DNA from: Actinomycetota bacterium
Lineage (GTDB): Bacteria > Actinomycetota > Acidimicrobiia > Acidimicrobiales > Acidimicrobilacustridaceae
Reading direction: 5' to 3'
Assembly: GCA_005787345.1 (NCBI GenBank)
Contig: SYBH01000021.1
Coordinates: 1 to 51,741, forward strand
Length of the DNA: 51,741 nt
The translations under genes and the position numbers were made by a program. Below are positions 1 through 51,741 of this stretch, piece by piece. The notes under the pieces were generated by a model, which was not told where the DNA came from, did no database searches, and saw nothing but the letters and a program-made list of their open reading frames with translations. Each line of letters starts with the position of its first letter. The stretch's first letter is position 1.

Positions 1-122
1 ACCGCAATGAACTCGACCCCCTTGAGTCCGGCGTCGATCATGCGATTGACGGCATTCACGCCACCACCACCGACACCGACGACCTTGATCACCGCGAGAT
101 AGTTCTGCGGACTGGCGGCCAT
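1..122 (-). CDS. ftsZ: Cell division protein FtsZ (N-terminal fragment, cut by window edge)
   Basis: Tubulin-like GTPase that polymerises into the cytokinetic ring. Only the first 40 codons lie in the window. The frame begins [20 protein letters not shown] and continues [20 protein letters not shown], the FtsZ N-terminus with the first glycine-rich nucleotide-binding stretch and the NAVNRM helix. The ATG at 122-120 has a strong AAGGAG ribosome binding site about 7 bases upstream. It is the last gene of the dcw cluster here and lies 81 bases behind ftsQ, the widest gap between rsmH and ftsZ, so it may also have its own promoter or processing site. Identity is certain; completeness cannot be judged. 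Confidence 0.95.
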
Positions 123-177
123 GGGGAGCTCCTTCGAGAGAAATGCAGGACGGACTTTGGGAAGAGATAGAAGAACT

Positions 178-197
178 GGAGCGAGGTTACTCGCCCC
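178..197 (-). terminator. Intercistronic hairpin between ftsQ and ftsZ
   Basis: GGAGCGAG at 178-185 faces CTCGCCCC at 190-197 across a 4-base loop: five inner pairs, one mismatch, two outer pairs. It begins 7 bases past the ftsQ stop codon. It has no U-run, so it may be an mRNA processing or stability element rather than a true terminator. Confidence 0.3.
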
Positions 198-203
198 AAA
201 GGG

Positions 204-995
204 CTATTTCGGGGTTCTCACAACCACAGGGGTCGAGGGATTGACCACATTGATCGTGGCGAGGTCCCGCTGGTCGACCTGGCCCATCACGGTCCGTAGT
301 GAGTCGACCTTGGCCGGCAGGTCTGTGGGAGGTCCCATAATGACGATGCCTTGGGGCTTCAGCGCCAGATTGAGTGAACCGTCTGGGGCAGTTGCAATCC
401 CGGCGACTCGGGTTCGCATTCCCGGGGTAAGTAACGAGGCCACCTCGAGAGCGCCAGAAACGCCCTCGACAAGCGTTCCCGGGGCTCCCGCCTCGACCCC
501 AATGAGAACCGTCTCGACTCCGTCTCCGGCGGTTTGGACGCCAATCACTCGGCCAGAGCCGTCAATAAGCATCGCAACACCGTCGGCAGAAGCTGCGATC
601 GCTACTGGCACCCGTTCTGACACGGTAATAGTCACCAAACCGTCCCACTTTCGAACCACTGATGCGGACTCGATGTAGGGAAGTTCGCGAATACGAGATG
701 CTGCGGCTGAAGTATCGACTTCGAGAAGGGCCTCGCCCGGGCGAAGTCCGGAGATAGCGATGATCTCATCTGATGTCGTTAGAACCGCACCTCGTACCTC
801 GATGCGATCGACATCGAGTAGCGGAGTTCGCGTAATGAACCATGCACCGACGAGTACTGCCGCGACGATCGCAGCGATAAGCCACCAACGACCACGTCGT
901 CGGCGCTTCTCGGTTTCAACGGCATCGCGACGCGCCGCAATGCGCGGATCAATATCGGAACTGGCTCCCGATCGATCGCGCAGTCTGGTGGCCAT
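204..995 (-). CDS. ftsQ: Cell division protein FtsQ
   Basis: Bitopic division protein of the FtsQ-FtsL-FtsB complex that links the Z ring to septal peptidoglycan synthesis. The 263 residues have the family layout: a basic cytoplasmic N-terminus (RRRRGRWW), one membrane segment at about 37-55, then an extracytoplasmic POTRA domain opening with LLDVDRIEVRG, and a beta domain. Its ATG overlaps the murB stop by one base (TGATG). It sits between murB and ftsZ as in other actinobacteria. Sequence identity of FtsQ is low in general, so the call rests on topology, the POTRA motif and position together. Confidence 0.9.
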   Translation of the reverse strand: MATRLRDRSGASSDIDPRIAARRDAVETEKRRRRGRWWLIAAIVAAVLVGAWFITRTPLLDVDRIEVRGAVLTTSDEIIAISGLRPGEALLEVDTSAAASRIRELPYIESASVVRKWDGLVTITVSERVPVAIAASADGVAMLIDGSGRVIGVQTAGDGVETVLIGVEAGAPGTLVEGVSGALEVASLLTPGMRTRVAGIATAPDGSLNLALKPQGIVIMGPPTDLPAKVDSLRTVMGQVDQRDLATINVVNPSTPVVVRTPK

Positions 996-1951
996 CAGGC
1001 GAAGTCCTCGACCCGTTGAGCACCAGCAGCCGCGGCGACTTGCGGGGCAAAACCGAGAAAATGAGTTTCCGCGTGCAGATCCACACCGGTGTGGTCGCGC
1101 ACCTGCGCACGAACCAATGCCATCAGCATCGCGACATCGTTCGCCGAACCGCCATCGTCGACCTGAATGAAGTTCGCATGTTTGTTCGACACTTCTGCTG
1201 AGCCGACCCTGAGCCCTTTCGCTCCGGATTCGTCAACAAGTCTGCCGGCCGAGTCGGGGCGCGGGTTCACAAAGACCGAACCGGCATTGGCCCCGCCCGG
1301 TTGATTTTCTCGCCGCCAACGAACGATGTCCGAGATCTCAGTTTCGGCCACAGATCGTTCTCCCACGGCAAGCGCGAGTTCGGCTTCAGCCACGACGAGT
1401 GAACGACCAAGCATCGAAGTGCGGAATCCGAGGCCAAGATCAGCCAACGACAGTTGCCCTTGGTCGCCCGTTGCGAGATCCACAACGCGCACCATCACAA
1501 GCGATTGCGTCATATCCGAACCGTGACCGCCAGCATTCATACGAATTGCTCCGCCGATAGAACCGGGAACACCAACGGCCCACTCGAAACCAGTGAGCCC
1601 CGCTGCTGCAGTGCGACGGGCGACGATCGGGAGCGGAGCTGCACCACCAGCGCGAACAACTGTGCCGGAGATATCGATTGACGCGAGACCATCGCCAAGA
1701 GTGATGACGATGCCATCGAAACCTTCATCGGCAACGAGAAGATTTGAACCACGCCCCACCACAGCGAATTGTGTACCCGACCTGGCGATCAGTTTTCCGA
1801 TCACCTCAAGGTCGGATATTGATTCGGCTCGAACACGAATCGAAGCCCGACCGCCAACTCGATAGGTCGTTAGTTCACCAAGAGCAGCATCGCGTTCACT
1901 GCGTTCGCCGAACGCCGTCTGAAGTTCGTGAGCGACTGCGCTGAGGTTCAC
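995..1951 (-). CDS. murB: UDP-N-acetylenolpyruvoylglucosamine reductase MurB
   Basis: FAD-dependent reductase that turns UDP-GlcNAc-enolpyruvate into UDP-MurNAc in the cytoplasm. The FAD-binding signature is clear (FAVVGRGSNLLVADEGFDG and GLTGFEWAVGVPGSIGGA), followed by the C-terminal substrate domain with NPGGANAGSVFVNP and KGLRVGSAEVSNKHANF. I place the start at the GTG at 1951, which overlaps the murC stop as GTGA and gives 318 residues; the open frame runs upstream to 2029 but that part lies inside murC. The type without the MurB insertion loop cannot be told apart by eye with certainty. Confidence 0.95.
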   Translation of the reverse strand: MNLSAVAHELQTAFGERSERDAALGELTTYRVGGRASIRVRAESISDLEVIGKLIARSGTQFAVVGRGSNLLVADEGFDGIVITLGDGLASIDISGTVVRAGGAAPLPIVARRTAAAGLTGFEWAVGVPGSIGGAIRMNAGGHGSDMTQSLVMVRVVDLATGDQGQLSLADLGLGFRTSMLGRSLVVAEAELALAVGERSVAETEISDIVRWRRENQPGGANAGSVFVNPRPDSAGRLVDESGAKGLRVGSAEVSNKHANFIQVDDGGSANDVAMLMALVRAQVRDHTGVDLHAETHFLGFAPQVAAAAGAQRVEDFA

Positions 1952-3357
1952 GACGCTCCCCCATCGACAAGAATTGGAAGAACTTCGTCGGCGAGCTTGG
2001 TGATATCCCCAGCGCCTAGCGAAAGGCACAAGTCGCCTTCTCGAAGTTCCTTGGCAAGAACTTGCGCCAGGCCAGAACGATCGGCGACGTACAGGACTTC
2101 CTGCTCGGGATGAGCACGGGTGACTGCGTCGACGATGAGTTGCCCGGTGACTCCTTCGCGAGGAGCTTCACCTGCCGGGTAAATGCCCGTGAGCACAAGT
2201 ACATCGGCATCGACAAACGCGTCGGCGTACTCGCGCCATAACGATTGGGTACGGCTATATCGATGGGGCTGAAAAACTGCTACCACTCGGCCCCAATTTC
2301 CGTCACGACCAGCCGATATCGCAGCCTCAATCTCGGTGGGCAGATGGGCATAGTCGTCGATGAAAACCACGCCACAAGCCTCTCCCCGAGTTTCAAACCG
2401 ACGACGAACACCACCAAAGTTTTTGAGCGCCGCCGTACACGCCGAGAACGGGACCCCAAGTTCGAGGGCTAACGCGATCACCGCACACGCGTTGAGTGCA
2501 TTGTGCGCACCAGGGACGGGAAGGTGAATGTGTCCGACCTGCTCGCCACGTTGCACAACATCGAAATCGGTTCCTGAACGTGAACTTTTCACACTCAGCA
2601 TGCGCACGGTGGCCTCTTCAGATTGACCATAGGTAATTGCACTCATGCCACGAGCGATCGCAGCCGTCTCGGAATCGTCGGCACACAAGACCACTGGTCC
2701 GCGAGTTGCTGAAATGAATAATTCAAATGCAGAGCGAAGATTCTCGAACGAGCCGTGATATTCAAGATGATCGGCTTCGATATTGGTGACGATGAGTGCT
2801 TCATGGTCGATGGTGAAGCCGGAGCCGTCACTTTCATCGGCCTCCACGACAAACCACTCGCCCTGGGACCACTTCGCGTTGATCCCGAGTTGACTGATAT
2901 CGCCGCCAATGAGGAACGACGGGTCAAGGCCCGCTTCAAGCAAGACCAATGCGAGCATCGAAGACGTGGTTGTCTTTCCATGCGTGCCCGTTACTGCAAT
3001 TGTGCGGCGCTCAGAAGCCACCGCTGGTAACAGTGCAGTACGACGGACAACGGGAATCGAACGGGCGCGTGCGGCAAGAACTTCGAGATTGTCGTCTGGA
3101 ATCGCCGTGGAAACGGCGATGAAATCAGTTTCGGTAGCGAGGTTGTCGGCCGAATGCCCGAGGAATACAACGACACCTTCAGACCGGAGGCGATCAAGAA
3201 CCGCTGATTCGACAACGTCGCTTCCGGTTACCGAATGACCCATGCCAACAAGGGTCGAGGCGATCGCTGACATCCCCGGACCACCGACGCCGACCACATG
3301 GATCGATCGAGCAGTCCCAAGTGACGGACACGGATCGCTTTCATGAGCGCCGGGCAT
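1948..3357 (-). CDS. murC: UDP-N-acetylmuramate--L-alanine ligase MurC
   Basis: ATP-dependent ligase adding L-Ala to UDP-MurNAc, the first peptide-stem step. It shows the Mur ligase order: N-terminal Rossmann-like domain (IHVVGVGGPGMSAIA), ATP-binding P-loop (AVTGTHGKTTTSS), the EADESDGSG and DHLEYHGSF region, and the C-terminal domain with DDYAHLPTEI and FQPHRYSRT. The ATG at 3357 gives 469 residues, normal for MurC, and overlaps the end of murG by 17 bases. Longer starts lie deep inside murG and are unlikely. Confidence 0.96.
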   Translation of the reverse strand: MPGAHESDPCPSLGTARSIHVVGVGGPGMSAIASTLVGMGHSVTGSDVVESAVLDRLRSEGVVVFLGHSADNLATETDFIAVSTAIPDDNLEVLAARARSIPVVRRTALLPAVASERRTIAVTGTHGKTTTSSMLALVLLEAGLDPSFLIGGDISQLGINAKWSQGEWFVVEADESDGSGFTIDHEALIVTNIEADHLEYHGSFENLRSAFELFISATRGPVVLCADDSETAAIARGMSAITYGQSEEATVRMLSVKSSRSGTDFDVVQRGEQVGHIHLPVPGAHNALNACAVIALALELGVPFSACTAALKNFGGVRRRFETRGEACGVVFIDDYAHLPTEIEAAISAGRDGNWGRVVAVFQPHRYSRTQSLWREYADAFVDADVLVLTGIYPAGEAPREGVTGQLIVDAVTRAHPEQEVLYVADRSGLAQVLAKELREGDLCLSLGAGDITKLADEVLPILVDGGAS

Positions 3358-4471
3358 GACGCTCCACGAGTTCAGCAACAGCATCAGCAGCATTGGGTTG
3401 AGCCAACGTGTGCGCCGCGATTCCCATTCGTTCAAGTTGCGAAGGATCGTCGAGCAACCGATCAACTTCGGCGACGAGTCGGTCGCCGTCGAGTTCCGCG
3501 TCGGGAATAAGCCGGGCCGCCCCGACCTTCACCAGAGCGGAAGCGTTTGCGCTTTGGTGGTCGCGAGGCGCTTGGGGCAACGGTACCAGCACACCTCCAA
3601 CGCCAACTTCAGCAAGTTCAGCAACAGTCGTACCCCCGGCGCGACCGATTAAGAGATCAGCTGCAGCGAGAACCGTGTCCATATGGTCTTCGTAGCGCAC
3701 AGCGACGTACTCGAGAGCATCGCCCCGTGGAAGCGAGTCCTGCACCGATTCCCAGTCTCGAGAGCCAATCACATGACGAATGGAAAGATCGTTCCGCTCC
3801 GACCACTTCGGCACAGCAGCAAAAACGGCTTCGTTCACTTTGCGTGATCCGAGTGATCCTGTGATCACTGCAACAAATATCCGATCACCGGAAACTCCCA
3901 GTGTTGTTCGTGCACCATCGCGGTCACGTTCTCGGTTGATCGCCAGAACTTCCGGACGAACCGGATTTCCAGTCAAGACGCTGCGCGGCAAATCGGTTTC
4001 AGCGAATGGAACGGCACATGCCTTCGCGAATCGACCAGCAAGACGATTTGCTGCTCCTGCGCGAGCGTTCTGTTCCATCACGACGATCGGGACTCGCCAG
4101 ATCACCGCACCAACGGTGCAGGCGATGCTGGCGTATCCACCCAGAACTAGGACCACTTTCGGACGTCGTCGACGAACAATGCTGATCCCCTTCGCCACCG
4201 CTCGTAGAAGACCCCAAGCCGCCGCGATGTTTTCAAGGGTAAGACGGCGCTGGATACCGCGTCCGGGCAGCAGCGTGACAGCAAAGCCTGCATCGGGCAC
4301 CAGCGTTCGCTCGAGTCCCCGATCGCTTCCAACAAAATGAATCGACGAGCTGTCGTGCCCCCGATCGACAAGTGCCCGCGCAACCGCCAAACCCGGAAGT
4401 ACGTGGCCTGCAGTTCCACCACCGGCCACGAGGGCATAGGTGGCGGAATCGGCAACGGGCCGACCCCTCAT
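3341..4471 (-). CDS. murG: UDP-N-acetylglucosamine--N-acetylmuramyl-(pentapeptide) pyrophosphoryl-undecaprenol N-acetylglucosamine transferase MurG
   Basis: GT28 glycosyltransferase at the inner membrane face that converts lipid I to lipid II. The N-terminal GGGTAGHVLPGLAVA loop and the C-terminal donor site (VITGSLGSRKVN, AADLLIGRAGGTTVAELAEV, PLPQAPRDHQSANA) are intact. The ATG at 4471 overlaps the ftsW stop by one base (TGATG) and gives 376 residues. Coupling to FtsW/MraY genes fits lipid II synthesis and flipping. Confidence 0.96.
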   Translation of the reverse strand: MRGRPVADSATYALVAGGGTAGHVLPGLAVARALVDRGHDSSSIHFVGSDRGLERTLVPDAGFAVTLLPGRGIQRRLTLENIAAAWGLLRAVAKGISIVRRRRPKVVLVLGGYASIACTVGAVIWRVPIVVMEQNARAGAANRLAGRFAKACAVPFAETDLPRSVLTGNPVRPEVLAINRERDRDGARTTLGVSGDRIFVAVITGSLGSRKVNEAVFAAVPKWSERNDLSIRHVIGSRDWESVQDSLPRGDALEYVAVRYEDHMDTVLAAADLLIGRAGGTTVAELAEVGVGGVLVPLPQAPRDHQSANASALVKVGAARLIPDAELDGDRLVAEVDRLLDDPSQLERMGIAAHTLAQPNAADAVAELVERHARRS

Positions 4472-5628
4472 CAGCGTCCCTGTCGAGCGATGTTCAGGAG
4501 AATGCCGGAGGCCGCCATCGTAACGACAAGAGACGAACCGCCCGCGGACACAAACGGTAGCGGGACACCCGTGATGGGAAGGACGCCTACACAGGCGCCA
4601 ACATTGATGAATGCCTGAATAAGGATCCACGTTGTGATTCCCGTGGCCAACAACATTCCAAAACGATCACGGGCATGAAGCGCGATGCGGATACCAAGAA
4701 GAGCAAACGCAAGAAATACTCCGATCACAAGCACTGACCCGACGAGGCCGATCTCTTCGCCGATGATCGCGTAAATGAAATCGGTGTGAGCTTCGGGAAG
4801 GAATCCCCACTTCGCCCGCCCCTGCCCGAGGCCGGTACCCAGAACTCCACCGTTCGCAAAACCAATTTGACTCTGAAGGCTTTGGTAGCCGGTATAGAGC
4901 GGGTCGGCCCATGGATCGCGGAATGACATAAGTCGGCGCCATCGGTAGGGCTCACGGATTGCAAAGAACACGGCCGCACTAACCAACAGCCCCGAGAGGA
5001 CAGCGAGAGGCTTGCCAGGAACACCGCCAACAAAAAGCATCACGAGAACAATCGCGGCGAGAATGATCGTTGTACCCAGATTCGGCTGCGCCATGAGCAT
5101 CACTGCAAATGCGCCAAACACAATTGCGATGGGACGCATTACCGCCTTCCAATCGCGAATCTGGCCAACACGGCGGGTAAGGGTGTCGGCCGCGTAAAGA
5201 ATGACCGCGAGTTTCACGAATTCGGAAGGCTGCATGCGCAGGGGGCCCCAGCCAATCCAACGCGAAGAGCCGTTGACCGACACGCCAAGACCTGGAATTA
5301 GCACTGCGACCATGAGCCCTGCGGAGCCAAAGAGGGCCAACTTCATCCACTTCGACAACTTTTCATAGGAGTAGCGGCTCATGAAAAACATTGCGCAACA
5401 CCCAATGACAAACCAGAGCGCCTGAAGGCGGAACTGATACCACGAGGTTCCGTACTGATAGAGCGCCGTTACCGATGATGCAGACAAGATCATCAGCAAG
5501 CCAAAGAGATTGGCGGCAATAACGACAAACCAGAGAACCTTAAAATTGGTAGTACGCGGCTGCGGTTCACGGGCTGAACGCAGCAATCGACCGACGGTGG
5601 GCCGCTTTTCAGCAACAGTTGCACTCAT
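4471..5628 (-). CDS. ftsW: Septal peptidoglycan glycosyltransferase FtsW (SEDS family)
   Basis: Polytopic SEDS protein that polymerises lipid II at the septum together with FtsI. The 385 residues contain about ten hydrophobic segments, GVSVNGSSRWIGWGPLRMQP (the SEDS NGA/S-RW motif) and the C-terminal GVLPITGVPLPFVSAGGSS signature. The ATG at 5628 overlaps the murD stop as ATGA and has a very strong GGAGGAAG ribosome binding site, so translation here may restart strongly. It sits between murD and murG in the usual dcw place, which favours FtsW over RodA. Confidence 0.95.
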   Translation of the reverse strand: MSATVAEKRPTVGRLLRSAREPQPRTTNFKVLWFVVIAANLFGLLMILSASSVTALYQYGTSWYQFRLQALWFVIGCCAMFFMSRYSYEKLSKWMKLALFGSAGLMVAVLIPGLGVSVNGSSRWIGWGPLRMQPSEFVKLAVILYAADTLTRRVGQIRDWKAVMRPIAIVFGAFAVMLMAQPNLGTTIILAAIVLVMLFVGGVPGKPLAVLSGLLVSAAVFFAIREPYRWRRLMSFRDPWADPLYTGYQSLQSQIGFANGGVLGTGLGQGRAKWGFLPEAHTDFIYAIIGEEIGLVGSVLVIGVFLAFALLGIRIALHARDRFGMLLATGITTWILIQAFINVGACVGVLPITGVPLPFVSAGGSSLVVTMAASGILLNIARQGR

Positions 5629-6992
5629 TGCGCTTCCTCCGTCATGAATCCGCGGAGAGCACGCACCGCATCGGTGAACTGATCGCCTCGATCCCCGTAC
5701 GACGTAAACCAGTCGAACGACGTACATCCAGGAGAAAGCAGAACCGCATCTCCGGGCTGGGAAAGCTCCGCTGCCACTGCTACCGCGTCGGCGATTGAGG
5801 TTTCAATAACACGAATTTCGCAACGCCCGTCAAAAGCCTTATGCACTTCAGTGGCGGCTTCGCCGATCGCCACAACTGCCCGTACCGGGGGTACATGCGC
5901 CCCAAGAGCAGCAAGGTCGAGGCCCTTATTACGTCCACCGGCGATAAGCACAACAGAATCGAACGCCTGCAGTGCAGTTTCGACAGCATGCGGAGTTGTT
6001 GCCTTCGAATCGTCGTACCAGCGCACTCCATCAACCTGGCCGATGTACTGCATCCTGTGATGCAGCCCTCTAAACGAACGAAGCGTATGTCGGACGCCCT
6101 CGACAGTTGCTCCTGCAGCCAACGCCGCGACGGATGCGGCGAGTGCATTGGTGATGTCATGGGGAAAGGAACGCGGAAGTTCGTCGACGGCAATGAGTTG
6201 AGTTCGGTCCGGCAAGCAAAGCCAGCCGTCGGACACCGTGGCATCGGCGTTGGTCCCGGCTCCCCCGAAAGTGAGCGTCGAAACCTCGGGGTTGCGATTT
6301 GCGAGTACGACCGGATCGGTCGCCGACGCGATTGCAACACCGGAGACGGCATCGAGATCTTTCCAAATCGACGCCTTCGCAGATTCGTACGACGAAAGCG
6401 AAACATGTGCGTCAAGATGGTCGGGCGCGAAGTTCAGCCACACAGCAACCGAGGGTCGGAACCAGCGTGTTGTCGCCAAACGGAACGAAGAAGCTTCAAC
6501 AACAAAGACTTCGATAGCGGGGTCGGAAATAGCCTCAACCAAGGGGGTTTCGGTATTGCCGCAAGCGATCGACCGGATACCTGAGGCGAGAAGCATCGCA
6601 GTGACCATGGTCGTAACCGTGGTTTTTCCGTCGGTACCGGTGATAGCGACGATCGGACGAGAATCCCATCGATCGGCGAGATCAAACTCCGATTCGATTG
6701 CAACTCCTTCCGCCTCAGCAACTCCGAAGATGGGGTGAGATTCGGGAATTCCGGGGCTGGGAACGACAAGATCGCACCCTGAGACAAGGCGCGTGAGATC
6801 CTGCGGCGAAGGTGCTTCAACCAGTTCCACTCCCATCGATGCTGCCTCAGCGCGAATCACGTCGGTGGGATGCTCATCGACCGCCACAACTGAGACGCCT
6901 CGAGAGGTAAGCGCAGTCGCGACTGCACGGCCTGTGACGCCAAATCCGAAGACAAGTGCCGACCGCAATGGGCCGCGTGTCGGCGCGTCCAT
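5625..6992 (-). CDS. murD: UDP-N-acetylmuramoylalanine--D-glutamate ligase MurD
   Basis: Adds D-Glu to UDP-MurNAc-L-Ala. The 455-residue protein has an N-terminal nucleotide-binding fold (LVFGFGVTGRAVA), ATP P-loop (AITGTDGKTTVTTM), NFAPDHLDAH, YDDSKATTPHA and the C-terminal LSPGCTSFDWFTSYGDRGDQF motif typical of MurD. The ATG overlaps the mraY stop (TGATG). Confidence 0.96.
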   Translation of the reverse strand: MDAPTRGPLRSALVFGFGVTGRAVATALTSRGVSVVAVDEHPTDVIRAEAASMGVELVEAPSPQDLTRLVSGCDLVVPSPGIPESHPIFGVAEAEGVAIESEFDLADRWDSRPIVAITGTDGKTTVTTMVTAMLLASGIRSIACGNTETPLVEAISDPAIEVFVVEASSFRLATTRWFRPSVAVWLNFAPDHLDAHVSLSSYESAKASIWKDLDAVSGVAIASATDPVVLANRNPEVSTLTFGGAGTNADATVSDGWLCLPDRTQLIAVDELPRSFPHDITNALAASVAALAAGATVEGVRHTLRSFRGLHHRMQYIGQVDGVRWYDDSKATTPHAVETALQAFDSVVLIAGGRNKGLDLAALGAHVPPVRAVVAIGEAATEVHKAFDGRCEIRVIETSIADAVAVAAELSQPGDAVLLSPGCTSFDWFTSYGDRGDQFTDAVRALRGFMTEEAQ

Positions 6993-8026
6993 CAGTTGAT
7001 GACTCCCGGCAATCGCACGAAGTCTGCGTAATAGAGACCCAAAGCCAAGGCCGTGAACAGACCAGCCACAATCCAGAGTCGAATGATCACCGTAGTTTCA
7101 GGCCATCCTGCAAGTTCGAAGTGATGGTGAAGCGGCGCCATTCGGAAAATGCGTCGACCGAACGCTCGATAACTCCCGACCTGAAGAATGACCGAAACTG
7201 TTTCCATTACGAAGAGGCCGCCGACAATTGGCAGAAGCAGGATCGTGTTGGTGCTCAGCGCGAGTGCTGCGAGCCCTGCACCAATTGCTAGAGCCCCGGT
7301 ATCACCCATGAAGATTCGAGCCGGCGCTGCATTCCACCATAAGAATCCGGCAACGGCTGCCATCATCGATGCTGAAACAACCGCTGTGTCGAGGAAACTT
7401 TCATCGCCGTAGATGGAGTTATTACGGAAGCCCCAGAAGGCGATCACTGTGTACGCCGCAAATCCAAAGATTGAGGCACCAGCAGCGAGCCCATCGAGAC
7501 CATCTGTGAGGTTCACCGCATTTGTCGTGGCATAGAAGATGACGACGGCCAGAACCACCCAACCGACCTTTCCGATTTCAATGCCCGGAAAATCGAATCG
7601 AGTGAACGACAACGTGGTCGTGACGTTGGTAAACGTCAGCATAGAAACTGCGTAGGCGACAGCAACAGAAAGAAGACCGAACGTCTTTGCCCTCTTCGTC
7701 AACCCAAGGTTGCGCTCGCGAAACACTTTGATGGAGTCATCGAGAAGACCAACGAGTCCGGCAGCGATAATCGCAGCCATGCAGATCAATCCACGTCGGG
7801 TGAAGACAGCTCCACTGAGATCACTGACAAACCACCCAACCGCAGCGGCCGCCACAAATGCCAGACCACCCATCGTGGGTGTACCTGCTTTGGTGATGTG
7901 ACCCTGGGGGCCATCTTCGCGAATGGGCTGTCCAATACGGCGATGTTCGAGCCATGAGATCAAAAGACGTGTGCCAAATAACGAAAGACCAAGTGAAATT
8001 GCTGCAGCAACGAGGAGACGAATCAT
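6992..8026 (-). CDS. mraY: Phospho-N-acetylmuramoyl-pentapeptide-transferase MraY
   Basis: Integral membrane enzyme transferring phospho-MurNAc-pentapeptide to undecaprenyl phosphate to give lipid I. Visible signatures are TKAGTPTMGG, the catalytic Asp pair in GLLDDSIKV, NLTDGLDGLAAG, FMGDTGALAIG and PLHHHFELAGW, on a 344-residue ten-helix protein. I chose the ATG at 8026, which gives an ATGA overlap with the murE stop; the open frame extends 24 bases further into murE. It follows murE directly, with no murF between. Confidence 0.96.
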   Translation of the reverse strand: MIRLLVAAAISLGLSLFGTRLLISWLEHRRIGQPIREDGPQGHITKAGTPTMGGLAFVAAAAVGWFVSDLSGAVFTRRGLICMAAIIAAGLVGLLDDSIKVFRERNLGLTKRAKTFGLLSVAVAYAVSMLTFTNVTTTLSFTRFDFPGIEIGKVGWVVLAVVIFYATTNAVNLTDGLDGLAAGASIFGFAAYTVIAFWGFRNNSIYGDESFLDTAVVSASMMAAVAGFLWWNAAPARIFMGDTGALAIGAGLAALALSTNTILLLPIVGGLFVMETVSVILQVGSYRAFGRRIFRMAPLHHHFELAGWPETTVIIRLWIVAGLFTALALGLYYADFVRLPGVIN

Positions 8027-9456
8027 CGAGCGGTCTCCAGTTGTTTCCATTCCTCGAATGCAACGAGACGGTCATCGAAAGGAGCGGTTGACTCGCCAAT
8101 TATCTGAACGGTCTCGTGACCCTTGCCAGCCAGAAGAACGATGTCTCCGGGCGCTGCACTTCGGAGAGCCGCGGAAATCGCTGTCCGACGGTTGGGTTCC
8201 ACGATGATTGAACTTGCTCGTGGACTCGACACCCGCTGCACACCTTCCAAAATCGAAGCGATGATCTGATCAGTAGATTCAGACCTTGAATTGTCTGCAG
8301 TAATAATGACCGAGTCGGCACGCTGCGCTGCGGTTTCTCCCATCATCGAGCGCTTGGACGGATCCCGGTCGCCACCGCATCCAAAGACGACGATGACGCG
8401 ACCATCGACAATGTCACCGGCAGCACGAAGGAGCTGCTCAAGGCCATCAGGAGTGTGTGCATAGTCAACGATGATCGCGAATGGCTGCCCGGCATCGACT
8501 CGTTCGAATCGGCCTTCAACGACGAGTGGGAGGGAAAGCCCTTCAGCGATTGTGGCGTCGTCGATGCCCAAGACTCGAGCAGTGTGAGCGGCACCGAGCG
8601 CGTTACTCACGTTGAATAATCCACCAAGAGGAAGTGAGATTGCATGCCCGCGCCACCGAAAGGTCGAACCATCAACTGAGAGTTGCAACTCCTCGACTTC
8701 ATCGAGCGAATAGCCATTGGTGGGAACAGTTGCGGCATCGGCAAGAAGTCGCCCATGGGGGCTGTCGAGATTCACAACCGCCGCTTCGCAACGTTCGAGG
8801 GCAAAGAGGCGAGCCTTCGTTTCGAAGTACTCCTCCATCGAACCGTGGTAATCAAGGTGATCACGGCTCAAGTTTGTGAACAACGCAACGCGAAACTTCA
8901 TTGCATCGACGCGGCGTTGGTCGATCGCATGAGACGAAACTTCCATCGCCACGACTTCGACACCTGCGTCGCGCCATTCGGCCAAACGGCGTTGGATGTC
9001 TGGAGACTCCGGAGTCGTGCGTGCACCAGAAAGAGTCCCGAGTACCTCAACATTTCGTCGAGCCGCCTTGAAGATGTTTCGGAGCATCCACGTCGTCGTG
9101 GTTTTCCCATTTGTTCCAGTCACTCCAACGACGACAAGGTCTTCGGCCGGATGTCCAAAACACGCTGCCGATACTGTCGCCATCGCTTCCCGCACGTTCG
9201 AAACCACAAGCTGAGGAACGTCGACAGCAACACGGTGATCTACGAGCAGCGCAATTGCTCCGGCAGCGACGGCCTCAGCGGCATGGAGGTGTCCGTCGTC
9301 AGAAACTCCGGGGACACAGCAAAAAAGTGAACCGACTCGAACATGACGAGAATCAAAATTCACGTCGGTGATTTCCAGATCATCGAATGATGGTGAGCCA
9401 TCGGCGCCCACCATCTCGACCTCATTCAGTTCGGCAACGATCGTCGCCAGTCGCAC
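8023..9456 (-). CDS. murE: UDP-N-acetylmuramoyl-L-alanyl-D-glutamate--diamino acid ligase MurE
   Basis: Adds the third stem-peptide residue. Motifs in order: N-terminal DSRHVRVGSLFCCVPG, P-loop GVTGTNGKTTTTWML, the MurE-specific EVSSHAIDQRR and SRDHLDYHGSMEEY, VDYAHTPDGLEQLL, GCGGDRDPSKR, and AGKGHETVQ. The amino-acid-recognition motif, DNPR in diaminopimelate-adding enzymes, reads DNSR here, so the Arg is kept but the Pro is Ser. That fits a diaminopimelate-type substrate but does not prove the stereoisomer. GTG start at 9456, three bases after the ftsI stop; 477 residues hold a single ligase, not a MurE-MurF fusion. Confidence 0.94.
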   Translation of the reverse strand: MRLATIVAELNEVEMVGADGSPSFDDLEITDVNFDSRHVRVGSLFCCVPGVSDDGHLHAAEAVAAGAIALLVDHRVAVDVPQLVVSNVREAMATVSAACFGHPAEDLVVVGVTGTNGKTTTTWMLRNIFKAARRNVEVLGTLSGARTTPESPDIQRRLAEWRDAGVEVVAMEVSSHAIDQRRVDAMKFRVALFTNLSRDHLDYHGSMEEYFETKARLFALERCEAAVVNLDSPHGRLLADAATVPTNGYSLDEVEELQLSVDGSTFRWRGHAISLPLGGLFNVSNALGAAHTARVLGIDDATIAEGLSLPLVVEGRFERVDAGQPFAIIVDYAHTPDGLEQLLRAAGDIVDGRVIVVFGCGGDRDPSKRSMMGETAAQRADSVIITADNSRSESTDQIIASILEGVQRVSSPRASSIIVEPNRRTAISAALRSAAPGDIVLLAGKGHETVQIIGESTAPFDDRLVAFEEWKQLETAR

Positions 9457-9459
9457 ACG

Positions 9460-11775
9460 TCACCTCACCGATGCGGTTCTACGCGCCGCCGTCGTTGTCG
9501 TAGTTGGCGCTGGTGGGGCGCTCGTGGTCGGTGTCGAGAATGCAATCGCTTCAGGTGAGCCCGCAGTCAACGCCCGTACACGATCGCCGTCGGTAACAAT
9601 TGCCTGGGTTGAGGAACTCGGGAGTCCAAGCACTGCAGAGACTGGAGCTCCTCCAAGTGCAATATCAGTTGCAGCGGGAGCAATCCCGAGACGATTGAGT
9701 GCAAACGAACCGAGTTTCGAAAAAACCGGAGCAGCCGTTGCGCCACCGGTGTAGGCACCACTCGGTTCATCAATCATGACGTAGACCGAGAGCGCTGGCT
9801 GTTGGGCAGGCACAAAGCCAACAAAGGTTGACTGGTAGCGAACAACGCCCATCTTGTCGATGTAGCCACCACCTGGCTGCGGCTTCCGAGAGGTGCCCGT
9901 CTTCCCGGCGACCGAGTAGCCGTTGATGGCAGCAAGACGACCGGTCCCCTCATCCACCACATTGCGCAACATGATGTTCATCTTGTCGGCAGTACCCGCA
10001 CTCACTGCCCGATGTGAATCGCCGGCAGCAGTCGGATGTTCGACACCATCGGCATCGACGGTCGAGTCAACCAACTTCGGTCCCACGTACATGCCCTGGT
10101 TTGCGATCGTGTTATAAGCGAAGAGCATTTGCATCGGCGTTACCGAAATACTTTGACCAATTGCGATCGAAGGAAGCGACGTCCCGGAATACTTCGACGG
10201 AGCAAGCACTGAACCAGATGCTTCATTTGGGAAATTGAGAGAAGTCTTTGATCCGAAACCGAAAGCCTTCTGCGCGGAATACAACGCTTCTTTGCCCAGG
10301 CCTTGGCCGATTTTGATCGTCCCAACATTCGAAGAATGAGTGAGGATCTGCGCGGTGTCCCAAGTAACCGTTCCGCGGCCTTCGGATTCACCAAATTCGG
10401 CGTCGTAGATCCTGAGCGATGGTGGAAGATTGAATTGCGAAGTCGGACTGATCTGACCTGCATCCATCGCTCCAGCGAGAGTGACAATCTTCATTACTGA
10501 ACCCGGTTCGTACTGGGTTGTCAGAGCTGAGTTGTTCGAACTTACGCGCACAGCGCCAGTCTCAGGATCGAGGACCATGTCGGCGATCGCCAGGACTTCA
10601 CCCGTACCGGGCTTACTGACAATCGCAATGCCACCCTTTGCCCCGGTGGCCTTCACCTGTTCGCCGAGCAAGCGCTCGGCCTCAAACTGAATCGACTGAT
10701 CGATGGTCAGTTTGAGGTCGTCACCTTTTTGCGCAGGAGTAACAGAATGGTCACCCACAGCAATCGTTTGACCCCGCGGACTGCGCTCAAGCGAGATACT
10801 CCCTGGCGTGCCAGTAAGAGCCGCCCCGAACTGCGACTCCAGTCCCGAAATGCCAACGTTGTCGACATCAACGCTACCTAAGAGCGATCGGGCCGAATCA
10901 CCTGCGGGCGCGAAGCGCTCGCTTTCTTCAAGAAGTGCCACACCGGCAAGACCGAGAGCTTCAACCTGATCAGCAACTTCCGCGGTCACGCGACGCGCAA
11001 GATACGCAAACCGCCCAGGCCCATTCATTTTCGATTCAATGAACAACGGATCAAGACCAAGAATCGGAGCGAGTTTCGCCGCCTCGCTTGAGGCGTCAGT
11101 CACAAGCTTCGGATCCACGAAAATTGACCTACCGGGACGAGAGATCACAAGTTCAGCGCCGTTGCGGTCAAGAATCGCACCGCGTTCGGCAGCAAGTACC
11201 TGCGTATTCGTTCGCTGTCCTGCTCCATATTCAACGTAACGATCTCGGCCAACCGTCTGGAGGAAGACAACTTTTGTGAGGACGATCGAAAAGAGAATGA
11301 TGAAGACCACAAAGAGAATGAGTGTGCGGCGGCGTTGATTCCCAACCGATGTGCTTACCAAAACAGGCTTCGAGCCTTTTCCTGAGCTCGATGGGTCGAA
11401 AACTCCCTGAAGCGAGGAAATGACAGATGCAATCGTCGAAGCGATTGCGACTTGGATCAGTTCAGAAGCGGATCGCGAACTGTGTATCGAAGGCTGACGG
11501 GTGGCATGGGTCGCTGAAGAAACTGGGCGGTGCTCAGTCCTGCGCTCCCTCGGCTGCACACGATCGACCGGACGGACCTCGCGAGGAACGCGCGCAGTGG
11601 GAGGTGCGGTGCGAGGTGCGGTGGTGCCGCGTCCAGATGAATGACGAGCCGGACGCGTCGGTGTAGTCACACGACGGCGACCGCGAGGTAAGTAATCAGG
11701 CGAGTTCCAAGGAGCGCTCTTTTGCGGATGGTCAACCGAGGGGGATCCGGGACCGGGGCCGGGAGGCGGATTCAT
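9460..11775 (-). CDS. ftsI: Septal transpeptidase FtsI (class B penicillin-binding protein)
   Basis: D,D-transpeptidase that cross-links septal peptidoglycan, partner of FtsW. The 771 residues begin with a Pro/Arg/Ser-rich cytoplasmic stretch of about 145 residues, then one membrane segment (about 151-173), a PBP dimerisation domain starting ERGAILDRNGAELV, and the transpeptidase domain with SVMK (catalytic Ser426), SSN (481-483) and KTGTS (625-629). The C-terminus ends in a Pro/Thr-rich tail. The ATG overlaps the ftsL stop (ATGA). The N-terminal extension is far longer than in E. coli but long basic ones are known in actinobacteria. Confidence 0.95.
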   Translation of the reverse strand: MNPPPGPGPGSPSVDHPQKSAPWNSPDYLPRGRRRVTTPTRPARHSSGRGTTAPRTAPPTARVPREVRPVDRVQPRERRTEHRPVSSATHATRQPSIHSSRSASELIQVAIASTIASVISSLQGVFDPSSSGKGSKPVLVSTSVGNQRRRTLILFVVFIILFSIVLTKVVFLQTVGRDRYVEYGAGQRTNTQVLAAERGAILDRNGAELVISRPGRSIFVDPKLVTDASSEAAKLAPILGLDPLFIESKMNGPGRFAYLARRVTAEVADQVEALGLAGVALLEESERFAPAGDSARSLLGSVDVDNVGISGLESQFGAALTGTPGSISLERSPRGQTIAVGDHSVTPAQKGDDLKLTIDQSIQFEAERLLGEQVKATGAKGGIAIVSKPGTGEVLAIADMVLDPETGAVRVSSNNSALTTQYEPGSVMKIVTLAGAMDAGQISPTSQFNLPPSLRIYDAEFGESEGRGTVTWDTAQILTHSSNVGTIKIGQGLGKEALYSAQKAFGFGSKTSLNFPNEASGSVLAPSKYSGTSLPSIAIGQSISVTPMQMLFAYNTIANQGMYVGPKLVDSTVDADGVEHPTAAGDSHRAVSAGTADKMNIMLRNVVDEGTGRLAAINGYSVAGKTGTSRKPQPGGGYIDKMGVVRYQSTFVGFVPAQQPALSVYVMIDEPSGAYTGGATAAPVFSKLGSFALNRLGIAPAATDIALGGAPVSAVLGLPSSSTQAIVTDGDRVRALTAGSPEAIAFSTPTTSAPPAPTTTTTAARRTASVR

Positions 11776-12296
11776 CGCTTGACCACAGTCGTCGGAGTGG
11801 TTGCCTTCGCAACTGTGGTTGGCGTCGTCTTCGGAACAACGGTGGTCGCCGTGGCCTTCGGAACGGCCTTCGGCGTAGGTGCCGGTGGCGTTTCGCCCGC
11901 ACGTGCGTCATCAGTCGCCTTGGGTTGCAAATAGACCGGCGTCGGCGACGGAATCATCCCGAGCCTCGTTGTGGCGGCGGTCGTGATGTTCTGCGGACTC
12001 TGTAATTGGGCCAGTTCAACACGGAGAAGTTCGGCACGAGTTTCCGCTTCAGCGATGCGATTGTTGACGCGATCAATGTGCGCCTGTTCTGAAATAATCA
12101 GGGTCTGCGCGGCTGCGATTGCGAAAAGCACAACAACCACGCCAACGATGCCTGCCATCAAACCGATACGGCGACGTTCAGGTGCAGTGCGATCGACAAG
12201 TCGAAGTCGCGACCGAAGTCCCTCACGCGTTGACTCCTGTGGCGCGCGATGGGCCGCAGCGCGACGCCCTTCAGCAGCAACTCTTGCGCTGGTCAT
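11772..12296 (-). CDS. ftsL: FtsL-like division protein
   Basis: Small bitopic protein in the FtsL slot between rsmH and ftsI. The 174 residues have a basic cytoplasmic N-terminus, a membrane segment at about 45-66, and a short coiled coil (about 69-98: EQAHIDRVNNRIAEAETRAE) as in FtsL/DivIC proteins. The part after residue 115 is a low-complexity Thr/Pro/Lys/Val tail ending TTVAKATTPTTVVKR, outside the membrane by the predicted topology. The ATG overlaps the rsmH stop (ATGA). Sequence alone would not separate FtsL from DivIC; the place in the cluster decides it. Confidence 0.8.
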   Translation of the reverse strand: MTSARVAAEGRRAAAHRAPQESTREGLRSRLRLVDRTAPERRRIGLMAGIVGVVVVLFAIAAAQTLIISEQAHIDRVNNRIAEAETRAELLRVELAQLQSPQNITTAATTRLGMIPSPTPVYLQPKATDDARAGETPPAPTPKAVPKATATTVVPKTTPTTVAKATTPTTVVKR

Positions 12297-13234
12297 GACC
12301 GTTCCGCGATTCGAAGTCGAGCGCTTTCAGCACGTGGGTTGCTCTCACGTTCGGCTGCGCTCGGCGTGGTTCCACCGCGACGGACAAGCCGAACCGTCGA
12401 CTTAGCACCACAAACGCAGGGAAGGTTCGTGGGGCAGGTGCAGCCACCAGACTCTGCATCGCGCATGACCTGCTTGACGATGCGATCTTCGCCGGAGTGA
12501 TAGGACAAAACCACCAAACGGCCAGCAGGAGCCAATGAGTCGATCGCCGCTTCAAGAGCAACGGGAAGCACACCGAGTTCATTGTTCACTTCTATGCGAA
12601 TCGCCTGAAACGTTCGCTTGGCCGGATGCCCGCCAGTTCGGCGTGCAGGTGCAGGAATCGCATCTCGAGTGATTTCTGCAAGTTGCGTAGTCGTTTCCAC
12701 TGGACGGGCAGCAATGATCGCTCGGGCAATACGTCCAGCAAAGCGCTCATCGCCAAACTCGCCAAGCACACGAGCAAGGGCCTTTTCGTCGTACTCATTA
12801 ACGACTGTCATCGCGCTAAGCGCACGGGATGGATCCATCCGCATGTCGAGGGGCGCATCAAAGCGATAACTAAAGCCACGTTCAGCTCGGTCGAACTGCG
12901 GAGAGCTCACACCAAGGTCAAACAACGCACCAACAATGAGTTGACCGGCGAGTTCGGCATTGATGACCGACGCAATCGAGTCGAAACGGGCCTGCACGGT
13001 GCGAGCACGATCACCAAAAGGTGCAAGGCGTTCATTCGCAACTGCAAGTGCATCGGGGTCCTGGTCGATACCAAGTACCGAAAGGTGCGGGTAGGTCTCG
13101 AGAAGAGCCGTTGCATGGCCAGCGCCACCGAGGGTTGCATCGATGACCCAACCAGCCGGGACTGATTCGAAGGCCGCCACGATCTCGTCGAGCATCACCG
13201 GGCGGTGGTCGAACGATTCGCGGGTTGCGGCCAT
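12293..13234 (-). CDS. rsmH: 16S rRNA (cytosine(1402)-N(4))-methyltransferase RsmH (MraW)
   Basis: SAM-dependent methyltransferase acting on C1402 of 16S rRNA in the decoding site. Motifs: HRPVMLDE at the N-terminus, SAM site DATLGGAGHA and GIDQDPDAL, DLGVSSPQFD, RGFSYRFDAPLDMRM, and LSYHSGEDRIVK. I place the start at the ATG at 13234 (MAATRESFDH...; 313 residues, family size), with GAGAGG as ribosome binding site. The frame is open further upstream, but that stretch is the structured leader described separately. The leader suggests translation or transcription of this gene and the operon behind it is controlled. Confidence 0.95.
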   Translation of the reverse strand: MAATRESFDHRPVMLDEIVAAFESVPAGWVIDATLGGAGHATALLETYPHLSVLGIDQDPDALAVANERLAPFGDRARTVQARFDSIASVINAELAGQLIVGALFDLGVSSPQFDRAERGFSYRFDAPLDMRMDPSRALSAMTVVNEYDEKALARVLGEFGDERFAGRIARAIIAARPVETTTQLAEITRDAIPAPARRTGGHPAKRTFQAIRIEVNNELGVLPVALEAAIDSLAPAGRLVVLSYHSGEDRIVKQVMRDAESGGCTCPTNLPCVCGAKSTVRLVRRGGTTPSAAERESNPRAESARLRIAERS

Positions 13235-13249
13235 AACAGATACCTCTCG

Positions 13250-13395
13250 CTGCTGAGCCAGTCGGCAGAGCCGGTACCGGTCCTCAGCAGTCCCTCGGAA
13301 CACCGGCGCCCGCCGGGATTTCTCCCCGGTCGGGCTCGATGGGAAGCGGGCGGAGTAGGGGCCTTCCATCGTGTGTTCCGAGAGACTGCTGAAAA
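13250..13395 (-). promoter_or_regulatory. Structured RNA leader of rsmH with mutually exclusive stems
   Basis: On the minus strand 13373-13391 pairs with 13285-13303 over 19 bp with one G-U pair, closing a 69-base region. Inside it are two further hairpins: 13363-13371 with 13337-13346, and 13325-13334 with 13309-13317 (7-base loop). The 3' arm (13283-13290, CTGCTGAG in the RNA) is also perfectly complementary to CTCAGCAG at 13250-13257, which lies next to the GAGAGG ribosome binding site. Two exclusive folds are therefore possible. A conserved actinobacterial mraW RNA motif is known upstream of this gene; whether this is the same element or a different one cannot be told here. Confidence 0.65.
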
Positions 13396-13416
13396 TCGGG
13401 CGACCGGCTCGGTCGC
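13392..13416 (-). terminator. Terminator-like hairpin in the mraZ-rsmH leader
   Basis: A perfect 7-bp hairpin (GCGACCG, loop AGC, CGGTCGC on the minus strand, 13416-13400) is followed by CCGATTTT (13399-13392). It lies about 50 bases after the mraZ stop and just before the first arm of the rsmH leader stem. The short U-run makes it weak; an attenuation role is an inference. Confidence 0.4.
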
Positions 13417-13467
13417 AGGAGTGGTCCTTTCGTTGGTGGGTCAGGGACAAAGGGGACATGACACGGA

Positions 13468-13887
13468 CTAGAGCCCCAAGGACGTAACGGCTTGAGTGAG
13501 GCTGTCGTCGGCGAGTGATGCTTGGTCGTTCCAGCGACCTGCGTTCCAGATCTCGATCCGTCCAAAGGCGCCAATGACAACGGCTTCTTTGTCGAGCGAG
13601 GCGAAATCGCGCAAGCGCTGGGGAATGGTGATGCGGCCTTGTGAATCGGGTCGGACTTCGTGGGCATTGGCGGCGAAGGCACGGAGCGATTCCTGGCTGG
13701 TTTCACCCGAACGGACCTTGTCCTGGAGTCGGGTGGCCATTTCGCCAAAGCCTTCTTCGGTCCAGAGGCCAAGACAGCGGTCGAGCTGGGAAATGAATCC
13801 CTTATCGACCAACTGGGCGCGGAAGGTCGCGGGAAGGACCACTCGGCCCTTGTCATCGAGCGAATGCTCGAACGTCCCAACGAACAT
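13468..13887 (-). CDS. mraZ: Transcriptional regulator MraZ
   Basis: DNA-binding repressor of the dcw operon made of two SpoVT/AbrB-type half-domains. The 139-residue frame starts MFVGTFEHSLDDKGRVVLPA (first DxKGR half-site) and repeats the pattern at RPDSQGRITIPQRLRDFA. ATG at 13887. It is the first gene of the cluster, behind a promoter that carries GTGGG repeats of the MraZ-box type, so autoregulation is likely. A 233-base leader separates it from rsmH. Confidence 0.95.
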   Translation of the reverse strand: MFVGTFEHSLDDKGRVVLPATFRAQLVDKGFISQLDRCLGLWTEEGFGEMATRLQDKVRSGETSQESLRAFAANAHEVRPDSQGRITIPQRLRDFASLDKEAVVIGAFGRIEIWNAGRWNDQASLADDSLTQAVTSLGL

Positions 13888-13935
13888 GCCTGCAATCCTC
13901 TCCACCGGCTCCCCACGGAGCCCCTCCGGACAGAC

Positions 13936-13964
13936 ATATTGCCCCACTTCCCCCCACTTCGCAA
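13936..13964 (-). promoter_or_regulatory. mraZ promoter with two MraZ boxes
   Basis: Reading the minus strand: TTGCGA (13964-13959), 17 bases, CAATAT (13941-13936), an acceptable -35/-10 pair. Between them lie two GTGGG repeats at 13957-13953 and 13947-13943, exactly 10 bp apart. A third GTGGG is at 13916-13912 in the leader. MraZ is known to bind tandem TGGG-type repeats with about 10-bp spacing in its own promoter, so binding here would block RNA polymerase. Confidence 0.55.
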
Positions 13965-14047
13965 GTACATCCCTCCCTTTTCTCCCCGCAGACCCCAAAA
14001 CGGCCGAAAAATGGGAGCACCGAACCCAGCCCACTCAATGGAGACGC

Positions 14048-14062
14048 CAGACCTAGGGTCTG
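14048..14062. promoter_or_regulatory. Inverted repeat upstream of an SDR gene
   Basis: CAGACC-TAG-GGTCTG, a perfect 6-3-6 palindrome 27 bases before the ATG at 14090 and within the divergent region with mraZ. The length and symmetry fit a homodimeric repressor site. No regulator gene sits next to it. Confidence 0.35.
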
Positions 14063-14089
14063 AACCGAACAGCAAAAAGGGGAATTTCG

Positions 14090-14881
14090 ATGCTGCTTAA
14101 AGGCAAAATTGCGATCGTCACTGGGGCAGCCCGGGGCACCGGAGCGGCTATCTGCCGACGATTCATCGACGAGGGCGCCACAGTCGTTGTCACCGATGTG
14201 CTGTCTGAAGAAGGTCGCACCCAGGCTGAGGAACTTGGACCCCAGGCTTCGTTTGCATCACTCGATGTCACGAACGAAACCCAGTGGACATCAGTGGTTA
14301 ACGACATACTCGCTACCCACGGGCGTATCGACCTCCTCGTCAACAACGCCGGCATCCTTCATATCGGTTCGATTGTCGAAACCTCGATGGAAACATTTCG
14401 GAGGGTCGTAGATGTCAATGCATCAGGAGCATTCGCAGGCATCGCCGCGGTAACGCCATCGATGACTGCACTTGGAGGCGGATCGATCATCAACATTGCG
14501 TCTATCGACGCGCTTCACGGAATGAATGGACTGAGCGCGTACACCGCAAGCAAATGGGCGATGCGGGGGCTCACCCATGCCGCGGCACTTGAACTCGGTC
14601 GATCGGGAATTCGTGTCAATACCGTTTGTCCCGCTGGCGGTAATCCCGGAATGTATGGACCATGGGGAGCACAACTCATGGAGTTGGGTTCGGCCACTAC
14701 GTCCTACGGAGCAAACCGGGCGATTCCTCGCGAAGCCTCGACCGATGAAATCGCTCGCGTCGCGGTGTTCCTCGCCAGTGACCTTGCCGCAATGGTTACT
14801 GGCGCTGACATCCCTGTCGATGGCGGACACCTGGCTGGCGACTACATCGAAGGATTCGACCGACTCTCGAAAGACTCCTGA
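14090..14881 (+). CDS. Short-chain dehydrogenase/reductase (SDR), classical type
   Basis: NAD(P)-dependent oxidoreductase; substrate unknown. The 263 residues have the cofactor loop TGAARGTG, the LLVNNAG motif, the catalytic Ser in INIASIDA and the catalytic YTASK, and end with the VTGADIPVDGG segment common in this family. Asp in VVTDVL after the second strand favours NAD(H) over NADP(H). The region after the active site (CPAGGNPGMYGPW) resembles 3-alpha/20-beta-hydroxysteroid dehydrogenases, so a steroid or similar alicyclic alcohol is possible. A purine-rich AAAAAGGGGAA stretch serves as ribosome binding site. Confidence 0.88.
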   Translation: MLLKGKIAIVTGAARGTGAAICRRFIDEGATVVVTDVLSEEGRTQAEELGPQASFASLDVTNETQWTSVVNDILATHGRIDLLVNNAGILHIGSIVETSMETFRRVVDVNASGAFAGIAAVTPSMTALGGGSIINIASIDALHGMNGLSAYTASKWAMRGLTHAAALELGRSGIRVNTVCPAGGNPGMYGPWGAQLMELGSATTSYGANRAIPREASTDEIARVAVFLASDLAAMVTGADIPVDGGHLAGDYIEGFDRLSKDS

Positions 14882-14887
14882 GAAGGT

Positions 14888-15550
14888 CTAAACGAGCGCT
14901 TCGAGAAACGCGTCGCGTAAATCGAATGCAGGATCGCCCAAAATTGCTGGGTGCACCTTGACCTGATTGAGATCACCGCCGCTCTTCGAAATGCCAGGTG
15001 CAAGCAGCTCAGCATGACGCTTCGCATCCCAACGCAACGGCACCGAACACTGAAAGCGAGCGCCTGCACGAGTACGCCGTTGCGAAATTCCGACGACCTT
15101 TGCGCCATCGACGGTGACCTCCCCGGCGGCAAGTCCGGCAAAACACACAACGGGCGACAACGTGTTCGTCACCATTTCCCCGCGATGCACCACGCCTTCA
15201 ATACCCAGTGAACGCAAGGCTTCGACCCACACCTCGCCCAGCCATTGAGAGGCAAGGCTCACATCGTCGTTCCATAACGAATCAGATCTACCAATCACAA
15301 CATCGACCCAAAGTTGCGCACCAGGGTCAAGGAGCACCGCCCCTCCCCCGCTCTGACGATTGAAGACATCAACATCAAGTCGTTTTGCTGCATCAAGGTC
15401 GACGTCGTCAATCGATTGCGTTGAACCAAGGGCAAGGGCTGGACCACTCACATCCAGTAACCGCACCGAACGTTGGGCGCCAGAAGGCACACCGTGGCTA
15501 TGAAAGCCCCGAGCATCACCCTTTGCCCTCACCACATCCCAACGAGCCAC
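14888..15550 (-). CDS. Lipoate--protein ligase A family protein
   Basis: Member of the LplA/LipB/BPL fold. The RQSGGGAVLLDPG stretch corresponds to the RRxSGGGAV substrate loop, and VDGAKVVGISQRR holds the Lys expected to contact the lipoyl/octanoyl adenylate. At 220 residues it lacks the C-terminal accessory domain of E. coli LplA, so it could be a one-domain ligase, an octanoyltransferase (LipM-like) or an amidotransferase (LipL-like). GTG start at 15550, divergent from the next SDR with 36 bases between. Its stop lies 6 bases from the convergent SDR stop. Confidence 0.8.
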   Translation of the reverse strand: MARWDVVRAKGDARGFHSHGVPSGAQRSVRLLDVSGPALALGSTQSIDDVDLDAAKRLDVDVFNRQSGGGAVLLDPGAQLWVDVVIGRSDSLWNDDVSLASQWLGEVWVEALRSLGIEGVVHRGEMVTNTLSPVVCFAGLAAGEVTVDGAKVVGISQRRTRAGARFQCSVPLRWDAKRHAELLAPGISKSGGDLNQVKVHPAILGDPAFDLRDAFLEALV

Positions 15551-15586
15551 CGGCGCAGGTTACCGACCAGCGATACGGTCACCGTC

Positions 15587-16435
15587 ATGACAGTTGCTGA
15601 TAACGGATACCTCGCAGGGCGATCAATCATCGTGACGGGGGCTGCGAGCGGCTTCGGTCGACTCGTGACCATTCTCGCGTCTGCCCGTGGCGCAAACGTT
15701 CTTGCCGCCGACATCGATGGCGCAGGTGCGACTGCGCTCGCTGCTGAACTTCAGGCTCAGGGACGCCAGGTACAGGCATGCACTACCGACGTCACCGATT
15801 CGGCGCAGATGCATTCAATGGCTTCAGCATGCGTGGAGCACTTCGGCGCTATCGATGTGCTCGTCAACAACGCGGGCACTATGCCACTTGCGTTCTGGAC
15901 CGATCACGCGGCGGCGGCCGACGCGTGGAGCCGCTGCATCGACATCAACTTCAAAGGTGTCGTCAATGGAATCGCTGCGGTTCACGATCAAATGATCAAA
16001 CAAGGTCGCGGTCATGTGGTGAACATTTCATCGATCTACGGAAATACCCCCGTCGCGGGCTCAGCCATCTACACCGCCACGAAAGCTGCGGTGAATGTGC
16101 TTTCCGAATCGCTGCGAATCGAATCGCAGGGTCGGATCAAAGTCACCACCGTCAAGCCCACTGGCGTCTTTGGCACCAACCTCGGCTCCACCATCATCAA
16201 TGGCGACGCAATGATCGGCATTCTTGGACAGAACATGGACTCATTCCGCGAAAACGTCGTGAAGTTCATGACTCCGGATGAAAACGAAGGCCTCACCGAT
16301 CCCGAGAGCATTCGCTATTGGGCAATCTCGGCCGAAGAACTCGCAGAACAAATCGTCTATGTGATCGATCAGCCGTGGGGAATCTCGATTAGCGATATCA
16401 CCGTGCGAGCGTCGGGCGATCAGTACTTGTCCTGA
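15587..16435 (+). CDS. Short-chain dehydrogenase/reductase (SDR), classical type
   Basis: Second SDR, 282 residues from the ATG at 15587. It has TGAASGFG, ADIDG after the second strand (NAD preference likely), LVNNAG, VVNISSIYG and catalytic YTATK. The long substrate loop after the active site (KPTGVFGTNLGST) and the C-terminal extension are not family-diagnostic, so the substrate is unknown. An earlier in-frame ATG at 15473 would overlap the divergent lipoate ligase gene and is less likely. Confidence 0.87.
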   Translation: MTVADNGYLAGRSIIVTGAASGFGRLVTILASARGANVLAADIDGAGATALAAELQAQGRQVQACTTDVTDSAQMHSMASACVEHFGAIDVLVNNAGTMPLAFWTDHAAAADAWSRCIDINFKGVVNGIAAVHDQMIKQGRGHVVNISSIYGNTPVAGSAIYTATKAAVNVLSESLRIESQGRIKVTTVKPTGVFGTNLGSTIINGDAMIGILGQNMDSFRENVVKFMTPDENEGLTDPESIRYWAISAEELAEQIVYVIDQPWGISISDITVRASGDQYLS

Positions 16436-16468
16436 ACTCTTCAGGAGGTGACCTCGGGCCAGGCCCGA
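16430..16468 (+). terminator. Paired hairpins at the end of an SDR gene
   Basis: TCCTGA (16430-16435, includes the stop) pairs with TCAGGA (16441-16446), and TCGGGCC (16454-16460) pairs with GGCCCGA (16462-16468). The second lies in the end of the convergent small gene. No U-run follows, as is common for actinobacterial terminators. Confidence 0.3.
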
Positions 16469-16710
16469 CACCAATGCAAATAGGTGATGAGGTCTTCTGG
16501 CCGAGGATCTCCACCAGAACCGCCATAGGCCGTCACCAAACGGAATTTCATGTACGACGCGTCGGGAAGCGGCAGGAATGGCGCGCGCTTCCACCATCCA
16601 CGCGGAGCGAGACGAAACAACTGACGAATGGCAGTGGTCCAAAGCGACGGATGACGAACAACGGCAAGCGCTCCAGCGAGCATCCAGCGCGAAGAGAGTT
16701 GATCAGCCAC
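16441..16710 (-). CDS. Small conserved actinobacterial protein, unknown function
   Basis: 89 residues from a GTG at 16710. It contains a Trp/Pro-rich middle (RLAPRGWWKRAPFLPLPD) and a motif KFRLVTAYGGSG followed by EDLITYLHWCRAW. I recall proteins of this pattern as widespread uncharacterised actinobacterial genes but cannot name a family. No signal peptide; a hydrophobic patch near residues 9-17 is too short for a clear membrane segment. It starts 9 bases after the ROK kinase stop, so it is the last gene of that operon. Confidence 0.7.
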   Translation of the reverse strand: MADQLSSRWMLAGALAVVRHPSLWTTAIRQLFRLAPRGWWKRAPFLPLPDASYMKFRLVTAYGGSGGDPRPEDLITYLHWCRAWPEVTS

Positions 16711-16719
16711 GGGATGATC

Positions 16720-17595
16720 CTACTGATCGAGTCCGCGCCAGCCGACCGCCGCTGCGCCGACGAGCGGCCCATCGGCGCCGAGACCTCCACGGCGCAGTTC
16801 ACAACCATTTGAGAAATCGAGTCGCGCCCGCAACGCGATCTCTTCATTCGCTGCTGCGAAAAACCGATCGCCAAAGCCGAGCGCCACAGAACCCGCAACA
16901 ACAGCAAGACGAAGATCAAGAAGATTCGACACTGTTGCCACCGCTCGCCCAACCAACCGACCAGTGCGTTCGATCACTTCGGAGGTTGCTTCGGCAGCAG
17001 GCCGTCCGGTGTAGGCGGCAATCGCAGTTCCCGACGCTTCGGCTTCTAAACATCCGCGTGCGCCGCATCCGCACAGACGACCTTCAGGCTCAACGCAGAT
17101 ATGCCCGATGTGCCCGGCGTTGCCATCAGCACCATCAAGTAAACGACCGTCAAGAACGATTCCACCGCCAACGCCGGTCGACACGACCATTGCCAAATAG
17201 TTGTCAACCGACTGAGCAGCGCCGAGCCAACCTTCGCCCAATGCCAGTGCCTTTGCATCGTTGTCGATAAAGGTCGGAAGCCCCGTTACGACGGAAAGTC
17301 GGTCAAGCAGGGGGAACGAACGCCATGCCGGAATATTCACCGGAGAGACTTCCATGCCGCTGCGCGTCATTGGCCCACCGGTACCTACCCCGCAAACCAC
17401 CGGGGTAACCGGCGAAGACCTCGTGACTTCGGCAATGAGTTCAATGATCGCCGCAAACATTTCCTCGCCGGAACCATGCGCAGGCGTGGCCGCACGTTCA
17501 CGAACAACAACCACCCCGTTGCGATCGACAAGACCTACGTCGATCTTGGTCCCGCCGATGTCGACGGCGAGTGCTGCCGGGACAGACAGGGTCAG
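16720..17595 (-). CDS. ROK-family sugar kinase (glucokinase-like), probable CTG start
   Basis: ATP-dependent hexose kinase of the ROK family. The full N-terminal ATP loop AVDIGGTKIDVGLVD is encoded in frame upstream of the first GTG (17514), so the gene must begin earlier. No ATG, GTG or TTG exists between it and the upstream gene. The candidate is CTG at 17595, overlapping the preceding TGA as CTGA, or CTG at 17589. Other motifs: IDNDAKALALGE, STGVGGGIVLDG, GHIGHI and the zinc-binding CGCGARGCLEAEASG. Length from 17595 is 291 residues. Glucose is the usual substrate, but other hexoses are possible. Confidence 0.88.
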   Translation of the reverse strand: MTLSVPAALAVDIGGTKIDVGLVDRNGVVVVRERAATPAHGSGEEMFAAIIELIAEVTRSSPVTPVVCGVGTGGPMTRSGMEVSPVNIPAWRSFPLLDRLSVVTGLPTFIDNDAKALALGEGWLGAAQSVDNYLAMVVSTGVGGGIVLDGRLLDGADGNAGHIGHICVEPEGRLCGCGARGCLEAEASGTAIAAYTGRPAAEATSEVIERTGRLVGRAVATVSNLLDLRLAVVAGSVALGFGDRFFAAANEEIALRARLDFSNGCELRRGGLGADGPLVGAAAVGWRGLDQ

Positions 17596-17972
17596 GCCTC
17601 GTCCTCGCGCTGGAGACGATCCTTGAAACGTGACCGTGTGTTGCCAAGTGCATCACGGAAACCTGCAGCCTTCGCCGACTGCGTCATTTGCTGCATCCCG
17701 GCCTTGCCAAGACGACGCCCATTGCGCTCAAACGCGAGCGCCGAAACAAGCATGACGAGGAACCCGCCGAAGGCCAGAAGAAACGATGTGCCAAGGAGCA
17801 CGACCAAGAGAATGAGTCCGACGACAAAGCCAAATGCCGACCATTTCAACCCGCGCGATGCTGCGGTGTACACAGTTGTGTCAGCGATGTCTCGAGCGAG
17901 ACCAGGATCGGTCTCACGCAGCTGCTGCTCAATCTCGCTGAGGATGCGTTGTTCGTCCTCGGAAAGCGGCAC
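17592..17972 (-). CDS. DUF3040 membrane protein
   Basis: 126-residue protein from GTG at 17972 with an AAGGAG ribosome binding site 8-9 bases upstream. The N-terminus MPLSEDEQRILSEIEQQL is the signature of DUF3040, an actinobacterial family, followed by two membrane segments (about 45-61 and 63-80) and a basic C-terminal tail (FKDRLQREDEA). Its role is unknown. In many actinobacteria such genes lie near the dcw cluster or dinB; here it follows dinB. Confidence 0.9.
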   Translation of the reverse strand: MPLSEDEQRILSEIEQQLRETDPGLARDIADTTVYTAASRGLKWSAFGFVVGLILLVVLLGTSFLLAFGGFLVMLVSALAFERNGRRLGKAGMQQMTQSAKAAGFRDALGNTRSRFKDRLQREDEA

Positions 17973-18040
17973 TACACCTACTCCTTGTCGCGTACTTAGA
18001 GCCAATAGTCTCCCACGGCCGACACCTTTACACAACGGCA

Positions 18041-18053
18041 CCCTGGTCCAGGG
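18041..18053 (-). terminator. Hairpin after dinB
   Basis: CCCTGG-T-CCAGGG, a near-perfect palindrome 7 bases beyond the dinB stop on the minus strand. No U-run. It separates dinB from the DUF3040 gene, which likely has its own promoter in the remaining 68 bases. Confidence 0.35.
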
Positions 18054-18059
18054 AGGGTG

Positions 18060-19352
18060 TCACGCAGTTGTTGCACTGCTTCCGGGATCGGTTTGCTCTG
18101 CATCTGGACCCCACTGCTGAGCCCCTCGGCGCTTCAAACGAAGTCCGTCAGGGCCAGTTGCAACCGCCGGCCCGATGGCTTCGTCGCCGAAACGGGCGCG
18201 GATCTCATCAATCGTGCGATCTGCTTCCTGCCAGCCTGGACCCGAGATCGCTTCGTCAAATGTGAGTTGTCGGGACGCATCAGAACTGAGTCCACTCACC
18301 GAGAGGCCAAGTAGCCGAACGCCCTGAGCAGGATCAACGAGTGCAAGCAAACTACGACCGGCCTCTAGCAATGAGCGCGAATCGTCAACCGCTACTGCCA
18401 ATGTGGTCGATCGGGTGATCGTCGTGAAGTCCCCGAATCGAATTTTCAGTTGAACGGTGCGACCGACCACACCTTGGGCCCGTAAACGCGACGCAACCGA
18501 GTCAGCGAATTGCACAAGTTCGCGCTCCAAGGTTGAGCGAAGGTGATGGTCGCGAGAGAACGTCTCTTCATGACCAATCGACTTCATCGCCCGATCGGGT
18601 TCGACTGATCGCTCATCACGGCCATTTGCTAGCGAGTGCAGGTGACGGCCCTGAGAGCGACCGAGTGCCGCTACAACATTTTCTTCGGGAAGATCAGCCA
18701 GATCAGCAATGGTGAGAACGCCAATTCGGTGGAGCTTCGCCAGCGTTGCTGGTCCCACTCCCCAAAGTGACTCAACCGGTAGTGGCCGAAGAAATGACAA
18801 CGTTTCTTCGGGCTCAACGACGAAAACTCCGCTCCCAAACTGCGGGCCATTTTTTGAAGCCTTTGGCTTTGCCGCCTCGGTTGCAAGTTTCGCAACGAAC
18901 TTTGTGCTCGCTACTCCGACTGAACACGTCAGACCCTGCTCATCAAGAACTCGTCGACGAATCGATGCTGCGATAGTCGGCGCTTCACCGAGCAATCGGA
19001 GAGCACCACTCACATCGAGAAAGGCTTCGTCGAGCGAGAGCGGTTCTACTAGCGGGGTGACATCTTTGAAAATCGACATGACGTTTGCACTGACTTCGGA
19101 ATAACGGTGATAACGACCGCGAAGGAAAACCGCATGCGGACACAACCGACGAGCTTGCACCGAGGACATGGCTGAATGAACACCAAACGCGCGCGCTTCG
19201 TACGATGCAGCAGCGACTACTCCACGTTCGCCATCGCCACCAACAACAACTGGCTTTCCTCGCAATTCAGGTTGATCAAGTAACTCCACAGAGACAAAAA
19301 ACGCATCCATGTCAACGTGCAGGATGCTCGCGATGTCGCGCGAATCACTCAC
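18060..19352 (-). CDS. dinB: DNA polymerase IV (Y family)
   Basis: Error-prone translesion polymerase. Catalytic carboxylates appear in VDMDAFFVSVE and EPLSLDEAFLDVSG; GLTCSVGVASTKFVAKLA and the little-finger domain follow. A QLTFDE sequence near residue 387 fits a beta-clamp-binding motif, and the tail after it is low in structure. GTG start at 19352 overlaps the NUDIX stop (GTGA). 430 residues, slightly long because of the C-terminal tail. Linkage with a NUDIX hydrolase suggests a shared role in DNA damage or nucleotide pool care. Confidence 0.95.
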   Translation of the reverse strand: MSDSRDIASILHVDMDAFFVSVELLDQPELRGKPVVVGGDGERGVVAAASYEARAFGVHSAMSSVQARRLCPHAVFLRGRYHRYSEVSANVMSIFKDVTPLVEPLSLDEAFLDVSGALRLLGEAPTIAASIRRRVLDEQGLTCSVGVASTKFVAKLATEAAKPKASKNGPQFGSGVFVVEPEETLSFLRPLPVESLWGVGPATLAKLHRIGVLTIADLADLPEENVVAALGRSQGRHLHSLANGRDERSVEPDRAMKSIGHEETFSRDHHLRSTLERELVQFADSVASRLRAQGVVGRTVQLKIRFGDFTTITRSTTLAVAVDDSRSLLEAGRSLLALVDPAQGVRLLGLSVSGLSSDASRQLTFDEAISGPGWQEADRTIDEIRARFGDEAIGPAVATGPDGLRLKRRGAQQWGPDAEQTDPGSSATTA

Positions 19353-19834
19353 ACTCGTGTAACCACCAACGAAGATCGGTCCGAACCTTCGATGTTGTAG
19401 GCGAATGAACGCGGGTCATCCCAGCGGTGCATCAACCATTCAAGAACTGGTTCGGCGACCCAGGGCGCGCCGTCGTTGAGGTGAACCCCACACTGCTCAG
19501 GGTCAACCCATGCTGCAGTTTCGACAATGCCATCGGGATCATCGAAGCGAAGTTCGCCTTCCCATGATTCGGCCAGCCATGCTTCGACTCGAAGCGTCCA
19601 CCCCATATCGGGGGCACTCGCTGTGATCTCATACAGCTTTCCCGCCCACTTCGTGACGACGAGACCTGTTTCTTCAACCACTTCGCGACCAATGCCTTCG
19701 ACAACGGATTCACCAGCATCGATGACGCCACCAGGAGGACTCCAGTCGAATGAGCCGTCACGGCGCCGATTGCGCACCAGTAAGAGCCCCGCCGGACCCT
19801 CAATCACCGCACCGCCGACGAGCCAGTCGCGCAT
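19349..19834 (-). CDS. NUDIX hydrolase
   Basis: 161-residue NUDIX protein with an intact box: GVIDAGE, seven residues, REVVEETGL. It hydrolyses a nucleoside diphosphate linked to some group; the substrate cannot be read from sequence. The adjoining dinB start overlaps its stop, and it begins 3 bases after the GT2 stop, so the three genes are probably co-transcribed. Confidence 0.92.
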   Translation of the reverse strand: MRDWLVGGAVIEGPAGLLLVRNRRRDGSFDWSPPGGVIDAGESVVEGIGREVVEETGLVVTKWAGKLYEITASAPDMGWTLRVEAWLAESWEGELRFDDPDGIVETAAWVDPEQCGVHLNDGAPWVAEPVLEWLMHRWDDPRSFAYNIEGSDRSSLVVTRV

Positions 19835-19837
19835 TGC

Positions 19838-20578
19838 TTAGGAAGCGTCCGGAGGAAGTGGGCGGCGGAAAATGCGATCACGAACCGCCCACCACGTCAC
19901 GAGAAGAAGCGCCTCGAAGACGATTCGCGAGGACATTTTGGAGGTTCCGCGCTCACGGTCGTTAAATGTGATCGGAACTTCCACAATGCGGCCGTCACGG
20001 CGAGCCACGTTGTACGCCATTTCGATCTGGAATCCATAACCGTCTGCAGTCACGAGATCGAGTGGGATCCGCGACAGCATCGGAGCGCCGTAGCAACGAA
20101 ACCCCGCCGTGGCATCTCGCACCTGAAGTCGGAGCACGATTGCGGCATAGCGGTTACCGCCGCGAGACAACCACTCGCGGTAACGGGGCCAGTCGGGGAT
20201 ATGGCCTCCGGGAACATACCGGGAGCCAATGGCGAGATCAGCGCCAGATTCAACCGCGTTGACCAATGAGGGAAGCGCCGCGGGATCGTGCTGAAGGTCC
20301 GAGTCCATTTCGATCAACGCGTCGTAGCCATTGGCTAGGCCATAGGCGAAACCTGCCCGATAGGCCGATCCCAGACCAGCTTTGGCGCCTCGACGGAGCA
20401 GCGATACGTGCCCCCCATTGTCAGCTCCCCATCCCTCGGCCAGATCAGCGGTTCCGTCCGGGCTTCCATCGTCAACCACGAGCACGTCGGCCTTCGGCAA
20501 CGCCTTCTGAATGCGCTCTAAGACCTCAACAATGTTCTCTGCCTCGTTGTAGGTCGGCAGGATGACGAGCGGGTTCAC
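19838..20578 (-). CDS. Polyprenol monophosphomannose synthase-type glycosyltransferase (GT2)
   Basis: 246-residue GT2 enzyme, probably transferring mannose from GDP-mannose to polyprenyl phosphate (Ppm1/Dpm1 type). Motifs: LPTYNEAENI, VVDDGSPDGTAD, the metal site MDSDLQHDP, GSRYVPGG, and DGYGFQIEM with FNDRERGTSKM. No C-terminal membrane domain or Lnt-like domain is fused. GTG start at 20578. It may supply mannose donors for lipoglycans, in line with the PimB-like enzyme at 32346-33470. Confidence 0.88.
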   Translation of the reverse strand: MNPLVILPTYNEAENIVEVLERIQKALPKADVLVVDDGSPDGTADLAEGWGADNGGHVSLLRRGAKAGLGSAYRAGFAYGLANGYDALIEMDSDLQHDPAALPSLVNAVESGADLAIGSRYVPGGHIPDWPRYREWLSRGGNRYAAIVLRLQVRDATAGFRCYGAPMLSRIPLDLVTADGYGFQIEMAYNVARRDGRIVEVPITFNDRERGTSKMSSRIVFEALLLVTWWAVRDRIFRRPLPPDAS

Positions 20579-20642
20579 GTTTCCAACTGTAGGAGCATCG
20601 AGCGCTCCTCCGGTGCGCAGTCATCTGGCTCAGACCCGTACG

Positions 20643-20996
20643 ATGGCACCGATGGCACCACAAACCCCCACCACCCCACCTGCATCCACGACAGTTTCTG
20701 CCCTTCCCTCCGTTGGCGCGCGGGTGCTTGCGTTCCTCGCAATCCTGATCGGCGGTACCGCCGGCGGAATCATCGGATACGCCTTCGTTGACCTTCAACT
20801 GACTGGCGATTCCTCTTTGTGGGCGGGACTCGGCGCTCTTTTTGGCGCAGTAGTCGCCGCACTTGGCACTGCAGTGGTTGTCATCCTCACCCTCCGAGCA
20901 ATGGGCGAATGGAACACGATTCGTGCCCGCGAGGAACTCGCCGCTGCCTCGGCGAAATCGAACGCAGCGAACCGAAACGTTCCTCGCGTTCGGTAA
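20643..20996 (+). CDS. Small two-helix membrane protein
   Basis: 117 residues from ATG at 20643 (a second ATG 9 bases later is possible). A Pro/Thr-rich N-terminus precedes two membrane segments (about 26-48, Gly-rich GGTAGGIIGY, and 60-84) and a short Ala/Lys-rich cytoplasmic tail. I do not recognise the family. The stop overlaps the next ATG (TAATG), so it is coupled to the phosphatase gene behind it. Confidence 0.65.
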   Translation: MAPMAPQTPTTPPASTTVSALPSVGARVLAFLAILIGGTAGGIIGYAFVDLQLTGDSSLWAGLGALFGAVVAALGTAVVVILTLRAMGEWNTIRAREELAAASAKSNAANRNVPRVR

Positions 20997-21793
20997 TGAG
21001 CCACGACACAGCAACACTTCTCAATCTCGCAACGTCGACTGCGGCCGAAGCAGCGGCGCTGATTGTTGACGGACTTTCTCGCGTCCGAACCATGGTCGAC
21101 ACGAAAACCTCGGGCACCGACATGGTTACCGAAATGGACAAAGCATCCGAAGCACTCATTCTTGGTCGACTCGCCAACGAGCGCCCAGACGATGCAGTTC
21201 TTGGTGAAGAGGGAACGGACCGACCGGGCTCGACCGGTGTGCGCTGGATTGTCGACCCAATCGACGGCACAACCAACTACCTCTACGGCCACGCCGGATT
21301 CGCGATCTCGATCGCAGCAGAGATCAATGGCGAAATAGCCATTGGTGTCGTTCATGACCCGCTGCATGCCGAGGTCTTCACCGCCATTCGGGGCGAAGGC
21401 GCGTTCCGAAATGGTCTCCCGATCCACGCTTCGGACGAAACGAAGTTGTCTCATGCGCTGGTCGCAACTGGTTTCTCCTACGAGCCTGATCGCCGTCGGC
21501 GTCAGGCAGCAGTGCTGGGCAAGATCATCGGATCAGTTCGCGATATTCGCCGCATGGGCGCCGCGTCGGTCGACTTGTGCTCGGTTGCATGCGGCCGGGT
21601 CGACGCCTATTACGAGCGTGGCCTCCAGCCTTGGGACCACGCTGCCGGGGCACTCATTGCAACCGAGGCCGGCGCACTCGTCGGCAATCTTGCCGGCGGT
21701 GCCCCCGAATTTGAGTTCTGCCTCGCTGCGCCGCCCGCGTTATTCAACGGTCTGCGATCGCTGCTTGTCGACGCCGATGCAGGCAACGCATAA
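20996..21793 (+). CDS. Inositol monophosphatase family protein
   Basis: Metal-dependent phosphatase, 265 residues. Signature metal-binding motifs are present: VLGEEG, DPIDGTTNY and the C-terminal WDHAAGALIATEAGA. Possible substrates are myo-inositol-1-phosphate (fitting the phosphatidylinositol mannoside genes elsewhere in the window), histidinol phosphate or PAP; the motifs do not decide. ATG at 20996 overlaps the preceding stop. Confidence 0.9.
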   Translation: MSHDTATLLNLATSTAAEAAALIVDGLSRVRTMVDTKTSGTDMVTEMDKASEALILGRLANERPDDAVLGEEGTDRPGSTGVRWIVDPIDGTTNYLYGHAGFAISIAAEINGEIAIGVVHDPLHAEVFTAIRGEGAFRNGLPIHASDETKLSHALVATGFSYEPDRRRRQAAVLGKIIGSVRDIRRMGAASVDLCSVACGRVDAYYERGLQPWDHAAGALIATEAGALVGNLAGGAPEFEFCLAAPPALFNGLRSLLVDADAGNA

Positions 21794-21860
21794 CCATCAC
21801 CCACACTCCGAAATTAGAAAACCTGACGTAGTGGCCTCTCATCGGTGACAATGGAGAGTT

Positions 21861-22541
21861 ATGGGAACCCGCATCCTCACCGTCGAGGACGACGAACGAA
21901 TCCGCACCGCCGTTCGCCTCGCCCTTGAGGACGAGGGTTGGGAGGTTGAGGAAGCAGATACTGGCGAGGAAGCTCTTCAAGCATTCACCCGCCAGCCCAG
22001 CGACGTCGTCCTGATTGACATCATGCTTCCCGGTATCGACGGCTTCGATGTCTGCCGCTCTATTCGACGTGTCAGCGATGTCCCTATCGTCATGGTCACC
22101 GCCCGCGCCGACACTCATGATGTTGTTGCAGGCCTCGAGGCCGGAGCGGACGATTACCTCACGAAGCCATTCGCTCCGAAAGAACTCTCAGCACGAATTC
22201 GTGCGCTACTTCGACGAGCACGAACAATCGACCTCGCTCCGACTCATTTGCGCTTCGGCGATCTCGAGATCATTCCGGAAGAAGGAATCGTTCTTCGCGA
22301 CAACGCCGAGGTTCATCTCACCAAGACCGAATTCCGACTTCTTGTTGAACTCGCGTCTGCACCCGGCCGTGTCTTCAGTCGTGAAGTTCTTCTCGAACGC
22401 GTTTGGGGCTATGGCTACTTCGGCGACGGTCGTCTCGTTGATGTCCATGTGCGTCGTTTGCGCATGAAGGTTGAAGTCGATCCCGCTAACCCGCGCCACG
22501 TCATGACAATCCGCGGCCTCGGCTACAAACTTCAGCAGTGA
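21861..22541 (+). CDS. OmpR/PhoB-family response regulator
   Basis: 226 residues: receiver domain with acidic pocket VEDDERIR, phospho-acceptor Asp53 in LIDIMLPGIDG and the conserved Lys in LTKPFAPKEL, followed by a winged-helix DNA-binding domain (TKTEFRLLVELASAPGRVFS, DVHVRRLRMKV, TIRGLGYKL). The stop overlaps the kinase GTG (GTGA). The pair with a two-helix HAMP kinase and a following lipoprotein resembles the MtrA-MtrB-LpqB arrangement of actinobacteria; orthology is an inference. Confidence 0.95.
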   Translation: MGTRILTVEDDERIRTAVRLALEDEGWEVEEADTGEEALQAFTRQPSDVVLIDIMLPGIDGFDVCRSIRRVSDVPIVMVTARADTHDVVAGLEAGADDYLTKPFAPKELSARIRALLRRARTIDLAPTHLRFGDLEIIPEEGIVLRDNAEVHLTKTEFRLLVELASAPGRVFSREVLLERVWGYGYFGDGRLVDVHVRRLRMKVEVDPANPRHVMTIRGLGYKLQQ

Positions 22542-24016
22542 CCAAACCCATCACGACTCGCACTCGGCGACGACGTCGAACCCGGATCATCGCTCCTGTC
22601 CGTCGTCGCTTTGGCCTTCGCACTCGCCTCACCCTGACCTTTGCCCTTGGCGCTGCGGTCTTGTCGGCAGTCCTGGCGTTCATCACCTTTGGTCTCACCC
22701 GCCAGAATCTGATTGACCAACGGCAATCTTCGTCAGTCACACGAGCATTCGTGAATGCTGACCGTTTGTCGTTCGAACTTCCCTATGCATCCACCCCGGC
22801 CATGGTCAATCGGGACTTGGACAGCCTTTCCCATCCCAACGACGCAAATGCTGCGCTTTCAAACGCTGGACGTTGGTATGCAACCGATCCGGCAGCGTTC
22901 ACCCAAGATGCAATCCCCGCATCGCTGCTCGACATGGTTACGGGCGGTCAGGCCGCAACCATGCGAGCCGACGTCAATGGGTCAACCCAACTCATCGTTG
23001 GCGTCCCAGTTCCAAATCTTGATGCCCGTTATTACGAGAGTGTGCCGCTTGCCGATCTCCAACGAACGCTCGACGGCTTGGCGTGGACACTTCTGATCTC
23101 CTCAGCGCTTACGACTGTCGCTGGTGCACTCATCGGTTATTGGGCAAGCCGACGCGTCTTCGCTCCGTTGCTTGATGTCGGCACCGCTGCCGGCGCGATT
23201 GCTGGTGGCCGCCTCGACACTCGACTCCCAGAAGGCATCGACGCAGACCTCGACCTCATCTCAAAGCCATTCAACGAAATGGCTCAAGCGCTTGAGGACC
23301 GCATTGAACGCGATGCGCGGTTCGCGTCTGAAGTCAGTCACGAGTTGCGTTCACCACTCATGACTCTTGCCGCGTCGATCGAGGTGCTGGAAAACACTCG
23401 GGACGATCTTCCCGAACGGGCTCGTACCGCTCTCGTATTGCTATCGGCAGATATTGATCGCTTACAGCAACTCGTCGAAGACTTACTCGAGATTTCTCGA
23501 TTCGATGTTGGTGCAATCACTTTGCACCTTGAAGAAGTGCTCGTAGTCGAACTCGTCTACCAATCCGTAAGTATTCTTGGCGGCGGAGGCGTCCCAGTTA
23601 TCCACGACATCGATACCGACGAGCTTGTTGTACGCGTCGACAAACGTCGGTTCGGCAGAGTCATCGCAAATCTTCTCGACAACGCCGATCGCTATGCCGG
23701 CAGTGCCACATCGGTGACGGTCGAACGAGTCGAAGACATGATCCAGATCAGCGTCGAGGACAACGGCAACGGCGTACCGGAAGACGAGCGCGACATCGTA
23801 TTCGACCGCTTTTCTCGCGGCAGCGAGGGCGGAAACCGTTCGAATGACACCGGCGTTGGTCTTGGACTCGCGCTCGTCGATGAACACATCCGACTCCACG
23901 GCGGACGAGTGTGGGTTGAAGATCGTCGTGACGGCGACCACGGCGCTCGATTCGTCGTCGAACTCCCCTTGGTTGATCCGCCTGCACCCGACGAGACGCA
24001 AGAGGAATCCCTATGA
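22538..24016 (+). CDS. Sensor histidine kinase (MtrB-like)
   Basis: 492-residue kinase. A basic N-terminus leads to membrane segment 1 (about 32-54), an extracytoplasmic sensor of about 125 residues, membrane segment 2 (about 182-204), a HAMP linker, the H box FASEVSHELRSP (His268) and an HATPase domain with NLLDNADRY, EDNGNGVPE, FDRFSRGSEGG and GVGLGLALVDEH. GTG start at 22538. All catalytic boxes are intact. The signal sensed is unknown; in MtrB the corresponding system governs cell-wall and division genes. Confidence 0.94.
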   Translation: MTKPITTRTRRRRRTRIIAPVRRRFGLRTRLTLTFALGAAVLSAVLAFITFGLTRQNLIDQRQSSSVTRAFVNADRLSFELPYASTPAMVNRDLDSLSHPNDANAALSNAGRWYATDPAAFTQDAIPASLLDMVTGGQAATMRADVNGSTQLIVGVPVPNLDARYYESVPLADLQRTLDGLAWTLLISSALTTVAGALIGYWASRRVFAPLLDVGTAAGAIAGGRLDTRLPEGIDADLDLISKPFNEMAQALEDRIERDARFASEVSHELRSPLMTLAASIEVLENTRDDLPERARTALVLLSADIDRLQQLVEDLLEISRFDVGAITLHLEEVLVVELVYQSVSILGGGGVPVIHDIDTDELVVRVDKRRFGRVIANLLDNADRYAGSATSVTVERVEDMIQISVEDNGNGVPEDERDIVFDRFSRGSEGGNRSNDTGVGLGLALVDEHIRLHGGRVWVEDRRDGDHGARFVVELPLVDPPAPDETQEESL

Positions 24017-24165
24017 GCACTCACCCGCTTCGACGTCTCGTCGGCCTTGGCGCGCTCATTCTTGGTCTCAGTCCCATCGTTGCCGCATGCAGCATTCCCA
24101 CCGAGGATCAACCGCAGCCGGTCAACCGCGAACCATCCACGACAACGGTGACAGCTAGCCCCTAG
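24013..24165 (+). CDS. 50-residue lipoprotein, possible LpqB/GerMN remnant
   Basis: Short frame starting MSTHPLRRLVGLGALI with a lipobox IVAAC (Cys26) and a mature part of only 25 residues (CSIPTEDQPQPVNREPSTTT...). The ATG overlaps the kinase stop (ATGA). In related actinobacteria the gene in this place encodes a long lipoprotein (LpqB, GerMN domain) whose mature N-terminus often opens with C-x-IPT. The rest is missing here: a TAG at 24163 ends the frame 24 bases before a convergent gene. It may be a functional microprotein or a degraded gene. Confidence 0.65.
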   Translation: MSTHPLRRLVGLGALILGLSPIVAACSIPTEDQPQPVNREPSTTTVTASP

Positions 24166-24175
24166 TCGGTAGTCA

Positions 24176-24208
24176 CCGGTCTCCAGATTTAGATCGGGAG
24201 ATCGCCGG
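24176..24208. terminator. Imperfect hairpin between convergent genes
   Basis: CCGGTCTCC (24176-24184) faces GGAGA-TCG-CCGG (24197-24208) with a 3-base bulge, spanning the 23-base gap between the lipoprotein and acyl-CoA dehydrogenase stops. It could stop transcription from both sides. No U-run. Confidence 0.25.
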
Positions 24209-25424
24209 TTGCTGCACGAGTGCTCCCGTGGTCGCGCCAAGCGGCGATGGTACGTTGAGCAATGCGCATCTGATGGATTTCGTCGGCGCCATCAGCGAAA
24301 CGGGCCCAACGAGCCTGCTGATACATATGAGCCAAAGGTGTGTCGGTTGAATACCCCAACGCTCCGTGAACTTGAATCGAGCGATCAATGATGCGATTCA
24401 ACGAGTTCGCAACAAAATGCTTCGCCATAGAAACTTCTGCTGTGAAATCGTCACCGCGGTCGATCTTGTAAGCGGCATGCAGCACCATCAGTTTGCACTG
24501 ATAGAGCTCCATCGCTGAATCCGCGATGAGCCATTGAACACCTTGCTTCTCGGCAAGGATCGAACCGTGTGAGTACCGATTAAGGGATCGGTCAACCATC
24601 ATGTCAAGAGCCACTTCGGCCTGTGCGATCCAACGCATGCAATGGGCAAGACGGGCTGGTCCAAGTCGGTACTGACCTAAACGATGACCCTGACCGCGGC
24701 CACCGAGCATCGCCGAATCGGAAACGCGCAGGTCTTCAATCAGGATCTCGGAGTGGCCCGTCGAGCCATGCATCGTTTCGATCTGGCGCACTTCGTTCCA
24801 CCCCTCGGTGGGGATGTCGACAAGAAACGCGGTGTTCGCAGCCTGAGGCAGGTCGGGATCGTCTTCCGTTCGCGCAACGAGAATGGCGAAACTGGCCCTA
24901 TGGGCATTGGAGATGAACCACTTATGGCCGTTGATCACCCATTCCTCACCGTCCTGTTCGGCATGAGTGCGGATCAAGGTCGGATCGGATCCAGCAACCT
25001 CGGGCTCAGTCATCGCAAAGCATGACCAAACTCGCCCCTCACACAAAGGGCGCAGATACTTCTCTTTCTGCTCATCGGTTCCCCAATGCAGCAACGTATG
25101 CATGTTGCCCTCATCGGGCGCCTGGCAGTTGAACACCCATGGACCAAGACGGGTTCTGGCCGCCTCTGCCTGAACCATCGCAAGTTGCACATGCCCCAGT
25201 CCCATACCGCCCCACTCAACCGGCATATGCGGAAGCCAGAGACCGAGTTCCTGCGCCTGGCGACGCAACTCAATCAACTCTGCGACATACGCGCGCCGAT
25301 CAGTCTCGGCGACCCCCTCGGATTCAAGCCGCTTCTCGGCCGGCGCCACGACCTCGCCAATGAAGGTACGGACCTTCCCGCGGATCTCTTCGAGTTCGGG
25401 TGACAGACTGAAATCGATGCTCAT
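24189..25424 (-). CDS. Acyl-CoA dehydrogenase family protein
   Basis: FAD-dependent alpha,beta-dehydrogenase of acyl-CoA thioesters. 411 residues from ATG at 25424: N-terminal helical domain, middle beta domain with FAMTEPEVAGSDPTLIRT and WVINGHKWFISNA (FAD-contact motifs), C-terminal domain with QVHGALGYSTDTPLAHMYQQAR and ADGADEIHQMRIAQ. The pattern is closest to the ACAD10/11-like branch acting on longer or hydroxylated chains. Divergent from the glycerol kinase gene with 30 bases between, so lipid breakdown may be coordinated. The frame is open upstream but overlaps that gene. Confidence 0.9.
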   Translation of the reverse strand: MSIDFSLSPELEEIRGKVRTFIGEVVAPAEKRLESEGVAETDRRAYVAELIELRRQAQELGLWLPHMPVEWGGMGLGHVQLAMVQAEAARTRLGPWVFNCQAPDEGNMHTLLHWGTDEQKEKYLRPLCEGRVWSCFAMTEPEVAGSDPTLIRTHAEQDGEEWVINGHKWFISNAHRASFAILVARTEDDPDLPQAANTAFLVDIPTEGWNEVRQIETMHGSTGHSEILIEDLRVSDSAMLGGRGQGHRLGQYRLGPARLAHCMRWIAQAEVALDMMVDRSLNRYSHGSILAEKQGVQWLIADSAMELYQCKLMVLHAAYKIDRGDDFTAEVSMAKHFVANSLNRIIDRSIQVHGALGYSTDTPLAHMYQQARWARFADGADEIHQMRIAQRTIAAWRDHGSTRAATGDLPI

Positions 25425-25454
25425 GTCCGCAGTCTGCCCCGAACTGAGACCTTC

Positions 25455-26960
25455 GTGACTGTCGTCGTCGCAATCGATGCCGGAACCACCGGAGTCCGGG
25501 CCATCGCGTTCAACCATCTGGGCCTTCCGTTGTCGTCTTCGTACCGGGAATTCACCCAGTTCTTCCCCCAACCCGGATGGGTCGAACACGATGCCAACGA
25601 AATTTGGACGGCGATCCAACTCGTCCTCTCCGAACTCAAAACAGCGCTTGATGCAGCCGGTGAAACCATCGCCGCAATTGGAATCACTGATCAACGCGAA
25701 ACGATCGTCGCATGGGATCGATCCACCGGTCAGCCCTGTCATCGGGCCATCGTGTGGCAGGACCGACGAACTGCCGACTACTGCGCGCAGCTTGAATCCG
25801 ACGGCGCACTTGATCTTGTTCGATCGACTACCGGTCTGGTCCTTGATCCGTACTTCTCCGGCACGAAAGCACATTGGCTATTCACTGAGGGTGGCATCAC
25901 ACCAGACGACTCTGTTGCTATCGGCACCATAGATTCCTGGCTGATCTGGAAACTGACCGGCGGCGATACACACGTCACCGATGCGACCAACGCAAGTCGC
26001 ACGATGTTGTTCGATATCCGGTCCGGCGAGTGGTCCGATGAGTTGTGCGAGTTACTCGGCGTTCCCCGCCATGTACTTCCTCAAGTTGTTCCGTCGAGTG
26101 GTCGCGTCGCTGTCACCGCTCCATCCTGTGCCCTCGGTTCGGGAATCCCCATCAGCGGCATTGCCGGCGATCAGCAAGCATCGCTTTTCGGTCAAGCGTG
26201 CTTTGTACCGGGCATGGCGAAAAATACCTATGGCACCGGCAGTTTTGTTTTGATGAACATGGGCACCGAGTGTCCTGCTCCCGTCGAAGGCTTGTTGACC
26301 ACGATTGCGTGGTCGCTGCCAACTGAATCGGGCACACCCCAACTCACTTATGCCTACGAAGGTGCAATCTTCGTCACTGGTTCGGGGGTGCAATGGCTTC
26401 GTGATGGGTTGCACCTGATCGACAACTCGAACGAAATCACCGCCCTTGCGTCTTCGGTCGACAGCACCGATGGAGTCTTCGTCGTTCCTGCGTTCACCGG
26501 TCTCGGCAGTCCGTGGTGGGATCCGTACGCGCGCGGAACGATTCTTGGAATTACACGCGGTACAACGGCAGCGCATATCGCTCGGGCGATGCTCGAGGCA
26601 ATCGCACTGCAAACCCGAGACGTTGTGGATGCGATGACCAACGCTGGTGGCCTCGCTCTCCAATCACTACGAGCCGACGGTGGCGCAGCAAGCGATTTCG
26701 TACTGCAACTTCAGGCCGATCAACTCGGAGTCCCGGTGCATCGGCCAACCGTGTCTGAAACCACCGCCCTAGGGGCGGCGTACCTTGCGGGACTCGCCGA
26801 AGGGTTCTGGGACTCTCTCGATGACATCGCCGAGAACTGGGCGATCGACATCACGATTGAACCGGCATCTGATCGCTCAATGGTCGAACCTGGCCATCAA
26901 CAGTGGCTTAGAGCAGTTGAACGATCTCGCGGTTGGGCGAAAGGATCACCCGGCGACTGA
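25455..26960 (+). CDS. glpK: Glycerol kinase (FGGY family)
   Basis: Phosphorylates glycerol to sn-glycerol 3-phosphate. 501 residues with the full GlpK pattern: AIDAGTTGVRAIAFN, FFPQPGWVEHDANEIW, ITDQRETIVAWDRSTG, AIVWQDRRTADYC, LDPYFSGTKAHWL, GTIDSWLIWKLTGG, GIAGDQQASLFGQAC, KNTYGTGSFVLMN and ADGGAASDFVLQLQAD. GTG start at 25455. A second, more divergent kinase of the family is at 49771-51213, so this copy is the better candidate for the true catabolic glycerol kinase. Confidence 0.93.
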   Translation: MTVVVAIDAGTTGVRAIAFNHLGLPLSSSYREFTQFFPQPGWVEHDANEIWTAIQLVLSELKTALDAAGETIAAIGITDQRETIVAWDRSTGQPCHRAIVWQDRRTADYCAQLESDGALDLVRSTTGLVLDPYFSGTKAHWLFTEGGITPDDSVAIGTIDSWLIWKLTGGDTHVTDATNASRTMLFDIRSGEWSDELCELLGVPRHVLPQVVPSSGRVAVTAPSCALGSGIPISGIAGDQQASLFGQACFVPGMAKNTYGTGSFVLMNMGTECPAPVEGLLTTIAWSLPTESGTPQLTYAYEGAIFVTGSGVQWLRDGLHLIDNSNEITALASSVDSTDGVFVVPAFTGLGSPWWDPYARGTILGITRGTTAAHIARAMLEAIALQTRDVVDAMTNAGGLALQSLRADGGAASDFVLQLQADQLGVPVHRPTVSETTALGAAYLAGLAEGFWDSLDDIAENWAIDITIEPASDRSMVEPGHQQWLRAVERSRGWAKGSPGD

Positions 26961-26981
26961 ATGACGTTCAGCGCCTCGCCG
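26951..26981. terminator. Shared terminator hairpin of convergent genes
   Basis: CGGCGACTGAA (26951-26961) pairs with TTCAG (26967-26971) and, across a 4-base bulge, TCGCCG (26976-26981): 11 bp. The hairpin covers both the glpK stop (26958-26960) and the ACT-protein stop (26968-26970), so it could act in both directions. Confidence 0.45.
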
Positions 26982-27648
26982 AAGGATGTTGCTGGCGCGC
27001 TGCGGCCGTCAACTCTCGAAACCTGGTGTCAACGATCCGAGCCAAAGCGGCCGCTTGCCTCCGTTCGCGAGCCCGGAACGATTCCCCGTTCCGGCCCATC
27101 ACCAATGCTCTTCCGGCGGCCGGCAACGGGGCCCACACCACATCAGATGGTCCGGCATCTCCATCAGAAACACGAGCAGATGACTGACTCCCCGCTACGA
27201 ACGCGGCAATCCACGCAGCCGATGGACAATCGCCGACCTCTGTGATGATCGAGCTATCGGCGAGGTCAAGAACAACTCCCCAATGAGCGCCGACGGTTCG
27301 AACACCGTGAACACAGAGTTCTTCAATTGCCGCCGATGGTGTCGGCGCACCAACCAAGAGTGCAGCGGTCTCAAGTGCATCGACGCGCGGATCGTGCAGT
27401 GCTTCGGCTGCCGGACGAATGCTCTCAATATCGACACCATCGACCTGGTGGATCTCAGTGACCAACAACTCAACAAGCGAGTCGTCAGGAAGTTCGACCA
27501 CAAGCTCATCGATTGCGCGACCAGCGCCACGCTCCAGGATGTCGATGCCAGTCACGTCTCCACCAACCGCGCCGATTCGGCTCGCTAAGGCACCGAGTGC
27601 CCCGGGACGATCCGGCATCCAGACTCGAAGGATGTAGGTCTCAGTCAT
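26968..27648 (-). CDS. ACT domain-containing protein
   Basis: 226 residues from ATG at 27648 (a GTG six bases earlier is also in frame). The first 75 residues form an ACT domain (YILRVWMPDRPGALGALASRIGAVGGDVTGIDI), a ligand-sensing fold that often binds amino acids. The following part (AAIEELCVHGVRTVGAHWGVVLDL...) has an alternating pattern that might be a GAF-like domain; I am not sure. It could be a regulatory protein for amino acid metabolism. The neighbouring aminotransferase is transcribed in the same direction, upstream by 93 bases. Confidence 0.8.
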   Translation of the reverse strand: MTETYILRVWMPDRPGALGALASRIGAVGGDVTGIDILERGAGRAIDELVVELPDDSLVELLVTEIHQVDGVDIESIRPAAEALHDPRVDALETAALLVGAPTPSAAIEELCVHGVRTVGAHWGVVLDLADSSIITEVGDCPSAAWIAAFVAGSQSSARVSDGDAGPSDVVWAPLPAAGRALVMGRNGESFRARERRQAAALARIVDTRFRELTAAARQQHPSARR

Positions 27649-27724
27649 GGCCACACCCTAAGAACCGAGGATGAACGCCATGTTTCCACCGCGCGACATC
27701 GGCGAGAACTTCACAGATAGTTCC

Positions 27725-27742
27725 GCCGCTGAATGCAGCGGC
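27725..27742 (-). terminator. Hairpin after the aminotransferase gene
   Basis: GCCGCTG-AATG-CAGCGGC, a perfect 7-bp stem with a 4-base loop, directly after (touching) the TAG stop of the aminotransferase on the minus strand. The gap to the ACT gene is 93 bases, so the two are probably separate transcripts. Confidence 0.45.
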
Positions 27743-28923
27743 TACTGGCCGTCGAGACGGGTGAGAGCCCGGCGCATATTGCGCACGGCCTGCTGTGTGC
27801 GCTGCTCGTTTTCAATCAGCGCGAATCGCACAAACCCTTCTCCGCCCGGACCAAAACCGACGCCCGGAGACGCCGCGACATTGGCCTCTTTGACGAGGTA
27901 GGACGCGAATTCAATGGACTTCATATCGGAGTACTGCTCGGGGATCGGCGCCCACACGAACATGGTGCCCTTTGGCGGTTCTATATCCCAACCAATGCGC
28001 TTCAATCCGTCACAGAGAGAGTCGCGACGAGATTGATAGATCTCATTGACTTCCATCGGGAAATCAGCGGCTTCGTTGAGGGTGACCGTGGCCGCGATCT
28101 GGATGGGCTGAAATGTGCCGTAATCGAGGTAACTCTTGAACTTTGCGAGCGCAGCAACGACGTCAGCACGACCAAGCATGAACGCAACGCGCCAACCTGC
28201 CATCGAGAACGACTTCGTCATTGAATACAACTCGACGGCGACTTCCTTTGCGCCTTCCGCTTGAAGAATTGATGGTGGGCGGTAGCCGTCGAAACCAATA
28301 TCGGCATAGGCGTTGTCGTGCACCACAACAACATCGTGTTCGCGAGCGAAGTCGACAATCTTCTGCATGAACTCAAGGTCGACACAGGTGGTGGTCGGGT
28401 TATGCGGAAACGACATAACGATCACGCGGGGCTTGGGCCAGGAGTACTCCCACTGCTCGCGAAGATTGTCGAAGAAGTCTTGACCCGTTCCGAGAGGAAC
28501 CTCACGGATATCGGCCCCGGCGAAGAGCGGGCCATAAATGTGGATTGGATACGACGGCGAAGGGACAAGCGCCGCATCACCTGGCTGCAGCAACGTCCAC
28601 ATGAGGTGCGAAAAACCCTCTTTGGCGCCGATTGTGCTGATGACTTCGGTGTCGGGATCAAGCGTGACGCCGAATCGATGCTGGTAGTAACCCGCAATTG
28701 CTTCTCGTAGTTTCGGAATGCCGCGGCTCGACGAGTAGCGATGGTTGCGGGAGTTGTGCGCGGCCTCAGACAACTTCTCGACTGCAATATCTGGAGACGG
28801 GAGGTCCGGGTTACCGAATCCCAGATCAATGACGTCGTGGCCGGCGCGGCGTGCCTCGACCTTCAACGAATCGATAATCGTGAAGACGTAGGGCGGCAGC
28901 GCATTTATTCGGCGGAACTCCAT
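27742..28923 (-). CDS. Pyridoxal-phosphate aminotransferase (AlaC/LL-DAP aminotransferase type)
   Basis: Class I/II aminotransferase, 393 residues from ATG at 28923. The start MEFRRINALPPYVFTIIDSL matches the AlaC family start pattern (xRIxxLPPYVF). PLP-site motifs: NPDLPSPD, PSPSYPIH, SFPHNPTTTCV, HDNAYADIGFDGY and the Schiff-base Lys in YSMTKSFSMAGWRVAF. Likely makes alanine from pyruvate and glutamate, but LL-diaminopimelate aminotransferase or another 2-oxo acid remains possible. The start lies 10 bases after the ROK stop, implying one operon. Confidence 0.9.
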   Translation of the reverse strand: MEFRRINALPPYVFTIIDSLKVEARRAGHDVIDLGFGNPDLPSPDIAVEKLSEAAHNSRNHRYSSSRGIPKLREAIAGYYQHRFGVTLDPDTEVISTIGAKEGFSHLMWTLLQPGDAALVPSPSYPIHIYGPLFAGADIREVPLGTGQDFFDNLREQWEYSWPKPRVIVMSFPHNPTTTCVDLEFMQKIVDFAREHDVVVVHDNAYADIGFDGYRPPSILQAEGAKEVAVELYSMTKSFSMAGWRVAFMLGRADVVAALAKFKSYLDYGTFQPIQIAATVTLNEAADFPMEVNEIYQSRRDSLCDGLKRIGWDIEPPKGTMFVWAPIPEQYSDMKSIEFASYLVKEANVAASPGVGFGPGGEGFVRFALIENEQRTQQAVRNMRRALTRLDGQ

Positions 28924-28933
28924 TTTGGCGAGG

Positions 28934-29839
28934 TTAGTGGAGCAGCGCGGCGCCAACGGCACCCGCCGAGGGCCCTGATTGGGCCGGCTCAATGTGAGTT
29001 CGGCGGCGCGAACGCCCGCCAAGCACCTCGCGAACAAAGAGTTCTCGTGTCCGTTCGAGGTAGAGATCGGAGACCGACACCAATCCCCCTCCGATCACGA
29101 CGAGTTCGGGATCAAGGACATCCGCGAGATTCGCCAGACCCCGAGCGAGCCATTCGGCAAACTCGGCCCAAACCTCAAGGGCGACAGCGTCGCCGCTGCG
29201 AGCAAGTTCCACGAGAACTTCGCCAGTGATGTCCTGCCCGTTGCGATCTGCACTCAAGCCACGCTGTTGGGCCAACCGCACCACTCCCGAACCCGAGGCA
29301 TAACGCTCCCAACAGCCGTTCCGACCACAAACACAAAGAGGCCCAAATGGGTCGACGCACATGTGTCCTGGTTCACCCGCGAATCCATGAGCTCCACGTC
29401 GAACAGAGCCCCCGATCGCGATTCCCCCGCCAATGCCCGTTCCTAAGGTCACGAGGACGGTGTCATAACTTCCTTGCGCCACGCCGTAGGTCATCTCGGC
29501 GACGAGCGCGCACGTGGCGTCGTTATCGATGAACACAGGGACGCCAAGCGCGCCCTCAACCGCAGATCGGACCGGAACATCGATCATGCACTGAAGATTT
29601 GGCGCGGCGCGCAGAACCTCTCCGTCTTCGACCAACCCCGCGAGACCGATTCCGAGTTGGCGTTCGGCACCGCACATCTGGGCGAGTTCAATGAGTGAGG
29701 AGATGACACCTTCGGCCGTTACGGGAGTCGAAACAAGATGTTGCACAAGGATCTCGGTGGGTTGGGACCGGTCAACCGCCACAGCGAGCATCTTCGTGCC
29801 GCCAACATCGATGCCCACTAATCGTTCGCTCACACACAA
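28934..29839 (-). CDS. ROK-family glucokinase
   Basis: Second ROK kinase of the window, 301 residues. ATP loop GIDVGGTKMLAVAVD, IDNDATCALVAE, TLGTGIGGGIAIGG, GEPGHM and the zinc-binding CVCGRNGCWERYASG are all present; YASGSG fits bacterial glucokinase. GTG start at 29839, or GTG at 29833 two codons later. It lies upstream of the aminotransferase in the same operon. Confidence 0.9.
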   Translation of the reverse strand: MCVSERLVGIDVGGTKMLAVAVDRSQPTEILVQHLVSTPVTAEGVISSLIELAQMCGAERQLGIGLAGLVEDGEVLRAAPNLQCMIDVPVRSAVEGALGVPVFIDNDATCALVAEMTYGVAQGSYDTVLVTLGTGIGGGIAIGGSVRRGAHGFAGEPGHMCVDPFGPLCVCGRNGCWERYASGSGVVRLAQQRGLSADRNGQDITGEVLVELARSGDAVALEVWAEFAEWLARGLANLADVLDPELVVIGGGLVSVSDLYLERTRELFVREVLGGRSRRRTHIEPAQSGPSAGAVGAALLH

Positions 29840-29891
29840 ATGATTAGCCCATCAGCGCGATATTGTCGGGAGTTCAGGCCCGAAGGTTGAA

Positions 29892-31010
29892 TCAATACCG
29901 CAGAAGGGCGCCAATACGGCCATGCACGTCGAGGTCGGCGTTACCTTCGCACGTAACGATATGGGCTCCTTCAAGGAGTGCCGCGTCGACTGCGTCGCTG
30001 ACCACGTCATCAACTCTCGTCATTTCTTGGCCATCAACCGGACACTTGGGACCCCGCAGTGCCAGCGCTCCGCACGGACATAACCAACCTGATTCTTCGA
30101 ATCCATTCGACACGAGGAGTGTGGCAACACGGCGCTCATTCAGTGCACTGAGCACGGAACCAAGACCGGCTATTCCCTTGTTTCCCGAACCGATCGCATC
30201 ACGAAGTTTCGTGACCGCTATCTGCTCACGCTCAAGTTCAACAACTCGCTCAATCTCAAGTGCCGCCTTCGCTATGTCGGTTTCATTTGCGGCGACCGGT
30301 ACGTGAATCCGGGGAGCTAAACGTTCACGAAGATACGGATGCAACTCGTGCTCAACGGCGGAGTAAACATCGTCAGTTGCTCCAATACTCAGTCGCCCAA
30401 ACCCTCGCTCCTGAAAGAGACGAAATATCGCATCGGTTGAGTGGCGGAAATGTTGGTGAGCGAGTTCGTCAATGTGGTGTTGCTCACGCTCTCGAGATCC
30501 GCGACTCGCATCATCTCGGCGGTCGTATTCACGTGGAAGCGCTTCAAAAAGTTCGGTCCGCTCGACAACCTCGCCGAACTGGAAGATGAACATGCGCGCT
30601 CGTTGACGATCTACGAGCAAGACACCCAGCGGCTCGAGTTGATGGACGATGGCTTCAAGAGGCGCAACCACTGGGGACTGATTCACGGAAAGTCGATTCG
30701 CCACGGCGACTGGCAGCCGGATCACTTTCCAGTACTTCTTCTCTGCGCATGAAAACATCGCAAGACCACGAACTCCATGGCGGTCAAGTTGCGTTGCGAC
30801 GTAATCAGAAATGAGGGCAAAGTCAGCATCGAAGTTCTGACCAGGATGTGCAGCAAGCAGTCGTTTCTTCAATGACTCAAGTTCGAGTTGGTAATCCTTA
30901 GGCCGAATGTGTCGGCGCCCATCAACACCGAGGTAGCAGCTCACAACGGGTATGTCGGCGCTTTTGAAACCCGCCAATTCCTTGATCGTTGCCTCGGTGA
31001 TCACGGTCAT
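29892..31010 (-). CDS. Bacterial archaeo-eukaryotic release factor-like protein (baeRF family)
   Basis: 372-residue protein of the eRF1-like baeRF superfamily, probably family 10. N-terminal part holds VVSCYLGVDGRRH; the middle LGVLLVDRQRARMFIFQFGEV followed by RREREQHH-type basic/histidine stretch and FGRLSIGATDDVYSAVEHELHPYLRERL is the release-factor-like domain. The C-terminus carries CPCG (311-314) and KCPVDG (322-327), a partial zinc-ribbon with three Cys. No GGQ is seen. Related proteins are thought to act on stalled ribosomes or peptidyl-tRNA; function here is inferred only. Last gene of a seven-gene operon. Confidence 0.75.
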   Translation of the reverse strand: MTVITEATIKELAGFKSADIPVVSCYLGVDGRRHIRPKDYQLELESLKKRLLAAHPGQNFDADFALISDYVATQLDRHGVRGLAMFSCAEKKYWKVIRLPVAVANRLSVNQSPVVAPLEAIVHQLEPLGVLLVDRQRARMFIFQFGEVVERTELFEALPREYDRRDDASRGSREREQHHIDELAHQHFRHSTDAIFRLFQERGFGRLSIGATDDVYSAVEHELHPYLRERLAPRIHVPVAANETDIAKAALEIERVVELEREQIAVTKLRDAIGSGNKGIAGLGSVLSALNERRVATLLVSNGFEESGWLCPCGALALRGPKCPVDGQEMTRVDDVVSDAVDAALLEGAHIVTCEGNADLDVHGRIGALLRY

Positions 31011-31070
31011 GGAGCCTCCTCAATTGTGAAACCTCTTCAACTGAGCGTATGCCTCAGAACCGCGGTGTGC

Positions 31071-31289
31071 TCAGGTTCCTTCGTCGGCACTCTCGGGGCC
31101 TCGAGTCATATCTTTGGCCACGTCAGCAGCGACGCGTTGTGCCTGTTTCGCAATGACCGAAACAATTCCAACAACCCGTTCGGTTGCAGATGGGTCATCG
31201 AGCAGCGCTTCGGCTGCATCAAGAAATGATCGACCTGCAGCAATCAGTTCACGAGCTGCTGCCCGCATTGCGTCTTCGTCTGGCGTCAT
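31071..31289 (-). CDS. Small helical protein, unknown function
   Basis: 72 residues with heptad-like Ala/Leu spacing (AARELIAAGRSFLDAAEALL, GIVSVIAKQAQRVAADVAKD), so probably an amphipathic helical bundle or coiled coil; no membrane segment or signal. It starts 12 bases after the SRPBCC gene and ends 60 bases before the baeRF gene. Family not recognised. Confidence 0.65.
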   Translation of the reverse strand: MTPDEDAMRAAARELIAAGRSFLDAAEALLDDPSATERVVGIVSVIAKQAQRVAADVAKDMTRGPESADEGT

Positions 31290-31301
31290 TGACTGGACGA
31301 A

Positions 31302-31766
31302 TCAGTCGTCTTCACTCGGACGAGGAGAACCTTCGACCCGAGCTTTGAGCTCTCCGAGTGCGGTCTTGATGATCCGGCCTTCAGCACGACGCTTCACGAA
31401 TCCTGGGATTGGATACACCAAATCGATTGCCAGTTCGTAAACAACGTCGGTGGCCGCACCATCTTCGGCCGGAGTCAGCACGTAGACGCCGTCGAGCTCG
31501 CGAGGAAGATCGCCTTGAACGAGTTCCCAACCCAAACGGTTCGGGGCCGAGGCGTAGTCGTAGCGGAGTTGGTAGGTGGTGCTGCGGCCCATGGCGGCGG
31601 CACGGAACTCAACAACGATCGCCCGGCCATCGGAATCGGACTCGACGACGGTGACCTCTTTAAGGTCGCCCGCCCATTCGGGGTAGGAAGAAAAGTCGAC
31701 CAACGTCGCGAAACAACGATCGACCGGGGCTGCAATACGGATTTGTTCTTTGGCCTGTTCGGACAT
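31302..31766 (-). CDS. SRPBCC (polyketide cyclase/START-like) family protein
   Basis: 154 residues with the START-fold order: EQIRIAAPVDRCFATLVDFSSYPEW at the N-terminus (beta-helix-helix), then alternating strands, and the long C-terminal helix GFVKRRAEGRIIKTALGELKARVE. The cavity usually holds a hydrophobic ligand such as a lipid or isoprenoid. Co-transcription with a PimB-like glycosyltransferase hints at lipid handling, but this is an inference. Confidence 0.85.
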   Translation of the reverse strand: MSEQAKEQIRIAAPVDRCFATLVDFSSYPEWAGDLKEVTVVESDSDGRAIVVEFRAAAMGRSTTYQLRYDYASAPNRLGWELVQGDLPRELDGVYVLTPAEDGAATDVVYELAIDLVYPIPGFVKRRAEGRIIKTALGELKARVEGSPRPSEDD

Positions 31767-31786
31767 GCCCGTACCCTACTCCGCTA

Positions 31787-32344
31787 CTACTCGGCGTCGT
31801 CTGCCGGCTGCTTCGGTGCTGATTGTTTGTGAACACGCCGAGCTTCTTCCCGACGACCCACCCGACTGAGCTCTGGTGTTCGTTCCGGGAAGGTCCCGTA
31901 TGCAGCGACCCACAAACCGGTAAATCCGAGAGCCCACATCGGTGCGAGAACCCCGAACGCCAGTGCCGTGTAGAGATGAAGCGACGCGACAACGATCGAT
32001 GCGACCACCTGCACCGTCAGTGAAACCATCAGGGTGGTCTGCACACGTTTAGGTGCAGATCCCGAAGCAAAGAAGAGGCCGCCAATTCCAATCGCTTCGG
32101 TTCTGCTTCGATCAATGGCACGAAAGAACGCGAGTACAAACACAATCATTCCAACCGAGAACTCGAACAGTGAGAGTGCGACATAAACGCCAGTGAGCGC
32201 TCCTTGAACAATCGCAGCAGCGAACCCAACCACCACAAAAACAGCTGTGCCAACAACCGTTGCCCGAACAATTCCTGTCCCGGCAATGGGTTGTGAAGGG
32301 TCCACATTCATCGGAATCTCGCCCTCGTTCTTTTCGTCAGTCAC
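31787..32344 (-). CDS. Four-helix membrane protein, unknown function
   Basis: 185 residues from GTG at 32344, one base after the GT4 stop. Predicted membrane segments at about 27-47, 53-75, 103-121 and 127-150; acidic N-terminus (TDEKNEGEIP) and a basic C-terminal tail (RREEARRVHKQ). An internal ATG at 32311 is an alternative start. Family not recognised. Gene order suggests a role tied to the glycosyltransferase upstream. Confidence 0.75.
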   Translation of the reverse strand: MTDEKNEGEIPMNVDPSQPIAGTGIVRATVVGTAVFVVVGFAAAIVQGALTGVYVALSLFEFSVGMIVFVLAFFRAIDRSRTEAIGIGGLFFASGSAPKRVQTTLMVSLTVQVVASIVVASLHLYTALAFGVLAPMWALGFTGLWVAAYGTFPERTPELSRVGRREEARRVHKQSAPKQPADDAE

Positions 32345-32345
32345 G

Positions 32346-33470
32346 TCAGGACCCAATCCGTTTCAATTCTTCGTGCAGCAATGTTGCCAGTCGATCATGA
32401 GTGAACTCCACATCTGCTCGCTGTCGCCCAGCATCACCCAATTGCCGAGCGAGGGCAGCGTCTTCAAGCAGAAGTTCTAACGCTTTCACCACCGGAGCAC
32501 TATCGCGTGGCTGCTCTACAACAAACCCAGTCTGACCATCGATGACCGCTTCAGCCGAGCCACCACTTTGACCAGCAACAACGGGAACTCCGCAAGCTGC
32601 CGCTTCAAGAAACACGATGCCAAACCCTTCTTGTTCGAGCCCGGCCCACCGGTTTCGACACAACATGGCAAAAGCATCAGCGGAACCAAGAAGGGGAATG
32701 AGGTCGGCATCGTCGACACGACCCAAAAATCTCACCGGTGCACCGCGACGCTTTGCTCGCCGTTCAAGTCGGGCACGGTCGCGCCCCGACCCTGCGATTG
32801 CAACCTGCAATGTGGGCCATCGGTGGGCCAATTCGGCGCTCGCATCAATCAACACGTCGAAACCTTTGCGAGGAACTAATCGACTCATGCCCACTACGAG
32901 CGGTGCATGGGGATCAAACCCTAGTCGGTGTCGAATCTCACTTCGCTCGCTCTCCCCTACGGGAACGAATCGATTTGTGTCGACACCTGGCGGAACGATG
33001 ATCGTCGGAAGATCGCTGCCTGCGCATCGGCGCGCTTCCGCAGCGGGATACCCGCCGGCAGCAATGACAACCTCGGCCCCCCGTAGGACGCGGCGCAAAA
33101 CCGAACGAGCAATCGGCAACCGCCCGGGAACGGTCACTTCTGCACCATGGACGACAACCCCATAGGGCCGTTCGAGCCAAGGCCCAACGATGCCGAGAGG
33201 AACTGCGGGATCGAGCAGCACAAGGTCAGCATCGATCTCGGCGGCAAGGCGGTCGATACGTCGGGCAAGCGCGCGGGTGGGCAGCAATACTTTCGAAGAG
33301 TCGCGTTCAATACGAATAGGTTGCTGCGCGTCGAAAGCTTTTGCTCCGCGATACGGAGTCGTGAGCACAGTTGTTGACTCAGGTGGAAGTCGACGCCACA
33401 ACTCCCACAAGTAATTCTGAATACCGCCAACTTTCGGCGGGAAATCGTTGGTGACCAGCAGGTGCTTCAT
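32346..33470 (-). CDS. GT4 glycosyltransferase, PimB-like mannosyltransferase
   Basis: 374-residue GT-B enzyme. N-terminal VTNDFPPKVGGIQNYLWEL is the motif of PimB/MgtA-type mannosyltransferases; VVVHGAEVTVPGR, VPPGVDTNRFVPV, GMSRLVPRKGFDVLIDA and the donor-site EQEGFGIVFLEAAACGVPVVAG follow. Likely GDP-mannose-dependent transfer to phosphatidylinositol mannoside or a related glycolipid at the inner membrane face. The ATG overlaps the queG stop (ATGA). Confidence 0.88.
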   Translation of the reverse strand: MKHLLVTNDFPPKVGGIQNYLWELWRRLPPESTTVLTTPYRGAKAFDAQQPIRIERDSSKVLLPTRALARRIDRLAAEIDADLVLLDPAVPLGIVGPWLERPYGVVVHGAEVTVPGRLPIARSVLRRVLRGAEVVIAAGGYPAAEARRCAGSDLPTIIVPPGVDTNRFVPVGESERSEIRHRLGFDPHAPLVVGMSRLVPRKGFDVLIDASAELAHRWPTLQVAIAGSGRDRARLERRAKRRGAPVRFLGRVDDADLIPLLGSADAFAMLCRNRWAGLEQEGFGIVFLEAAACGVPVVAGQSGGSAEAVIDGQTGFVVEQPRDSAPVVKALELLLEDAALARQLGDAGRQRADVEFTHDRLATLLHEELKRIGS

Positions 33471-34516
33471 ACTTTTGCCTGCAGTCGCTCATCGAGTCGA
33501 CGCAATGCCCACTGCGCGTGTTCCTGCAACATGTCATCGTCGCCATCGCTCACAACAAACTTTTGGATCTCAGAGCGAACGCCTACAGAGTTCGGATCAG
33601 CCGTATTGCCCAGAGCAATGAGCGCGTTCCGACGCAAATACCGAGGATCTCGACGCGGGATGTACCAGCGCCCAAGTTCCGACAGAAGTTCACTGTCTTC
33701 GGCTTGCAACATCCACAACAAATCAGTCCAGGATGATGGCGCGTCGATGGTTTCCTTCGCCTGCGGACTGCGTCTCGCTGGCGGACACACTTCCTGACAT
33801 TCATCACATCCGTAGATGCGATCACCGAGTGCCTCACGGAACTCCATCGGGAACGTGCCTTCAGCCTGAACCAACCACGCAAGACAACGTCGGGCATCAA
33901 CAATGCCAGGGGCGACGATTGCTCCGGTCGGACATCCGTCGAGACACCGTCGACACGTTCCACATCCGTCGGGTACAGGTTCAGATTGATCCAGTTCTGC
34001 ATCGGTGACGATTGAGCCAAGCACGACCCAACTTCCGTAACCGGGCACTAGGAGGTTGGCATTGTGTCCGAACCACCCCAACCCCGCGCGCTGCGCTGCA
34101 GCACGATCGACAAGCGCATTGTCATCGAGCACGACACGAGTGCGATGGCCTGCGTCTTCAAGGACGGTTGCAACCTCATCAAGAGCGGCGCGCAAAGCTG
34201 CGTAGTGATCGGTGATGGCGTAGCGAGCAACACGACCAGCAGGACCATCGAATGACGGTTCGCTCACTGGTCCTGCGGAATACGGAAACGCTCCGACAAC
34301 GAGTGAACGAGCACCGGCAAGGATTCGCGCCGGATCAGTTGAACGCTCCGGATCGCGATAGGTGAACGCCATGCCCCCGTGGAGGCCCTCGGCTTTGCGA
34401 GTTTCGAGAACTTCGCGGGTGTCGGTAAAGGGTTCGACCGCCGCAACACCGAGGGCGACGAGTCCGGCACGCTGAGCCGCATCGTTGAGTAGGTCGATGA
34501 GATCGGGCGCGTTCAC
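33467..34516 (-). CDS. queG: Epoxyqueuosine reductase QueG
   Basis: Cobalamin- and Fe-S-dependent reductase for the last step of queuosine formation in tRNA. 349 residues: RSLVVGAFPYS, RYAITDHYAALRAAL, RAGLGWFGHNANLL, GSWVVLGSIVTD, two 4Fe-4S sites (CGTCRRCLDGCPTGAI and the YGCDECQEVCP cluster), and a C-terminal HEAT-like region (YLRRNALIALGN, EHAQWALRRL). All cluster Cys are present. It starts 25 bases behind the Cys-rich gene. Queuosine genes are patchy in actinobacteria, so salvage or an older acquisition is possible. Confidence 0.93.
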   Translation of the reverse strand: MNAPDLIDLLNDAAQRAGLVALGVAAVEPFTDTREVLETRKAEGLHGGMAFTYRDPERSTDPARILAGARSLVVGAFPYSAGPVSEPSFDGPAGRVARYAITDHYAALRAALDEVATVLEDAGHRTRVVLDDNALVDRAAAQRAGLGWFGHNANLLVPGYGSWVVLGSIVTDAELDQSEPVPDGCGTCRRCLDGCPTGAIVAPGIVDARRCLAWLVQAEGTFPMEFREALGDRIYGCDECQEVCPPARRSPQAKETIDAPSSWTDLLWMLQAEDSELLSELGRWYIPRRDPRYLRRNALIALGNTADPNSVGVRSEIQKFVVSDGDDDMLQEHAQWALRRLDERLQAKV

Positions 34517-34541
34517 CGACCCATTGTCTCAGGTGAAACGA

Positions 34542-34781
34542 TCAGCCCGTGCGGTGGCGGTGCTGCTGGGAGTCACCCGGGCGCCCACGATGACGAAGTT
34601 CCGGGACCAGCCCTGACTCCGCCAGCATTTCGAGTGCCCGATACTCGTTGAGGTCGACCACGACGGCGTCGCCCGGCTCTCGGGAGCAGATGAATGACAC
34701 GACACAGTCACTGCATGCATCGGTGTGCTGCATGACGCAGGTATCGCAGTCGATCGTGAAGGAAGGGGAAGGTGTGTCCAT
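34542..34781 (-). CDS. Small Cys-rich protein, probable metal binder
   Basis: 79 residues from ATG at 34781. Five Cys in the N-terminal half (12, 15, 23, 26, 32: CDTC...ACSDC...IC) suggest a zinc or Fe-S site; the second half has VVDLNEYRALEMLAESGLVPEL and a His/Arg-rich end. Family not recognised. First gene of the minus-strand operon leading to queG. The gap to the divergent molybdenum enzyme is 77 bases and must hold both promoters; I see no clear -35/-10 pair. Confidence 0.7.
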   Translation of the reverse strand: MDTPSPSFTIDCDTCVMQHTDACSDCVVSFICSREPGDAVVVDLNEYRALEMLAESGLVPELRHRGRPGDSQQHRHRTG

Positions 34782-34858
34782 GCCGAAAGACTGCCGAACG
34801 GGTGAGACAGTCCCTCGGTCTACGCTCTGATCGTTCCAACGCACCGGGGGGTCGCACC

Positions 34859-37141
34859 ATGGAAGTTCCCGTCGCCACACCGACAGCACGCCAAAAAGTC
34901 ATCGGTCGCCAGCACCGGACCGAGCCCGATGGCACCCGAGTGTTCTTGCGTCAATGCCCACTGTGCGAGTGCATGTGCGGCCTCGAGGTTCATCTTGACG
35001 ACGACGACCATGTGAAGGTCATCCGTCCCGACCGAGACGATGTGTGGTCGAAGGGCTTCATCTGCCCAAAGGGCACCACGCTCGGCCGACTCCACGAAGA
35101 CCCCGACCGCATTCGCGTCCCCATGATCCGCGAGGGCGAAACATGGCGAGAGGTCTCATGGGACGAAGCCTTCGCAAAATGCGAAGAACTCCTCCATGGC
35201 GTTCTCAACGAACATGGCATCGAATCGATGACCGCATTCATTGGCAACCCTGCAGGTCATTCATTCAGCCTCAGTCGCTATGGCGCACTCCTCATGGGTC
35301 AGGCCAACTTCCCGATGATTTATTCCGCGGGCACCGTCGATCAGTGGCCGAAGAACGTGTCGTCAGTCTTGATGTACGGAAACATGTGGAAGATCCCCAC
35401 GGTCGACATCGCGCACACCGATTACTGGGTGATCATGGGCGGCAATCCGCAGGCCTCCGGCGGTTCGCTTCTCGCAAGCCCTGATCAGCTCGCTCAGATC
35501 GACGGCATCAAAGCGCGCGGCGGTCAGGTCATTGTGATTGATCCCCGTCGAACAATCACCGCCGACCACGCAACCGAGTGGCTTCCGATTGTTCCCGGAA
35601 CCGACGCAGCATTCCTTCTCGCCGTGTGCAATGTCATCTTCTCCGAAGACCTCTTCACTCTTGGCAATGTCGAGGGTCTCGTTGAAGGTGTCGAACAAGT
35701 TCGCGAAGCATGTATCGATTTCACGCCTGAACGAGTTGCGGACTTCTGTCGGATTCCCGCCGAAACCATTCGTCGTATCGCCCGCGATCTCGCTAACGCC
35801 GAGCGCGGTGGCCTTTACGGCCGCATCGGCCTGTGCAATCAGGAATTCGGAACCCTTGCATCGTGGCTTGTTGACGTCGTCAACATCATCGCCGGGCAGT
35901 TCGACAAGTCAGGCGGCATGCTGTTCGGTAAGCCCGCCGCTAAGCCCATTACGTGGGTACCCGACACCAAGATCATGGGCGAGCCAGAGTTCGGGCGCTG
36001 GCGCAGTCGCGTCCGTGGCGCACCCGAAATTCTTGGTCAAGTTCCGTGTTCGTGTTTGGCCGAAGAAATCGCAACCCCAGGCAAGGGCCAAATCAAGGCG
36101 CTCATCAATATTGCTGCGAACCCCGCTCTTTCGGTTCCGGACTCTCAGAATCTTGAAGACGCACTGCCATTGCTCGATTGCTTAATTGCGATCGACTGCT
36201 ACATGAACGAAACCACACGATTCGCGCACGTTCTGCTTCCCGGCCCGTCACCCCTTGAGTCCCCGCACTTCGACGAACTCATGTGGGCCTGGTCGATTGG
36301 TAGTGCATCGAAGTGGAGCGACCAATTGTTCGATACGGGCGAGGACTACGTGCCCGAATGGGAAATTCTCGCTCGTCTCGGTTGGTTGTGTGCCGGCAAC
36401 AACGACGCCGACTTCAATTTCGAAGCACTCGACGACGGCTGGTTCACCACCATGTGTCATATGTACGGGCGCGATCCCGAAACGACTCTTCCTCTCTACG
36501 ACCATGGTGGCCCCGAGCGCATGATCGACCTGCAGTTGCGAATGGGTCCGTGGGGCGACCGTTACGGCGAAGACCCCGATGGCCTCAACCTGCAAAAGGT
36601 GAAAGACGCGGTGCACGGTGTCGACCTCGGCCCAATGGTTCCCAATCGTCTAAGCGAAGTAATCGGAACGCCTTCAGGAAAGATTGAGCTCGCACCCGAG
36701 TACATCCTCAGCGATCTTCCACGGTTGAAGAAGGCACTCGACCGAGACCCCGATGCCTATGTGCTGGTGAGTCGACGCAATATCAAGTCGAAGAACACCT
36801 GGATGCACAACATCAAGGTGTTGGTGAAAGCAGGAAATCGCTGCACACTCATCGTGCATCCCGACGATGCGACCGAACTTGGCCTGACCAATGGAGCAAG
36901 TGCACGTGTCACAAGCGAAGCCGGTTCCATCGAAGTTCCCGTTGAAATCAGCGACGAAATGATGCGCGGTGTCGTCTCGCTTCCCCATGGGTGGGGCCAC
37001 GACAAAGCAGGCACGCGTCTCTCTGTTGCTCGTGAACATGCAGGCGTAAATTCAAACCTGCTGGCTCCCGGACACTTCGTTGATCAGCTTTCCGGTAATC
37101 AAGCAGTGAACGGCATTCCCGTCGAGGTCGTTCCCGCCTAG
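34859..37141 (+). CDS. Molybdopterin-dependent oxidoreductase (DMSO reductase/FdhA superfamily)
   Basis: 760 residues from ATG at 34859. N-terminal 4Fe-4S site C33, C36, C40 and C69 (QCPLCECMCGLEV ... GFICPKG), then bis-MGD domains with WDEAF, AFIGNPAGHSF, STVDQ-like AGTVDQWPKNVSS, MGGNPQASGG, VIDPRRTITA and LPIVPGTDAAFLLA, and the C-terminal MGD domain (MHNIKVL, SLPHGWGHD). No Tat signal, so cytosolic. No Cys/Sec is obvious at the usual formate-dehydrogenase metal-ligand place; substrate unknown. It may act with the membrane-anchored protein 10 bases downstream. Confidence 0.88.
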   Translation: MEVPVATPTARQKVIGRQHRTEPDGTRVFLRQCPLCECMCGLEVHLDDDDHVKVIRPDRDDVWSKGFICPKGTTLGRLHEDPDRIRVPMIREGETWREVSWDEAFAKCEELLHGVLNEHGIESMTAFIGNPAGHSFSLSRYGALLMGQANFPMIYSAGTVDQWPKNVSSVLMYGNMWKIPTVDIAHTDYWVIMGGNPQASGGSLLASPDQLAQIDGIKARGGQVIVIDPRRTITADHATEWLPIVPGTDAAFLLAVCNVIFSEDLFTLGNVEGLVEGVEQVREACIDFTPERVADFCRIPAETIRRIARDLANAERGGLYGRIGLCNQEFGTLASWLVDVVNIIAGQFDKSGGMLFGKPAAKPITWVPDTKIMGEPEFGRWRSRVRGAPEILGQVPCSCLAEEIATPGKGQIKALINIAANPALSVPDSQNLEDALPLLDCLIAIDCYMNETTRFAHVLLPGPSPLESPHFDELMWAWSIGSASKWSDQLFDTGEDYVPEWEILARLGWLCAGNNDADFNFEALDDGWFTTMCHMYGRDPETTLPLYDHGGPERMIDLQLRMGPWGDRYGEDPDGLNLQKVKDAVHGVDLGPMVPNRLSEVIGTPSGKIELAPEYILSDLPRLKKALDRDPDAYVLVSRRNIKSKNTWMHNIKVLVKAGNRCTLIVHPDDATELGLTNGASARVTSEAGSIEVPVEISDEMMRGVVSLPHGWGHDKAGTRLSVAREHAGVNSNLLAPGHFVDQLSGNQAVNGIPVEVVPA

Positions 37142-37151
37142 CCTCACCAAG

Positions 37152-37625
37152 GTGTCCACCTGGATCTTTCTCGGCGTTCTCGCTCTTGCAACCTTCATCG
37201 TGCTGGGTTTCTACGGACTCTCAATTAGCGGTTGGAAAGCACCCGCGGCGCGCACTGACCTTGCAGCGCCCGGACACTTCGTGCGCATGCGCGGCGTTGA
37301 GAATGAAATCGATCTCGGACGCGGTTGGCGATCAACCGACGACCCCGACGCTGCGTGGCACCTCTGGTGGATTCCAACAACTACCGAAATTGTCGGTCTC
37401 CGAACGAGCGAACTTCCTCCCCCGCCAGGACCGTTCTATCTGGGACCGGTCTACGGCCGCAGCCCACTCGACCCTGTTGGAGTGCACCACTTCACCGGCA
37501 TGCGCATTCTTGGCTATTGCGAGACGAGGCCAAGCCGCGCCCTTTGCGATGAATTGCGACCACTGCCTGACGGACTCGATCAGTTCACCGGCGGCACGCA
37601 CTCGGCCACCGATATCACCAGTTAA
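37152..37625 (+). CDS. Membrane-anchored protein, unknown function
   Basis: 157 residues from GTG at 37152. One N-terminal membrane segment (about 4-24) and a Trp/Pro-rich domain of about 130 residues (DDPDAAWHLWWIPTTTEI, ELPPPPGPFYLGPVYG, VHHFTGMRILGYCETRP) with two Cys. Family not recognised. It follows the molybdenum enzyme closely and overlaps the convergent beta-propeller gene by 11 bases at the 3' ends. Confidence 0.65.
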   Translation: MSTWIFLGVLALATFIVLGFYGLSISGWKAPAARTDLAAPGHFVRMRGVENEIDLGRGWRSTDDPDAAWHLWWIPTTTEIVGLRTSELPPPPGPFYLGPVYGRSPLDPVGVHHFTGMRILGYCETRPSRALCDELRPLPDGLDQFTGGTHSATDITS

Positions 37626-38889
37626 GCGCGCTCACCGTAGAGAACGAACACGCATACACCGTTCGACCTTCGCCGGCCGCAGGAAATACGACAGATTGCA
37701 AGGGGCTACCTGAATCAAGTCGCACGACTTCACGTCCGCTTGCTAGTTCGCGCACAACGAACTGCTCCATCCAACGCTCGTTGTCGTGATGGGCAGACAG
37801 GAAGAACCCAGAGGTTGGATCAAGGATCATGTGCGATCCATGGTTTTGTTCAACACTCCAACAAGGCGATGTCGAACCATCAGCATCAATGTCGAACGCA
37901 GCGAGAACACCATTTGCGCTGTCGAAACCGACGGCGATCATACGGCGCTCATCAATCAACGGCGGATTGGCAACCATTCCATTCGGCAGCCCGCAAATTT
38001 CTGTGAGTGATACGGCAGCAGTTTCGAGATCGACACGGACCAGATGTAGCGGAGCCGGCGAAATTCCTTGACCCCGGAACGTTCCGACATAGTTCTCGCT
38101 TCCGCCGCCGTTATCGAGGAACCACGCTGCACCAAGAGCAAGAACTGCGTCCCATCCGTAGGTTTGACCTTCGATGGTGCGATACCGAGGTGCGAAGGTT
38201 GCATCGAGCTCAAGCGAAGTGCCATTCCACATGACTCGGAACAGGGAATGATCGCCTACGACATAGATGGTGTTGCCATCGGCAGAGAGTCGAGCAATTG
38301 AGGGCTCAGGGAGTTCAACACGAGCAACGATTTCGAATGTCGTCGGCGCGAGCACGAGGACTTCACAGTTTTCAGCAACAAATGACTCGTCGGCGCCAGG
38401 AAGGCGACCGCCGAAGTCTTTCGTAACGATGTGACCGTCAGGAAGAACAACAAATGAGTTGTACGGACGGTCCCGCGGCAGTTCCGCCGAAACCTCAACC
38501 TCGAGGTTCGTGTTCAGTCGGTGTGCGTGGTTCCCAAAGACAACGATGAGCGAACCATCGGCATGTGCAGCAATGCCACCCGGCCACGCCGAACCACCCG
38601 GTAGTTCGTCAACTCGGCTCAGCGTTTCCAACGTGGCGGGATCAATGCGCTCCACCCAACTTGTCTGGACGGATCGTTCGCCACCCACGCTATGGCCGTG
38701 CAGAAACACTTCGCCTAGGTCGCGGCGAACCACCATCGTGGCTCCATGCGCATCGCGCGAAACAACATGAGGATCGCCAGTCTCAACTCCAGCGAATGCA
38801 CCTGCAGCCATCTGCTGACGCCATGGTCCTGCGTCTTCTGCTGGCCAGGCACTTGGCCAGTAACCGGAAGTGGGCAACGACTGGCTCAC
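37615..38889 (-). CDS. Beta-propeller-type protein, unknown function
   Basis: 424 residues rich in strand-turn repeats with G-x-I/L-x-V and D-A-x-L-x-x patterns (DPATLETLSRVDELPGG, DGSLIVVFGNHAHRL, LPDGHIVTKDFGGR, SADGNTIYVVGDHSLF, LDNGGGSENYVGTF), fitting a six- or seven-bladed propeller. No signal peptide. Asn/His/Gly-rich loops (QNHGSHM, SAHHDNERW) could form a metal or substrate site as in SMP30/strictosidine-synthase-like enzymes. The ATG overlaps the sulfatase stop (ATGA), so the two are coupled. Confidence 0.72.
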   Translation of the reverse strand: MSQSLPTSGYWPSAWPAEDAGPWRQQMAAGAFAGVETGDPHVVSRDAHGATMVVRRDLGEVFLHGHSVGGERSVQTSWVERIDPATLETLSRVDELPGGSAWPGGIAAHADGSLIVVFGNHAHRLNTNLEVEVSAELPRDRPYNSFVVLPDGHIVTKDFGGRLPGADESFVAENCEVLVLAPTTFEIVARVELPEPSIARLSADGNTIYVVGDHSLFRVMWNGTSLELDATFAPRYRTIEGQTYGWDAVLALGAAWFLDNGGGSENYVGTFRGQGISPAPLHLVRVDLETAAVSLTEICGLPNGMVANPPLIDERRMIAVGFDSANGVLAAFDIDADGSTSPCWSVEQNHGSHMILDPTSGFFLSAHHDNERWMEQFVVRELASGREVVRLDSGSPLQSVVFPAAGEGRTVYACSFSTVSALNW

Positions 38890-41150
38890 TGACGAGCCAT
38901 ACCAGCGCGTTGAGATGCCGCCGCTTCATCAGCGGATTCGGGTTTGCGAGACTTTGCGAGCTCGATATCGACGCGATGAAGGGTTCCTTCGAACGGAAAC
39001 GCATCGGAATAGCGACGGCTTACTGGCAAACCATGGTCGAAGCCGATGCTTGATCCCATACTCGAGATCACACGCATCACAAAGGGGAACTCGACGGTGC
39101 CGCATTCGGCCCCATCGATCACAACTGACGCGTGGCCACCCTTCCCTGTGCGTTCGAATCGAACACCGACTACCGAAGCCCCAACTGGCACCTCGCGGTC
39201 TGATTCGACTTCGTAGTGATCACCAAAGACGTTGTAATCGAAGATGAGGCGATCGTTCTGAATGAACACGGTGAGACCGCTATTGCCGTTGCCGAGTGCG
39301 TACAACACGCCGCCCTCGCCGGCTTCACGGTCGATGGTTGCGTTGAGCGTCCAACTCCGACCACCCAACGAAGCAGAACTCTGCGACGGCAGTGGCGCCA
39401 TGGGTGGGTAATAGGAATAGCGACGGTCGGGGCGATGGGGCGAATGTTCTCCAAAACGCGCACCAAACAGTTCGACACCGCGATCGTCGAGGGGAAGAAC
39501 TCCATAGGTTTCGGCCTCGGCCCACCACTGTTCGATCATCTGGGCAAGACGTTCGGGCTCAACCGCAGCCAAGTCGTTGCACTCGGAAGGATCGACGTTG
39601 AGGTTGTAGAGCTCCCACACGTCCTCATCGAACGAAACGCCGGGAGTATGGCGCGTGACGGCTTTCCAACCTGCGTCGTACATCGCACGATGGCCGAACA
39701 TTTCGAAGTACTGGACATCGTGGTTCGTTGGCGCGTCGGTGTTCGCGAAGGAATAGGTCATCGACTCGCCGGCAATCGGGAACTGCTCAACACCGCGGTA
39801 CACCGCAGGCGCCTCGACGCCGATGATGTCGTAAATGGTTGGCGCAACATCGGTGACGTAATGGAACTGGTCGCGAATTGCACCGCCGTCAGCGATACCT
39901 GCCGGCCAATGCATCACAAACGGAACATGCACCCCACCTTCGTGAGTGTTTTGCTTATACCACCGAAACGGCGTATTTCCTGCTTGCGCCCAGCCCCATG
40001 GATAGTTCGCATGCGAATCGGGGCCACCGATTTCTGGGATGCGATCGACGGCTTCGTCCGGAGTTTCAATCATGAAGTTGAAGAACTTCATCTCGTGCAG
40101 AACGCCGAACGGCCCGCCTTCTTGGCTTGCTCCGTTGTCGGCCATCACCACGATGACGGTGTTGTCTAACTTCCCGAGCGCATCGAGTTCATCGACCAAG
40201 CGGCCAATTTGCGCGTCGGTGTGTTCAAGGAACGCACCAAATGCTTCCTGCAATGCAAGTGCAAGATTCTTCTGGTTTTCGGGGAGGGAGTCCCAAGGTT
40301 CGACACCCGGGTTACGCGGTGCGAGTTGGGTTTCAGCGGGAACCAGACCGAGTTCGATCTGCTTGGCAAACCAGCGCTCGCGCGCAACATCCCAGCCTTC
40401 GTCGTACTTGCCGCGATGACGAGCGAGATACTCCTCGGGCGCCTGATGCGGAGCATGGGTGGCACCGAATGCGAGATAGGTGAAGAACGGACGATCGGGT
40501 CGAATCGAAACGGTGTCGTGGATGAACTCGATTGCTTTGTCAACGAGGTCCTCGCTGAGGTGGTACCCCTCGGCCGCAGTTGCTGCCGGATCGACTCGAT
40601 GGTTGTCATACACAAGGTCTGGGGCGAACTGATCGGTTTCGCCATCGAGGAATCCGTAGAAACGATCGAAACCGCGTTGCAATGGCCATGCGTCGTACGG
40701 GCCGGCAGCGGATGCTTCGTCCATGGGACACAAATGCCACTTGCCGAGCGCAAAGGTTGTGTAGCCAACCTCACGCAAAACCTCACCCATTGTGGTTGCA
40801 TTCTCAGAAATGCGACCAGTCATGTGCGGATAGCCAGTGTTGAAATTAGCGATACTGCGCATTCCGACGGTGTGGTGATTGCGGCCTGTCAGCAGTGCTG
40901 CTCGAGTCGGCGAGCACAGCGGCGTCACATGGAAGTTCGAAAAGCGCAGACCATTGCTGGCCAACTTGTCGATGTTCGGCGTAACCATGTCGGAGCCAAA
41001 GCAATTGAGGTGCGAGAAACCGAGATCATCGAAAAGCACGACAACAACGTTGGGAGCTTCGTCACCAGGGTGTTTGGCCGGTGGCCACCACGGAGTCGAT
41101 TCAGCGTGCGTGCGACCAATCTCGCCACCAAAGTTCGCGTTCAATGACAT
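38886..41150 (-). CDS. Arylsulfatase family protein with C-terminal lectin-like domain
   Basis: 754 residues. Type I sulfatase: metal-binding VVVLFDDLGFSHLNCFG, the formylglycine motif CSPTRAALLTGR (Cys79 to be oxidised by the formylglycine-generating enzyme), GKWHL, ATHAPHQAPEEYL and MADNGAS. After about residue 590 a domain starting GGRSWTLNATIDRE has beta-sandwich (LamG/concanavalin-like) character. No signal peptide is visible, so a cytosolic enzyme acting on imported sulfate esters is likely. The ATG at 41150 overlaps the SDR stop by one base. Confidence 0.9.
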   Translation of the reverse strand: MSLNANFGGEIGRTHAESTPWWPPAKHPGDEAPNVVVVLFDDLGFSHLNCFGSDMVTPNIDKLASNGLRFSNFHVTPLCSPTRAALLTGRNHHTVGMRSIANFNTGYPHMTGRISENATTMGEVLREVGYTTFALGKWHLCPMDEASAAGPYDAWPLQRGFDRFYGFLDGETDQFAPDLVYDNHRVDPAATAAEGYHLSEDLVDKAIEFIHDTVSIRPDRPFFTYLAFGATHAPHQAPEEYLARHRGKYDEGWDVARERWFAKQIELGLVPAETQLAPRNPGVEPWDSLPENQKNLALALQEAFGAFLEHTDAQIGRLVDELDALGKLDNTVIVVMADNGASQEGGPFGVLHEMKFFNFMIETPDEAVDRIPEIGGPDSHANYPWGWAQAGNTPFRWYKQNTHEGGVHVPFVMHWPAGIADGGAIRDQFHYVTDVAPTIYDIIGVEAPAVYRGVEQFPIAGESMTYSFANTDAPTNHDVQYFEMFGHRAMYDAGWKAVTRHTPGVSFDEDVWELYNLNVDPSECNDLAAVEPERLAQMIEQWWAEAETYGVLPLDDRGVELFGARFGEHSPHRPDRRYSYYPPMAPLPSQSSASLGGRSWTLNATIDREAGEGGVLYALGNGNSGLTVFIQNDRLIFDYNVFGDHYEVESDREVPVGASVVGVRFERTGKGGHASVVIDGAECGTVEFPFVMRVISSMGSSIGFDHGLPVSRRYSDAFPFEGTLHRVDIELAKSRKPESADEAAASQRAGMARQ

Positions 41151-41983
41151 CACTTGGCTCCGTTCAATGGCAGCATCGACGGAGTATCGCCGCGCTGTTG
41201 CGACTCATTGCGGTGCTGCGCCCGAACATGGGTCACCTCGTGGGTGAGAATCCAGAATGAATTATTCCGCACAGCATCGACGACATTGCCAGCAACGACA
41301 GCAGGATCAATCGCCTTCGACTTCATGAACGATTCAAGCATTTCGATCGGGACATGATCGGGTTTGGGAAGGCCGAGATGGGCCGGAGCATTGCGAGTCG
41401 ACTCAAAGATCTTCGTGTCGACAAGTTCGGGGCAAAGACATGGCACCCCAACACCTGTTCCAGCGAGTTCCATAACCAACGTTTCTGACAAACCAACTAC
41501 CCCGTATTTCGCCGCGTGATACGCGCCGAGCATCGGCGTTGCACAAAGTCCGGCTTCGGATGCCGTATTGACGATGTGACCTTCGCCTTGTTTCACCATT
41601 AGCGACGTGAACGCCTCGACGCCATAGGCGACACCGAGAAGATCGACACCAATCACCCACTCCCATACAGCAGGATTTGTCTTCCACGTTGGCTTGCCCG
41701 TTCCACCAACTCCGGCATTGTTGAAAAGCAGATGCACAGCGCCGTAACTCTCGACAGCGAAATCGCGAAGGGCCGCAACCTGCGCTGCGTCGGAAACATC
41801 CAACACAAAGGGAGCGACTGCAGCGCTATCGGCTTGCAAGCGCGCAACCTGTTCGTTGAGGAGAGGGGCTTCGATATCGGCCATCACGACCGACATGCCT
41901 TCGGCAACGAATCGTTCTGCAGCGGCGAGGCCGATACCCGACGCAGCGCCGGTAACGACTGCGACTTTGCCTTGGAGTTCCAT
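41150..41983 (-). CDS. Short-chain dehydrogenase/reductase (SDR), classical type
   Basis: 277 residues: TGAASGIG cofactor loop, ADIEA (NAD preference likely), LLFNNAGVGG, IVNTASEAGL and catalytic YHAAK. Start chosen at ATG 41983, 7 bases after a GAGGGG ribosome binding site; an ATG 6 bases earlier would be too close to that site. It heads an operon with the sulfatase and the propeller protein and may oxidise the alcohol set free by sulfatase action (an inference). Confidence 0.88.
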   Translation of the reverse strand: MELQGKVAVVTGAASGIGLAAAERFVAEGMSVVMADIEAPLLNEQVARLQADSAAVAPFVLDVSDAAQVAALRDFAVESYGAVHLLFNNAGVGGTGKPTWKTNPAVWEWVIGVDLLGVAYGVEAFTSLMVKQGEGHIVNTASEAGLCATPMLGAYHAAKYGVVGLSETLVMELAGTGVGVPCLCPELVDTKIFESTRNAPAHLGLPKPDHVPIEMLESFMKSKAIDPAVVAGNVVDAVRNNSFWILTHEVTHVRAQHRNESQQRGDTPSMLPLNGAK

Positions 41984-42002
41984 GTTCATGCCCCTCAAAG
42001 TT

Positions 42003-42022
42003 CGCCAACGGGTATGTTGGCG
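42003..42022. promoter_or_regulatory. Palindrome in the divergent SDR promoter region
   Basis: CGCCAAC-GGGTAT-GTTGGCG, a perfect 7-6-7 inverted repeat 20 bases upstream of the minus-strand SDR start. Placed where an operator would block that gene; an mRNA hairpin is the alternative. Confidence 0.4.
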
Positions 42023-42031
42023 GAGATGGTT

Positions 42032-42050
42032 GTGTCAATAACACTGACAC
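42032..42050. promoter_or_regulatory. TetR-type operator candidate
   Basis: GTGTCA-ATAACAC-TGACAC, a perfect 6-7-6 inverted repeat of 19 bp midway between two divergent SDR genes. Size and the TGACA half-site fit TetR-family operators. The regulator gene is not in the window. Confidence 0.45.
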
Positions 42051-42083
42051 GACTGACGCTACCGAAGATCCCGGAGGCCTGCC

Positions 42084-42833
42084 ATGACTGACACCACCAC
42101 TCGCCGAGTCGCCCTTGTTGCCGATGCTGGTCATTACGTGGGCCCGGAAATGGCACGCGTGCTCGCTCGTCGCAGCCACGACTTGGTGCTCGGCGACCCT
42201 GATCCGGAACTCATCGTTGAACTCGAGGGTCTCGGCGCAACGGTTGTCGCAGTCGAGAAGGCGTCGAACATCGCCAAGCCCGAAAACTCACAAAAACTTG
42301 TCGACGCAGCGCTCTCTCGTTTCGGCCACTTCGATGCTGCCGTCGCTGCATCCGGCCAAATCATTCCGGGATCGTTTCTCGAATCAACGATTGATCAGTA
42401 CGAGAAAATCGTCGATGGCTGTCTCTATGCGCCGTACCACTTCCTCAAAGCCGTCATTCCGCCGCTCGTCGCACAAGGTTCGGGCCAGGTACTCGTGATT
42501 ACGAGTGCAGCGGGCGCGCGCCCAACCCCTGGCGCTTCGTTGTATTCATCGGTTCGTGCCGGGGCAACGATGCTCACTCGCAATGTCGCCGGTGAAGTTG
42601 CTCGTAAGAACGTTCAGGTCAATGCCGTTGGCACCAACTTCATGGACTTCCCCGAGTTCCTTGAAGCCACCGGAGCAAAAGATCCCGCCGTGCGCGAAAT
42701 GTTCGAAAAGCAGGTGCCGATGCGCCGACTCGGTCGCATGGATGAGTTCGCTGCATTCTGCGCTCCGTTCCTCGACGGAACGAGCACCTTCACAACCGGC
42801 CAGTACGTGTCTTATGCCGGCGGCTGGGTCTGA
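42084..42833 (+). CDS. Atypical SDR-fold protein lacking the catalytic Lys
   Basis: 249 residues with SDR architecture, but key motifs have drifted: the cofactor loop reads ADAGHYVG (13-20) in place of TGxxxGxG, NNAG reads AASG, and the catalytic YxxxK reads YSSVR (Tyr154, Arg158). Ser140-141 in VITSAAG is kept. The end DGTSTFTTGQYVSYAGGW is normal. It may be a weakly active enzyme or a non-catalytic partner. It is divergent from the SDR-sulfatase operon and may share its operators. Codon use looks like its neighbours, so it is not decaying. Confidence 0.85.
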   Translation: MTDTTTRRVALVADAGHYVGPEMARVLARRSHDLVLGDPDPELIVELEGLGATVVAVEKASNIAKPENSQKLVDAALSRFGHFDAAVAASGQIIPGSFLESTIDQYEKIVDGCLYAPYHFLKAVIPPLVAQGSGQVLVITSAAGARPTPGASLYSSVRAGATMLTRNVAGEVARKNVQVNAVGTNFMDFPEFLEATGAKDPAVREMFEKQVPMRRLGRMDEFAAFCAPFLDGTSTFTTGQYVSYAGGWV

Positions 42834-43024
42834 ACCACCGAACCACCGTTTCCACACCAGTGACACGACACCTCTTCGATTGATTCGGAGAGGATCTCTT
42901 CGTTCTCAACCTCGAGGTCTCCGCCCACTGTGTAGTGGTGAAACGCACGGGTGCGTTTGGTGGAGACAACGTCGAAACGAGTGAGATTTCCGCAAGCGGT
43001 GCAGCGATAACTGGTCGAGGGCAC
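42812..43024 (-). CDS. Small zinc-ribbon protein
   Basis: 70 residues from GTG at 43024 with two CxxC knuckles, C8/C11 (YRCTACGN) and C54/C57 (VSCHWCGN), separated by a His/Glu-rich middle. Likely a single zinc ribbon. Its 3' end overlaps the convergent SDR gene by 22 bases. Divergent from the nuclease gene 46 bases away. Function unknown. Confidence 0.78.
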   Translation of the reverse strand: MPSTSYRCTACGNLTRFDVVSTKRTRAFHHYTVGGDLEVENEEILSESIEEVSCHWCGNGGSVVQTQPPA

Positions 43025-43070
43025 GCAGGGAGACTAGCGAGGCTCAGACAACGTCCTTGCACACGAACGC

Positions 43071-44819
43071 ATGTTCGATCAGACTGCACCGGTGCGCTCC
43101 CCCGCCCCCGATCCGTTGCAGTTGTCGCTCGACGATCTCGGCACGCCTCTTTCGCAGGTCACGTTCTGTGTCATCGATCTCGAAACCACTGGCGGATCAG
43201 CAGCGTCGTGCGGCATCACTGAGATTGGCGCAGTGAAGCTCCGTGGTGGTGAATGCATTGGAACGTTTCAGACACTTGTGAATCCAGGTTGCGCGATTCC
43301 TCCCGAGATCACGGTGCTCACCGGCATTACGCATTCGATGGTGATGCCCGCCCCGCGCATCGAAGCGGTGCTGCCCTCGTTGCTTGAGTTCATCGGCGAC
43401 GCCGTCATTGTCGGACACAACATCCGATTCGACCTTTCGTTTGTGCAAGCCGCTCTTGAACGCGACCAACGACCGAAACTGACCAATCGTGCCGTCGACA
43501 CCGTCGCACTTGCTCGACGACTCGTCCGCAACGAAGTTCCGAACTGCAAACTCGGCACTCTTGCCCAACACCTGCGGCTCAATCACAAACCATCGCACCG
43601 CGCGCTTGACGACGCACTAGCAACTGGCGATCTACTGCATCTACTCATCGAGCGCGCCGGCGGTCTCGGGGTCACAGGCCTCGATGATCTTCTCTCATTG
43701 CCAAAGATGGCAGGTCACGCCAGTGCGCAGAAACTTCGTCTCACCGATTCTCTGCCCCGCTCTCCCGGCGTCTATCTCTTCCGCAACGCTCGAGGCGATG
43801 TGCTCTACATCGGCAAAGCCACCAATCTCCGTTCTCGAGTGCGCTCCTATTTCTCCGGTGACGACCGTCGAAAGATCGGTTCTCTACTCAGAGAGACAGC
43901 ACATATCGATCACGTCGTTCATCCCCATCCGCTGTCAGCGGCAGTGCATGAGATTCGTCTCATCCATCAGTACATGCCGGGTTACAACCGCCAACTCAAA
44001 GACTGGGGTCGGTATGTCTACGTGAAACTCACACTGGCTGAAACGTTCCCCCGACTCTCGATTGTGAAAGACGTGAAAGACGACGGCGCGTTGTACCTCG
44101 GACCTCTCTCATCCCGGTCTTCGGCACAGCGAGTCATCGATGCCGTTCACACCTCGGTTCCGCTTCGTCGATGTTCAGGTCGAATCGGCAAGCGAGCGCT
44201 TCGAGATGCTCCGTGCACGGCGGCTCAACTTGGCGTGTCGATGTGTCCGTGTGCCGGCGGGGTCGATCCTGACGAGTACCAACTCGTCGTTGAGCGAGCA
44301 GTTCGTGGGTTAACGATCGAACCCGACCTGCTCCTACAACCGCTCACGGAAAAGATCACTTCACTCGCAACCGAAGAGCGATTCGAAGAAGCGGCCGACG
44401 TTCGCGACCGAGCAAGCGCATTGGCCGGCGCCATCAACCGCCAGCGCAGATTCGATCAACTCCGCCGAGCCGGTCACATCCACATTGACCTCGGCCCGCT
44501 AGGCGGTGTCGCACTTGACCATGGCCGTCTGCAATCGGCTTGGGGTGAAGGAGAATTGCCGAGCCTGGGCCTTCCCATAACGACAGCAGAGCAGAGCACC
44601 GACAGCAGCGGCCCCCTTGCTCCACTCCATCGGGAACTCGCCGATGAACTCGGGTGCATCGCCTCATGGCTCGACAAAAACGCTCCCGATCTCACCCTTG
44701 ATCACTGCGATGGCGTGTTGGCCTCAACACTTCCCGCGCTTCGTTCGTTTCGCCCGCGAAAGGGCCTGGCCGTCGACGACAGCGACTTTGTTACTTCGTC
44801 GCGTCGTTCGCGACGCTGA
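43071..44819 (+). CDS. DnaQ-like exonuclease fused to a UvrC-type GIY-YIG nuclease
   Basis: 582 residues. Domain 1 (about 28-195) is a DEDDh 3'-5' exonuclease: VIDLETTG (Asp36, Glu38), GHNIRFDLSF, HRALDDALA (His176, Asp180). Domain 2 (about 228-310) is GIY-YIG: PGVYLFRNARGDVLYIGKATNL with RSRVRSYF. A UVR-like helix pair (RFEEAADVRDRASAL, about 425-440) follows. The UvrC RNase H-like and HhH domains are absent. The same fusion is known in actinobacteria, related to Cho nucleases in damage repair. Ends overlap trpD by 29 bases. Confidence 0.92.
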   Translation: MFDQTAPVRSPAPDPLQLSLDDLGTPLSQVTFCVIDLETTGGSAASCGITEIGAVKLRGGECIGTFQTLVNPGCAIPPEITVLTGITHSMVMPAPRIEAVLPSLLEFIGDAVIVGHNIRFDLSFVQAALERDQRPKLTNRAVDTVALARRLVRNEVPNCKLGTLAQHLRLNHKPSHRALDDALATGDLLHLLIERAGGLGVTGLDDLLSLPKMAGHASAQKLRLTDSLPRSPGVYLFRNARGDVLYIGKATNLRSRVRSYFSGDDRRKIGSLLRETAHIDHVVHPHPLSAAVHEIRLIHQYMPGYNRQLKDWGRYVYVKLTLAETFPRLSIVKDVKDDGALYLGPLSSRSSAQRVIDAVHTSVPLRRCSGRIGKRALRDAPCTAAQLGVSMCPCAGGVDPDEYQLVVERAVRGLTIEPDLLLQPLTEKITSLATEERFEEAADVRDRASALAGAINRQRRFDQLRRAGHIHIDLGPLGGVALDHGRLQSAWGEGELPSLGLPITTAEQSTDSSGPLAPLHRELADELGCIASWLDKNAPDLTLDHCDGVLASTLPALRSFRPRKGLAVDDSDFVTSSRRSRR

Positions 44820-45825
44820 TCAAACGATCAAGCACATTCGCAGCGGCACCTGAGTCGATCGAGGCTTGCGCCTTCACAACGCCAGTGGCGATGTCATCAA
44901 CAACACCGGCGACGAAAAGACCAGCTGCAGCATTGAGGCACACGATGTCCCGATAGGCCCCTTGTTCGCCAGCGAAGACCCGCCGAGCAATAGCAGCGTT
45001 CACTTCCGGACTACCACCGGCGAGAGCATCACCCGACACGAGCGCGATACCAACATCGCGTGGGTCAAAGGTTGAAGTGGTGACGTCGCCATCACGTAGT
45101 TCATGCACCGTGGAGGTTGTCGTGGTCGTCAACTCGTCCATGCCGTCGTCACCTGTGACCACAAGCGCGCGCGGCGCTCCTCGTTTTTGAAGAACGCCTA
45201 CAACAATTGGTGCGATTTTTGAATCGCTCACACCGATGACCTGGCGCTGCACTCGCGCTGGGTGCGAAAGCGGGCCAAGGAAGTTGAACACCGTCGGCAC
45301 GCCAAGTTGTGTGCGCACTGGGCCAGCATGACGCATTGCCGGATGGAACGATCGAGCGAAACAAAAACCAATCCCCGCCTCGGCCACACAGTGCGCGACT
45401 GCAGGACCATCAAGTTCAAGCGGCACACCAAGCATCTCGAGTAGATCAAATGAACCCGAGGTTGACGACGCCTTGCGGTTGCCGTGCTTCACTACGCGAG
45501 CACCTGCACCAGCGGCAACGAAACTGGCCATAGTGGAGACATTCAATGCATGGGCGCGTCGGCTTGGCGCTCCGCCGGTTCCAACGATGTCAATGGCATC
45601 AGGTCCAGATGGCAGTTCGATGGGTGCAGCGGCTTCAAGCATGGCATCGACCATGGCCGACACTTCGGTAATCGATTCACCCTTCATACGAAGAGCAATG
45701 AGGAACGCCGCGATCTGCGCGTCGGTGGCATCGCCAGCGAGGATCTCGCGCAAAGCGTCTGCGGCTTGGTCCGCAGTGAGATCAGTGTTGGCCACAAGTG
45801 TCGAAAGAACTGCCGACCACTCCAT
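44791..45825 (-). CDS. trpD: Anthranilate phosphoribosyltransferase
   Basis: Second step of tryptophan synthesis: joins PRPP and anthranilate. 344 residues with LRMKGESITEVSAM, the PRPP-site glycines DIVGTGG, NVSTMASFVAAGAGARVVKHGNRKASS, SGSFDLLEMLG, FARSFHPAMRHAGPVR and GPLSHPA. No other trp genes lie near, so the pathway is split. It begins 2 bases after the whiB stop and may be co-transcribed with it. Confidence 0.95.
   Translation of the reverse strand: MEWSAVLSTLVANTDLTADQAADALREILAGDATDAQIAAFLIALRMKGESITEVSAMVDAMLEAAAPIELPSGPDAIDIVGTGGAPSRRAHALNVSTMASFVAAGAGARVVKHGNRKASSTSGSFDLLEMLGVPLELDGPAVAHCVAEAGIGFCFARSFHPAMRHAGPVRTQLGVPTVFNFLGPLSHPARVQRQVIGVSDSKIAPIVVGVLQKRGAPRALVVTGDDGMDELTTTTTSTVHELRDGDVTTSTFDPRDVGIALVSGDALAGGSPEVNAAIARRVFAGEQGAYRDIVCLNAAAGLFVAGVVDDIATGVVKAQASIDSGAAANVLDRLISVANDATK
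44797..44815. terminator. Hairpin inside the overlapping ends of the nuclease gene and trpD
   Basis: A 7-bp stem (44797-44803 with 44809-44815; CGTCGCG, loop TCGTT, CGCGACG) lies within the last codons of both convergent genes. A bidirectional terminator is plausible but coding constraint (Arg/Ser-rich tail) could also create it. Confidence 0.3.
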
Positions 45826-45827
45826 GC

Positions 45828-46064
45828 TCAGGCCGTCCGACGACGTTGACGGATCATCCGACGTCGTTCGCGCTCAGTAGCGCCACCCCAGACGCCGTCC
45901 TTCTCGCGAACGGCTAAGGCGTGCTCGAGGCAGGCTTCGCGAACATCGCACTGACCGCAGACGATCTTCGCCGGCATGGCGTCGGCATCGTCTTCGGGGT
46001 CAGGAAAGAAGATCTCGGGGTCGATACCCGTGCAGGCGGCCAAGGAATGCCAAGTGTGTTTCAT
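45828..46064 (-). CDS. WhiB-family 4Fe-4S transcriptional regulator
   Basis: 78 residues from ATG at 46064. Four cluster Cys at 11, 36, 39 and 45 (LAAC, VCGQC, EAC), the GVWGG turn and the basic C-terminus ERERRRMIRQRRR. The AxxRxKDGVWGG spacing (ALAVREKDGVWGG) is closest to WhiB1/WhiB2-like proteins. WhiB proteins bind the sigma factor and respond to redox or NO. The 159-base region to glpD is divergent and holds both promoters; I see no clear consensus pair. Confidence 0.94.
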   Translation of the reverse strand: MKHTWHSLAACTGIDPEIFFPDPEDDADAMPAKIVCGQCDVREACLEHALAVREKDGVWGGATERERRRMIRQRRRTA

Positions 46065-46223
46065 AGGTGCAGAACGGCTCCTGCGGAGCGGGCGAATGGG
46101 GAAAGATGAGTATTGACCCCCTCTGCCCGATGACACAAACCGAATACGGACCGGCTCCTGGCCGCCGTTTCCGCAGGTCAGGCGATCAGGCGTTCTGAGT
46201 TGGTCCGTTCTAGGCTCGCAGCG

Positions 46224-47885
46224 ATGACCTCCCACGCCTTCAGCCGTTCCGATTCCCTTCGCCGCTTGGAATCCACCGACTTCGATGTCGTCGTCATCGG
46301 CGGCGGCATTACCGGCGTCGGATGCGCACTTGATGCCGTATCGCGGGGGTTTCGGGTCGCGCTGATCGAGCGTGATGACTTCGCCTCTGGAACATCTTCG
46401 AAGTCATCGAAGCTCGTACATGGCGGAATCCGGTATCTCCAACAGGGCGATATTCGCCTCGTCTACGAAGCACTCGCCGAGCGCCAGATTCTGCGCCGCA
46501 ACGCACCTCATCTCGTCAAGGTGCTTCCGTTCCTGATCCCCATCTTCTCGACCAAGGGCGTCGTGAACCGCAAACTCGCCCGGGCCATGGGCACCGCCAT
46601 GTGGATGTATGACCTCACCGGTGGCCTGCGCATCGGCAAGATGCACAAACGAGTTTCAAAAAAGCAAGCACTCGAGTGGTTCCCCACCCTCCCTGCCGAC
46701 AAGTTGATGCCTTCGTATCTCTATTACGACGCTGAGGCCGACGATGCTCGTCTCGTGGTGACCGTTGCTCGCACTGCAGCACTGCGATTCGGCGCCACAC
46801 TCGTGAACCGAACCGAGGTTGTCGGCCTCCAGAAAGGCTCGAACGGCAACGTCAACGGAGTCACTGTCAAGGCCGATGGCCGAACCTTCACCGTTTCAAC
46901 GAAAGCCGTCGTCAACGCCGCCGGAGTTTGGTCTGACGATGTTCGTGCCCTTGATGAGGCCGAGCACCCACGTTCGATTCGACCCGCCAAGGGCGTTCAC
47001 ATCACAGTGCCGTGGTCGAAGGTTCGCAATACGGTTGCCGCCGTCATCCCCGTTCCTGGCGATAAGCGATCAGTGTTCGTTGTTCCGTGGGGCCAGTTCA
47101 CTTTCGTTGGCACAACCGACACCGATTACACCGGACCTATCGACGATCCCCAGTGCAACGAAGATGATGTCGAGTACTTGCTGCGAGCCCTCAACGGTTC
47201 GATCACTGAAACCGTGACGACCGACGACATTCTCGGAACCTGGGCTGGTCTTCGACCACTTGTTGCCGATCCCGAGGTGTCAGGCCGCACGGCCGATCTT
47301 TCCCGTCGCCACAAAGTGCGTCGTTCCGATTCCGGTGTTGTCACCATCACCGGAGGCAAACTCACGACCTACCGTGAGATGGCCGCCGACACGATCGACG
47401 AAGTTCTCTCCGAAGTTCTTGACGCAGATCGCATCACTCGATTCCGACGCCGCAGCAAGACAAAGCACATCAAGATCCACGGTGCCAACGGCTATGAGGA
47501 ACTTGTTGAATCGGCCGACTCGATCTCACCTCTTGGTGGCGATCAGGTGCGTCGCCTCGCCGACCGATACGGATCAGATGCGACGACAGTGCTTGCGATT
47601 GCCGAATCCGATCAATCGCTCGCTGAACCTCTTGTTCCCGGACTGCACTACCTGCGCGCCGAAGCAATCTTTGCGGTGCGTTACGAAATGGCCACGACAG
47701 TCGACGACATTCTCAGCCGCCGCACACGAGCCAGGCTTGAAACACGCGATGCTTCCGCCGATGCCGCCGCCGCGGTCGCTGAGCTTCTTGCCCCGGAGCT
47801 TGGTTGGGACGAGGCAGAACAAGCCCGACAGGTGGCCGATTATCGGGCACGTATCGACGAAGAGCTTGAAGCGATCGTCCACTGA
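46224..47885 (+). CDS. glpD: Glycerol-3-phosphate dehydrogenase, FAD-dependent
   Basis: Oxidises sn-glycerol 3-phosphate to dihydroxyacetone phosphate, passing electrons to quinone at the membrane. 553 residues from ATG at 46224 (a TTG at 46200 is in frame). FAD-binding VVVIGGGITGVGCALDA, DFASGTSSKSSKLVHGGIRYLQ, KAVVNAAGVWSD, GTTDTDYTGP, GTWAGLRPLV, ITGGKLTTYREMA, and a C-terminal helical GlpO/GlpD domain. The next gene starts on its stop (TGATG). Confidence 0.94.
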   Translation: MTSHAFSRSDSLRRLESTDFDVVVIGGGITGVGCALDAVSRGFRVALIERDDFASGTSSKSSKLVHGGIRYLQQGDIRLVYEALAERQILRRNAPHLVKVLPFLIPIFSTKGVVNRKLARAMGTAMWMYDLTGGLRIGKMHKRVSKKQALEWFPTLPADKLMPSYLYYDAEADDARLVVTVARTAALRFGATLVNRTEVVGLQKGSNGNVNGVTVKADGRTFTVSTKAVVNAAGVWSDDVRALDEAEHPRSIRPAKGVHITVPWSKVRNTVAAVIPVPGDKRSVFVVPWGQFTFVGTTDTDYTGPIDDPQCNEDDVEYLLRALNGSITETVTTDDILGTWAGLRPLVADPEVSGRTADLSRRHKVRRSDSGVVTITGGKLTTYREMAADTIDEVLSEVLDADRITRFRRRSKTKHIKIHGANGYEELVESADSISPLGGDQVRRLADRYGSDATTVLAIAESDQSLAEPLVPGLHYLRAEAIFAVRYEMATTVDDILSRRTRARLETRDASADAAAAVAELLAPELGWDEAEQARQVADYRARIDEELEAIVH

Positions 47886-49396
47886 TGCCAGCTCACCCAA
47901 CACCGCCCATCGATCTCGATGCTGCGAACACGAAGGCCCACTTCGACACCCACCTCGTCGCTGTTACCGACGAGTTGATCGCACAGTTACGCGCCACAGG
48001 CGCCGAGGTTGACCTGGCTCTCTCAAATCGTGTCGAGGCCAGTCGCGATTGGTGGCCGCTCATCATGACTCGGGCGTCAAGCGCTCAGATCGGCCAAATC
48101 GCATCGGCGGTCGTTTCGCCGACCACTACTGAACAGGTCGCTGCCATTTTGCGCCTGTGCAACGAGAACAACATTCCCGTCACCGCCGCCGCTGGCCGAA
48201 GCGGAGTTGTCGGTGGATCAATCCCTCTTTTCGGCGGAGTTCTCCTCGACCTTTGCGGACTCTCGGGCATTCATTCGGTTGACACCAATTCCGGAATCGT
48301 CGACGTTGGCGCCGGAATGTTCGGCGACGTGTTCGAAGATGAACTGCAATCGGAGTACGGACTCACCGTTGGCCCTTGGCCGCAATCGATCGCACTTTCA
48401 ACAATCGGCGGTTGGCTTGCCTGCCGCGGCGCCGGTCAGCTTTCGAACCGCTACGGAAAGATCGAAGACATTGTCATCGGCCTTGATGTGGTTCTTGCTG
48501 ACGGGACAATCGTTCACACTGGCGGGCACGCACGGCAGTCGGCCGGCCCCGACCTCACGCAACTCTTTGTGGGCTCGGAAGGAACTCTCGGCATCATCAC
48601 CGGCGCTCGATTGCGGGCTCGTTCTGTGGCGACTGCGAATCACAGCAGCGCGTGGGCCTTCCCTTCGTTCGAAGCCGGTGCCGACGCGTGCCGCAGGATC
48701 ATTCAACGCGGCCTCGCTCCTGCTGCCTTGCGTCTCTACGATGCGGCCGAAGCCGACCGCAACTGGGGAACGGGTGAGGTCGCTGTACTCCTAGCCTTCG
48801 ACGAAGGCGACCAGGCAACTGTCGACGCAACAACAACAATCACCGCTGAAGAGTGTGCGAATACTGCGCCACTCGATTCTGAACTCGTTACGAAATGGTT
48901 TGGCCACCGCAACGACGTCAGCGCTCTCGAAGCACTGATCTCTCGTGGTTACATGGTCGACACATTGGAACTCACCGTCTCATGGACAGATCTGCCAGTG
49001 CTCTACACCACAGTGCGAGATGCGATCGCAGCGACTCCGGGCATCATCGCTTCTACGGCACATCTTTCGCATTCCTATTCCGATGGCGCGTGTTTGTACT
49101 TCACCTTCGCAGGTAAGGCTGCAGTCGAAGGCCCCGACGCGATCGAAGAGATGTACATGTCTGCATGGACCGCTGGAACCGCCACCGCTCTTGCGCACGG
49201 TGGTTCGCTAAGTCACCATCACGGAGTTGGACTCAATCGAGCCCGATTCATGAGCGCGGCGCAAGGCGAAGGTGCCACCTCGGTCTTGCACACCATGAAG
49301 AAGGCACTTGACCCGAACGGCATTCTCAATCCGGGCAAGCTCGGGATGCCGACTGCATTCGGTGATCTGCCAAAAGGTTTCGGGAGCGAGCAGTAG
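47885..49396 (+). CDS. FAD-binding oxidase, alkyldihydroxyacetonephosphate synthase-like
   Basis: 503 residues. PCMH-type FAD domain (about 90-270) with VTAAAGRSGVVGGSIP and GSEGTLGIITGARLR; C-terminal cap with the SHHHGVGLNR motif (His444-446), the triple-His signature of alkyl-DHAP synthase (AGPS), followed by DPNGILNPGKLG. In AGPS these residues bind acyl-DHAP and the enzyme makes the ether bond of ether lipids. The place next to GlpD, which makes DHAP, fits that, but D-lactate/2-hydroxyacid-type oxidases share much of the pattern. Confidence 0.85.
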   Translation: MPAHPTPPIDLDAANTKAHFDTHLVAVTDELIAQLRATGAEVDLALSNRVEASRDWWPLIMTRASSAQIGQIASAVVSPTTTEQVAAILRLCNENNIPVTAAAGRSGVVGGSIPLFGGVLLDLCGLSGIHSVDTNSGIVDVGAGMFGDVFEDELQSEYGLTVGPWPQSIALSTIGGWLACRGAGQLSNRYGKIEDIVIGLDVVLADGTIVHTGGHARQSAGPDLTQLFVGSEGTLGIITGARLRARSVATANHSSAWAFPSFEAGADACRRIIQRGLAPAALRLYDAAEADRNWGTGEVAVLLAFDEGDQATVDATTTITAEECANTAPLDSELVTKWFGHRNDVSALEALISRGYMVDTLELTVSWTDLPVLYTTVRDAIAATPGIIASTAHLSHSYSDGACLYFTFAGKAAVEGPDAIEEMYMSAWTAGTATALAHGGSLSHHHGVGLNRARFMSAAQGEGATSVLHTMKKALDPNGILNPGKLGMPTAFGDLPKGFGSEQ

Positions 49397-49774
49397 ATGG
49401 GCGCCTTCGATCGTCGGAGCATCCTCGTCGGAGCATTCAACGGATTGTTCTTCGCACTTCCCGCCGCGATTCTGCAACGCACGGTTTTCTCAGGCACCGC
49501 TCTCGCCGGTGTGATGTTGGCAATCGTGTTCTTCGCCGGTGCGCTTGCTGGCTATGCGGCAGCTAGACCGCTTCCGCCGCGCGCTCTCCCCCACGGTGCT
49601 GCCGCAGGCGCCATCACATTCCTTGGCGCCGAGATCGTCTACCTCATTGCAACACGAGACTTCACGAATCCGCTTGGCCTGATACTTAGCATCGTTCTGT
49701 TCGCGCTGGTCTTCGCCTCACTCGGAACAATCGGTGCAATGATCGCTGTCTCACGTGGAGCAAGAACAAAATGA
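49397..49774 (+). CDS. Four-helix membrane protein, unknown function
   Basis: 125 residues, almost all hydrophobic: segments at about 8-27, 33-54, 66-86 and 93-118, with short polar ends. It starts directly after the flavoprotein stop and overlaps the next kinase (ATGA). Family not recognised; a partner in glycerol/ether-lipid handling is suggested only by gene order. Confidence 0.78.
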   Translation: MGAFDRRSILVGAFNGLFFALPAAILQRTVFSGTALAGVMLAIVFFAGALAGYAAARPLPPRALPHGAAAGAITFLGAEIVYLIATRDFTNPLGLILSIVLFALVFASLGTIGAMIAVSRGARTK

Positions 49775-51213
49775 GTCTTCTCGTCGTCGACATCGGCACT
49801 TCAGGCGTACGGTCGGCAATTGTTCGCCCCGACGCGACCATCGCCGTCGAGCACCGCCAAGAAATTCTTCCTGACACGCCCGCGCCCGGACTGGTCGAGT
49901 TCGACGCCACTCGCATGGCTGCAGCCGCCCTCGCCACCGCGCGGGCTGCGCTCGCCGAGGTTGGTCAGGTCGACGGCGTCGGTGTCGCCACACAACGAGC
50001 ATCGACCATTGTTTGGGATCGAGCGACAGGTGAACCAGTAGCCCCCGCACTTGGCTGGCAGGACCTCCGAACTCTTGGCGACTGTCTTGTGCTGCAATCC
50101 GAAGGGCTGCGCTTCGCCCCGAATCAATCAGCAACCAAGATCAAGCATCTGCTCGACAATGCCGATCCTGATCGCCGTCGCGATCTGTGCGTCGGCACCG
50201 TTGACTCGTGGATTATTTGGACGCTCACCGAAGGCGCAGTGAACGTCACCGATGCGTCGAACGCCGCAGTAACGGGCTTGTTCTCAATTGAAACGCTCGA
50301 TTGGGACGACGCCCTGCTGGCGAAACTGAACATTTCCCGATCGGCAATGCCAACGATCGTGGATTCAAGCGGCCCGATTGCACCTGCGACAGCGTTGAAC
50401 GGTGCACCGATGATCTGCGGTGTCGCTGGCGATCAGCAAGCCTCGCTCATTGGTCAAGGTTGCGTGCGGCCTGGCCCGGCAAAGATCACATTCGGCACCG
50501 GAGGCATGCTTGATCTTGTTGTAGGCCCTGACCGTCCTGCATCTGGCGTTCGGAGCTCATCAGGAACCTTCCCCATCGTGGCGTGGAAACGTGGAAGCGA
50601 AACCATGTGGGGCATCGAGGCAATCATGCTTTCGGCCGGAACAAACGTTGAATGGCTGCGCGACGACCTCGGCATCATCGATTCAGTCGCCGCTTCACAC
50701 GACATTGCTCAACAATGCGTCGATACCGAAGGCGTTGTCTATGTGCCCGCACTTCTCGGCCTCGGAACTCCCAACTGGGATTACGGCGCACGAGGCACAT
50801 TACTTGGCATTACGCGCGGTACCGCTCGTCCGCACATTGTTCGAGCAGTACTTGAAGGTGTCGCTCAACGCGGCGCCGATCTTGTCGATGCCGCCGAAGC
50901 CACGACTGGCCTCACCATTCCTTCTCTACGGATTGACGGAGGCATGAGCGCAAACCCGACATTCACTCAGGCGCTTGCCGATGCGACGCAGCGCACCGTT
51001 GAGATCTCGCCGGTACTTGAGGCCACAACTCTCGGTGCAGCCTTCCTGGCCGGACTTTCGGTCGGCACATGGGGCGGACTCGACGACATCGCAGCAACTT
51101 GGAAACCCTTGCGAGTCGTTGAACCTGCAGGTGATGCAAACCGCGAACGGTGGGCATCGGCAATCGAACGCGCGAGTGGTTGGCATGCCGACCTTTCAAC
51201 ATTCGACTTTTAA
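49771..51213 (+). CDS. FGGY-family kinase, glycerol kinase-like
   Basis: 480 residues: VVDIGTSGVRSAIVRPD ATP loop, PAPGLVEFDATRM, GVATQRASTIVWDRATG, GWQDLRTLGDCL, GTVDSWIIWTLTEG, GVAGDQQASLIGQGC, KITFGTGGMLDLV, GTPNWDYGARGTLLGITRG and RIDGGMSANPTFTQALAD. Close to GlpK but differing at substrate positions (TQRAST for the usual DQRETT; no FSGTK), so the substrate may be dihydroxyacetone, glycerol or another polyol. Last gene of the glpD operon. Confidence 0.88.
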   Translation: MSLLVVDIGTSGVRSAIVRPDATIAVEHRQEILPDTPAPGLVEFDATRMAAAALATARAALAEVGQVDGVGVATQRASTIVWDRATGEPVAPALGWQDLRTLGDCLVLQSEGLRFAPNQSATKIKHLLDNADPDRRRDLCVGTVDSWIIWTLTEGAVNVTDASNAAVTGLFSIETLDWDDALLAKLNISRSAMPTIVDSSGPIAPATALNGAPMICGVAGDQQASLIGQGCVRPGPAKITFGTGGMLDLVVGPDRPASGVRSSSGTFPIVAWKRGSETMWGIEAIMLSAGTNVEWLRDDLGIIDSVAASHDIAQQCVDTEGVVYVPALLGLGTPNWDYGARGTLLGITRGTARPHIVRAVLEGVAQRGADLVDAAEATTGLTIPSLRIDGGMSANPTFTQALADATQRTVEISPVLEATTLGAAFLAGLSVGTWGGLDDIAATWKPLRVVEPAGDANRERWASAIERASGWHADLSTFDF

Positions 51214-51225
51214 GTTGGTGCACCA

Positions 51226-51603
51226 ATGAACCGCACACGGGTACGCCGATTCTTCGGCATCACTTTGTTCGCACTTGTTGCACTTGCCGCCACATCCTGT
51301 GGAACGAATTCAACAACGTCATCAGGCGATAACCCATCAGCGATAGCTGCGACCATTCACATCGCAGACGGAAAATTTGAACCACGAGAAATCGACATTG
51401 TCGTGGGTGGATCAGTCATGTGGATAAACGACGATGTCGCCTCACACAACGTGAAATTTCTGGAACCCAGCACATTCAACTCCGGGGTCATCAAGCCTGC
51501 TGCCACGTGGATACAAACCTTCACTTCGGCGGGAAACTACGACTATTACTGCGATTTCCATAACTCCATGAAGGGCTCTGTGGTCGTTCGCCCCGCACCG
51601 TGA
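51226..51603 (+). CDS. Cupredoxin (plastocyanin-like) lipoprotein
   Basis: 125 residues with signal peptide and lipobox LAATSC (Cys25), then a Thr/Ser linker and a cupredoxin domain. All four type 1 copper ligands are visible: His74 (SHNVKF), Cys109, His112 and Met115 (YYCDFHNSMKG). A surface-anchored copper electron carrier, probably feeding the respiratory chain. It lies 12 bases after the kinase stop but is likely unrelated in role. Confidence 0.92.
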   Translation: MNRTRVRRFFGITLFALVALAATSCGTNSTTSSGDNPSAIAATIHIADGKFEPREIDIVVGGSVMWINDDVASHNVKFLEPSTFNSGVIKPAATWIQTFTSAGNYDYYCDFHNSMKGSVVVRPAP

Positions 51604-51615
51604 CAGACTGACTAG

Positions 51616-51741
51616 GCGATGGTGAGCCGGTTGGGTGACCGCGGGCCGGCTAGACCGGTTCGAGGAAAGTCGGGGCTCCACAGGGCAAGGTGCTGGCTTA
51701 CAACCAGTCGGAGTGATCCGCAGGAAAGTGCAACAGAAAGC
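51616..51741 (+). ncRNA. rnpB: RNase P RNA, type A (5' part; runs past window end)
   Basis: Catalytic RNA that trims tRNA 5' leaders. The conserved core is present: GAGGAAAGTCGGGGCTCC (51662-51679), ACAGGGCAAGGTGCTGG, and ending GCAGGAAAGTGCAACAGAAA (51720-51739). The stretch GGTTGGGTGACCGCGGGCC before the core matches the actinobacterial P3 region. One base of the usual GTCCGGGCTCC is G here. The 5' end at about 51616 is estimated from other actinobacterial RNAs; 3' part is outside the window. Confidence 0.92.

Follow-up and report, generated by a model that had tools for sequence, protein, structure and literature searches.

A conserved structured RNA in the rsmH leader of Acidimicrobiia, possibly a feedback element that imitates the 16S rRNA target of RsmH

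The window analysed here is a stretch of 51,741 nucleotides from an Actinomycetota bacterium of the class Acidimicrobiia (assembly GCA_005787345.1, contig SYBH01000021.1). On its minus strand, the spacer between mraZ and rsmH (mraW) forms the leader of the latter gene, and it is this leader that holds the features collected in Table 1. Its most conspicuous feature is a long stem, P1, in which minus-strand positions 13373-13391 pair with 13285-13303 through 18 Watson-Crick pairs and one G-U pair. This 19-bp stem and the two sub-hairpins that it encloses, P2 and P3, had been described in the initial annotation, and both the sequence and the fold of the leader bear the description out. The longest stem in the leader reaches 20 bp, against a maximum of 11 bp among 60 mononucleotide shuffles. 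The fold of the whole leader (233 nt) has a predicted energy of -113.3 kcal/mol (z = -5.8), and none of 200 dinucleotide shuffles was equally stable.

Table 1. Features of the mraZ-rsmH region in the window, with positions counted from its first nucleotide.
Feature	Position	Strand	Remark
Whole conserved element	13277..13398	-	Match to covariance model R1, 130.4 bits
P1, 5' arm	13373..13398	-	Inner 20 nt (13373-13392) paired without interruption
P1, 3' arm	13278..13303	-	Candidate start codon and purine-rich ribosome site here in 46/116 distinct members; AGG in the window
Hairpin P2 with near-invariant loop	13337..13372	-	
P2 loop core CUCCGCCC	13348..13355	-	
CCGCCCG, identical to the 16S rRNA stretch around C1402	13347..13353	-	C1402 equivalent at 13350
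Hairpin P3	13308..13335	-	Missing in several other families of the class
GAGAGG, likely rsmH ribosome binding site of the window, outside P1	13243..13248	-	
rsmH (mraW) CDS, 313 aa	12293..13234	-	Start ATG 13232-13234; named from the initial annotation and the relatives found
mraZ CDS	13468..13887	-	Stop 69 nt upstream of the element start
Terminator-like hairpin and TTTT	13392..13416	-	Limited to the nearest relatives
Partner of the alternative pairing with 13283-13290	13250..13257	-	Exact in 7/19 genus loci

Two side observations concern the flanks of the element. Throughout the leader the rsmH frame stays open, as far upstream as an ATG at 13459 (minus strand, 13235-13459), and an automatic annotation might therefore give the gene an overlong coding sequence. 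As a general explanation, an extended rsmH reading frame was rejected because other members, for example L144 and L156, have an in-frame stop between P1 and the start. Upstream of mraZ, the minus strand at 13941-13960 carries G-rich repeats, gaagtggggggaagtgggg, spaced about 10 bp apart. They resemble the repeats bound by MraZ, and autoregulation of mraZ through them is possible from the sequence.

Conservation of the structure was followed in the relatives of the window. A blastn search with the leader found 110 places in 109 of 198 relatives, and 90 of these places were read; in G080, a genome from another family of the order, the leader is still 91% identical over 64 nt. The 90 places, together with 11 of 80 named loci, gave a first alignment of 101 loci with 88 distinct cores, in which three helices are visible. 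Alignment A1, comprising 56 sequences drawn from these cores, shows two-sided changes in 39 of 47 base pairs. The cells with a two-sided change number 304, compared with 97.8 +/- 9.0 in 500 shuffles and with 35-69 in six controls in which the structure was slid along the alignment, a comparison that favours the true structure because it was drawn from the same sequences. P1 and both sub-hairpins are kept far outside the genus. The families that lack P3 (alignment A4, 16 distinct rows) have 49 two-sided cells, against 16.0 in shuffles, and RNAalifold recovers P1 and P2 from them unaided, though it places the innermost pairs of P2 in a different register. The two registers of P2 fit A1 equally well (91.9% vs 92.1% of helix cells paired). 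The leader is thus almost certainly a conserved structured RNA.

P1 itself is long, spanning 26 alignment columns with hardly a break in its pairing, as would suit a processing site, for example for RNase III, that separates the mraZ and rsmH messages. Such a site as the main function of P1 would leave both the conserved loop and the start codons within the stem unexplained, and is very improbable.

Transcription attenuation is a further reading of the leader. The initial annotation had proposed two mutually exclusive folds, one with a terminator and the other with an antiterminator, and the elements it named are present in the window: the hairpin followed by TTTT, the pairing of 13283-13290 with its partner over 8 of 8 bases, and the GAGAGG site of rsmH. 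Across the genus the hairpin and the alternative pairing are poorly kept, as found by reading the sequences. A GCGACC hairpin with TTTT occurs in 12 of 19 loci, one locus has a broken T-run and six have no hairpin; the alternative pairing is complete in seven of the 19, reaches 7/8 in six and is absent from six. Moreover, a consensus terminator scan yielded no terminator on the minus strand, its sole terminator-like site lying on the plus strand. P1 and the sub-hairpins covary in the relatives, while the alternative pairing and the terminator hairpin are not conserved across the genus, and attenuation by exclusive folds is hardly to be expected. Where the start codon lies inside P1, the geometry points to translation instead.

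How widely the element occurs was determined with covariance model R1. At E<=0.1 it has a match in 243 of the 296 class genomes sampled and in 125 of the 148 genera. Among the matches listed, each genome has one or two. A sample of the whole phylum gave R1 matches in 14 of 246 genomes, 13 of them in the class. The only match outside (L241, E 0.026) shows no CTCC[GA]CCC[GA] on either strand in the 120 nt to each side of its centre and was taken as a chance match, although the script used on it also missed L234 and L239, both of which carry CTCCGCCCT. Five genomes of the phylum sample have two matches, the second being on the opposite strand at the same place; in the class sample, the fragmented genome G592 has matches on two contigs among those listed.

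Of the 53 class genomes that R1 does not match, the 20 that were listed were examined, and 19 of these gave rsmH; the loop C[CT]CCGCCC is present in four of these 19 loci and absent from 15. By eye, several R1-negative members of the order have nearly no spacer after mraZ. Outside the class, 26 of 55 genomes gave loci, and none of the 26 has this loop in the stretch read, which runs from 260 nt before the start of the match to 30 nt after it. Two metagenome-assembled genomes titled Bifidobacterium breve (L036) and Acidobacteria (L045) have leaders about 91-92% identical to that of the window, and to judge by the sequence these titles are probably wrong.

The Acidimicrobiia leader RNA matches no Rfam family. 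The initial annotation had offered membership of the mraW RNA motif (RF01746) as one of two possibilities; the window has no RF01746 match at the gathering score of 50 bits and, on 13000-13700, no mraW match at E<=5, so membership finds no backing. Likewise, 16 related loci gave no Rfam match at E<=1, and ACTTCCCC, the terminal-loop sequence of the mraW consensus, is absent from the window leader. In the phylum sample, RF01746 matches 30 genomes, all outside the class. A table published in 2010 gives the mraW RNA of Actinomycetales as a probable RNA with a probable cis-regulatory role (PMC2864571), and its function was described as unknown in a paper of 2017 (PMC5640933). Like the window leader, it is a structured RNA upstream of rsmH, and in the hits compared (L111-L123) a CUC..CCG stretch near position 20 resembles the loop core of the Acidimicrobiia element. 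In the mraW RNA, however, this stretch is base-paired, and the consensus is one long hairpin with a terminal ACUUCCCC. The best match to CTCCGCCCG lies near position 20 in 11 of 13 mraW hits, with shuffles of single hits being as good in 5-79% of cases. For Corynebacterium glutamicum the RNA is listed as observed, and the transcript start detected there, at 2,266,932, is close to the 3' end predicted for the motif (PMC3890552); for C. diphtheriae a mraW motif is noted upstream of the transcription start (PMC5784534). These reports hint at a promoter near or below the mraW motif, a caution that extends to the Acidimicrobiia leader. A consensus scan of the region in the window gave no sigma-70-like promoter.

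Where translation starts relative to the element was surveyed together with the loop. R1 was searched on 132 loci, of which 128 (all except L045, L047, L050 and L051) were used, giving 116 distinct cores. In 46 of these members an in-frame ATG or GTG occupies one fixed place in the outer part of P1; in 67 it does not, and in three the frame was not found. These start codons are candidates by frame, and in some of the 46 a later start in the same frame exists as well. The median predicted probability of being unpaired in the 46 members is 0.000 for the ribosome site and 0.004 for the start codon, and 42 of them lie below 0.1 and 0.5, respectively. When the 5' arm is barred from pairing, the medians rise to 0.257 and 0.484. 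The conserved structure is thus predicted to close the start and ribosome site in these members; in the other 67, among them the window, P1 itself does not. The rsmH start of the window lies 43 nt past the element. Its GAGAGG and ATG are mostly paired by prediction, and the ATG remains so with the P1 arm blocked; opening of P1 as the window's own means of control therefore lacks support. Taking the members together, the leader quite probably controls the translation of rsmH.

A stem of this kind might also sense ribosome methylation directly, in that ribosomes without the C1402 methyl group would start on it poorly or differently, with no binding of RsmH. The starts within a strong stem in the 46 members would suit this mechanism, as does a preprint on B. 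subtilis which reports that stem-loop (cmpA) mRNAs need C1402 methylation by MraW for efficient translation (PMC13317604). Direct sensing would nevertheless make the feedback positive, and it gives no reason for the strongest conservation in the element lying in the P2 loop, well away from the start; it is an improbable account.

The conservation of the P2 loop is high throughout, with the reservation that the surveyed loci were drawn by blastn or by R1, which biases the counts towards the model: CTCC[GA]CCC is found in all 116 distinct R1 cores, CTCCGCCC in 111 and CTCCGCCCG in 109. The window's own assembly (82% complete) contains CTCCGCCCGCTT once, namely in the leader. Twelve genomes of one family whose loci have a GC content of only 29-33% all keep CUCCGCCC and all contain UACUCCGCCCAA. 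None of these 12 loci has ACTCCGCCCGC, so the last G is not kept there. Their AUG lies inside P1 and, by reading, in frame. In this family (L324-L335) the whole leader of about 90 nt is near-identical despite the low GC content of the loci.

The loop resembles a functional site of 16S rRNA. A 16S gene was found in six of 14 class genomes searched, and five full genes were used, the window's own assembly having none. All five contain ACACACCGCCCGTC, and when the 19-nt loop is compared with each of them without gaps, CCGCCCG in this stretch, with C1402 at its centre, comes out best, with a score of 7 against 6 for the next best. Among 20,000 shuffles of the loop, CCGCCCG appeared in 318, any 7-mer of the C1402 stretch in 854, and a 9/10 match to ACACCGCCCG in 24. 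The match is short and was noticed after the fact, and taken alone it is no more than suggestive. At the G1405 equivalent the low-GC family has A, and some members have T or another base; the G1401 equivalent is A in five of 116 distinct cores. Other bases of the loop are equally conserved with no 16S counterpart. Two other roles for the loop were considered. Pairing to 16S rRNA is not a general feature, as the complement GGGCGGAG is present in one of the five 16S genes only, and a kissing interaction of the loop CUCC with the P3 sequence GGAG, which looks possible on inspection, would have no partner in the several families that lack P3.

The rRNA stretch in question is the site of action of the protein encoded downstream, since RsmH methylates C1402 (PMC5053481). 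The substrate reported for the enzyme is the 30S subunit and not protein-free 16S rRNA (PMC5053481). A guess in the initial annotation, that the leader responds to a methylation-related signal, gains support in a more specific form, that of a C1402-like loop.

The element would, on this reading, be a cis-acting RNA between mraZ and rsmH that most of the class has retained and that controls the translation of rsmH. Surplus RsmH may recognise the P2 loop as an imitation of its 16S target CCG-C1402-CCG and, once bound, would hold the RNA closed and so lower its own synthesis; unmethylated 30S subunits would compete RsmH off the leader. In the form found in the window, where the start lies outside the element, a block would need a wider fold or would have to act on the access of the ribosome. 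Translational control of rsmH that is probably an autogenous feedback of RsmH by substrate mimicry has an even chance of being the correct account, and whether RsmH is the binding partner of the leader, as the sequence comparison suggests, is itself about evenly balanced.

Translation of rsmH might also be controlled through a loop whose reader is a small molecule, a small RNA or some other RNA-binding protein, with the 16S match being a coincidence in a C-rich loop. The structure and the start codon within P1 are independent of mimicry, conservation in the loop extends beyond the stretch that matches 16S, and the frequency of CCGCCCG among the loop shuffles is compatible with chance resemblance. 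Against this stand the position of the match, which no other site of the 16S gene equals in any of the five cases and which is centred on the very base that the encoded enzyme methylates, and the restriction of the loop complement to a single 16S gene. A different reader of the loop is rather unlikely.

Feedback by RsmH through its own leader would have parallels in known systems. The 16S methylase genes sgm and kgmB are reported to be under negative translational autoregulation (PMC2791848). They, too, encode methylases of 16S helix 44, but these are antibiotic-resistance enzymes that act at G1405, whereas RsmH is a housekeeping enzyme. The sgm leader is said to carry the hexanucleotide CCGCCC. 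In autogenous leaders of ribosomal proteins that use rRNA mimicry, the mRNA offers the encoded protein a site that resembles its site on the rRNA (PMC10931766). The loop described here similarly resembles the rRNA site of the encoded RsmH, with the difference that the protein is a modifying enzyme and its binding putative. In the literature searched, mostly without subscription papers, no title or abstract reports autoregulation of RsmH or this RNA.

The leader represents an RNA family that is strongly supported, matches nothing in Rfam and is tied to one conserved gene across a class. The broader proposal, that in most of the Acidimicrobiia RsmH, when in excess, binds a C1402-mimicking loop of the mRNA and so gauges how many unmodified 30S subunits are available, with the mraW RNA as a maybe diverged relative, is put forward tentatively, as being somewhat less probable than its opposite. 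If the mimicry is true, the expression of rsmH, which lies in the cluster for cell division and the cell wall, would be linked to the modification state of the ribosomal decoding centre, and a function that can be tested would be suggested for the mraW RNA.
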